Below, piece by piece: positions 1 to 33,340 of a stretch of DNA of 33,340 bases. The DNA lies in assembly GCA_001797615.1 (NCBI GenBank), contig MGPV01000004.1, forward strand, positions 6,105 through 39,444, read 5' to 3'. The position numbers and the translations under genes are program-made. The stretch's first letter is position 1. Every line of letters starts with the position of its first letter. This DNA comes from Deltaproteobacteria bacterium GWC2_65_14 (lineage in GTDB: Bacteria > Desulfobacterota > Deferrimicrobia > Deferrimicrobiales > Deferrimicrobiaceae). Under the pieces are notes generated by a model. The model searched no databases, was not told where the DNA came from, and saw only the letters and a list, made by a program, of their open reading frames with translations.

Positions 1-3
1 TCC

Positions 4-993
4 ATGGGCGAGAATAAGCTCCCGATCGACGGGGTTTTCCGGCACCTTGCGCGCGACCTGCGGAAGGTGGAACGGGCGCTGGCCGCCCACCTGAAATCGC
101 CCGTTACCCTGGTTCCGCTTATCGGCAGGCACATCACCCTGTCCGGGGGGAAGCGGTTCCGCCCCGCCGTCCTGCTCCTGGTCGCGGAGGCGTGCGGGTA
201 CACCGGCCCCCGCAGGACGGTGATGTCGGTGGTCACGGAGTACATGCACACCGCGACGCTGCTCCACGACGACGTGGTCGACGGCGGCGTCATGCGCCGG
301 GGAAAGCCCTCGGCGAACGTCGTGTTCGGGAATCAGGCGAGCATCCTGGTGGGCGATTTTCTCTTCGCCCGGGCCTCGCAGCTGATGACCGGGGACGGCG
401 ACCTCGACGTGCTGGGGATCTACGCCCGAACCCTGGTCTCCCTCTCCGAGGGAGAGGTCCTCCAGCTGATGAAATCGGCCGATCCGGCGATCACCGAGAA
501 GGAGTACCTCCGGGTCGTCTACCACAAGACCGCCTCCCTGATCGCCGCCGCGAGCGAGACCGGCGCGGTGCTGGCCGGCGTCGACAAGGGGCTGCGGAAG
601 CGGATGTTCGAGTACGGCAAGGCGGTGGGGATCGCCTTCCAGCTGGCGGACGACATCCTCGATTACGACGGCTCGGAGAGGGAGCTGGGGAAGCGCCCTC
701 TCCAGGACCTGCGGGAAGGGAAGGTCACCCTGCCGCTGATCCATGCCCTGCGGGAGGCGGGGGAGGCCGACCGGAAGAGGGCGCAAGGGATCCTGCGCGG
801 CGGGACCCCGTCCGGGCGGGAGGTCTCCTTTCTCGCGGGGCTCGTGGAGCGGCACGGGGGGACCGGCTACACGGCCCGCAGGGCGAACGCGTTCGTGAGG
901 CGTGGGAGATGGCTGCTCGCCGCCCTGCCCGACACCTCCGCCCGTGCCGCGCTGCACACCCTCTCGGAGTACATCGTCTCGCGGACCCGGTAA
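4..993 (+). CDS. Long-chain polyprenyl diphosphate synthase (IspB/HepT family)
   Basis: Trans-prenyltransferase that extends an allylic diphosphate with isopentenyl diphosphate to make the side chain of a quinone, here most likely menaquinone because mqnE and mqnC lie in the same window. Both aspartate-rich Mg-binding motifs are present: DDVVD at residues 89-93, followed by MRRGKPS, and DDILDY at 216-221. The GGKRFRP substrate-binding motif is at 48-54. At 329 residues it matches the ~320-residue octaprenyl/heptaprenyl class and aligns end to end with IspB. The ATG lies 3 bases from the window edge, so its ribosome site is not visible and a start further upstream cannot be excluded. Chain length cannot be read from sequence alone. 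The family call is very secure; the exact product is inferred. Confidence 0.93.
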   Translation: MGENKLPIDGVFRHLARDLRKVERALAAHLKSPVTLVPLIGRHITLSGGKRFRPAVLLLVAEACGYTGPRRTVMSVVTEYMHTATLLHDDVVDGGVMRRGKPSANVVFGNQASILVGDFLFARASQLMTGDGDLDVLGIYARTLVSLSEGEVLQLMKSADPAITEKEYLRVVYHKTASLIAAASETGAVLAGVDKGLRKRMFEYGKAVGIAFQLADDILDYDGSERELGKRPLQDLREGKVTLPLIHALREAGEADRKRAQGILRGGTPSGREVSFLAGLVERHGGTGYTARRANAFVRRGRWLLAALPDTSARAALHTLSEYIVSRTR

Positions 994-1008
994 CGGCGCG
1001 ATTCTCCT

Positions 1009-1030
1009 AAATCCGGGTCGTTCCGGATTT
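1009..1030 (+). terminator. Candidate terminator hairpin after the prenyl synthase
   Basis: A perfect 8-bp inverted repeat, AAATCCGG (1009-1016) and CCGGATTT (1023-1030), with a 6-base loop begins 15 bases after the stop codon. The 3' arm ends in only three T and no longer U tract follows, so it is a weak intrinsic terminator at best. Confidence 0.4.
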
Positions 1031-1137
1031 CCCGACGTCCACTCCTTCCGTAAAGATTCCGATGCTCCCGTCCGATGAAATCGGGGAAAGGGAACTTCGG
1101 CCGGGCACCCGGTTTTCCCCGGCCCCGGAAAAGGTCC

Positions 1138-1170
1138 TTGACATATAACTTAATTATTATTAAGTATAAT
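1138..1170 (+). promoter_or_regulatory. AT-rich promoter region of the pilus operon
   Basis: A consensus TTGACA (1138-1143) and a consensus TATAAT (1165-1170) sit in an island of about 50 bases that is almost pure A/T, inside otherwise very GC-rich DNA. The spacing of 21 bp is longer than the optimal 17. Either activation is needed or a different hexamer pairing is used; with 17 bp the -10 would be TAAGTA (1161-1166). It lies about 70 bp upstream of the first pilin start. Confidence 0.55.
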
Positions 1171-1175
1171 TAAGT
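1148..1175 (+). promoter_or_regulatory. Three phased 7-bp repeats, candidate operator
   Basis: ACTTAAT (1148-1154) is followed by its exact inverted copy ATTAAGT (1159-1165) and by a second direct copy ATTAAGT (1169-1175). The copies start 11 and 10 bp apart, about one helical turn, and occupy the spacer and -10 of the promoter. This is the arrangement expected for a repressor or a cooperative DNA-binding protein. Which protein binds is unknown. Confidence 0.5.
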
Positions 1176-1239
1176 TTTGTTTTATCAACATTGTCTTTCA
1201 TTGATGGGATCCGCCAGAACGGGAGACGGAGGGGAGACG

Positions 1240-1800
1240 ATGCGCAAAAGACACGGAGAAAAGGGGTTCACGCTGATCGAAGTGGTGGTCGTGGTGGCGG
1301 TGATCGCGATCCTGGCCGCGATCCTGACTCCCTACATCACGAAGTACATCGACGACTCCAAGATCGCGAAGGCGAAGAACGAGACCCAGGTGGTCGCCGC
1401 GGCGGTGGTGAACGCGATGAAGGATCTCGGCCGCTGGCCGAACCGCAGAACCGCGACCGCGGACTACCCGGGCCTCTACACCGGGACCGCGCCGCCGGCG
1501 GCCTTTTTCGTGGGGGCGGGCTGGCCCGCGCCGGGGGCGAACAACTGGAACCTCCTGGACACCCACCTGGTGACCAACGGGCACGGCTATCCCGCCACGG
1601 GCGACACCGCCTGGAAGGGGCCGTACGCGACTTCTCTGCCGGTCGACCCGTGGGCGAGGTCCTACGTGATCAACTCGGCGAACTTCCAGTCGCCGCCCAA
1701 CCCGGTGTGGGTCCTCTCGGCCGGCCCCAACGGGGTCGTCGATACGGCGGCCGGCGCCGCGACCCTTGCGAGCGACGACATCGGGTTCCGGATCCAGTAG
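1240..1800 (+). CDS. GspG-like major pseudopilin / MSHA-type pilin
   Basis: Prepilin of 186 residues. The type III signal is a short basic leader ending GEKG, then FTLIEV, so prepilin peptidase would cut after the glycine and expose a methylatable Phe. The 20-residue hydrophobic helix follows immediately and continues as an amphipathic helix. The C-terminal half carries the GspG pattern GPYATSLPVDPWARSYVI and SAGPNGVVDT...SDDI, the loop that binds calcium in GspG. I chose ATG 1240 because GGAGGGGA lies 7 bases upstream and the leader is of normal length; the in-frame ATG at 1177 would add 21 non-pilin residues. It is the first gene of the pilus cluster, so it is probably the most abundant subunit. 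Whether it builds a surface pilus or a secretion pseudopilus cannot be decided here. Confidence 0.88.
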   Translation: MRKRHGEKGFTLIEVVVVVAVIAILAAILTPYITKYIDDSKIAKAKNETQVVAAAVVNAMKDLGRWPNRRTATADYPGLYTGTAPPAAFFVGAGWPAPGANNWNLLDTHLVTNGHGYPATGDTAWKGPYATSLPVDPWARSYVINSANFQSPPNPVWVLSAGPNGVVDTAAGAATLASDDIGFRIQ

Positions 1801-1878
1801 GAGAAGACCCCTCCGGCGGGACGTGGAGGCGGAGTCGCGCCCCTGCTGCGTTCCCGTACCCGGAATGGCGGGATCGCG

Positions 1879-3576
1879 ATGAAGAAGGCGGAGGCGACAC
1901 AGGGCACACCCACCTCCCCGAGGAGGAAGCTCCTCGGGGAGCGGCTTATCGAGGCCGGCCTGATCACTTCCGACCAGCTCGATCTGGGGATGCGCGAGCA
2001 GAAGCGGACCGGCGAGCGGATCGGCGAGATCATGATCAGCCTCGGTTTCGTCACCCAGGAGCTGGTCTCCTCGGTCCTCGCCTCCGAGGCGGGGGTCACC
2101 TTCGTCCAGCTCGACAGCTCCATGGTCGACCCCGCGGCGCTCAAGTGCGTGAGCGAGGCGATCTCCCGAAGGCACAAGATCATTCCCCTGAACCTGGATC
2201 CCCCGCGCCTGACGATCGCGATGGCGAACGCCTTCGACGTCCTCGCGATCGACGAGGTCCAGCGGGCGACCGGGTATGTCGTCGAGGCGGTCTCCGCGAC
2301 CGAGTCGAGCATCCTGCAGGCGATCGACCATTACTACCTCGGGGGCGGGTCGCTCGAGGAGGTCATCCAGAAGTCGATGCGCCAGGTGGAGGCCGGGAGG
2401 GTCTCGGAGGCGGACCTCACCTCCGGGGCGCCGATCGTCCGTCTGGTCGACCGGCTCTTCCTGACCGCCGTGCAGGAGGGGGCGACCGACATCCACGTGG
2501 AGCCGGAGGAGCGGATCTTCCGCATCCGGTTCCGGATCGACGGGCAGCTCCGGCAGGGGCCCTCTCTTCCCAAGTCGCTGCAGCCGGGGGTGATTGCCCG
2601 GATCAAGATCCTGGCGGGGATGAACATCGCGGAGACCCGGCAGCCGCAGGACGGGAAGATCAAGTTCCTCCAGGGGAAACGGAAGGTGGACCTCCGGGTC
2701 TCCACCCTTCCCACCGTGTGCGGGGAAAATGTGGTGCTCCGGATCCTCGACCGGGCACGGCTCGTCGTAGGTCTGGAGGCGCTCGGGTTCGACGAGGGGA
2801 ACCTGGAACGGTTCCGCCGGGCGATCGAAAGCCGCAACGGGATCATCCTGGTCTGCGGCCCCACCGGGTCCGGGAAGACCACGACCCTCTACTCCGCCCT
2901 CTCCTACATCAACACGCTGGACCGCAGCATCGTCACGCTCGAGGACCCGGTCGAGTACGAGCTGCCGATCATCCGCCAGGTCCAAATCAACGTGAAGGCC
3001 GGGCTCACCTTCGCCACCGGCCTGCGGGCCGTGCTGCGCCACGACCCCGACGTGATCCTGGTCGGCGAGATGCGGGACGCGGAGACGGTGGAGCTCGCGA
3101 TCCGGTCGGCGCTGACCGGGCACCTGGTGTTTTCCACCCTGCACACGAACGATGCGTCGGGGGCGATCCCCCGGCTGATGAACATGGGGCAGGAGCCGTT
3201 CCTGGTCGCCTCCTCCGTGCGGGCGATCATCGGGCAGGCGCTCCTGCGGGTGAACTGCCCGTCCTGCCGCGTCCCCTATTCCCCTCCCCCGGAGGTGCTT
3301 TCCCGGGCCGGCATCCTTCCCGATGCGGCGAACGGGAAGTTCCTTCGGGGAGAGGGATGCAAGGCCTGCGACGGGACCGGGTTTCGCGGCCGGGTCGGTG
3401 TGTTCGAGATCCTGGAGGTGACGCCGGAGATCATGCGCCTGACAATGTCCCGCGCGAACAGCCAGGAGCTGCTGGATGCGGCCCGAGCCGAGGGGATGGC
3501 GACCATGCGGGACGACGCCGTGAAGAAGGCGATGGAGGGGACCACCACCCTGGAAGAGGCGGTGCGGGTGACCTAG
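1879..3576 (+). CDS. Pilus/type II secretion motor ATPase (MshE/GspE/PilB family)
   Basis: Cytoplasmic hexameric ATPase that powers pilin polymerisation, 565 residues. Residues about 18-150 form an MshEN-type N-terminal domain with two tandem repeats (LLGERLIEAGLI at 18-29 and RIGEIMISLGFV at 47-58), the fold that binds cyclic di-GMP in MshE. Walker A GPTGSGKT is at 327-334, Walker B region DVILVGEMRD at 391-400, and the His box STLHTNDA at 419-426. The zinc site is C460-x2-C463 and C494-x2-C497. All catalytic elements are intact. The first MshEN repeat has Leu where the family has the ligand-contacting Arg, so nucleotide binding may be altered. The start has only a weak purine-rich site upstream, but no earlier start fits the frame. 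The next gene begins directly after its stop. Confidence 0.95.
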   Translation: MKKAEATQGTPTSPRRKLLGERLIEAGLITSDQLDLGMREQKRTGERIGEIMISLGFVTQELVSSVLASEAGVTFVQLDSSMVDPAALKCVSEAISRRHKIIPLNLDPPRLTIAMANAFDVLAIDEVQRATGYVVEAVSATESSILQAIDHYYLGGGSLEEVIQKSMRQVEAGRVSEADLTSGAPIVRLVDRLFLTAVQEGATDIHVEPEERIFRIRFRIDGQLRQGPSLPKSLQPGVIARIKILAGMNIAETRQPQDGKIKFLQGKRKVDLRVSTLPTVCGENVVLRILDRARLVVGLEALGFDEGNLERFRRAIESRNGIILVCGPTGSGKTTTLYSALSYINTLDRSIVTLEDPVEYELPIIRQVQINVKAGLTFATGLRAVLRHDPDVILVGEMRDAETVELAIRSALTGHLVFSTLHTNDASGAIPRLMNMGQEPFLVASSVRAIIGQALLRVNCPSCRVPYSPPPEVLSRAGILPDAANGKFLRGEGCKACDGTGFRGRVGVFEILEVTPEIMRLTMSRANSQELLDAARAEGMATMRDDAVKKAMEGTTTLEEAVRVT

Positions 3577-4788
3577 ATGCCCCGGTACGAATACAGCGCC
3601 ATCGACGATTACGGGCGGAAGGCCCGGGGAATCCTGCTGGCTTCCGACGAGGGGGGATTGCGGGAAGCGCTTGCCTCGATGGGGCTCCACCTGCTGTCCG
3701 GGAAGGAGCGGTCCGGGGCCCGGTCCGTTCCCTTCCTCCGCCGCGGGATCCGGCGGAACGACGTCATCCAGTTCTCCTTTCACCTGAGGACCCTGCTCGC
3801 GGCCGGGATTTCGATCGTCGTCGCGCTCGGAGACCTGTCGGAGCAGACCGACGCCCCCGCGTTCCAGGAGGTGATCCGGGACGTCCGCCGGAACGTCCAG
3901 GCGGGGGCCAGCTTCTCCGATTCGCTCGCCCTGCACCCGGAGGTGTTCCCGGAAAGCTACGTCAGCATCGTCCGGGCGGGGGAGACGACGGGGAACCTCG
4001 AGGGAGTCCTGGCGGATCTGGCGAAGTTTCTCACCTGGCAGGAGGAGCTCTCGAAAACGATCAAGCAGGCGACCTATTATCCGATCACCGTCCTCTCCGC
4101 CGTGGGGGGGCTCATCTTCCTCCTCTTCACCTTCGTCTTCCCCCGGTTCATCAAGGTGTTCCAGGCCGCGGCGGTGGAGCTGCCCCTCCCGACGAGGATC
4201 GTGATCGCGGTCAGCGTCTTCTTCCGGGACCGTGGGGTCTATCTGCTCGCGGGGATCGCGCTGATCTTCCTGGCGCTCCATTTCTACAAGAAGACGGAAA
4301 AGGGACGCCTTCGCGTGGACGGGTGGAAGCTCCGCATCCCCCTCGTGGGGGGGATGATCCGGGCGATCGAGATCAGCCGGTTCAGCCATTACCTCGCGCT
4401 GCTCTTCCGCGCGGGGGTGGAGACCATCCACTCGCTGACCGTGGTGGAGCAGGTCCTGGGAAACAAGGTGCTCGCCGCCGTGGTCCGGTCCGCGCGGGAG
4501 CAGCTGACGTCCGGCGGGGTGCTCTCGACGGCGCTGGCCGGGTCGGGGCAGTTCCCCCCCCTGGTGATCCGGATGGTCGCCGCCGGGGAGGCGACCGGCA
4601 AGCTGGACGAGACGCTGGAGAACGTGGCCGCCTTCTACGACCGGGAGGTGCCCCTCGTCGTGCGGAAGACCTTCGCCGTGCTCGAGCCGCTCATCATCGT
4701 GGTGCTCTCCGTGGTCGTGCTCGGCGCCGCCCTCTCCTTCTTCCTGGCCCTCTACAAGATGGTCGGCGCGATGGGAGGCGGCGCGTGA
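3577..4788 (+). CDS. Inner-membrane platform protein (GspF/PilC/MshG family)
   Basis: Polytopic inner-membrane platform that couples the motor ATPase to the pilin base, 403 residues. Two T2SSF repeats are visible: a cytoplasmic helical domain near residues 65-165 containing the GETTGNLEGVLADLAKFL signature, and a second near 265-370 containing the parallel GEATGKLDETLENVAAFYD. Membrane segments lie near 168-195, 222-240 and 371-398. The N-terminal YEYSAIDDYGRKARGIL is typical. The ATG directly abuts the TAG of the ATPase gene, so the two are translationally linked. Length and both repeats match the family fully. Confidence 0.95.
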   Translation: MPRYEYSAIDDYGRKARGILLASDEGGLREALASMGLHLLSGKERSGARSVPFLRRGIRRNDVIQFSFHLRTLLAAGISIVVALGDLSEQTDAPAFQEVIRDVRRNVQAGASFSDSLALHPEVFPESYVSIVRAGETTGNLEGVLADLAKFLTWQEELSKTIKQATYYPITVLSAVGGLIFLLFTFVFPRFIKVFQAAAVELPLPTRIVIAVSVFFRDRGVYLLAGIALIFLALHFYKKTEKGRLRVDGWKLRIPLVGGMIRAIEISRFSHYLALLFRAGVETIHSLTVVEQVLGNKVLAAVVRSAREQLTSGGVLSTALAGSGQFPPLVIRMVAAGEATGKLDETLENVAAFYDREVPLVVRKTFAVLEPLIIVVLSVVVLGAALSFFLALYKMVGAMGGGA

Positions 4789-5570
4789 ACCGCCGGGGGG
4801 GATTCTCCCTGATCGAGGTGGTGATCGTGATCGCCGTGATCGCGATCCTGGCCTCGATGGCGGTCCCCTACGCCGCGAACGTGATCGACCAGTCGCGCGA
4901 GGAGGCGACCCGGAAGGAGATGGAGGAACTGTACAAGACGATCGCGGGAGACCCGGCGGTCCCCACCCCGGGGTTCGTGGGAGACATGGGAAGGCTTCCG
5001 ACCGGCCTCGTACAGTTGAACGTCCAGGGGACGCAGCCCCTCGGCGGCACCGGCACGCTCGGGGTGAAGGTCGGCTGGTTCGGCCCCTACATGAACTCCG
5101 GGTTCGACCCGAACGGATACCTGAACGACGCCTGGGGAAATCCCTACGCCTACTCGAGTCCCGGGGCCGGGCAGATCCGCAGCGCCGGACGCGATCGGAC
5201 GATGTCGACCGCCGACGACCTGGTCCATCCGCCGAACGCGGTGAACATCAACGGCCGCCTCCTGGTGAACCTCCACGTCTGGAGCCCGAACCCTCCCCCC
5301 GGCCAGTTCATCCAGAATCCGCAGCCGGCGGCCTACCCGGGGATGACCTCCACGGTGTCCTTGTGGTACTCCAACAGCGGGGTCGAGGCGGCCGCGCCGG
5401 CGAATACGCCTCCGCTTTCCCCTCCCTACTCGTTTGCGAACTTCCATTCGGCATTTCACGCGGTCACGGCGGTGTGCACCCTTCCCCCGGACCCGCAGGT
5501 CTCCGGGCAGGCGGTGGTCTTCGTTCCCGGGAACAACCAGCAGGCCCAGCTGAACCTGTATCTGAGGTGA
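4785..5570 (+). CDS. Second GspG-like pseudopilin with C-terminal extension
   Basis: Prepilin of 261 residues. The leader is only six residues (VNRRGG) before FSLIEVVIVIAVIAILASM, so cleavage after the second Gly gives an N-methyl-Phe pilin. The start is the GTG at 4785, overlapping the TGA of gspF, with GGGAGG six bases upstream. The globular part repeats the GspG plan: GWFGPYM, then DAWGNPYAYSS, then SAGRDRTMSTADDL, a likely calcium loop. About 85 further residues follow, rich in Pro, Asn and Ser (NPPPGQF, PANTPPLSPPYS), that ordinary GspG lacks. They could form a surface-exposed domain or an adhesin-like tip. It is the second of two pilins in the operon, comparable to MshB beside MshA. Its role is inferred from position. 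Confidence 0.85.
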   Translation: MNRRGGFSLIEVVIVIAVIAILASMAVPYAANVIDQSREEATRKEMEELYKTIAGDPAVPTPGFVGDMGRLPTGLVQLNVQGTQPLGGTGTLGVKVGWFGPYMNSGFDPNGYLNDAWGNPYAYSSPGAGQIRSAGRDRTMSTADDLVHPPNAVNINGRLLVNLHVWSPNPPPGQFIQNPQPAAYPGMTSTVSLWYSNSGVEAAAPANTPPLSPPYSFANFHSAFHAVTAVCTLPPDPQVSGQAVVFVPGNNQQAQLNLYLR

Positions 5571-5572
5571 GC

Positions 5573-7141
5573 ATGACCTTCGGCGGAAAAGGACGGATGC
5601 TGGCGCTGGAGATCTCCCCGAGGGTGATCCGCGCCGCCGAGTTCCTCCCCGGCACCCGTCCCCTGAAGGTGCAGGCCGTGGCGACGGCCGACTGGCCGGG
5701 AGGGGAGCCGGTCCGCCTGGCCCATTTCCTCCGGGAGTTCCTCGAGGGGCGCGGGTTCACGGCGAAGAAGGCGGTGGTCAGCTACCTCGGCCCCCTGATC
5801 GAGCACCGGATCTACACGATTCCCCCGGCGGGCGCGGAGTCGCGCGACGCGCTCCTGCGGGGGAAGATCGCCGGGGAGGTCTCGACCCCGGTCTCGGAGC
5901 TTCGGGTGACCGGGGAGGTCATCGGCAAGGTGACGGAGCAGGGGGTCGATCGGGACGAGGTCCTCGCGGTCTTCACCCCCGAGTTCGAGATCCGGCGGCT
6001 GGTGTTCCTGCTCGTGGAGGCGGGCCTTTCCCCCGTGCGGGTGACCTCCGTTCCCCTGGCGTTGCTGGGGATCCCCCTCGATTCGGGGGAGGACGAGATC
6101 GTGGGGCTGCTTCACGCCGAACCGTCGCGGGCCGTCATCTGCGTTTCCCAGGGGGGGAAGCTTCGCTTCGCCCGGGAATTCCCGGTGGAGTTCCTTTCCG
6201 CGGGGGAGGGCGTACCGGAGATCCCGGATCACAACGTGCTGGACCTTCCGGGCGGCGAATCGGGCGCGGCGGTGCCGCACCTCTCCGGGGAGGATGTTTT
6301 CGCCGAGCGGATGGTGACGGAGCTGACGAGATCCCTCCTCTACTACCGGCAGCTCTCCCGGGGAGGGGGAATTCAGCGGCTCCACTGGAGCGGGATCCCC
6401 CCCTCGCCGAGGATCGTGACGCGGGTGTCGGAGCGTCTCAAGATCGCGGTCGAGCCCCACCCGGCCCTCGCCGCCGCGGAATTCTCCCCCGGTTTGCCGG
6501 GAGACGCGGCGGAATACGCCGTCCCCGTCGGCCTGGCGATCTCCGCGGAAGACCCGGAGAAGGTGAACCTCCTCCCGCCGGAATACATCCACCGGAAGCG
6601 GCGCTGGGGAAACTACGCCGCCGTCGCCGCGATCGCCGCCGCGTTCCTGATCGCGAACGCCGTGCTCTACATGGGGCTGCACAACGCCGAGAAACGGTAC
6701 CGGGAGACGCTGGAGAGCGCCAGGTCGGGGGCCAATCTTCATCCGGCATTGGAGAAGGATTTCCTGCACTGGGTGTCGCTGCGGGACATCGTGCGGGAGG
6801 CCTCGGCGGGGGAGCAGATGCTGGGCGCCCCCTTCACGCGGTGGAAGGACTGCTTCGCGGCCCTGGGAGCGCCGGTGCCGAGGGAGATGGCCTTTTCCAG
6901 GCTGTCGCTGGAGCGGCAGGACCGGGAATACCGGGCGCGGCTCTACGGGAGCGTCCGGGGCGCCACGCCGGTCGAGGTCCAGGAGCGGATGAACCGGTTC
7001 CTCTCCGCGGTGGAAAAGCAGGGGATCCTTTCGGACCTCCGGTACGAGCCGATCGGGATGCATCCCCTGGGGGAGAAGGAGGGGCGCGGAGGGTATGAGC
7101 AGGAGTTTCTCCTCCGGTTCCGGCTGGGAGAGGGAACATGA
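5573..7141 (+). CDS. PilM-PilN-type assembly protein (MshI/GspL-like)
   Basis: Inner-membrane assembly protein of 522 residues. The N-terminal ~340 residues resemble the actin-like PilM/GspL cytoplasmic domain: it opens with LALEISPRVIRAAEF, and TRSLLYYRQLSRGG near residue 260 is typical of PilM-like folds. A single membrane helix follows near 347-370 (YAAVAAIAAAFLIANAVLY), then a periplasmic PilN-like domain of about 150 residues. This single-chain PilM+PilN architecture is that of GspL/MshI rather than of type IVa pili, where the two are separate. ATG 5573 lies 2 bases after the pilin stop; GAGGTG just upstream is a close ribosome site. It should recruit the ATPase and bind the next gene product. 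Recognition rests on motifs plus gene order, since the family is poorly conserved. Confidence 0.8.
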   Translation: MTFGGKGRMLALEISPRVIRAAEFLPGTRPLKVQAVATADWPGGEPVRLAHFLREFLEGRGFTAKKAVVSYLGPLIEHRIYTIPPAGAESRDALLRGKIAGEVSTPVSELRVTGEVIGKVTEQGVDRDEVLAVFTPEFEIRRLVFLLVEAGLSPVRVTSVPLALLGIPLDSGEDEIVGLLHAEPSRAVICVSQGGKLRFAREFPVEFLSAGEGVPEIPDHNVLDLPGGESGAAVPHLSGEDVFAERMVTELTRSLLYYRQLSRGGGIQRLHWSGIPPSPRIVTRVSERLKIAVEPHPALAAAEFSPGLPGDAAEYAVPVGLAISAEDPEKVNLLPPEYIHRKRRWGNYAAVAAIAAAFLIANAVLYMGLHNAEKRYRETLESARSGANLHPALEKDFLHWVSLRDIVREASAGEQMLGAPFTRWKDCFAALGAPVPREMAFSRLSLERQDREYRARLYGSVRGATPVEVQERMNRFLSAVEKQGILSDLRYEPIGMHPLGEKEGRGGYEQEFLLRFRLGEGT

Positions 7142-7740
7142 CGGGAATCTCGACCGCCTCGAAAAAGGCGCGGGGGATCCTCCTGGTCGCGTCCGCCCTG
7201 GCCGTCTCGTCCGCCCTGTCCTATTTCCTGGTCTTTGCGCCGAAGTTCCGCGAGGTGAAGCGGCTGCAGGCCGAGCTGATCGTGGCGGAGGCCGACATGG
7301 GGAAGGCGCTCGAGGTCTGGGGGGAGATGTCCCACACCTCCCGCGCGGACATCGATCGCCTGGAGGGGATCGTCCTCACCTGGCGGGACAAGGTGCCGGT
7401 TTCGCCCGATGCCGGGACATTGCTCGAAGAGTTCGGGCGGCAGGCGGTGCGGCAGAACCTGAGGGCCTTGCGGATTTCCGTCCCGGAGAAAACGGACCCC
7501 GGGGGGGGATCGACGGTGTCGGGACCCGGAGGGGGCGAAAAAGAGGCCGAGGAGAAGACGCCGGGGGAGATCCGGTTCCGCGTCGCCTTCTTCTCCACCT
7601 ACAAGGAAATGGCGGCTTTTCTCGACGGGGTCCCGAGGATGAAACGGCTTCTCTCCATCCGGAACCTCGAGGTTAGCGAAAAGGAAGGGGAGATGGAGAC
7701 CACGCTGGAGCTTTCCGCATTTTACAGGAGCCGGCGGTGA
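7138..7740 (+). CDS. PilO/GspM-like inner-membrane protein (MshJ position)
   Basis: Bitopic membrane protein of 200 residues: a short cytoplasmic tail, one membrane helix near residues 12-32 (ARGILLVASALAVSSALSYF), a coiled stretch (KFREVKRLQAELIVAEADM) and a periplasmic domain. That layout is the PilO/GspM/MshJ plan, which dimerises with PilN/GspL to align the motor with the secretin. A Gly/Ser/Glu-rich linker near 121-142 divides the periplasmic part. The ATG overlaps the previous stop (ATGA), indicating translational coupling. Sequence identity in this family is low, so the call depends on topology and on its place between the MshI-like and MshK-like genes. Confidence 0.72.
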   Translation: MTGISTASKKARGILLVASALAVSSALSYFLVFAPKFREVKRLQAELIVAEADMGKALEVWGEMSHTSRADIDRLEGIVLTWRDKVPVSPDAGTLLEEFGRQAVRQNLRALRISVPEKTDPGGGSTVSGPGGGEKEAEEKTPGEIRFRVAFFSTYKEMAAFLDGVPRMKRLLSIRNLEVSEKEGEMETTLELSAFYRSRR

Positions 7741-8255
7741 CGGGGGGTCTGCGGGAGGCGATGCGCGACCCGCGGGTTGCGGGGGCGCTGGCGGGGGTGG
7801 CGATCCTGCTGGGCGGATACCGGTTCTACGCGGCGGTCCGGGAGAGGCCCGCGCAGCAGCCCCCAGCCGCGGTCCGGGAGGCCGCGGCCCCGGCGGAGGG
7901 AAAGATCTCCTCCCCGGCGGGAACGCCGGAGGCGGCTCCCCGGGAGACGGCCGGAGCCCCGAAGGCGGTGCAGTGGTCCTGGGAGCGGAACCCGTTTCTG
8001 CGGCCGGACCTCATCCGTTCCGCCGGGGGGCCGGGGGACGGGACGGCGAAGCGGGAGCCGGAAGGCGGTCTCCTCGCCGACCTGCGCGGGACGGTGATTA
8101 CCGGAAATCACGGAATCGCCATCTTCGGGGACCGCCTGGTGCCGGCCGGCGGGAAGGTCGGCGAATGGACGGTCGAGAAGGTGGCTCCGTACGGCGTCTC
8201 CCTGCGGAGGGGCGGCGAGACCCGTACGGTGGAGATGTTCAAGCCCTCGCCCTGA
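7737..8255 (+). CDS. PilP/GspC-like periplasmic connector (MshK position)
   Basis: Protein of 172 residues starting at a GTG that overlaps the preceding TGA. A membrane helix near residues 14-33 (VAGALAGVAILLGGYRFYAAV) is followed by a long Pro/Ala linker and then a small beta domain. There WERNPFLRP and GGLLADLRGTVITGNHGIAIFGDRLVPAGGKV (residues ~81-140) match the PilP/GspC homology region, which contacts the N-terminal domains of the secretin. Unlike PilP it has no lipobox and is membrane-anchored, as GspC and MshK are. Next comes the secretin gene after 30 bases with a strong ribosome site. The HR-type motif makes the assignment fairly safe. Confidence 0.78.
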   Translation: MTGGLREAMRDPRVAGALAGVAILLGGYRFYAAVRERPAQQPPAAVREAAAPAEGKISSPAGTPEAAPRETAGAPKAVQWSWERNPFLRPDLIRSAGGPGDGTAKREPEGGLLADLRGTVITGNHGIAIFGDRLVPAGGKVGEWTVEKVAPYGVSLRRGGETRTVEMFKPSP

Positions 8256-8285
8256 AGCCGGCGGGGGAAGGAGAGGAGGATACCG

Positions 8286-9956
8286 GTGAAATTCGTGCCT
8301 GTTCGAGTCGCGGTGGTCCTGCTGTTCGCGGCAGGTTCCCTCGCCGCGGGAGGATGCGCGAAACCCCAGGTCGTCCGGAAAGGCCCCCCGCTGCCGGTGG
8401 CCGTCGCCGGGGGGCCGGCCGGCGCGGCCCGGGAAACGGCTCCGGCCGCCGGGCCGGAGGCGCAGCCGCTTCCCTACGCCCTGCTCGACGCTCCGGAAGG
8501 GCGGAAGGATTCGGCCGGGGAGTTCCGCAAGGCGACCCGCCGGTACACCCTCGTGCTCGCCGGGGCGGAGGCGAGGGAGCTCTTCCTCTCCCTGGCGAAA
8601 GAGAACGAGTTCAACCTGATCCTCTCCCCGGAGGTTTCGGGGACGGTGACGATGGATGTCAAGGGGGCGACCGCGCCGGAGATCATGGACGAAGTCTGCG
8701 GGCTCCTCGGCTGCCGGGTGGAGGCTTCGGGGAGGACGGTCCGCGTCCTTCCGGCCCGCCGGGTGACGAGGATCTTTCACCTCGACTACCTGCTCACCTC
8801 GCGGACCGGCTCCGGATCGCTGACCGCCTCCACCTCGACCTCGGGGTCCGGGTCGTCCTCGACTACGGGGACGGTGACCGGCACCCCCTCGTCGGGGGAA
8901 AGCCAGAGCGAGAACACGGTCTCCACCGAGGAGAAACTCGACTTCTTCGCCGGGATCGTCGAGGAGGTCCAGTCGCTTCTCTCCGGGGACGGGTCGAAGG
9001 CGGTGCTGAACCGCGCGACCGGGACCCTCGTGGTCACCGACTTCCCGGCCCGGGTGGAGCAGGTCGAGGAGTACCTGCGATCGCTCGAGACGCGCTCGAA
9101 GGCCGGGGTGCTGATCGAGACGAAGATCTTAGAGGTGGCGCTGGACGACTCCACCCAGTACGGGATCAACTGGTCGGCGCTGCCCGACCTCTCCTCCCTC
9201 TCCCTCTCGGGATCGCTTTCCGGGGGAGCCGCCGTCCGGCAGACCCTGCAGAGCGGGACCACCGCCTTCCAGATCGGGGTGTCCGGGTCGAAGTTCGACG
9301 CCTTCATCGACGCCCTTGCGACGCAGGGGCAGATCAACGTCCTGTCGGCGCCGAAGGTCTCCGCGCTGAACAACCAGCGGGCGATCATCCGGATCGGGAG
9401 GCAGGATGTCTTCTTCCGCGCCACCGTGACGCCCGCCTCGACGACCTCCGCGGCCTTTGTCACCTACTCGCCGGACACCATCACGGAGGGGATCATCCTG
9501 AGCGTCACCCCCCAGATCGGGCGGGACGGCCGGATCATGCTCGCCATCCACCCTTCCATCACGGAGAAGGTGGGGGACGCCAAGGCGCCGGACGGGAACA
9601 CCGCCCCCATCGTGGATGTGAGGGAGGCGAACACTGTGGTCTCCGTGCGGGACGGCGAGACGGTCTTCATCGGGGGGCTGATGCAGGAGAGGACCCAGGA
9701 GGTGATCCATTCGGTGCCGCTGCTCGGGGACATCCCGTACCTGGGCGCTCTCTTCCGCTTCACGGAACAGCAGAAGAAGAAGACGGAGCTGGTCATCCTC
9801 ATCCGTCCGCGTCTGCTGCGCAACGGGATCGCCGCCGGCATCGGCGTCGAGGAGATGGAGCGGGCTCAGGGGGCCGGGCGGGGATTCCACGTCGGCGGAA
9901 GGCCCTGGGTGTACGGGACCGAGGGGGAGCGCACGGGGATCACCCCCTGGGAGTGA
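8286..9956 (+). CDS. Outer-membrane secretin (MshL/GspD/PilQ family)
   Basis: Forms the multimeric outer-membrane gate for the pilus or secreted substrate; 556 residues. It starts at GTG 8286 with GGAGAGGAGG just upstream. The N-terminus is a lipoprotein signal with C24 after AAGG, so the subunit is probably acylated. An STN/N0-like domain lies near 80-160, then a Ser/Thr/Gly-rich stretch near 175-215, a feature seen in MshL and PilQ. N1-like sequence follows, then the secretin core near 270-525 with NVLSAPKVSALNNQRA, ILSVTPQIGRDGRIML, DGETVFIGGLMQ, VPLLGDIPYLGALFR and ELVILIRPRLL. All hallmarks of the C-terminal barrel domain are intact. The tail after 525 is polar and unrecognised. Confidence 0.95.
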   Translation: MKFVPVRVAVVLLFAAGSLAAGGCAKPQVVRKGPPLPVAVAGGPAGAARETAPAAGPEAQPLPYALLDAPEGRKDSAGEFRKATRRYTLVLAGAEARELFLSLAKENEFNLILSPEVSGTVTMDVKGATAPEIMDEVCGLLGCRVEASGRTVRVLPARRVTRIFHLDYLLTSRTGSGSLTASTSTSGSGSSSTTGTVTGTPSSGESQSENTVSTEEKLDFFAGIVEEVQSLLSGDGSKAVLNRATGTLVVTDFPARVEQVEEYLRSLETRSKAGVLIETKILEVALDDSTQYGINWSALPDLSSLSLSGSLSGGAAVRQTLQSGTTAFQIGVSGSKFDAFIDALATQGQINVLSAPKVSALNNQRAIIRIGRQDVFFRATVTPASTTSAAFVTYSPDTITEGIILSVTPQIGRDGRIMLAIHPSITEKVGDAKAPDGNTAPIVDVREANTVVSVRDGETVFIGGLMQERTQEVIHSVPLLGDIPYLGALFRFTEQQKKKTELVILIRPRLLRNGIAAGIGVEEMERAQGAGRGFHVGGRPWVYGTEGERTGITPWE

Positions 9957-9957
9957 C

Positions 9958-10857
9958 ATGTACGAGGCCTATTTCCATCTGAAGGAGAAGCCGTTCTCCC
10001 TGACTCCCGACCCGGAGTTCCTCTTCCTGTCGGAGAGCCACCAGAAGGCGCTGGACCACCTCCTCTTCGGGCTGGAGAGCGGGGAAGGGTTCATCGTGGT
10101 GGCGGGGGAGATCGGCGTGGGGAAGACCACCGTCTGCCGCGCCCTCCTCCGGAGGCTTGCCGGCCGCTTCACGACGGCGCTGATCGTGAACCCGATCATG
10201 ACCGAGAAGGAGCTGCTGCGGGCCGTCCTGCAGGACTTCGGGGGGGAGGATCCGGTCGGGACGAGGAAGGACTGCCTGGACGCCCTGAACCGCTTCCTCC
10301 TCGCCGAGGCGGAAGCCGACCGGCGGCCGGTGCTGATCGTGGACGAGGCGCAGAACCTCTCCCCCGCGCTGCTCGAGCAGGTCCGCCTCCTGTCGAACCT
10401 CGAAACGGAGAAACGGAAGCTGCTCCAGATCGTGCTGATCGGGCAGAAGGAGCTCCAGGAGAAGCTGCGCCTTCCCTTCCTCCGGCAGCTGAACCAGCGG
10501 ATTACGGTCCGATCCGAGATCCGTCCGCTCACCCGGAAGGAGACGGAGCGCTACATCGACCACCGGCTGGCGGTGGCGGGGGGGGAGGGGCGGGGCATCC
10601 TTTCCCCGGGAGGATCCGCGGCGGCCTACCGGCGCTCCCGCGGGGTCCCCCGGCTCATCAACATGCTCTGCGACCGTGCCTTCCTCTCCGCCTATCTGCG
10701 CGGCGCGGGAAGGGTCGAGGCCGCCGATGTCCGCAGGGGCGAGGCCTCCCTGTCCGAGGGAGGGGGCGCGTTGCGGAGGATCCTGCGGTGGCTCCCCTGG
10801 GTGGCGGCCCCTCTGGCCCTCCTCGCCGGGCTGGCCCTGTTCGGAGCGATCCTGTGA
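9958..10857 (+). CDS. ExeA/MshM-type AAA+ ATPase
   Basis: AAA+ ATPase of 299 residues found with secretins, where it helps secretin multimerise in the envelope. The N-terminus MYEAYFHLKEKPFSLTPDP is the family signature. Walker A GEIGVGKTT is at 50-58 and Walker B VLIVDEAQNL at 125-134. An arginine-rich sensor region (QRITVRSEIRPL) follows, then the usual GVPRLINMLCDRAFLSAY. A C-terminal hydrophobic helix near 278-298 would anchor it in the inner membrane; ExeA adds a periplasmic peptidoglycan-binding domain after this helix, which is absent here, so it is closer to MshM. The ATG lies 1 base after the secretin stop. The next gene overlaps its stop. Confidence 0.93.
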   Translation: MYEAYFHLKEKPFSLTPDPEFLFLSESHQKALDHLLFGLESGEGFIVVAGEIGVGKTTVCRALLRRLAGRFTTALIVNPIMTEKELLRAVLQDFGGEDPVGTRKDCLDALNRFLLAEAEADRRPVLIVDEAQNLSPALLEQVRLLSNLETEKRKLLQIVLIGQKELQEKLRLPFLRQLNQRITVRSEIRPLTRKETERYIDHRLAVAGGEGRGILSPGGSAAAYRRSRGVPRLINMLCDRAFLSAYLRGAGRVEAADVRRGEASLSEGGGALRRILRWLPWVAAPLALLAGLALFGAIL

Positions 10858-11945
10858 GCCTCCTCCAGGATGCCCTCCGGAAGGCGCAGAAGGGATCGGG
10901 TGCCCCGGGCGGAGGGACGCCCTCCCTCCCGGGGTCCGGCCCATTCCCCCCCTCCCGAAGGAACCGGAGACTTCTCGTGCGGGCCGCGGTGCTCGCCCTG
11001 ATTCTGGGGGTGGCGGCCGCCATGCTCCTGTACCGGGACCGCCCGTCGGAACCGCAGCCTGTCGCCCCGCAGACGGCGGCCCCGGCCGCGCGGCCAGCCC
11101 TCACAGCCGCCGCGTCTCCCGTGCCCCCGCAGGCAGAACCGGAGCCTCCCGTGTCGAAGACCTCGGCCGGCTCCCCGGCCGCTTCCATGACCGCGTCGGC
11201 GGCGCAGCACTCTTCCCCGGCGGCCGGTGCCCGCCCCGTGGAAACCGCGCTTCCGCCCGCGGCCGGAGAAGATAGCACCGCCCGTATCCCTGTTCCGGTC
11301 TTTTCGAAAAAGAAGGCGGGAACACAGGAACCGCCCCGAGCCTCTCCGACCACGCCGGAAGGCGGTCGCGCGGAGCTGCTGGGCCGGTACAACGAGGGGA
11401 TCCTGGCCCAGGAACGGGGGGACTGGGGTTCCGCCGAACGGGCCTTTCGGGAAGTGATCGTGAAAGACCCCGCGGTCATCGAGGCGTGGAACGGCCTCGG
11501 GGTCTCCCTGCTGCGCCTGGGCCGTCTCTCCGATGCGGAGGCCGCCCTTTCCCGCGCCCGCTCCCTCGACCCGGGCTATCCCCCGGCGATCGTGAACGAG
11601 GGACTCCTCCGCCTGCAGGAAGGGCGGACCGGGGAGGCGGCGGAGCTCTTCCGGCGGGCGGCCTCGCTGGATCCGGCGAATCCGGTCCCTCAGGTGAACC
11701 TGGCGATCGCCCTGGGGCTTCTCGGGAAGGCGCGGGAGTCGGAGGGGATGCTCCTCGCGGCGCGGCGGAGATTTCCCTCGAACCCCGATCTGCTCTACAA
11801 CCTCGGAGCCCTGTACGAACGGACTAGCGACCGGGAGCGAGGCGCCGAGGCCTATTCCGCCTTCCTGGCCGTCTCGAAAGGCCGGTTCCCCGCGCGGGAG
11901 GCAGATGTCCGGGAGCGGCTCCGGTCCTGGGGGGCCATCCCGTAG
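10854..11945 (+). CDS. TPR protein, MshN-like, last gene of the pilus cluster
   Basis: Protein of 363 residues starting at a GTG overlapping the previous stop. The opening VSLLQDALRKAQ is the usual start of proteins paired with ExeA/MshM-like ATPases. A membrane helix lies near residues 41-60 (LVRAAVLALILGVAAAMLLY), then a long Pro/Ala/Ser-rich periplasmic linker to about residue 170. The C-terminal half is at least four tetratricopeptide units, for example EAWNGLGVSLLRLGRLSDAE and PDLLYNLGALYERTSDRER. The topology (short cytoplasmic tail, one helix, periplasmic TPR) fits MshN, a partner of the ATPase in MSHA pilus assembly. The TPR repeats are certain; the MshN role is inferred from the neighbours. 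Confidence 0.82.
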   Translation: MSLLQDALRKAQKGSGAPGGGTPSLPGSGPFPPSRRNRRLLVRAAVLALILGVAAAMLLYRDRPSEPQPVAPQTAAPAARPALTAAASPVPPQAEPEPPVSKTSAGSPAASMTASAAQHSSPAAGARPVETALPPAAGEDSTARIPVPVFSKKKAGTQEPPRASPTTPEGGRAELLGRYNEGILAQERGDWGSAERAFREVIVKDPAVIEAWNGLGVSLLRLGRLSDAEAALSRARSLDPGYPPAIVNEGLLRLQEGRTGEAAELFRRAASLDPANPVPQVNLAIALGLLGKARESEGMLLAARRRFPSNPDLLYNLGALYERTSDRERGAEAYSAFLAVSKGRFPAREADVRERLRSWGAIP

Positions 11946-11948
11946 ACG

Positions 11949-12033
11949 AAAGGCCCCTCTCGAAAGCTCCTTACACAAAAGGCCCCTCTCGCGACACTCT
12001 CCTGTCGACACTCTCCTGTCGAGACTCTCCTTG
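11949..12033. repeat. Short direct-repeat cluster in the pilus-btu gap
   Basis: Two kinds of 14-bp repeat lie back to back just after the TPR gene. AAAGGCCCCTCTCG occurs exactly at 11949-11962 and 11978-11991. Then CGACACTCTCCTGT occurs exactly at 11992-12005 and 12006-12019, with a third, diverged copy at 12020-12033. All share a CTCTCC/CCTCTC core. They are not coding on the plus strand and end at the candidate btu promoter. Confidence 0.75.
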
Positions 12034-12059
12034 ACGGCGGCCGGGATTCCCTCCACAAT
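12031..12059 (+). promoter_or_regulatory. Candidate promoter of the btuFCD operon
   Basis: TTGACG (12031-12036) and CACAAT (12054-12059) are separated by 17 bp. Transcription would begin about 20 bases before the riboswitch. The -35 overlaps the last copy of the 14-bp repeat. Confidence 0.45.
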
Positions 12060-12083
12060 ATAAGAACATCACGGAAGTTCCCT

Positions 12084-12242
12084 TCGGGCGCCCGGACAGG
12101 GTAACGGGAAGATGGTGCGAATCCATCGCTGCCCCGCAACTGTGACCGGCGACGAAATCCGCAACGAGGCCACTGGGGAGAAAGACCCCCCGGGAAGGCG
12201 CGGAGAGTAGGCTCGCAGCCGGAAGCCAGGAGACCGGCCCGA
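12084..12242 (+). promoter_or_regulatory. Cobalamin riboswitch upstream of btuF
   Basis: A canonical B12-sensing aptamer. Conserved blocks appear in order: GGGAAGATGGTGCGAATCC, GCTGCCCCGCAACTGTGA, GCCACTG, CGGGAAGGC, AGTAGG and the B12 box AAGCCAGGAGACC. Closing helix P1 can form between TCGGGC (12084-12089) and GCCCGA (12237-12242). It precedes a terminator-like hairpin and the periplasmic B12-binding protein gene, so B12 should repress import. Confidence 0.95.
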
Positions 12243-12306
12243 CAGGGAGTTTTCCCGGGACACCTTTCGCGGGCGAAGGGTCGGGAACCGGCAGGCGAAA
12301 CTACCG

Positions 12307-12351
12307 AACCCTCCAGGCTCTTCCCCCCGGGGAAGGATCGGAGGGTTTTTT
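12307..12351 (+). terminator. Riboswitch expression platform: terminator that also hides the btuF ribosome site
   Basis: AACCCTCC (12307-12314) pairs with GGAGGGTT (12340-12347), with an inner CTTCC/GGAAG stem, and is followed by a run of six T (12346-12351). The 3' arm contains GGAGG (12340-12344), the only good ribosome site for the TTG start at 12353. The same hairpin could therefore stop transcription or block translation when B12 is bound. Confidence 0.8.
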
Positions 12352-12352
12352 C

Positions 12353-13354
12353 TTGCCGGGTTTCGGAACGCGAATCGCTTCCCGGCGCGGGTCGGGCGGC
12401 GCGGTCGCGGCGGTCGCCGCCGTGCTCGCCGTCGCCGTCCTTCCGGCCAACGCCATTGGAGCGGGATTTCCCGTATCGGTGACGGACGACCGGGGGGTCG
12501 TCGTCCGCTTGCCCCGCTCCCCGGAGCGGATCGTCTCCCTCGCCCCCAGCCTCACGGAGATCGTCTTTCTTCTCGGCATGCAGGGACGTCTCGTCGGGGT
12601 CACCCGCTTCTGCGACCATCCGCCGGAGGCGTCCGCCCTCCCGCGGGTGGGGGGAATCGTGGACCCGGACCTGGAGCGGATCGTGGCGTCCCGTCCCGAC
12701 CTGGTCCTGTGCACGACGGACGGCAATCCGAAGGAGAAGGTGAACGTCCTCGAGGAGATGGGGATCCCCTGCTTCGCGGTGGGTCCGCAGGATCTCCGGG
12801 CGGTCCTCGACGCGATCGAACGGATCGGAGCGCTGCTCGGCGTGCCGGAGAAGGCCCGGCGCGAGACCGGATCGCTTCGGACGCGGATGGCCCGGGTTTC
12901 CCGTCCGGAAGCGTGTGGTCCGCATGGGACGGGCCCGCCGGAAGAGAGCGGGCGGATCGCCCCCCGGGTGCTCTTCGCGGTGTCCACCTCCCCGGTCATC
13001 GTGGCGGGGAAGGGCACCTTCCTGGACGAGATGATCCGGATCTCCGGGGGAAACAACGCCGCGGGGAGTTTTTCGGGACGATATCCGCGGCTGTCGGCGG
13101 AGGATCTGGTGGCGGCCTCCCCGGACATCATCCTGGTCGCCGCGATGGCCGGCGTGGAGCGGTTCCCGGAGGCGCTGACGCGCTGGAGGGAGATCCCCGC
13201 CTTCCGGGACGGCGAGGTCCGTTCCCTCGACGGAGACCTGGTGACCCGTCCGGGACCCCGGATGGTGGACGCGCTGGAGGAGGTTTCCCGGATCCTCGCG
13301 GGCTGGTGCTCCCGGATGGCACCCGCCCGAACCGCGGGGGGAAGAGCGCGGTGA
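12353..13354 (+). CDS. btuF: Periplasmic vitamin B12-binding protein
   Basis: Solute-binding protein of the B12 ABC importer, 333 residues from a TTG start placed 8 bases after GGAGG. A signal peptide with a long Ala/Val core (residues ~17-34, ending PANA) directs it to the periplasm. The mature part begins FPVSVTDDRGVVVRLPRSPERIVSLAPSLTEI, the standard BtuF/FecB opening. Two lobes are joined by the long central helix near 145-180, and the second lobe contains VIVAGKGTFLDEMIRISGGNNAAG. The riboswitch directly upstream and permease and ATPase genes directly downstream identify cobalamin or a cobamide as ligand. An iron-siderophore ligand, possible for this fold, is unlikely in this context. 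The GTG of the permease overlaps its stop. Confidence 0.92.
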   Translation: MPGFGTRIASRRGSGGAVAAVAAVLAVAVLPANAIGAGFPVSVTDDRGVVVRLPRSPERIVSLAPSLTEIVFLLGMQGRLVGVTRFCDHPPEASALPRVGGIVDPDLERIVASRPDLVLCTTDGNPKEKVNVLEEMGIPCFAVGPQDLRAVLDAIERIGALLGVPEKARRETGSLRTRMARVSRPEACGPHGTGPPEESGRIAPRVLFAVSTSPVIVAGKGTFLDEMIRISGGNNAAGSFSGRYPRLSAEDLVAASPDIILVAAMAGVERFPEALTRWREIPAFRDGEVRSLDGDLVTRPGPRMVDALEEVSRILAGWCSRMAPARTAGGRAR

Positions 13355-14355
13355 GCCGTAAAGCCTTCCTGTTCCCCCTCCTGTGCGCCGCCTTCGGCGG
13401 GGCCGTAGCCCTTTCCGTCTCCACCGGGCCGGTGTCCGTGTCGCTGGGTCAGGTCTGGCAGTCCTTCTGGGGAAGCGGCCCGGCCGGAGACCCTGCGGAG
13501 ACCGCCGCGAAGGTGGTCTTTTCGCTGCGGCTGCCCAGGGCCCTGCTCGGGGCGCTGGTGGGAGGAGCCCTCTCCTCCTCCGGCGTGGCTTTCCAGGCGC
13601 TCCTGCGCAACCCCCTGGCCGACCCCTACATCCTGGGCGTGTCGGGGGGCGCCGCCGTGGGGGCGCTCGCCGCCTCCCTCCTGCTTCCCTCCGGCTTCTT
13701 CCTGCCGCTTCCCTTCTGCGCCTTCGCCGGGGCGGCGCTTGCGGCGTCGGGGGTCTTCCTGCTGGCGCGGCGGCGCAGCGGCGTCTCCCGGGAGCGGCTG
13801 ATCCTGATGGGGGTGGTGGTGGGGGCCTTCCTGAACGCCCTGATCCTGCTGATGGTCGCCCTCTCGCCGCCGGGCCGGATCCCCGGGGCTCTCTACTGGC
13901 TGATGGGGGACCTGGGGCTGGGGACGCCGCGCAGGGTGGCGATCCTGGTTCCCTACGTCGCGGTCGGCGTGGGGGGGCTGTTCCTCCTCTCCCGGGGGAT
14001 CGACCTGCTGCTCCTCGGGGACGAGGCGGCCTTCCAGACCGGACTGCCGGTGGAGAGGGTCAAGACGGCCGTCTACATCACCGCCTCCCTGCTCGCCGGA
14101 TCGGTCGTGGCGGTGTCGGGGCTGATCGGCTTCGTGGGGCTGATCGTCCCCCACGGAGCGCGGGTCCTGGTGGGGTCCGGCCACCGGCGCCTGCTTCCCG
14201 CCGCGTTTCTGCTGGGGGCGACCTTCCTGGTCGTCGCGGACATCCTGGCGCGGACGGCAAGCCCCACCGGGGAGCTCCCCGTGGGCGCGGTCACCGCGTT
14301 GGCCGGGGCCCCCTTCTTCCTCTACCTGCTGCGAAAGAACGGGGGAAGGCCGTAA
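13351..14355 (+). CDS. btuC: Vitamin B12 ABC transporter permease
   Basis: FecCD-family permease of 334 residues with about ten hydrophobic segments. The GTG start overlaps the btuF stop. Typical family stretches are ARTIRLPRAL-like VFSLRLPRALLGALVGGALSS, QALLRNPLADPYILGVSGGAA, and near the C-terminus GLIGFVGLIVPHGARVLVG, the cytoplasmic loop that contacts the ATPase. It forms the membrane channel of BtuCD. FecCD permeases also serve haem and siderophores; the riboswitch and the neighbouring genes argue for B12. The next ATG overlaps its stop by one base. Confidence 0.92.
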   Translation: MSRKAFLFPLLCAAFGGAVALSVSTGPVSVSLGQVWQSFWGSGPAGDPAETAAKVVFSLRLPRALLGALVGGALSSSGVAFQALLRNPLADPYILGVSGGAAVGALAASLLLPSGFFLPLPFCAFAGAALAASGVFLLARRRSGVSRERLILMGVVVGAFLNALILLMVALSPPGRIPGALYWLMGDLGLGTPRRVAILVPYVAVGVGGLFLLSRGIDLLLLGDEAAFQTGLPVERVKTAVYITASLLAGSVVAVSGLIGFVGLIVPHGARVLVGSGHRRLLPAAFLLGATFLVVADILARTASPTGELPVGAVTALAGAPFFLYLLRKNGGRP

Positions 14356-15143
14356 TGGCGCCGGTCCTGACCGTGGAAAAGGTTTCCTTCCGCTACGGGG
14401 AGCGGCCGGTGCTCTGCGGGGTGGACCTGGTTCTCCGCGAGGGGGAGGTGGCGGTGCTTCTGGGCCCCAACGGAGCCGGGAAGAGCACGCTGCTCCGGAT
14501 CTGCTCGGGGCTGTTGCCTCCGGAATCGGGGGAGGTCCGGGTTTCCGGGCACCGGCCGGACACCGCCGACCGGAAGCGGATGGCGAAGCTGCTGTCGGTC
14601 GTGGGGCAGGACCCTCCCGTGGATTTTCCGATGTCGGTCCGGGAGTTCGTGACGCTGGGGCGCTTCCCCCATCACGGGTTTTTCGGGGCGGCGACGCGGG
14701 AGGACCGGGAGCCGGTGGAGGAGGCGCTGCGGATGACGGGGCTGGAGGCGCTGGAGGGGCGGGGACTGGGGGAGATCTCCGCCGGGGAGCGGCAGCGGGC
14801 CACGGTTGCAAGAGCGATCGCCCAGGGGGCGAAGGTGATGCTGCTGGACGAGCCGACCGCCTACCTCGACATCTACCACCGGGTCGCCTTCTACGAGATC
14901 GTCACTCGCCTCGCGCAGGACTGCGGCGTGAGCGCCCTCGTGGCCTCCCACGACCTGGCCCTCTGCACGGAATACGCGGAGCGGTTCTTCCTCCTGTCGG
15001 CGGGAAGGATCATGGCCGCCGGGCCTCCCGGGGAGGTGCTGACCCCGGAAAACGTCCGGGAGGCGTACGGGGTGGAGGTCGTCTGCGACAGCAACCCGGA
15101 GACCGGGGCGGTCCGCGTCACCCCCGTCCGGAAGAAGCGGTAG
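14355..15143 (+). CDS. btuD: Vitamin B12 ABC transporter ATP-binding protein
   Basis: ATPase subunit of 262 residues that drives B12 import. Walker A GPNGAGKST is at 37-45, Q-loop Gln at 85, Walker B VMLLDEPT at 161-168, and the H-loop in VASHDLALC near 200. The ABC signature reads ISAGERQR (141-148) instead of the usual LSGGERQR, with Ala for the first signature Gly; the key Ser and second Gly are kept, so activity is plausible. The end of the protein, near ENVREAYGVEV, is standard for the FecE/HmuV/BtuD group. It overlaps btuC by one base and is followed after 21 bases by the second riboswitch. Confidence 0.92.
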   Translation: MAPVLTVEKVSFRYGERPVLCGVDLVLREGEVAVLLGPNGAGKSTLLRICSGLLPPESGEVRVSGHRPDTADRKRMAKLLSVVGQDPPVDFPMSVREFVTLGRFPHHGFFGAATREDREPVEEALRMTGLEALEGRGLGEISAGERQRATVARAIAQGAKVMLLDEPTAYLDIYHRVAFYEIVTRLAQDCGVSALVASHDLALCTEYAERFFLLSAGRIMAAGPPGEVLTPENVREAYGVEVVCDSNPETGAVRVTPVRKKR

Positions 15144-15164
15144 AAGGAGAACGGGAAGCACGAC

Positions 15165-15351
15165 CGGGAGGGTCCGGGGAAGGCGGTGCGAATCCGCTGC
15201 TGCCAGGGGGGGGACATCTCCTGGTTTCCGCCGGGGTGGAGCGAAGGAGTGTCCCCCCCATGCGAAACCCGCAAAAGGCCACTGGGGCGGCGATGGCCCC
15301 GGGAAGGCGCGGGGAGTAGGACGCCGGAAGCCGGAATATCCGGCCCGCCCG
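15165..15351 (+). promoter_or_regulatory. Divergent cobalamin riboswitch upstream of btuB
   Basis: The aptamer blocks GGGGAAGGCGGTGCGAATCC, GGCCACTGGGG, CGGGAAGGC and GGAGTAGG are clear. P1 can form between 15165-15174 and 15342-15351 with one mismatch. Two parts deviate: the CCCGCAACTGTGA segment is absent, replaced by a hairpin whose arms are 15207-15222 and 15245-15259, and the B12 box reads AAGCCGGAATATCC. It lies between btuD and the outer-membrane receptor gene, in the expected place for B12 control. Confidence 0.85.
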
Positions 15352-15364
15352 AAACCACACGATC

Positions 15365-15383
15365 CCTTTCGAGGGAAAGGAGG
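15365..15383 (+). promoter_or_regulatory. btuB: Hairpin occluding the btuB ribosome-binding site
   Basis: CCTTTC (15365-15370) pairs with GAAAGG (15375-15380) around a four-base loop. The 3' arm merges into AAAGGAGG (15376-15383), which is five bases from the btuB ATG. There is no T run, so riboswitch 2 probably acts on translation rather than on termination. Confidence 0.6.
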
Positions 15384-15388
15384 AAGCG

Positions 15389-17299
15389 ATGAACGGAGGG
15401 AGATGGAGGTGGAGGAGAAGGGCGGCGGCGCTGATCGCCGCGGCGGCCGCGGCGCTGCCGGGAGCCTTGCATGCGGAGGAGCCTGCCCGGCCGGATCCGA
15501 TCGTGGTCACCGCCACGCGGGTCGAGCGGAGGGTCTCCGAGCAGGCCTCGTCCATCAGCGTGGTGACGGAGGAGGAGATCGGACTGAAGGGCCCCTCCCT
15601 GGCGGGCGATCTCCTCCAGGGGATTCCCGGGGTGGATGTGCAGCGCAGCGGCAGCCCGGGAAACCGGGAGAACATCAAGATCCGCGGCGGATCGGGCACC
15701 CACACGCTGGTGCTGATCGACGGGTTCCCGGTGAACAGCCCGACGCTGGGGCAGTTCGACATCTCCTCGCTTCCCGTGAAGGGTTTCGAGCAGGTGGAGG
15801 TCGTGCGGGGGGCCCAGAGCGCGCTGTACGGATCGAACGCGATGGGGGGGGTGGTGAACTTTCTCCCCCCGGGACCGACGGCCGGACGCGAGGCCGGGGT
15901 CGGGCTGTCGGGGGGGAGCTTTTCCACCCTGTCCTGGAACGGCTTCGCCCGGGCGGGCGGCGGAGGCAGAAGCCTCCACATAAACGCGGCGGGGCTGGAA
16001 AGCGACGGGATCCTTCCCAACGACGAGACCTCGATCGCATCGTTCCTCGCCGTGATGGATCTCCCGGCGGGGGAGCGGAACCGGCTCCACGCGATCCTCC
16101 TCTCCACCGATTCGAACAAGGGGATCCCGATCGACTTCGGAACCCCCCGGGACGCCGATCATCACCTGACCCGCCGCGGTTTCCTGGCCGGGGCGCGCTG
16201 GGAGACGAGGGTGACCGACCGGTTCGCGGTCACCGCCTCGGGCCACCTCTTCGACGAGTTCTTCGACGAGGAGGACCGGGCCGACGCGGGCGAGCTCTTC
16301 CCCTTCGAGTTCGCCGATACCACGAAGACCCGGAAAAGCGCCCTCGAGCTCCGGGCACGGTACAGCGCCGGGCGCGTCTCCACCACCTTCCTCGGATTCG
16401 AATACCGGAAGGACCGCGGGTCGGACGACCTGCGGTCGAACTTCGGAAACAGCCGCATCGCCTCGTCGGTCTACAACCGCTCCCTCTACCTCCAGGAGGA
16501 GCTGGCCCCCTGGAGGCACACGGGCGCGAGCCTGGGGGTCCGGATCGACCGCAATTCGGTGGCCGGCACGGAATGGAACCCGAAGGTGGGGATCTTCCAC
16601 GAGATCTCCCCGATCCGCACCCGGGTTCGCGCGGCCGCCGGGAGAGGGTTCCGCGTCCCGACCGTATCGGAGATCTCGGATCCGTTCATCGGGAACCCGT
16701 CGCTTTCCCCGGAGACCGCGGTCTCCTGGGAAGCCGGCGCCGACACGACCTTGCCTGAGGGATGGGGAAGGGTCACGGCGACCTGGTTCTACCAGCGGTT
16801 CCGCGACCTGATCCAGTTCGATGCCTCCGTTTCCGGTCCGGTGGGATTCGGAGAGCTGCGCAACGTAGGCCGGGCATTTTCGCGGGGGGTGGAGGCGGAG
16901 GCGGAGCTGCATCCCTGCCCCCGGGGGGTGCTCCTTCTCTCCTACACCTGGTCGGACAGCTGGGACGCGGCGAACCAGCGCCGGATTCTCGGGATCCCGT
17001 CCCAGCGGGGAATGGTGTCGGTTCAGGTTGCCCCTGCGCCGGGGTGGGAAGGGCGGCTCGACTGGAGAATCGAGGGGGACCAGCTCGATGCCCCGCCGAA
17101 CGGGGGAGACATCCGGAGGCCCGGGTACGCCCGGGTGGACCTGTTCACCCGCTACCGGTGGATCCTCCCGCACGGGGATTTCCGGGAGGTCGCCGTCAGC
17201 GGGAAGATCCAGAACCTGCTGGACCGGGAGTACGAGGAGCGGAAAGGATACCCGGCCCCGGGAATAAACTTCCTTCTCGGAGCGGAGGTCCGGATCTGA
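15389..17299 (+). CDS. btuB: TonB-dependent outer-membrane cobalamin receptor
   Basis: Outer-membrane receptor of 636 residues. A basic, Ala-rich signal peptide ends LHA at residue 29. The TonB box is DPIVVTATR (36-44). The plug domain follows with RVSEQASSISVVT, DLLQGIPGVDVQR, IKIRGGSGTHTLVLIDGFPVN and VEVVRGAQSALYGSNAMGGVVNF. The remainder is a 22-strand barrel in the BtuB/FepA style, with NPSLSPETAVSWEAGAD and a C-terminal NLLDREYEERKGYPAPGINFLLG. The last residue is Ile rather than the usual aromatic. A strong ribosome site (AAAGGAGG) precedes the ATG. Plug motifs are also shared by siderophore receptors; the upstream cobalamin riboswitch settles the substrate as B12-like. Confidence 0.92.
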   Translation: MNGGRWRWRRRAAALIAAAAAALPGALHAEEPARPDPIVVTATRVERRVSEQASSISVVTEEEIGLKGPSLAGDLLQGIPGVDVQRSGSPGNRENIKIRGGSGTHTLVLIDGFPVNSPTLGQFDISSLPVKGFEQVEVVRGAQSALYGSNAMGGVVNFLPPGPTAGREAGVGLSGGSFSTLSWNGFARAGGGGRSLHINAAGLESDGILPNDETSIASFLAVMDLPAGERNRLHAILLSTDSNKGIPIDFGTPRDADHHLTRRGFLAGARWETRVTDRFAVTASGHLFDEFFDEEDRADAGELFPFEFADTTKTRKSALELRARYSAGRVSTTFLGFEYRKDRGSDDLRSNFGNSRIASSVYNRSLYLQEELAPWRHTGASLGVRIDRNSVAGTEWNPKVGIFHEISPIRTRVRAAAGRGFRVPTVSEISDPFIGNPSLSPETAVSWEAGADTTLPEGWGRVTATWFYQRFRDLIQFDASVSGPVGFGELRNVGRAFSRGVEAEAELHPCPRGVLLLSYTWSDSWDAANQRRILGIPSQRGMVSVQVAPAPGWEGRLDWRIEGDQLDAPPNGGDIRRPGYARVDLFTRYRWILPHGDFREVAVSGKIQNLLDREYEERKGYPAPGINFLLGAEVRI

Positions 17300-17310
17300 C
17301 CGGCGCGGAT

Positions 17311-17340
17311 CCGGGCCGCTCCCCTTCCCTCCGGGCCCGG
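17311..17340 (+). terminator. Hairpin downstream of btuB, possible terminator
   Basis: CCGGGCC (17311-17317) and GGCCCGG (17334-17340) form a 7-bp stem with a 16-base pyrimidine-rich loop 11 bases after the btuB stop. No T run follows, so intrinsic termination is doubtful. Confidence 0.3.
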
Positions 17341-17396
17341 CTGGGTCGAGGTCCCGGTGCGCTTCTCCCCGCACTAGCCGGCCCTATTCCCGGTTC

Positions 17397-17425
17397 TTTA
17401 CTCCGGTTTCCCGATAAAATACAAT
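17397..17425 (+). promoter_or_regulatory. Promoter of dksA
   Basis: TTTACT (17397-17402) and TACAAT (17420-17425) are 17 bp apart in a locally AT-rich stretch. Transcription would begin near 17432, leaving a leader of about 27 bases that includes the GGGGAGG ribosome site. Confidence 0.65.
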
Positions 17426-17458
17426 GTACTATTCGGAAGCCACCCCGAGGGGAGGTTC

Positions 17459-17815
17459 ATGGACGCAAGGGTCCTCGAAAAGTGCAGGGGGGAACTGCAG
17501 CGGCAGATGGACGACCTGCTGGCCGGTGCGGGGAAGACCGTCTCCGACATGACCGAGGTTGCCGAGGGGAACTTCCCCGACCCCACCGACCGCGCCCTCC
17601 TCGAGTCGAACCGGAATTTCACCCTCCGCCTGCGGGACCGGGAGCGCAAGCTCCTTGCGAAGATCAAGGAGGCGATGAAGCGGATCGACGACGGGGCCTT
17701 CGGGACCTGCGACCGGTGCGGGGGGGAGATCGGCGAGAAGCGCCTGACCGTCCGACCGGTCACCACGATGTGCATCGACTGCAAGACCGACGCCGAGGAG
17801 GAAGAGGCGCGGTGA
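17459..17815 (+). CDS. dksA: DksA/TraR-family RNA polymerase-binding transcription factor
   Basis: Protein of 118 residues that enters the RNA polymerase secondary channel and, with ppGpp, adjusts promoter activity, notably rRNA and amino-acid genes. The coiled-coil tip carries NFPDPTDRA (38-46), with both acidic residues D41 and D44 and A46 in the order essential in E. coli DksA. The zinc finger is C84-x2-C87 and C105-x2-C108. The segment RDRERKLLAKIKEAMKRIDDGAFGTC is very close to classical DksA. It lacks about 30 residues of the E. coli N-terminus, which is common in this lineage. It has its own promoter and precedes galT by 56 bases, so read-through into the downstream operon is possible. 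Confidence 0.93.
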   Translation: MDARVLEKCRGELQRQMDDLLAGAGKTVSDMTEVAEGNFPDPTDRALLESNRNFTLRLRDRERKLLAKIKEAMKRIDDGAFGTCDRCGGEIGEKRLTVRPVTTMCIDCKTDAEEEEAR

Positions 17816-17871
17816 ACGGCGCCCGCCGACGGTAATCCCTCCAGTTCCTTCCACGCATCGCCGGAGGATAC

Positions 17872-18855
17872 ATGACGGAGCTTCGGAAAGACCCCATCGT
17901 GGGCCGCTGGGTCATCATCTCCACCGAGCGGGGGAAGCGCCCCCACGACTTCCCCCAGGAGAAGCCCGAACGCAGGGAGGGGCTGTGCCCCCTCTGCCCC
18001 GGGGCGGAGCGGATGACTCCCCCGGAAATCCTGACCTACCGGGGGAACGGGGACGGATGGACCCTCCGGGTCGTCCCGAACAAGTTCCCGGCGCTGCGGA
18101 TCGAGGGGGATCTCGGGAAGGCCGGGGACGGGGTCTACGACCGGATGAACGGGATCGGGGCCCACGAGGTCGTGATCGAGACCGAGCGGCACGACCTGGA
18201 CCTCTTCGACATGCCCGAGGAGCGGATCGGCGACGTGTTCCGGGCCTACCGGGAGCGGATGATCGACCTGAAGCAGGACCGCCGGTTCAAGTCGGTCATC
18301 GTCTTCAAGAACCACGGCTCCGCCGCCGGGGCCTCCCTCTCGCACAGCCACTCCCAGCTGATCGCGCTCCCCGTCATCCCGAAGCGGGTGATGGAGGAGA
18401 TGTCCGGCTGCCGGGACTACTTCCGGTTCCGGGACCGGTGCCTCTTCTGCGACATCATCGTCCAGGAAATGGAGCATAAGGTCCGGATCGTCGAGGAGAG
18501 CGGGGAATTCCTCGCCTACAGCCCTTACGCGCCCCGGTTTCCCTTCGAGACCTGGATCGTCCCAAAGCGCCACCAGTGCGCCTACGAGATGATCGAGGAG
18601 GACCAGATCCGGCCGCTGGCCGCCATCTTCCGGCGGACGCTGCGCAGGCTGAACCTCGCGCTGGAGAACCCCCCCTTCAACTTCATCGTCCACAGCGCCG
18701 CCTTCCTGGAGCATGCCGCGGAGTTCTACCACTGGCACATCGAGATCATGCCCAAGCTGACCAAGGTCGCCGGGTTCGAGTGGGGCTCCGGCTTCTACAT
18801 CAACCCGACCCCCCCGGAGGAAGCGGCCAAGTATCTCCGGGAGCTGCCCGAGTAG
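17872..18855 (+). CDS. galT: Galactose-1-phosphate uridylyltransferase-family enzyme
   Basis: HIT-superfamily nucleotidyltransferase of 327 residues. The catalytic triad motif is HSHSQ (H158, H160, Q162), preceded by FKNHGSAAGASLSHS, and a later HWHIEIMPK supplies further ligands. Zinc-type cysteines are C39-x2-C42 (CPLC) and a second pair C190-x2-C193 (CLFC). The opening ELRKDPIVGRWVIISTERGKRP is standard for the bacterial GalT branch found in deltaproteobacteria. GGAGG lies four bases before the ATG. GalT swaps UMP between UDP-glucose and galactose-1-phosphate, but with a glycogen synthase gene 19 bases downstream it might instead handle another sugar nucleotide such as ADP-glucose. The family is certain, the substrate is not. 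Confidence 0.85.
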   Translation: MTELRKDPIVGRWVIISTERGKRPHDFPQEKPERREGLCPLCPGAERMTPPEILTYRGNGDGWTLRVVPNKFPALRIEGDLGKAGDGVYDRMNGIGAHEVVIETERHDLDLFDMPEERIGDVFRAYRERMIDLKQDRRFKSVIVFKNHGSAAGASLSHSHSQLIALPVIPKRVMEEMSGCRDYFRFRDRCLFCDIIVQEMEHKVRIVEESGEFLAYSPYAPRFPFETWIVPKRHQCAYEMIEEDQIRPLAAIFRRTLRRLNLALENPPFNFIVHSAAFLEHAAEFYHWHIEIMPKLTKVAGFEWGSGFYINPTPPEEAAKYLRELPE

Positions 18856-18874
18856 GAGAGGAGATCCCCGGCCG

Positions 18875-20341
18875 ATGAGAGTGCTCGTCGTATCCTCGGA
18901 GATCGTGCCGTTCGCCAAGACCGGCGGACTGGCCGACGTGACGGGAGCGCTCCCCAAGGCGCTCCGGAGGATCGGGGTGGAGGCCGACTGCATCCTTCCC
19001 CTCTACCGCGCCGTCGACCGGGAGCGGTTCCCCCTCGTCCCGGAAGGTACGTCCGTGCGGGTTCCGGTGGGGCACCGGGAGGAGACGGGGACGATCCTCA
19101 AGACCGACGCGGGGGAAGGGGTCGGCGCCTACCTCGTGCGGAACGACCGGTATTTCGACCGGGAATTCCTCTATGCCACCAAGGACGGCGACTACGTCGA
19201 CAACTGCGAGCGGTTCGCCTTCTTCTGCCGGGCGGTGCTGGAGTGGCTCGTCCAGTCGGGGCGGCGGTACGACATCCTCCACTGCAACGACTGGCAGACC
19301 GGGCTGATCCCGGCCTACCTCAGGACGATCTATTCCCACGGGGGGGAGACGCTCTCCGCGGCCGCGACGGTTTTCACCGTCCACAACCTCGGGTACCAGG
19401 GGCTGTTCTGGAACCACGACCTTCCGATGACGGGGCTCTCCTGGGACCTGTTCACCCCCAAGGGGGTGGAGTTCTACGGGAAGCTGAACCTGCTGAAGGC
19501 GGGGCTGGTCTTCGCCGACGTCCTCTCCACCGTGAGCGACACCTACAGCCGGGAGATCCAGACGCCCGAGTACGGCCACGGGCTGGAGGGGGTTCTCTAC
19601 GAGCGGAGGGAGGATCTCTACGGGATCCTGAACGGCGTCGCCTACGAGGACTGGGACCCCCGGACCGACCCCGGGATCGCTGCCCCCTTCTTTCGGGAGG
19701 ACCTCTCCGGGAAGGCGCTCTGCCGCGCCGACCTTCTCCGGGAGTTCGGGTGGATGGAGGATACGGGCGACCCGGTGATCGGGCTGGTCGGGCGGCTGAC
19801 GGCCCAGAAGGGATTCGACCTCCTCGAGACGATCGGCGACTGGCTCGCGGAGCAGCCGATGCGGCTGGTGATTCTGGGGACGGGCGAGCGGAACTACGAG
19901 CTGGCGATGGAGAGCCTGGGACGTCGGCACCCGGGCCGCATCTCCGTGCGGCTGGCCTTCGACAACCGGCTGGCGCACAAGATCGAGGCGGGGGCCGACA
20001 TCTTCCTGATGCCCTCCCGGTACGAGCCGTGCGGGCTGAACCAGATCTACAGCATGAAGTACGGGACCGTCCCCGTCGTGCGGAACACGGGGGGTCTGGC
20101 CGACACGGTGGTCGACGCCGACCGCGATCCCGGGAGGGGGACGGGGTTCGCCTTCGACCGGTACGACGGGCAGGAGCTGAAGGAGGCGATCTCGCGGGCC
20201 CTGGCGGCCTACGCGGACCGGAAACGGTGGAAGGCGATCGTCCTCCGGGGGATGGAACAGGACTTTTCCTGGGACGCCTCCGCCCGCCGGTATGCCGACC
20301 TCTATGCGAAGGCGCTCCGGAAGCGGGGCCTGAAGGCCTGA
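18875..20341 (+). CDS. glgA: Glycogen/starch synthase, GT5 family
   Basis: Transfers glucose from a sugar nucleotide to the non-reducing end of an alpha-1,4-glucan; 488 residues, full length. KTGGLADV at 15-22 is the nucleotide-sugar-binding signature. Further family motifs are CNDWQTGLIPAYL, VFTVHNLGYQG, and in the C-terminal Rossmann domain PSRYEPCGLNQIYSMKYG and VVRNTGGLADTV, which contains the catalytic Glu of GT5 enzymes. GAGAGGAGA lies upstream of the ATG. The short gap from galT and seven bases to the kinase gene suggest one transcript. Glycogen storage in the cytoplasm is the expected role; donor preference for ADP- over UDP-glucose is not readable here. Confidence 0.95.
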   Translation: MRVLVVSSEIVPFAKTGGLADVTGALPKALRRIGVEADCILPLYRAVDRERFPLVPEGTSVRVPVGHREETGTILKTDAGEGVGAYLVRNDRYFDREFLYATKDGDYVDNCERFAFFCRAVLEWLVQSGRRYDILHCNDWQTGLIPAYLRTIYSHGGETLSAAATVFTVHNLGYQGLFWNHDLPMTGLSWDLFTPKGVEFYGKLNLLKAGLVFADVLSTVSDTYSREIQTPEYGHGLEGVLYERREDLYGILNGVAYEDWDPRTDPGIAAPFFREDLSGKALCRADLLREFGWMEDTGDPVIGLVGRLTAQKGFDLLETIGDWLAEQPMRLVILGTGERNYELAMESLGRRHPGRISVRLAFDNRLAHKIEAGADIFLMPSRYEPCGLNQIYSMKYGTVPVVRNTGGLADTVVDADRDPGRGTGFAFDRYDGQELKEAISRALAAYADRKRWKAIVLRGMEQDFSWDASARRYADLYAKALRKRGLKA

Positions 20342-20348
20342 CCCCGCC

Positions 20349-22814
20349 ATGGAGATCCCGGTCGAAAAAAGGTTCGCCATGCTGTCCCGGGTGGTCGAGA
20401 TCTCGAACTCGAACATCCAGGTCGAGAACCGGCTGAAGTTCATCTGCGACCTCCTCATGCGGGAGAGCGGGGTCGACTGCGTCTGCATGTACCAGAAGGA
20501 TCTCCGGGGGGAGGAGCTGACCCCGTGGGTCTCCTCCTGCCTCCAGATCGAGGAGTGCAGCCGGTTCGACTTCCGGATCCGGCCGGGGGAAGGGGTGGCC
20601 GGCAAGGCGGTGCAGAAGCGGGCCCCCGTCTTCTTCCCCGACGTGACCGAGACTCCCCCCGCCCCCGCGGTGCCCGGGGAGATGCGCGATTTCCGGTCGA
20701 TCCTCTCCGTCCCCATCATGGACGACGTCTACCTCTACGGCGCGATGAACCTTTCCCACCGGACCGTCACCGCGTTTCCGGAGGAGCAGGTCGCCATGCT
20801 GCGGGTGGTCGCCACGGAGGCGGCCGGGGCGATCCGGAACAGCCGGCTTTACGGGGACGCGAGGAAGCGGGTCTCCGAGCTGCTCACGCTGAACGAGATC
20901 GGACGGGCGATCACCTCCACCTTCCACGTCCGCGACATCCTCGGGTACGTGGCCAAGACCACCTCGCGCCTCCTCCAGTCGGACGGGTGCACGATCCGCC
21001 TCGCCGGGGAGAAGGGGCAAGGCGCGCTCAAGGTGATGGTCGACGAGGGGTATGCCCACACCGGCCTGAAGCGGGAGCTCCGCTCGACCGGCAAGATGCT
21101 GGCGAACCAGATCGTCCGGGAGAGACGGCCCCTCCTGATCAACGGTCCGGAGGACTCCCCGATGTACGGCTCCCTCTCCCGCCATGGGATCGCCTCCTTC
21201 CTCGGACTTCCCATCCTCTCGAAGGGGAAGGCGCTGGGGGTGATCAACTACTACTCCAGCAGCCCCCGGGTCCTGTTCGACATCGAGGTGATGCACCTGA
21301 TGCAGACGGTCTGCAGCCAGCTGGCGAACATGATCGAGAACTCCTCCATGTTCCGGGAGGCCCAGCAGCTCGCCCAGGAGAACCAGGCCCGGGCGAGGCG
21401 TTTTTCCACGCTCTACAACGTCGCGCGGGCGCTCATGTCGACCGTCCGGACCGACCGGCTCCTCCAGGTCACGCTGGGAGCGCTCACCTCCCCCTCCGGG
21501 CTGAACTTCAGCAGGGCGATCCTGTTCCTGCTCTCCGAGGACGGGAAGCAGCTCGTGGCGCGGATGGGAAGGGAAGCCGGACCCCGCAAGGGGAGAGAGC
21601 GGAAGCGCCGCGCTCGCCCCCCGGAGGGGGAATTGCCGGACTGGACGGCCGGGAGCGGGGAGAGCTCCGCGGAGAGCTGGACGGCGGTCGACCGGATCCG
21701 GATCCCGCTGGCGGAGTCCTGTCTCGTCGCGAAGGCGGTGTTGGACAAAAAGGCGGTGCGGACCGGAAGCGGCTGCCCGGCGGCAAGGGGCGCCCACGCG
21801 GAGCGGTTCTGCGGAAACCACCCTCCCTCCTTCGCCACCGTCCCCCTCCTGGTCAAGGGGGAGGTCCGCGGCGCCATCTACGTGGACAACCGGTTCCGGG
21901 ACCGGGAGATCACGGAGGAGGACATCCAGATCCTGACGATGTTTGCCTCCGAGGTCTGCCTCGCCATGGAGAACGCCTCGCTGTACGAGCGGCTCGAGGG
22001 GGCCCTGGAGGCCGTCCGGCTCACCCAGGACCGGCTCCTCCAGAGCGAGAAGCTCGCGGCGCTCGGGGAGATGGCGGCCCGGATCGCCCACGAGATCAAG
22101 AACCCGCTGACGGTGATCGGCGGGTTCACCGCGCGGATGGCCCGGAAGGAGGCGGAGGGGAGGCCGGATCGCGCGGCGATCGGGAGGTACGCGAAGATCA
22201 TCCTGAAGGAGGTCCAGCGGCTGGAGCGGATCGTCCAGGAGACGCTCTACTTCTCCCGCGAGGCGGTTCCCTTGTTCCGGCCGGTGGACCTCCATGCCGA
22301 GGTCCGGGAGGTCCTCGCGATGTTCACGGAGGAGCTGGAGGAGTCCGGCATCGCGAAGGTCACCGAACTGGCGGCCGATCCCCCCGTCGTATCCGTCGAC
22401 CCGGACCAGATCCGGCAGGTCCTCTGGAACCTTGTCGCGAATGCCGTCCATGCGATGGCGGAGGGGGGAACCCTCACCGTGGCCACCCGGTCCGCGCACG
22501 GGGAGGAGGGGGAGGGGCTGGTCCTGCTGGTCGGCGACACCGGCGGCGGGATCCCCCACGACGCGGTGCACAACATCTTCAACCCGTTCTTCACGACCAA
22601 GCCCAGGGGCACGGGGCTGGGCCTTCCGATCGTCCACGCCATCGTCCAGAAGCACGGGGGGACGATCCACCTGGACAACCGGGAGGGGGAGGGGGTGACC
22701 TTCTCGGTCTTCCTGCCCCGGGTCCCGCGCGAGCTGGGGACGGGGGAACGGATCCTGGAGCAGATGCGGAAAGGCGCGGGGAATGGAACCCTCGTTACGG
22801 GACATTCGGGATAA
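20349..22814 (+). CDS. Soluble sensor histidine kinase with three GAF-like domains
   Basis: Cytoplasmic sensor kinase of 821 residues without membrane segments. Three GAF-like modules are visible: about 20-175 (GEGVAGKAV, RSILSVPI), 195-350 (LGLPILSKGKALGVINYYS) and 360-555 (CLVAKAVLDKKAVR, FATVPLLVKGEVRGAIYVDN). The third carries an insertion with Arg-rich and Cys/His elements (GCPAARGAHAERFCGNH), possibly a metal or redox site. The kinase core has the phospho-acceptor in AHEIKNPLTVIGG (H581), the N box LWNLVANAVHAM, and G boxes GDTGGGIP and GTGLGLPIV. No receiver domain or regulator gene is adjacent. The gene overlaps mqnE by 32 bases, so it may be coupled to menaquinone genes. The signal sensed is unknown. 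Confidence 0.9.
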   Translation: MEIPVEKRFAMLSRVVEISNSNIQVENRLKFICDLLMRESGVDCVCMYQKDLRGEELTPWVSSCLQIEECSRFDFRIRPGEGVAGKAVQKRAPVFFPDVTETPPAPAVPGEMRDFRSILSVPIMDDVYLYGAMNLSHRTVTAFPEEQVAMLRVVATEAAGAIRNSRLYGDARKRVSELLTLNEIGRAITSTFHVRDILGYVAKTTSRLLQSDGCTIRLAGEKGQGALKVMVDEGYAHTGLKRELRSTGKMLANQIVRERRPLLINGPEDSPMYGSLSRHGIASFLGLPILSKGKALGVINYYSSSPRVLFDIEVMHLMQTVCSQLANMIENSSMFREAQQLAQENQARARRFSTLYNVARALMSTVRTDRLLQVTLGALTSPSGLNFSRAILFLLSEDGKQLVARMGREAGPRKGRERKRRARPPEGELPDWTAGSGESSAESWTAVDRIRIPLAESCLVAKAVLDKKAVRTGSGCPAARGAHAERFCGNHPPSFATVPLLVKGEVRGAIYVDNRFRDREITEEDIQILTMFASEVCLAMENASLYERLEGALEAVRLTQDRLLQSEKLAALGEMAARIAHEIKNPLTVIGGFTARMARKEAEGRPDRAAIGRYAKIILKEVQRLERIVQETLYFSREAVPLFRPVDLHAEVREVLAMFTEELEESGIAKVTELAADPPVVSVDPDQIRQVLWNLVANAVHAMAEGGTLTVATRSAHGEEGEGLVLLVGDTGGGIPHDAVHNIFNPFFTTKPRGTGLGLPIVHAIVQKHGGTIHLDNREGEGVTFSVFLPRVPRELGTGERILEQMRKGAGNGTLVTGHSG

Positions 22815-23877
22815 GGTCGAAGCCGGGCGGCGGCTTTCCGGGGAGGATGCGCTGCGACTCTTCCGGACGCGCGACGTCCACACGGTGGGGGAGATGGCCG
22901 ACTTCGCCAACCGGCGGAAGAACGGCGACCGGGTCTACTTCATCGTGAATCGGCACATCAACCCGACGAACGTCTGCGTGAACCGGTGCAGGTTCTGCGC
23001 GTTTTCCAAGAGCAGGGAGGAGCCGCTCGCCTACACCATGACGATGGACGAGATCCTGCGGCGGGCGGACGAGGCGAGGGAGCAGAACGCGACCGAACTG
23101 CACATCGTGGGGGGGCTCCATCCGGACCTCCCGTTCGACTTCTATCTCTCGATGCTGCGGACCCTTTCGGAGCGGCACCCCGGGATGCACATCCAGGGGT
23201 TCACCGCCGTCGAGATCGACTACTTCTCCCGGATCTCCGGCCTTCCCCTGGACGAGGTGATCCGCCGGCTGAAGGAGGCGGGGCTGGGGAGCCTCCCCGG
23301 GGGCGGGGCGGAGATCTTCGCTCCCGAGATCCGCAACGCCATCTGCCCGGAGAAGATCCCGGGGGAGCGGTGGCTCGAGGTGATGGAGGCGGTGCACGCC
23401 GCGGGGCTGCGGAGCAACGCGACGATGCTCTACGGCCACGTGGAGACCCTCGAGTCGCGGGTGGACCACCTGCAGAGGCTGCGGGAGCTGCAGGACCGCA
23501 CCGGGGGGTTCCAGGCCTTCATCCCGCTGGCCTTCCACCCGAAAAACACGGAGATCGCCAAGGGATACACGACGGGGCTGGAGGACCTGCTCTCCCTCGC
23601 GGTGGCGCGTCTCTTCCTCGACAACTTTTCCCACGTGAAGTCGTTCTGGATCATGGTGGGCCCGAAGATCGCGCAGATCTCCCTCCACTTCGGGGTGGAC
23701 GACATCGACGGGACGGTAGTCGAGGAGAGGATCACCCATGCCGCCGGCGCGCAGGCCGGGATGGCGATGACGGTCTCGGAGCTGGTGGCCATGATCCGGC
23801 AGGCGGGGCGGGTCCCGGTGGAGCGGGACACCCTCTATAACGTGATCCGCGAATGGCCGGCGGAGGAGGCCCGGTGA
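22783..23877 (+). CDS. mqnE: Aminofutalosine synthase (menaquinone, futalosine pathway)
   Basis: Radical SAM enzyme of 364 residues that joins SAM to 3-[(1-carboxyvinyl)oxy]benzoate to give aminofutalosine. The cluster motif is C65-x3-C69-x2-C72 ([10 protein letters not shown]). It is followed by family-typical [61 protein letters not shown] and [13 protein letters not shown]. It starts inside the 3' end of the kinase gene, 32 bases before that stop; no later in-frame ATG or GTG precedes the conserved N-terminal region, so the overlap looks real. MqnC follows with a GTGA overlap. The MqnE/MqnC pair distinguishes this from the related FbiC/CofH enzymes. Confidence 0.94.
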
Positions 23878-24953
23878 CCTGGCGGGAATCGCTCGGGCGG
23901 GCGCTGGAGGGTTCCGCGGCTCCGGAGGATGCGGCTCTTCTCCTCCGGGAGGCGCCGCTGTTCGACCTGGGGCGCGCCGCCGACGCGGTCCGGCGGCGGA
24001 TCCACCCGGACGGGATCGTCACCTACATCGTCGACCGGAACGTGAACTACACGAACATCTGCGTCTGCGCCTGCTCCTTCTGCGCCTTCTACCGGGAGAA
24101 GGGGGCCCCCGACGCCTATCTTCTCTCCGACGAGGGGCTGTCGAGGAAGATCGAGGAGACGCTGGCGCTCGGGGGGACGCAGATCCTCCTGCAGGGCGGC
24201 TTGCACCCCGACTGGGGGATCGAGGAGGCGGTCCGTCTCGTGCGCGCGGTGAAGCGGCACCCGATCCGGCTGCACGGCTTTTCCCCTCCCGAGATCTGGC
24301 ACTTCGCGAGCCGCTCGGGGATCGGCGTCGGCGAGGCGATCTCCCGCCTCATGGAGGCCGGGATCGACTCGATCCCCGGCGGCGGAGCCGAGATCCTGGA
24401 CGACGAGGTCCGCGGGCTCATCAGCCCGAGGAAGATCGGCTGGAAGCAGTGGGCGGCCGTCATGCGGGAGGCGCACCGCCGGGGGCTGCCCACCTCCGCG
24501 ACGATGATGTTCGGCAGCGTCGAGACGCCGGAGCAGGTCGCGACGCACCTGGTAAGGGTCCGGGATCTGCAGGCGGAGACCGGGGGGTTCACCTCGTTTA
24601 TTCCCTGGACCTTCCAGCCGGGAAACACCGCCCTCTCCCGGGATCCCCGATACGGGACAGGCGGAGGGAACGGGCTCGGCCACCCGCTCGGCTACCTCCG
24701 GGTCCTGGCCGTCTCCCGGCTCCTGCTCCGGAATGTCTCCCGGCTCCAGGTCTCCTGGGTGACGATGGGGGCCAAGGTGGCGCAGCTGGGGCTTTTCTTC
24801 GGCGGGAACGACTTCGGCAGCACGATGATCGAGGAGAACGTCGTGGCGGCGGCGGGGGTCTCCTTCCGGATGAGCGAGGAGGAGATCGTCGCGACGATCC
24901 GCGACGCGGGGTTTACCCCCGCCAGACGGGAGGCCACCTCATGCTCGACGTGA
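23874..24953 (+). CDS. mqnC: Cyclic dehypoxanthine futalosine synthase
   Basis: Radical SAM enzyme of 359 residues that cyclises dehypoxanthine futalosine in the futalosine route to menaquinone. The cluster motif is C63-x3-C67-x2-C70 in [17 protein letters not shown]. Further typical segments are [61 protein letters not shown] and [13 protein letters not shown] prefer GTG 23874, which overlaps the mqnE stop and has GGAGGAGG just upstream, over the ATG 21 bases earlier, which would place the ribosome site inside the gene. A Gly/Tyr-rich insertion ([17 protein letters not shown]) sits near residues 261-277. Its 3' end overlaps serS by 13 bases. Confidence 0.94.
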
Positions 24954-26218
24954 AGTTCGTCCGGGACCATCTCGCAGAGGTCGCGGAGGCGCTTCGGAAG
25001 CGCCGCATGAACCTCACCCTCGAGGAGTTTACGGAGCTCGACCGGTCCCGGCGGGAGGCGCTGGTCGCCGTGGAGGCGCTGCGGGCGGAGCGCAACGCCG
25101 CCTCCGAGGAGATCGGGAAGCTGCGGCGGCAGAGGCAGGACGCCTCCTCCCTGATGGAGCGGATGAAGGAGGTCTCCGCCCGGATCAAGGAGATGGAGGC
25201 GGGGCTGCCCGGCATCGAGCTCCGGATGGAGGAAATTCTCCTGTCGATCCCGAACCTGCCCGATCCGTCGGTTCCCGAGGGGGAGGGGGAAGAGGACAAC
25301 CAGACCGTCCGGACGTGGGGAACGCCCCAGGCTTTTTCCTTCCCGGTCCGGGATCATGTCGACGTCGGGACGGCGCTCGGCATCCTCGACTTCGAACGTG
25401 CCGCCAAGATCGCCGGGGCCCGCTTCTGCCTGATGAAGGGGGCAGGCGCGCTGCTGGAGCGGGCGCTGATAAACTTCATGCTCGACGTCCACACCCGGGA
25501 GCACGGCTACACGGAGGTGCTTCCCCCCTTCCTGGCGAACTCCGCCTCCTTCTTCGGGACGGGCCAGCTTCCCAAGTTCGAGGAGGACCTCTTCAAGATT
25601 GCGGGAACCGACTGGTACCTCGTCCCCACCGCCGAGGTACCGGTGACCAACATCGTCCGGGATGAGATCCTTCCCGCCGGATCGCTTCCCCTGAAGATGA
25701 CCGCCTACACTCCCTGCTTCCGGGCCGAGGCCGGCTCGCACGGCAAGGATGTCCGGGGGATGATCCGGCAGCACCAGTTCAACAAGGTGGAGCTGGTCAA
25801 GGTCTGCCGCCCCGAGGAGTCGTGGGATGAGCTCGAGTCGCTCACCGCCGACGCGGAGGCTATCCTCCGGAGGCTGGGGCTGCCGTACCGGGTGGTGACG
25901 CTGTGCACCGCCGAACTGGGGTTTTCGGCCGCCAAGACCTACGACATCGAGGTGTGGCTGCCGTCGCAGGACCGGTACCGGGAGATCTCCTCCTGCAGCA
26001 ACTTCACCGACTTCCAGGCCCGGCGGGCGAAGATCCGCTTCCGGGACCCCGCCACGGGGAAGACCCGGCTCGCGCACACCCTCAACGGCTCCGGCCTTGC
26101 CGTCGGCCGCACCGTGGTCGCCATCCTCGAGAACTTCCAGCAGGAGGACGGCTCCGTCCTCGTCCCTGAGCCGCTGCGCCCCTACATGCACGGCCTGGAG
26201 CGGATCGGCCCGGCCTGA
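24941..26218 (+). CDS. serS: Seryl-tRNA synthetase
   Basis: Class II aminoacyl-tRNA synthetase of 425 residues that charges tRNA-Ser. The N-terminal arm ([21 protein letters not shown], then a long charged coiled coil to about residue 105) recognises the tRNA. Motif 2 is in [23 protein letters not shown], preceded by the serine-binding TAEVPVTN. Motif 3 is in [20 protein letters not shown], followed by the invariant VPEPLRPYM. The ATG starts 13 bases inside mqnC with GGGAGG seven bases upstream, so a housekeeping enzyme is translationally tied to menaquinone genes. Full length, no missing residues. Confidence 0.97.
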
Positions 26219-26527
26219 CCCCGCCTGCACCCAGGGGGCCGTTTCGGCGGATTGCAGGAGAGTACATCCTATCGAAAGGGCGTCCGAGATCGGCTCCGCA
26301 GCCTCCCCCTTCGTCGCATCCGCGACTTCGGCGAGCCAGGGTCCCAAAGCGGCATGGTGCACATCGATGGCGATCATACCGAAGCGCGCACGTCGATAGC
26401 TTGCCAGGCCGAAGCAACGGAGCCGTACCCGGGGGCCAGATTGCGGCGCATGCGCGCGACGGATGGTACAATCCGTCCGGAACGTTTCCGGTACGACGGG
26501 CGGACGTTGCCCGGGGAGGAGGAGCGG
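26219..26527. other. Gap between serS and the cupin gene
   Basis: About 310 bases without a recognisable gene. The part from 26220 to about 26390 reads on the minus strand as an open frame with codon use like the neighbouring genes (MIAIDVHHAALGPWLAEVAD at its start, near 26382-26323), but it runs on, without a stop, antisense into serS. It may be the remnant of a gene or an unrelated spacer. A candidate promoter for the cupin gene lies at the right end. I see no tRNA, terminator or riboswitch. Confidence 0.4.
26464..26472 (+). promoter_or_regulatory. Extended -10 promoter of the cupin gene
   Basis: TGGTACAAT is an extended -10 element (TGn plus TACAAT at 26467-26472). A loose -35, TTGCGG at 26441-26446, is 20 bp upstream. 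The gene starts 55 bases downstream. Confidence 0.5.
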
Positions 26528-26854
26528 ATGCACCGATTCTGGGATCCGGACGGGTTAGACCTTCGGCAACTGGCCCCGGGGGTGACGGCAAAGATCGCGT
26601 CGGGGGAGAGGATCATGCTCTCCCTGGTCACCCTTGCGCCGAACGCGGTCGTCCCCGAGCACTCGCACCCCCACGAGCAGATGGGGATGATGGTGTCGGG
26701 GACGATGGAGCTGACCATCGCCGGAGAACCCCGGACGCTCTCCGGAACCGGGATCTACCTCGTCCCGGGCGGGGTCCCCCACAAGGCGGTGGCGGGCCCG
26801 GAAGGGGCGACGGCGCTGGACGCCTTCTCGCCCCCACGGGAGGAATACCGGTAG
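26528..26854 (+). CDS. Small single-domain cupin protein
   Basis: Cupin of 108 residues. Motif 1 is PEHSHPHEQMGMMVSG, giving three His and a Glu that would bind one metal ion. Motif 2 is near GTGIYLVPGGVPHKAVAG, supplying the fourth His. The short conserved barrel, with no signal peptide and no second domain, resembles small metal-binding cupins annotated as isomerases, dioxygenases or storage proteins. GGGGAGGAGGAGC lies directly before the ATG, and an extended -10 promoter lies upstream. It is a single-gene unit converging on leuA. The fold is secure; substrate and reaction cannot be assigned. Confidence 0.85.
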   Translation: MHRFWDPDGLDLRQLAPGVTAKIASGERIMLSLVTLAPNAVVPEHSHPHEQMGMMVSGTMELTIAGEPRTLSGTGIYLVPGGVPHKAVAGPEGATALDAFSPPREEYR

Positions 26855-26866
26855 CGGCCGGGCGGA

Positions 26867-26909
26867 GCCCGCGATGTGCGCCCTTGCGATGGGACGCACG
26901 TTCGCGGGC
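26867..26909. terminator. Long hairpin between convergent cupin and leuA genes
   Basis: GCCCGCGA (26867-26874) pairs exactly with TCGCGGGC (26902-26909). Inside, GTGCG pairs with CGCAC and CCC with GGG, giving about 16 bp around a 7-base loop. It lies in the 68-base gap between two genes that end toward each other. There is no T run on either strand, so it may act as a factor-dependent or processing hairpin for both. Confidence 0.5.
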
Positions 26910-26922
26910 GGAACCGCTTCCG

Positions 26923-28503
26923 CTACGGTGACGCGATGGCCGCCTTCCTTCCGCCTTTTCTCTTCCCCGTCTTCCGGGCCGACTTCGTCTTCTCCTGATC
27001 GGCGACCCACCGGTTGATCGCGTTGACGTAGGCCTTCACCGCCGCCTCGATGATGTCGGTGGAGGAGGCGGCCCCGGCGAAGATCGTCCCGTTGTCCTGG
27101 ATCCGGACCGTCGCCTCCCCGATGGCGTCCTTTCCCGAGGTGACCGCGGAGAGCCCGAAGTTGATCAGCCGGAAGTTCCTCCCCACGACCCGCTCGATGC
27201 ACTTGTAGGCGGCCTCGATCGGCCCGTTCCCTGTTGCGGCCTCCTCGATCACCTCGTCGCCCCGCCGGAGGCGGATGGCGGCCATCGGCGTGGCCTCCGT
27301 GCTGGAGAGGATCTGGACATGCTCCAGCCGGTAGGTCTCCGGGACCTTGAAGAGCTCCTCCTGCACGAGGATCTCGAGGTCCTCGACCATCACCTCCTTC
27401 TTCTTGTCCGCCAGCACGAGGAACTTCTCGTAGATCGCGTCCAGCTGCCCCTCGGAGAGCTTGTGCCCCATCCCCGAGATGTGGTGCTTGAGGGCCGCCC
27501 GGCCGGATCGCGCGGTGAGGGTGAAGGAGTGGGCCGACCCGCCGACGTCTTCGGGCCGGACGATCTCGTACGTCGAGCGGTCCTTGATGATCCCGTCCTG
27601 ATGGATGCCGGAGGAGTGGGCGAAGGCGTTCATGCCGACGATCGCCTTGTTCCGCTGGACCGGCAGCCCCATGAGCGCCGAGACCATCTTGCTCGTCTTC
27701 ATGATCTCCTTCGTGTTCAGCCCCGTGTAGAGGTTCCGGAAGACGTCCTTCCGGGTGCGGATCGCCATCGCCACCTCCTCGAGGGCGGCGTTTCCCGCGC
27801 GCTCCCCGATTCCGTTCACCGTCACCTCGGCCTGCCGGGCCCCCGCGAGGATCCCGGCCAGCGTGTTCGCCGTGGCCAGACCCAGATCGTTGTGGCAGTG
27901 CATCGAGAGGATCACCTTGTCGAGCGCGGGGACCTTCTCTTTCAGGCGGCGGACCCGGTCGGCCATCTCCTGGGGGGTGGCGTATCCCACCGTGTCCGGG
28001 ACGTTGATCGTCCGGGCTCCCGCCTTCACGACCGCCTCCACGGTCCGGCAGAGATACTCGAAGTCGGTGCGGGCGGCGTCCTCCGTGGAGAACTCCACGT
28101 CGGGGCAGAGGGAGCAGGCATACTTCACCGTGTCCACGCACCACTGGAGGATCTTCTCCCGGTCGGACCGGAACTTCTTCTGGATGTGGATGTCCGAGGT
28201 GCCCAGGAAGGTGTGGATCCGCGGGCGCTTGGCGATTTTCACCGCCTCCCACAGGGTGTCGATGTCCTTCTTGACCGCCCGCGCCAGTCCCGTGATGACC
28301 GGCCCCCGGACCTCCTTCGCGACCGCCTGGACCGATTCGAAATCGCCGGGTGAGGAGGCGGGGAATCCCGCCTCGATGATGTCCACCCCCAGCGTCGCCA
28401 GCTGCCGGGCGATCTTGACCTTCTCCTCCTTCGCCAGCTTCGCGCCCGGCACCTGCTCGCCGTCCCGCAACGTCGTGTCGAAGATGTAGACCCGTTCTGC
28501 CAT
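26923..28503 (-). CDS. leuA: 2-isopropylmalate synthase
   Basis: Catalyses the first committed step of leucine synthesis, condensing acetyl-CoA with 2-oxoisovalerate; 526 residues. The HMGL-type barrel starts with FDTTLRDGEQVPGAKL (8-23), carrying the catalytic Arg and metal-binding Asp. HCHNDLGLATANTLAGI near 205 supplies the metal His pair, and NGIGERAGNAALEEVAMA follows. HSSGIHQDGIIKDRSTYEIV is the link to the C-terminal LeuA regulatory domain, from about 390 on, which normally senses leucine. The C-terminus is a Lys/Arg-rich tail. Citramalate synthase is a possible alternative, but the leucine-codon attenuator directly upstream argues for leucine synthesis. GGAGG lies seven bases before the ATG. 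Confidence 0.95.
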   Translation of the reverse strand: MAERVYIFDTTLRDGEQVPGAKLAKEEKVKIARQLATLGVDIIEAGFPASSPGDFESVQAVAKEVRGPVITGLARAVKKDIDTLWEAVKIAKRPRIHTFLGTSDIHIQKKFRSDREKILQWCVDTVKYACSLCPDVEFSTEDAARTDFEYLCRTVEAVVKAGARTINVPDTVGYATPQEMADRVRRLKEKVPALDKVILSMHCHNDLGLATANTLAGILAGARQAEVTVNGIGERAGNAALEEVAMAIRTRKDVFRNLYTGLNTKEIMKTSKMVSALMGLPVQRNKAIVGMNAFAHSSGIHQDGIIKDRSTYEIVRPEDVGGSAHSFTLTARSGRAALKHHISGMGHKLSEGQLDAIYEKFLVLADKKKEVMVEDLEILVQEELFKVPETYRLEHVQILSSTEATPMAAIRLRRGDEVIEEAATGNGPIEAAYKCIERVVGRNFRLINFGLSAVTSGKDAIGEATVRIQDNGTIFAGAASSTDIIEAAVKAYVNAINRWVADQEKTKSARKTGKRKGGRKAAIASP

Positions 28504-28542
28504 CGCTTCCTCCTTGCCGGGGGCCTCGGGCCCCGGAGAAAT

Positions 28543-28579
28543 AAAAAAAAAGCCGCCGGGATAGTAGGTTCCCGGCGGC
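28543..28579 (-). terminator. Rho-independent terminator of the leu attenuator
   Basis: On the minus strand a perfect 10-bp GC-rich stem (28570-28579 with 28552-28561) with an 8-base loop is followed by nine T (28551-28543). It sits 40 bases upstream of leuA, so it can only function as an attenuator for leuA. Confidence 0.93.
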
Positions 28580-28671
28580 CGAAAACAAAGCCCGCGGGAA
28601 CCCTGCCGGTCCCCGCGGCCACGTAGGCGTTATGTCACTCGATCACGCGCTCGCGCGGCGGACGGACCGGC
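28552..28671 (-). promoter_or_regulatory. Leucine attenuator: alternative RNA segments 1-4
   Basis: Segment 1 (GCCGGTCC, 28671-28664, inside the leader ORF) pairs exactly with segment 2 (GGACCGGC, 28612-28605). The distal part of segment 2 (GGTTCCCG, 28602-28595) pairs exactly with segment 3 (CGGGAACC, 28574-28567), which excludes the 3:4 terminator. A ribosome stalled on the leucine codons would cover segment 1 and so favour the antiterminator. A local hairpin 28592-28598/28612-28618 may compete. Confidence 0.85.
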
Positions 28672-28741
28672 CTCCCGGTAGGCCCAGTAGGGCGAGCCCG
28701 CGAAGTCGACCGCAATTCCGCATGAGAGCCGTGGCACGCAT
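28643..28741 (-). CDS. Leucine-rich leader peptide of the leu attenuator
   Basis: A 32-codon ORF on the minus strand: ATG at 28741, GAGG six bases upstream, TGA at 28643. Six of its residues are Leu; five lie in the nine-residue stretch LRGLALLGL (residues 13-21), coded CTT, CTC, CTA, CTG, CTA. CTA is a codon expected to be rare in such GC-rich DNA, so these are good control codons. A second in-frame ATG is codon 7. The peptide ends about 60 bases before the terminator stem and about 140 bases before leuA. It has no expected function beyond translation itself. Confidence 0.85.
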   Translation of the reverse strand: MRATALMRNCGRLRGLALLGLPGGRSVRRASA

Positions 28742-28777
28742 AAGTATCCTCAGGGTACGGGGAGCCGCCCCGGGAAG

Positions 28778-29401
28778 TCAAGGAGGTATTTTCCCGGGGT
28801 CCTGCCGTAGCGGGAGCCTTTCGGGCGACGCGATCCCCCCCGAAACGAGCATCCGGATCGCCTGCTCCACCTTCATGTCCAGGGTTTGGACCATTTCCTC
28901 CGGGATGAAGAGCACATTCCCGAGGTAGAGATGGTTCGTGGGCACGTAGACCACCGCGTGGGTCTTCCCCTCGACCTCCGCCGTGCCGGTGTGGAATCCG
29001 ACGGCCCGGGAGCCCGGGCAGGGGTATTCCACCAGCACCACCTTCTTGAACGACTTCGTGTTGGCCGGCGAGAAGGCGTCGGTCAGCTGCTTCACGGTGG
29101 AGTAGAGGGTGCGGTACCAGGGGATCCGGGCGATGACCCACTCGAGCCACGCGAGGACCCGCTCCCCGACGACGTTCCTGGCGAAGAGCCCCACGAGCAG
29201 GATGATCGTCAGGCCGGCGAAGATGCCGGTCCCCGGAATATGGCCGGTCCCCGGAAAGAGGAACTGGACGATCCCGTCGATGGGGCGGGAAAAGAGGTTG
29301 TCCACCGCCCGGAAGAACCAGACCAGCAGGGCGATGGAGATCACGAGCGGGAAGATGACAAACAGGCCCGTGAGGAAACTCTTTTTCAGATTCGCGCGCA
29401 C
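28778..29401 (-). CDS. DUF502 family membrane protein
   Basis: Protein of 207 residues with two membrane helices near the N-terminus, about 9-30 (FLTGLFVIFPLVISIALLVW) and 58-77 (GTGIFAGLTIILLVGLFARN). Then comes a conserved soluble part containing IPWYRTLYSTVKQLTDAF, VVLVEYPCPGSRAVGFHTG and VVYVPTNHLYLGN. These motifs define DUF502, a widespread family of unknown function in bacteria and plants. It starts at GTG 29401. A TAGAAT (29413-29408) only six bases upstream could be a -10, implying an almost leaderless message; no good ribosome site is seen. It lies 37 bases upstream of the leu leader ORF on the same strand, so transcripts may read into the attenuator. Confidence 0.88.
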   Translation of the reverse strand: MRANLKKSFLTGLFVIFPLVISIALLVWFFRAVDNLFSRPIDGIVQFLFPGTGHIPGTGIFAGLTIILLVGLFARNVVGERVLAWLEWVIARIPWYRTLYSTVKQLTDAFSPANTKSFKKVVLVEYPCPGSRAVGFHTGTAEVEGKTHAVVYVPTNHLYLGNVLFIPEEMVQTLDMKVEQAIRMLVSGGIASPERLPLRQDPGKIPP

Positions 29402-29479
29402 CGGGGTATTCTATCCCAGGCGCCTCCTGACGGAAACACCGAAGCGCATGCGGCCGTCCGGCCCCGGGAGGAAATCACG

Positions 29480-30544
29480 ATGAACCATGCCGTCGTCATG
29501 GCGGGAGGGTCGGGAACCCGCTTCTGGCCGGAGAGCCGGATGCGGCGGTCCAAGCAGTTCCTCGACCTCACGGGCAGGGGGCCGATGATCGTGGAGACGA
29601 TCCGTCGGATCGCCCCGCTGTTCCCGGAGCGGAACGTCTGGGTCGTCGCGGGGCAAAAGGATGCGCCCCACCTCTCCTTCCGCCGGCTCGGGATCCCCCG
29701 GGGGAACGTTCTCCTGGAGCCGGTGGGCAGGAATACCGCCCCCGCGATGGCGCTGGCGGCCGCGCAGATCCTCCGGCGCGACCCGGAGGCTGTGATCGCG
29801 GCGACTCCCGCCGACCACGCCGTATCGGATCTTCGGGCGTTCCGGGAGATCTTCCGGAAGGCGCTTCGGATAGCCGGATCCACGAGGCGGTTCGTCACGC
29901 TGGGGATCGCGCCGAAGCATCCGGCGACCGGCTACGGGTACATCGAGCGGGGGAAGCCGTTCCGGAAGGGGGGACGCAACGTCTACCTCGTCCGCCGCTT
30001 CACCGAGAAGCCGGATCTTCCCACCGCCCGACGGTTTCTCCGTGCGGGAGCCTTCTACTGGAACAGCGGGGTCTTCTTCTGCCCCGCCGCCGGGTACGTG
30101 GACCGGATGCAGCGGTTCCTGCCGAAGGTATGGCGGGAACTGGAGAAGGCGTTCGGCGAAGGAAGGGGGAGGGGGCTCCCGGACAGGCTGCGGAAGGCCT
30201 ACGCCCGGATCCCGTCGGTCTCGGTGGACCACGGGATCCTGGAGAAGGAGGGGGAGATCCTCGTGATCCCGTCCGATTTCGGGTGGAACGACCTGGGGAC
30301 CTGGCGATCCCTCCACGACTTCCTGGGCACGGCGGGAGGGAACATCACCTTCGGCAACGTTCTGCTCTCCGGATGCCGGGGATCGCTGGTCCGCACCGAC
30401 CGCGGGGTGGTCGCGGTCGTCGGGATGGAGGACATCGTCGTGGTCCGGAGCGGGGAGGCGGTCCTGGTCTGCAGGAAGGACCGGTCGGAAGAGGTGAAGG
30501 GGATCGTCGAGGAGGTGCGGAGGAAGTACCCCGGCCTCGCGTAG
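29480..30544 (+). CDS. manC: Mannose-1-phosphate guanylyltransferase
   Basis: Makes GDP-mannose from GTP and mannose-1-phosphate for surface polysaccharides; 354 residues. The nucleotide-binding signature is MAGGSGTRFWPESRMRRSKQFLDL (residues 6-29), with Ser where PKQF is usual. Further motifs are EPVGRNTAPAMALAA, ATPADHAV, GYGYIERG, RFTEKPD, FYWNSGVFFCPA and PSDFGWNDLGTWRSL. It lacks the C-terminal phosphomannose isomerase domain of the ~470-residue bifunctional form, so it is the short single-function type. GGGAGGAAA lies before the ATG. It is divergent from the DUF502 gene and ends six bases from greA, which converges on it. No other polysaccharide gene is nearby. Confidence 0.92.
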   Translation: MNHAVVMAGGSGTRFWPESRMRRSKQFLDLTGRGPMIVETIRRIAPLFPERNVWVVAGQKDAPHLSFRRLGIPRGNVLLEPVGRNTAPAMALAAAQILRRDPEAVIAATPADHAVSDLRAFREIFRKALRIAGSTRRFVTLGIAPKHPATGYGYIERGKPFRKGGRNVYLVRRFTEKPDLPTARRFLRAGAFYWNSGVFFCPAAGYVDRMQRFLPKVWRELEKAFGEGRGRGLPDRLRKAYARIPSVSVDHGILEKEGEILVIPSDFGWNDLGTWRSLHDFLGTAGGNITFGNVLLSGCRGSLVRTDRGVVAVVGMEDIVVVRSGEAVLVCRKDRSEEVKGIVEEVRRKYPGLA

Positions 30545-30550
30545 GCCTTC

Positions 30551-31033
30551 CTACCCGATCGTGTCGCCGAAGATCGTGGTGACTTTCCGCACCTCGAACT
30601 CCAGCGTTCCCTTCGGGACCTGGACGGTTACCGCGTCGCCAGGCTTCCGGTTGAGCAGGGCCCTTCCCACCGGGGAGGCGATGGAGACGAAGTTCCTCTT
30701 CCCGTCGGCGACCTCGGGGATCACCAGGGTGAAGGGGACCTCCTCACCGGTCTCCGCGTTCTCCACCGTCACGGTGCTTCCCAGTCCGGCCCGGTCCTTC
30801 GGGATCCCGGCCAGGTCGATCCGCGACAGGTCGGCCAGCCGCTTCTGGATCTGCCCGAGGCGCGCGTTCAGGGTGGTCTGCCTCTCCTTCGCCGCCTCGT
30901 ATTCGCCGTTCTCGGAGATGTCCCCGTGCGCCAGCGCCGCGCCGATCTCCTTGGGGAGGACGATCCGCAGCTCGTACTCGATCTGCTTGGCCTCCTCCGT
31001 CAGCTTCCGCATCGATTCCTTCACTACATCCAT
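30551..31033 (-). CDS. greA: Transcription elongation factor GreA
   Basis: Rescues backtracked RNA polymerase by stimulating cleavage of the transcript 3' end; 160 residues. The N-terminal coiled coil holds GDISENGEYEAAKERQ (37-52), with the acidic tip residues D38 and E41 in place. The C-terminal FKBP-like domain contains GSTVTVENAETGEEVPFTLV, ISIASP-like VSIASPVGRALLNRKPGDAV and a closing GTLEFEVRKV. Slightly truncated at the N-terminus compared with E. coli GreA, within family range. It is the last of a four-gene minus-strand run (larA, rubredoxin, DUF2231, greA), 16 bases after DUF2231. With dksA, this window encodes two factors that compete for the polymerase secondary channel. Confidence 0.94.
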   Translation of the reverse strand: MDVVKESMRKLTEEAKQIEYELRIVLPKEIGAALAHGDISENGEYEAAKERQTTLNARLGQIQKRLADLSRIDLAGIPKDRAGLGSTVTVENAETGEEVPFTLVIPEVADGKRNFVSIASPVGRALLNRKPGDAVTVQVPKGTLEFEVRKVTTIFGDTIG

Positions 31034-31049
31034 GGTCTCACCGGTCCCG

Positions 31050-31502
31050 TCAGTGGAAGACGAGCTTTCCGCCGTAATGTCCCAGCACGACGCAGGTGCC
31101 GGCCGATCCGGCCAGAAGGGCCGCGTAGATCCAGCCGGTCCCCGAGAGCGGGAGGACGGTCGCGTGGGGGGAGGACAGACGCAGCAGGACCGCCGGGATC
31201 GAGAGGGCGATCAGCACGAAGGCGCCGATGATCTTGATCCGGAATACGGGGGTCATGGTTCCCTTGTACCGCACCTTCCAGTCGATGAACCCGGTCAGGG
31301 TCGTCACCGGCGCGGCGGCCGCCCCGAATCCGGCCGCCACGAACGCCCCGGTCTCGAAATCCGGAGACCCGGTCGCCAGGTAGAGCAGGAACGACGCGAA
31401 GGCCACCGGGAAGAGCCCCTGCGGAAAATGGACGAATATCGGGTGGGCGTAGAAATTCTCCGGAAGGCTCAACCGGCTCCTCCATTCGCCGCTATTCGGC
31501 AT
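31050..31502 (-). CDS. DUF2231 family membrane protein
   Basis: Integral membrane protein of 150 residues with four hydrophobic helices, at about 27-44, 53-72, 89-108 and 121-142. The family signature is ENFYAHPIFVHFPQGLFPVAF near the start, with two His on the first helix that could bind haem or metal, and later TGFIDWKVRYKG. Function of DUF2231 is not established; it is often near redox genes. The start overlaps the end of the rubredoxin-like gene by 11 bases, so the two proteins are probably made together. A redox role with rubredoxin is inference only. Confidence 0.85.
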   Translation of the reverse strand: MPNSGEWRSRLSLPENFYAHPIFVHFPQGLFPVAFASFLLYLATGSPDFETGAFVAAGFGAAAAPVTTLTGFIDWKVRYKGTMTPVFRIKIIGAFVLIALSIPAVLLRLSSPHATVLPLSGTGWIYAALLAGSAGTCVVLGHYGGKLVFH

Positions 31503-31605
31503 GTGGACGAAACAGTTCCCTGGGGGCGTCGCAGACCGGACAGCGGTCCGGCGGCTCCTCGCCCTCGTGGAGATACCCGCAGATGACGCATTCCCAGTGT
31601 TTCAT
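31492..31605 (-). CDS. Rubredoxin-like mini-protein
   Basis: A 37-residue protein that is almost only a rubredoxin iron knuckle: MKHWECVICGYLHEG, then EPPDRCPVCDAPRELF. Four cysteines in two CxxC pairs (C6, C9, C22, C25) would hold one iron. It lacks the ~20-residue middle part of full rubredoxin and resembles the rubredoxin-like domain at the end of rubrerythrins, here as a free-standing gene. No ribosome site is seen; an extended -10 (TGGTACAAT) ends 12 bases before the ATG, implying a near-leaderless message. It overlaps DUF2231 by 11 bases. It probably carries single electrons in the cytoplasm; partners are unknown. Confidence 0.85.
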   Translation of the reverse strand: MKHWECVICGYLHEGEEPPDRCPVCDAPRELFRPHAE

Positions 31606-31617
31606 GTCCCAGGAAAA

Positions 31618-31626
31618 ATTGTACCA
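31618..31626 (-). promoter_or_regulatory. Extended -10 promoter of the rubredoxin-like gene
   Basis: On the minus strand TGGTACAAT (31626-31618), the same nine bases as before the cupin gene. No -35 is recognisable, as is common with extended -10 promoters. The start codon follows after 12 bases. Confidence 0.5.
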
Positions 31627-31646
31627 GACCGGGCCCCGAAGCGGGC

Positions 31647-31692
31647 GGGGAAGTTCAGGAAGCGGGGAGAGGCCCCGTTCGGAAACTTCCCC
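31647..31692. terminator. Long hairpin directly after larA
   Basis: GGGGAAGTT (31647-31655) and AACTTCCCC (31684-31692) pair exactly over 9 bp, and inside them CGGGG pairs with CCCCG (31663-31667 with 31673-31677). It begins at the larA stop codon on the minus strand. No T run follows, so it may be a transcript-end or stability hairpin rather than an intrinsic terminator. Confidence 0.5.
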
Positions 31693-32972
31693 TACTGCTC
31701 CGCGAGCTCCGGGAGAACATAGCCGGCGTCGGGGATGACGAGCGTGGCGGGGAGTCTCCCGAGGATCTCCTTCGCCATCTGGACCGCCTGGTCGAGGGAT
31801 ACCGCGGGGGTCATCCCCATTTTCTCCACGTCGCCCGGGGGGAGCGAGGAGACCAGCAGGATCCTGCGCGCCTTCGCCTTGACGAAGGCGGCGTGGGCGG
31901 TCTGTCCGTAGATCTGGTAGTTCGCCCGCAGTTCCGCCTCCATCGAATCCGGGTCGGAGAACCGGAACCAGGGGAAGAAGTCCGGGCTCCCGAACCCCTC
32001 CGGGCATTCCGCGAGCAGGATCAGGACCCCCCCTTCCTCGACGGCGAGGAAGGCCTGGTCCAGCGCCTTGTGCGACTGGATGAAATTGATGTCCTTCGGG
32101 GATCCTCCCGCGGAGGCGATCACCAGCGGATACCGGATGGGGATGCGGAGGCGGAAGACCCGGGCGTACCGGGCGCACCCCTCCTCGTGCGCCTTCTGCC
32201 AGTGCCCCGCCACCGCGTCGAAGATCTTCTTCTCCGGGGTGAGCAGCGTGTTCAGCAGGAAGGCGGGCTGCCTCATCGCGACCGCCTCGACGATGTCTTC
32301 GTGGACCGGGTTGCCCGCGAGGAACCCCGCCCGGGAGAGCGGGTGCTTCCCCGGCCCGTCGGTCCGGAAGATCCGGAAGTGGGTCGCGGCCGCCGTCTCC
32401 CGCGAGGCGCAGCCGGGGACCAGCGCCTTCCTCCCGCCGCCGAACCCTGCGAAGTAGTGGAAGGAAATGGTGCCGGTGAGGACGATCCGGTCGTGCTCGG
32501 TAAGGGGACGGTAGACCTGCACGGGCGTGCCGCGCGACGTGGTTCCCAGGGTCGCCATCTCTCCGTCGGGGTCCGACTGTTCGACCCGGATGCCGGAGGA
32601 AAGCTCCGGCCCGACGACCGCACGGAGCTCCTCGTCGGTCAGGGGCCGGTGCGTCCCCCGCGCCACGAACAGGGTAACCCGGGTCCGCGGGATTCCCGCG
32701 GCGTCGGTCTCCCGGAGCAGGGGGGTCAGGAACAGCTCCGTGGCGGAGTACCGCGTCACGTCCGAGATCGCGATGGCCACCGAATCGGAGGATCGCGCGA
32801 TCCGGGAGAGGGGGAGCGACCCGATCGGGCGGGACAGGCACTGCGCGATGAACGTGTCCGGGGAGGAGGGGGCCAGCGGCGGCCGGGCGGCGAGGGTGTC
32901 GACGCTGCGGAATCCGCCGTCCGGGATAACGACCTCGGTGCGGCCGTACTTCAGAACGGGCGGCCTTTTCAT
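31692..32972 (-). CDS. larA: LarA-family nickel-pincer-dependent racemase
   Basis: Member of the lactate racemase family, 426 residues, cytoplasmic. LarA uses a nickel-pincer nucleotide tethered to a lysine. Expected residues are present: D71 and R74 in ISDVTRYS, H108 in ARGTHRPLTDEE, H172 and K182 in SFHYFAGFGGGRKALVPG, and H198 in TAAATHFR. H108 matches the L. plantarum position and the others are shifted by only two. ATG 32972 has GGAGG nine bases upstream; longer starts would add only Arg/Pro/Gly-rich sequence. The C-terminal domain has ASAGGSPKDINFIQSHKAL and YGQTAHAAFVKAKARRIL. Many LarA homologues act on other alpha-hydroxy acids, so lactate is not certain. No larB, larC or larE is in view; a nickel/cobalt ECF ATPase lies upstream. 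Confidence 0.9.
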   Translation of the reverse strand: MKRPPVLKYGRTEVVIPDGGFRSVDTLAARPPLAPSSPDTFIAQCLSRPIGSLPLSRIARSSDSVAIAISDVTRYSATELFLTPLLRETDAAGIPRTRVTLFVARGTHRPLTDEELRAVVGPELSSGIRVEQSDPDGEMATLGTTSRGTPVQVYRPLTEHDRIVLTGTISFHYFAGFGGGRKALVPGCASRETAAATHFRIFRTDGPGKHPLSRAGFLAGNPVHEDIVEAVAMRQPAFLLNTLLTPEKKIFDAVAGHWQKAHEEGCARYARVFRLRIPIRYPLVIASAGGSPKDINFIQSHKALDQAFLAVEEGGVLILLAECPEGFGSPDFFPWFRFSDPDSMEAELRANYQIYGQTAHAAFVKAKARRILLVSSLPPGDVEKMGMTPAVSLDQAVQMAKEILGRLPATLVIPDAGYVLPELAEQ

Positions 32973-33094
32973 CTGGGATCGCCTCCGGCGGGATCTTCGT
33001 CCCGGTGGTCGTGCGCGTGGCCCTCGACCGGGCGCCCTCCTCCGGGAGCCCCCATGTCCCGCCGGGCGGGGTGCGCACCGGCACAGCATAGCAT
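32969..33094 (-). CDS. Possible His-rich small ORF coupled to larA
   Basis: A 41-codon open frame between the transporter ATPase and larA, starting at ATG 33094 and ending at a TGA that overlaps the larA ATG (ATGA). It opens MLCCAGAHP and near the end has VEGHAHDHRDEDPAGG, a His/Asp/Glu cluster of a kind that binds nickel or cobalt. The larA ribosome site lies inside it. Its own ribosome site (GGCCGGGG) is poor; an internal ATG at codon 14 is an alternative. It could be chance in a GC-rich leader, or a small metal-binding or translational-coupling peptide. Confidence 0.3.
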   Translation of the reverse strand: MLCCAGAHPARRDMGAPGGGRPVEGHAHDHRDEDPAGGDPR

Positions 33095-33103
33095 GACCCC
33101 GGC

Positions 33104-33340
33104 CTATCTGCGCTGCAGGGAGAGGGGGAGCTCCAGGTGGTTCGCCTCGAGCAGCTCCCGGTCTGACAGGATCTCCGCCGCGGGTCCGTCCGCGGAGACG
33201 GCCCCGTCCCGGAGCACGATGCAGCGGCTGCAGACGTCGAGGATCAGGTCGAGATCGTGGGAGGCGATGATCTTCGAGTGGGAGAAGCGGCGCAGGAGCG
33301 ATATGAGGGAGCGGCGCGACTTCGGGTCGAGGCTGGCCGC
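33104..33340 (-). CDS. ECF-type cobalt/nickel transporter ATPase, C-terminal part
   Basis: Only the last 78 residues are in the window; the rest lies beyond the right edge. They read SLDPKSRRSLISLLRR (D-loop), then KIIASHDLDLILDVCSRCIV (H-loop His), then GAVSADGPAAEILSDRELL and ELPLSLQRR at the end. This is the CbiO/NikO pattern of energy-coupling-factor metal importers, where the phrase SHDLDLILDVC is characteristic. Walker motifs are not visible. Position upstream of larA on the same strand suggests nickel (NikO), since LarA requires it; cobalt for B12 synthesis is the alternative. Confidence 0.85.
   Translation of the reverse strand, partial: AASLDPKSRRSLISLLRRFSHSKIIASHDLDLILDVCSRCIVLRDGAVSADGPAAEILSDRELLEANHLELPLSLQRR

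Follow-up and report, generated by a model that had tools for sequence, protein, structure and literature searches.

A predicted leucine transcription attenuator upstream of leuA in the Deferrimicrobiaceae

In the leucine attenuator of enteric bacteria (leuL), a Leu leader peptide containing rare CUA codons precedes leuA, and an antiterminator is set against a terminator. The enteric his attenuator is built from more segments and folds either as stem-loops AB, CD and EF or as the alternatives BC and DE (PMC10989985). Leucine leaders of other designs have been described: Streptomyces lividans possesses two leaderless Leu leader peptides, leuL1 and leuL2, with leuL1 preceding leuA, and in Streptomyces such leaders are reported both at leuA, where a typical terminator is absent, and at leuS, where one is present (PMC8079986); the actinobacterial LEU element is a pseudoknot whose Leu codons are paired with the Shine-Dalgarno sequence of leuA (PMC1262725); and Campylobacter LeuL is a 28-residue Leu leader with rare Leu codons, located before leuABCD (PMC3847290). 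In the passage of the source that treats it, the gammaproteobacterial rimP leader has a tandem terminator with a possible antiterminator (PMC2965389).

Here we describe the leuA leader of Deltaproteobacteria bacterium GWC2_65_14, as seen in a stretch of 33,340 nucleotides (the window, meaning the whole stretch of DNA analysed) from a 2.26 Mb assembly. Judging from comparison of related sequences, we consider that this leader is quite probably a ribosome-mediated transcription attenuator, through which leuA transcription would follow the supply of charged leucyl-tRNA. A literature search conducted outside the subscription journals, which hold the main survey of proteobacterial attenuators, returned no paper on the element.

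The leuA locus, its promoter and its leader peptide

The gene that follows the leader is identified as leuA by two NCBIfam models, its product scoring 677.6 bits against TIGR00973 (cut-off 598.7) and 737.1 bits against NF002086 (cut-off 532), and a DUF502 gene lies upstream of the leader in the same direction. Among named relatives, the closest is Deltaproteobacteria bacterium CSP1-8, which NCBI places among unclassified Deltaproteobacteria and whose LeuA is 90% identical. Our comparison set consists of 23 leuA leaders from the class, 21 from the same family and two from a sister family, and the alignment of these 23 is the basis for assigning the hairpins T1 and T2 listed in Table 1. Elsewhere in the window there are a full-length cobalamin riboswitch (105.5 bits; 12069-12256, plus strand) and, as overlapping neighbours followed by serS, the futalosine menaquinone pathway genes mqnE and mqnC (22783-24953, plus strand), both of which score above their NCBIfam cut-offs.

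Table 1. Features of the leuA leader in the window, and loci with candidate leucine attenuators outside the class
Feature	Position in window, or loci	Strand	Basis or remarks
Promoter: TTGACT (28781-28776), 18-nt spacer, TACCCT (28757-28752)	28752..28781	-	predicted from sequence
Leader peptide ORF, 32 codons, MRATALMRNCGRLRGLALLGLPGGRSVRRASA, then stop	28643..28741	-	direct translation; ORF in 23/23 leaders
Control codons 13-21 (L R G L A L L G L), region of segment 1	28679..28705	-	
Segment 2 (GCCGGTCC-GTCCG-CCGCG), between Leu codons and leader stop codon	28654..28671	-	
Small hairpin around leader stop codon, nested within 2:3	28620..28655	-	fold
T1, hairpin 3:4	28592..28618	-	terminator scan; 23/23 leaders; helix 93% paired
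Antiterminator helix 4:5, 28602-28595 with 28574-28567	28567..28602	-	helix 89% paired; 3 pairs with both sides changed
T2, hairpin 5:6 (28579-28570 with 28561-28552), then nine T (28551-28543)	28543..28579	-	
AGGAGG before leuA	28514-28509	-	
leuA, 2-isopropylmalate synthase	26923..28503	-	NCBIfam equivalog models
Candidate Leu attenuators before leuA, Desulfobacterales and other Deltaproteobacteria	L046-L051, L053-L056, L058, L059		
Candidate Leu attenuators before leuA, Planctomycetota	L065, L110		
Candidate Leu attenuators before leuA, Siphonobacter	L106, L108, L111		

The leader ORF reported in a preliminary description of this DNA, with five Leu codons among nine (codons 13-21) and CTA at codons 18 and 21, was recovered in full. 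Seven genes of the window use CTA for just one of their 298 Leu codons, as against the two in this leader. In the 23 leaders the ORF has 26-34 codons, includes Leu codons with at least one CTA in every case, and always precedes leuA; the CTC and CTA columns of the alignment are invariant. The stretch between the ATG and the run of Leu codons is variable in its letters and changes in length by whole codons only (15, 13 or 12 codons in the family, 11 and 12 in the sister family), as expected of a translated frame. The presence of CTA in these leaders exceeds what chance would give, and by its predicted translation the ORF is of the kind that serves leader-peptide attenuators: short, rich in Leu and conserved in frame.

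All 23 leaders are preceded by a TTGACA-like box, a spacer of exactly 18 nt and a TANNNT box. In the window 10 nt separate the end of the -10 box from the leader ATG, and this distance is 9-10 nt in 21 of 21 family members, so that the transcript should begin at the ATG or within a few bases of it, and the leader ORF of the family is probably leaderless. The gap between the -10 box and the ATG contains no conserved Shine-Dalgarno sequence among the family members (it reads, for example, GAGGATACTT, TATGGGACC and GATTGATACC). The ribosome site that the preliminary description placed before the ORF probably does not exist; the GAGG present there in the window belongs to the spacer between promoter and ATG and is unconserved in relatives. 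The two sister-family leaders have gaps of 25 and 32 nt, with a purine-rich stretch before the ATG (GGAGAG, GGAAGAG). The two families thus appear to differ in having a Shine-Dalgarno-bearing or a probably leaderless leader, which would imply a switch from the former to the latter, and a reader ORF that is probably leaderless is here encountered outside the Actinobacteria.

Two alternative RNA states

A terminator scan of the minus strand found two terminator-like hairpins, at 28618-28592 and, by the scan's count, 28580-28551, so that two putative intrinsic terminators lie between the leader ORF and leuA. The upstream one, T1, is the most conserved helix of the element; its 11 base pairs join segment 3 (28618-28608) to segment 4 (28602-28592) around the loop GGCAG. 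The downstream one, T2, has 10 base pairs, seven of which change on both sides among relatives, and is found in 22 of 23 leaders. The exception is L021, where T2 is unrecognisable and T1, followed by nine T, is the sole recognisable terminator; in the window the tails are the other way about, that of T1 being only GCTTTGTTTT (28591-28582) and that of T2 a run of nine T. A second hairpin-like repeat, GGGGGACACTCC...GGAATGTCCCCC, lies downstream of T2 and ahead of the leuA ribosome site in L003, L004, L005, L019, L023 and L121.

Further upstream and between the hairpins, two exact pairings of 8 bp on the minus strand, 28671-28664 (GCCGGTCC) with 28612-28605 (GGACCGGC) and 28602-28595 (GGTTCCCG) with 28574-28567 (CGGGAACC), were found as the preliminary description had given them, as were the 10 bp of T2 and its nine T. 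The pairings which that description numbered 1:2, 2:3 and 3:4 correspond to the antiterminator 2:3, the helix 4:5 and the terminator hairpin 5:6, respectively; it took this last for the only terminator and overlooked T1 and the T-rich tail behind it. Segment 3 takes part in 2:3 or in T1, segment 4 in T1 or in 4:5, and segment 5 in 4:5 or in T2, so that the terminating state (T1 with T2) and the antiterminating state (2:3 with 4:5) are mutually exclusive, each antiterminator helix drawing on the bases of a terminator.

Both states are conserved in the alignment of 23 leaders. The terminating state has 92.7% of its cells paired, with both-side changes at 8 of 22 pairs, and the antiterminating state 88.6%, with both-side changes at 6 of 25; the covariation score of each was matched by 0 of 500 shuffles, control (a) of these counts taking no account of relatedness. 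Sliding the partners against each other lowers the paired cells to 41-53% and 29-54%, respectively, and the count made after three rows were corrected by hand agrees with that on the uncorrected alignment. A linked change is seen in L004, L005 and L019, where a U to C change in segment 4 is accompanied by G in segment 3 and by an A to G change in segment 5, with both alternative pairs thereby retained. The relatives thus keep the Leu codons as well as the complementarities, and the joint loss that the preliminary description had named as evidence against it is not seen.

The helix 2:3 shows few independent double changes, and the case for it comes from its common register across the leaders and from the sister family, in which it is rebuilt with other letters (13 perfect base pairs in L123, and 11 base pairs with two wobbles in L122). 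In single GC-rich family members the 2:3 duplex is often no better than one of shuffled letters (p = 0.09 in the window), and exchanging segments 2 and 3 among species of the family gives similar energies for self and non-self pairs (-24.7 and -24.3 kcal/mol); such swaps do not discriminate because the sequence is conserved within the family, and the sister family alone does so. In most members the Leu-codon stretch can also be paired with segment 2 as a stem 1:2, of 8 pairs in L010, L021 and L052 and of 12 in L122; its local folding energies fail to beat shuffles, and we regard it as weakly supported. Arms similar to those of the small stop-codon hairpin (GAGCG...CGCTC) occur in many relatives.

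A model for leucine control, and competing readings

Of 200 dinucleotide shuffles of the leader RNA, 199 fold less well than the real sequence (z -2.9), and the result is similar for the region downstream of the ORF (z -3.5). In the fold of the entire leader with no ribosome on it, T1 and T2 are both present, and basal transcription should therefore stop there. If the footprint is assumed to span -15 to +15 nt around the P site, segment 2 stays exposed when the A site of the ribosome is at the first CTA, and GCCGG is free or nearly so in the leaders where this motif was found. With the ribosome stalled at CTA and segment 4 not yet emerged, the lowest-energy folds of the 23 leaders engage a median of 12 of the 15 segment-3 bases with upstream RNA, and after synthesis of segment 4 the 2:3 state differs from the best fold by a median of 1.1 kcal/mol. 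In the window, the 2:3 state is itself the best fold at segment 4 and lies 1.0 kcal/mol above the best at the end of T2, and the constrained fold of the stalled state contains 2:3, with the stop-codon hairpin nested in it, beside 4:5. The equilibrium of the stalled state favours T1 and T2, by about 1 kcal/mol in the window and by a median of 4.8 in the full set, so the switch must depend on the order of synthesis; in L012, L120 and L121, 4:5 is far weaker than T2 (by about 15-21 kcal/mol). With a ribosome at the leader stop codon, the RNA beyond folds T1, and segment 2 is covered in most relatives and over its second half only in the window, because the leader stop of the window is 9 nt further along than that of most relatives. 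On this geometry the control codons are so placed that segment 2 would be free during stalling and covered, in the window partly, during termination at the leader stop.

We propose that transcripts from the promoter begin at the leader ATG or immediately beside it and that ribosomes probably load on the leaderless mRNA. When leucine is scarce, the first ribosome would stall at the CTC and CTA codons, covering segment 1 and leaving segment 2 free to pair with segment 3 as soon as this is synthesised; segment 4 would then be available to segment 5, neither terminator would form, and leuA would be transcribed. When leucine is plentiful, the ribosome would reach the leader stop and cover segment 2 wholly or in part, or would depart and allow 1:2 to form; with segment 2 occupied, T1 and T2 would both fold, and transcription would end at one of the two tandem terminators. 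We give even chances to the more specific proposal that T1 and T2 are both genuine terminators, coupled through 4:5 and governed by a leaderless leader peptide through one ribosome decision. Their importance would then shift among species, the main stop moving from T1, as in L021, to T2, which has the stronger tail in the species of the window, and shut-off would be tighter.

The preliminary description also arrived at an attenuator, and its Leu-codon leader peptide and its choice between terminator and antiterminator at leuA stand, whereas its assignment of the segments does not. It recognised four segments, with 28671-28664 as segment 1 under the stalled ribosome, 28612-28595 as segment 2 and 28574-28567 as segment 3. 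Both of its 8-bp pairings are real and conserved, but the two stretches that serve as its segment 2 (28612-28605 and 28602-28595) share no base, and hence the pairings do not compete. A fold that omits 28671-28664 gives T1 and T2, and covering that stretch on starvation would therefore terminate transcription, the opposite sign to that required. Since this wiring also leaves aside T1, which is present in 23 of 23 leaders and is the one recognisable terminator of L021, we think it very unlikely to be correct. We judge it just as improbable that T1 and T2 are two constitutive tandem terminators for transcripts of the upstream DUF502 gene, next to an incidental Leu-rich ORF. The resemblance of T1 to T2, through which the 4:5 complementarity could stem from duplication, and the co-directional upstream gene are in keeping with such a reading, but the promoter in all 23 leaders lies at the very end of the DUF502 gene or after it, the frame of the ORF is conserved with invariant CTA codons, segment 2 within the ORF pairs with T1 in both families, and a covariance model did not find the element as a terminator elsewhere in 26 genomes of the class.

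An RNA that senses leucine without translation of the leader, as a riboswitch or a protein site, has been proposed for the actinobacterial LEU element, and leader mutations at Streptomyces leuA are reported to behave unlike classical attenuation (PMC1262725). The strong conservation of T1 would suit a sensor of this kind, but whole-codon indels before the Leu run and an invariant rare codon are expected only if the ORF is translated, and apart from the Leu codons there is no unpaired conserved core; we therefore hold this reading to be quite improbable at the present locus. Ribosome-mediated attenuation is the explanation that we prefer, and covariation within the data set of 23 conserved leaders offers a view of its alternative RNA states.

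Distribution and relation to described attenuators

A search of 26 genomes of the class with a covariance model (R1) found the element in 23, where strong matches occur once each and only at leuA; weaker matches elsewhere were ordinary terminators or chance. The three remaining genomes are G017, whose assembly has no leuA match, G007, with distant leuA homologues only, and G022, whose contig ends just before leuA. The ilvB gene was considered as a second target and set aside, as where its upstream gene is readable it lies behind another gene, often an apparent ilvD, and no Leu leader was seen. An interspersed element of about 94 bp, with ends GGACGGTCCT...AGGACCGTCC, is present as two tandem copies before ilvB at G003:C240:31481-31674, and also in L126, L142 and L145 and between T1 and leuA in L021. 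It has 15 matches in G003, 8 in G010, 7 in G009 and 2 in the genome of the window, and resembles a small mobile or REP-like repeat.

Outside the class, 73 leuA upstream regions were screened for an ORF with at least four Leu in eight codons followed by a terminator, and 23 of them were positive, against 0.1 expected from dinucleotide shuffles. Candidates are numerous in the Desulfobacterales (for example MRLLLLELLLLLGLLQGGVCLR-like), and in the phylum of the window such leaders are common ahead of leuA, with further examples in two other phyla (Table 1). The view that the enteric logic was independently assembled in this lineage is accordingly left unsupported: the predicted leaders speak against a separate invention and are compatible with one or several origins. 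Their occurrence in Desulfobacterales, Planctomycetota and Bacteroidota suggests that control of this type is far wider than the enteric textbook case, and the present element would extend leader-peptide attenuation to a lineage known in our data set only from metagenome-assembled genomes. The double-terminator design may recur in L027 (G062), from a different family of the phylum, whose Leu leader is followed by two CCATGG hairpin terminators in tandem.

Rfam Leu_leader (RF00512) gave no match at its gathering threshold and was absent from hits up to E = 5; the Rfam hits on the leader were chance-level sRNA matches only. The element is like enteric leuL in its Leu leader with rare CUA codons before leuA and in setting an antiterminator against a terminator, and differs in having two terminators, six segments and a probably leaderless start, and in governing the single gene leuA instead of a leu operon. 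With leuL1 of S. lividans the element has in common its position before leuA and, probably, a leaderless start; two intrinsic terminators separate leader and leuA here, in contrast both to leuL1, which is reported to be without a typical one, and to the actinobacterial LEU element. Campylobacter LeuL is similar in placing a Leu leader with rare Leu codons ahead of leu genes, but it belongs to a different lineage, its leader sequence is unrelated, and a coupled double terminator is undescribed for it (PMC3847290). The rimP leader resembles the element in its tandem terminators and possible antiterminator and concerns another gene, with a leader peptide undescribed in the passage concerned (PMC2965389). 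The enteric his attenuator likewise consists of a chain of six alternately pairing segments whose last hairpin is the terminator, and in our alignment 3:4, 5:6, 2:3 and 4:5 of such a chain are indicated by covariation and 1:2 by folding; here leucine would replace histidine, and the middle hairpin 3:4, having a T-rich tail, is itself terminator-like. The coupled two-terminator leuA leader is a variation on known attenuation: by analogy its mechanism would be that of classical attenuation, with a predicted topology closest to that of the enteric his leader.
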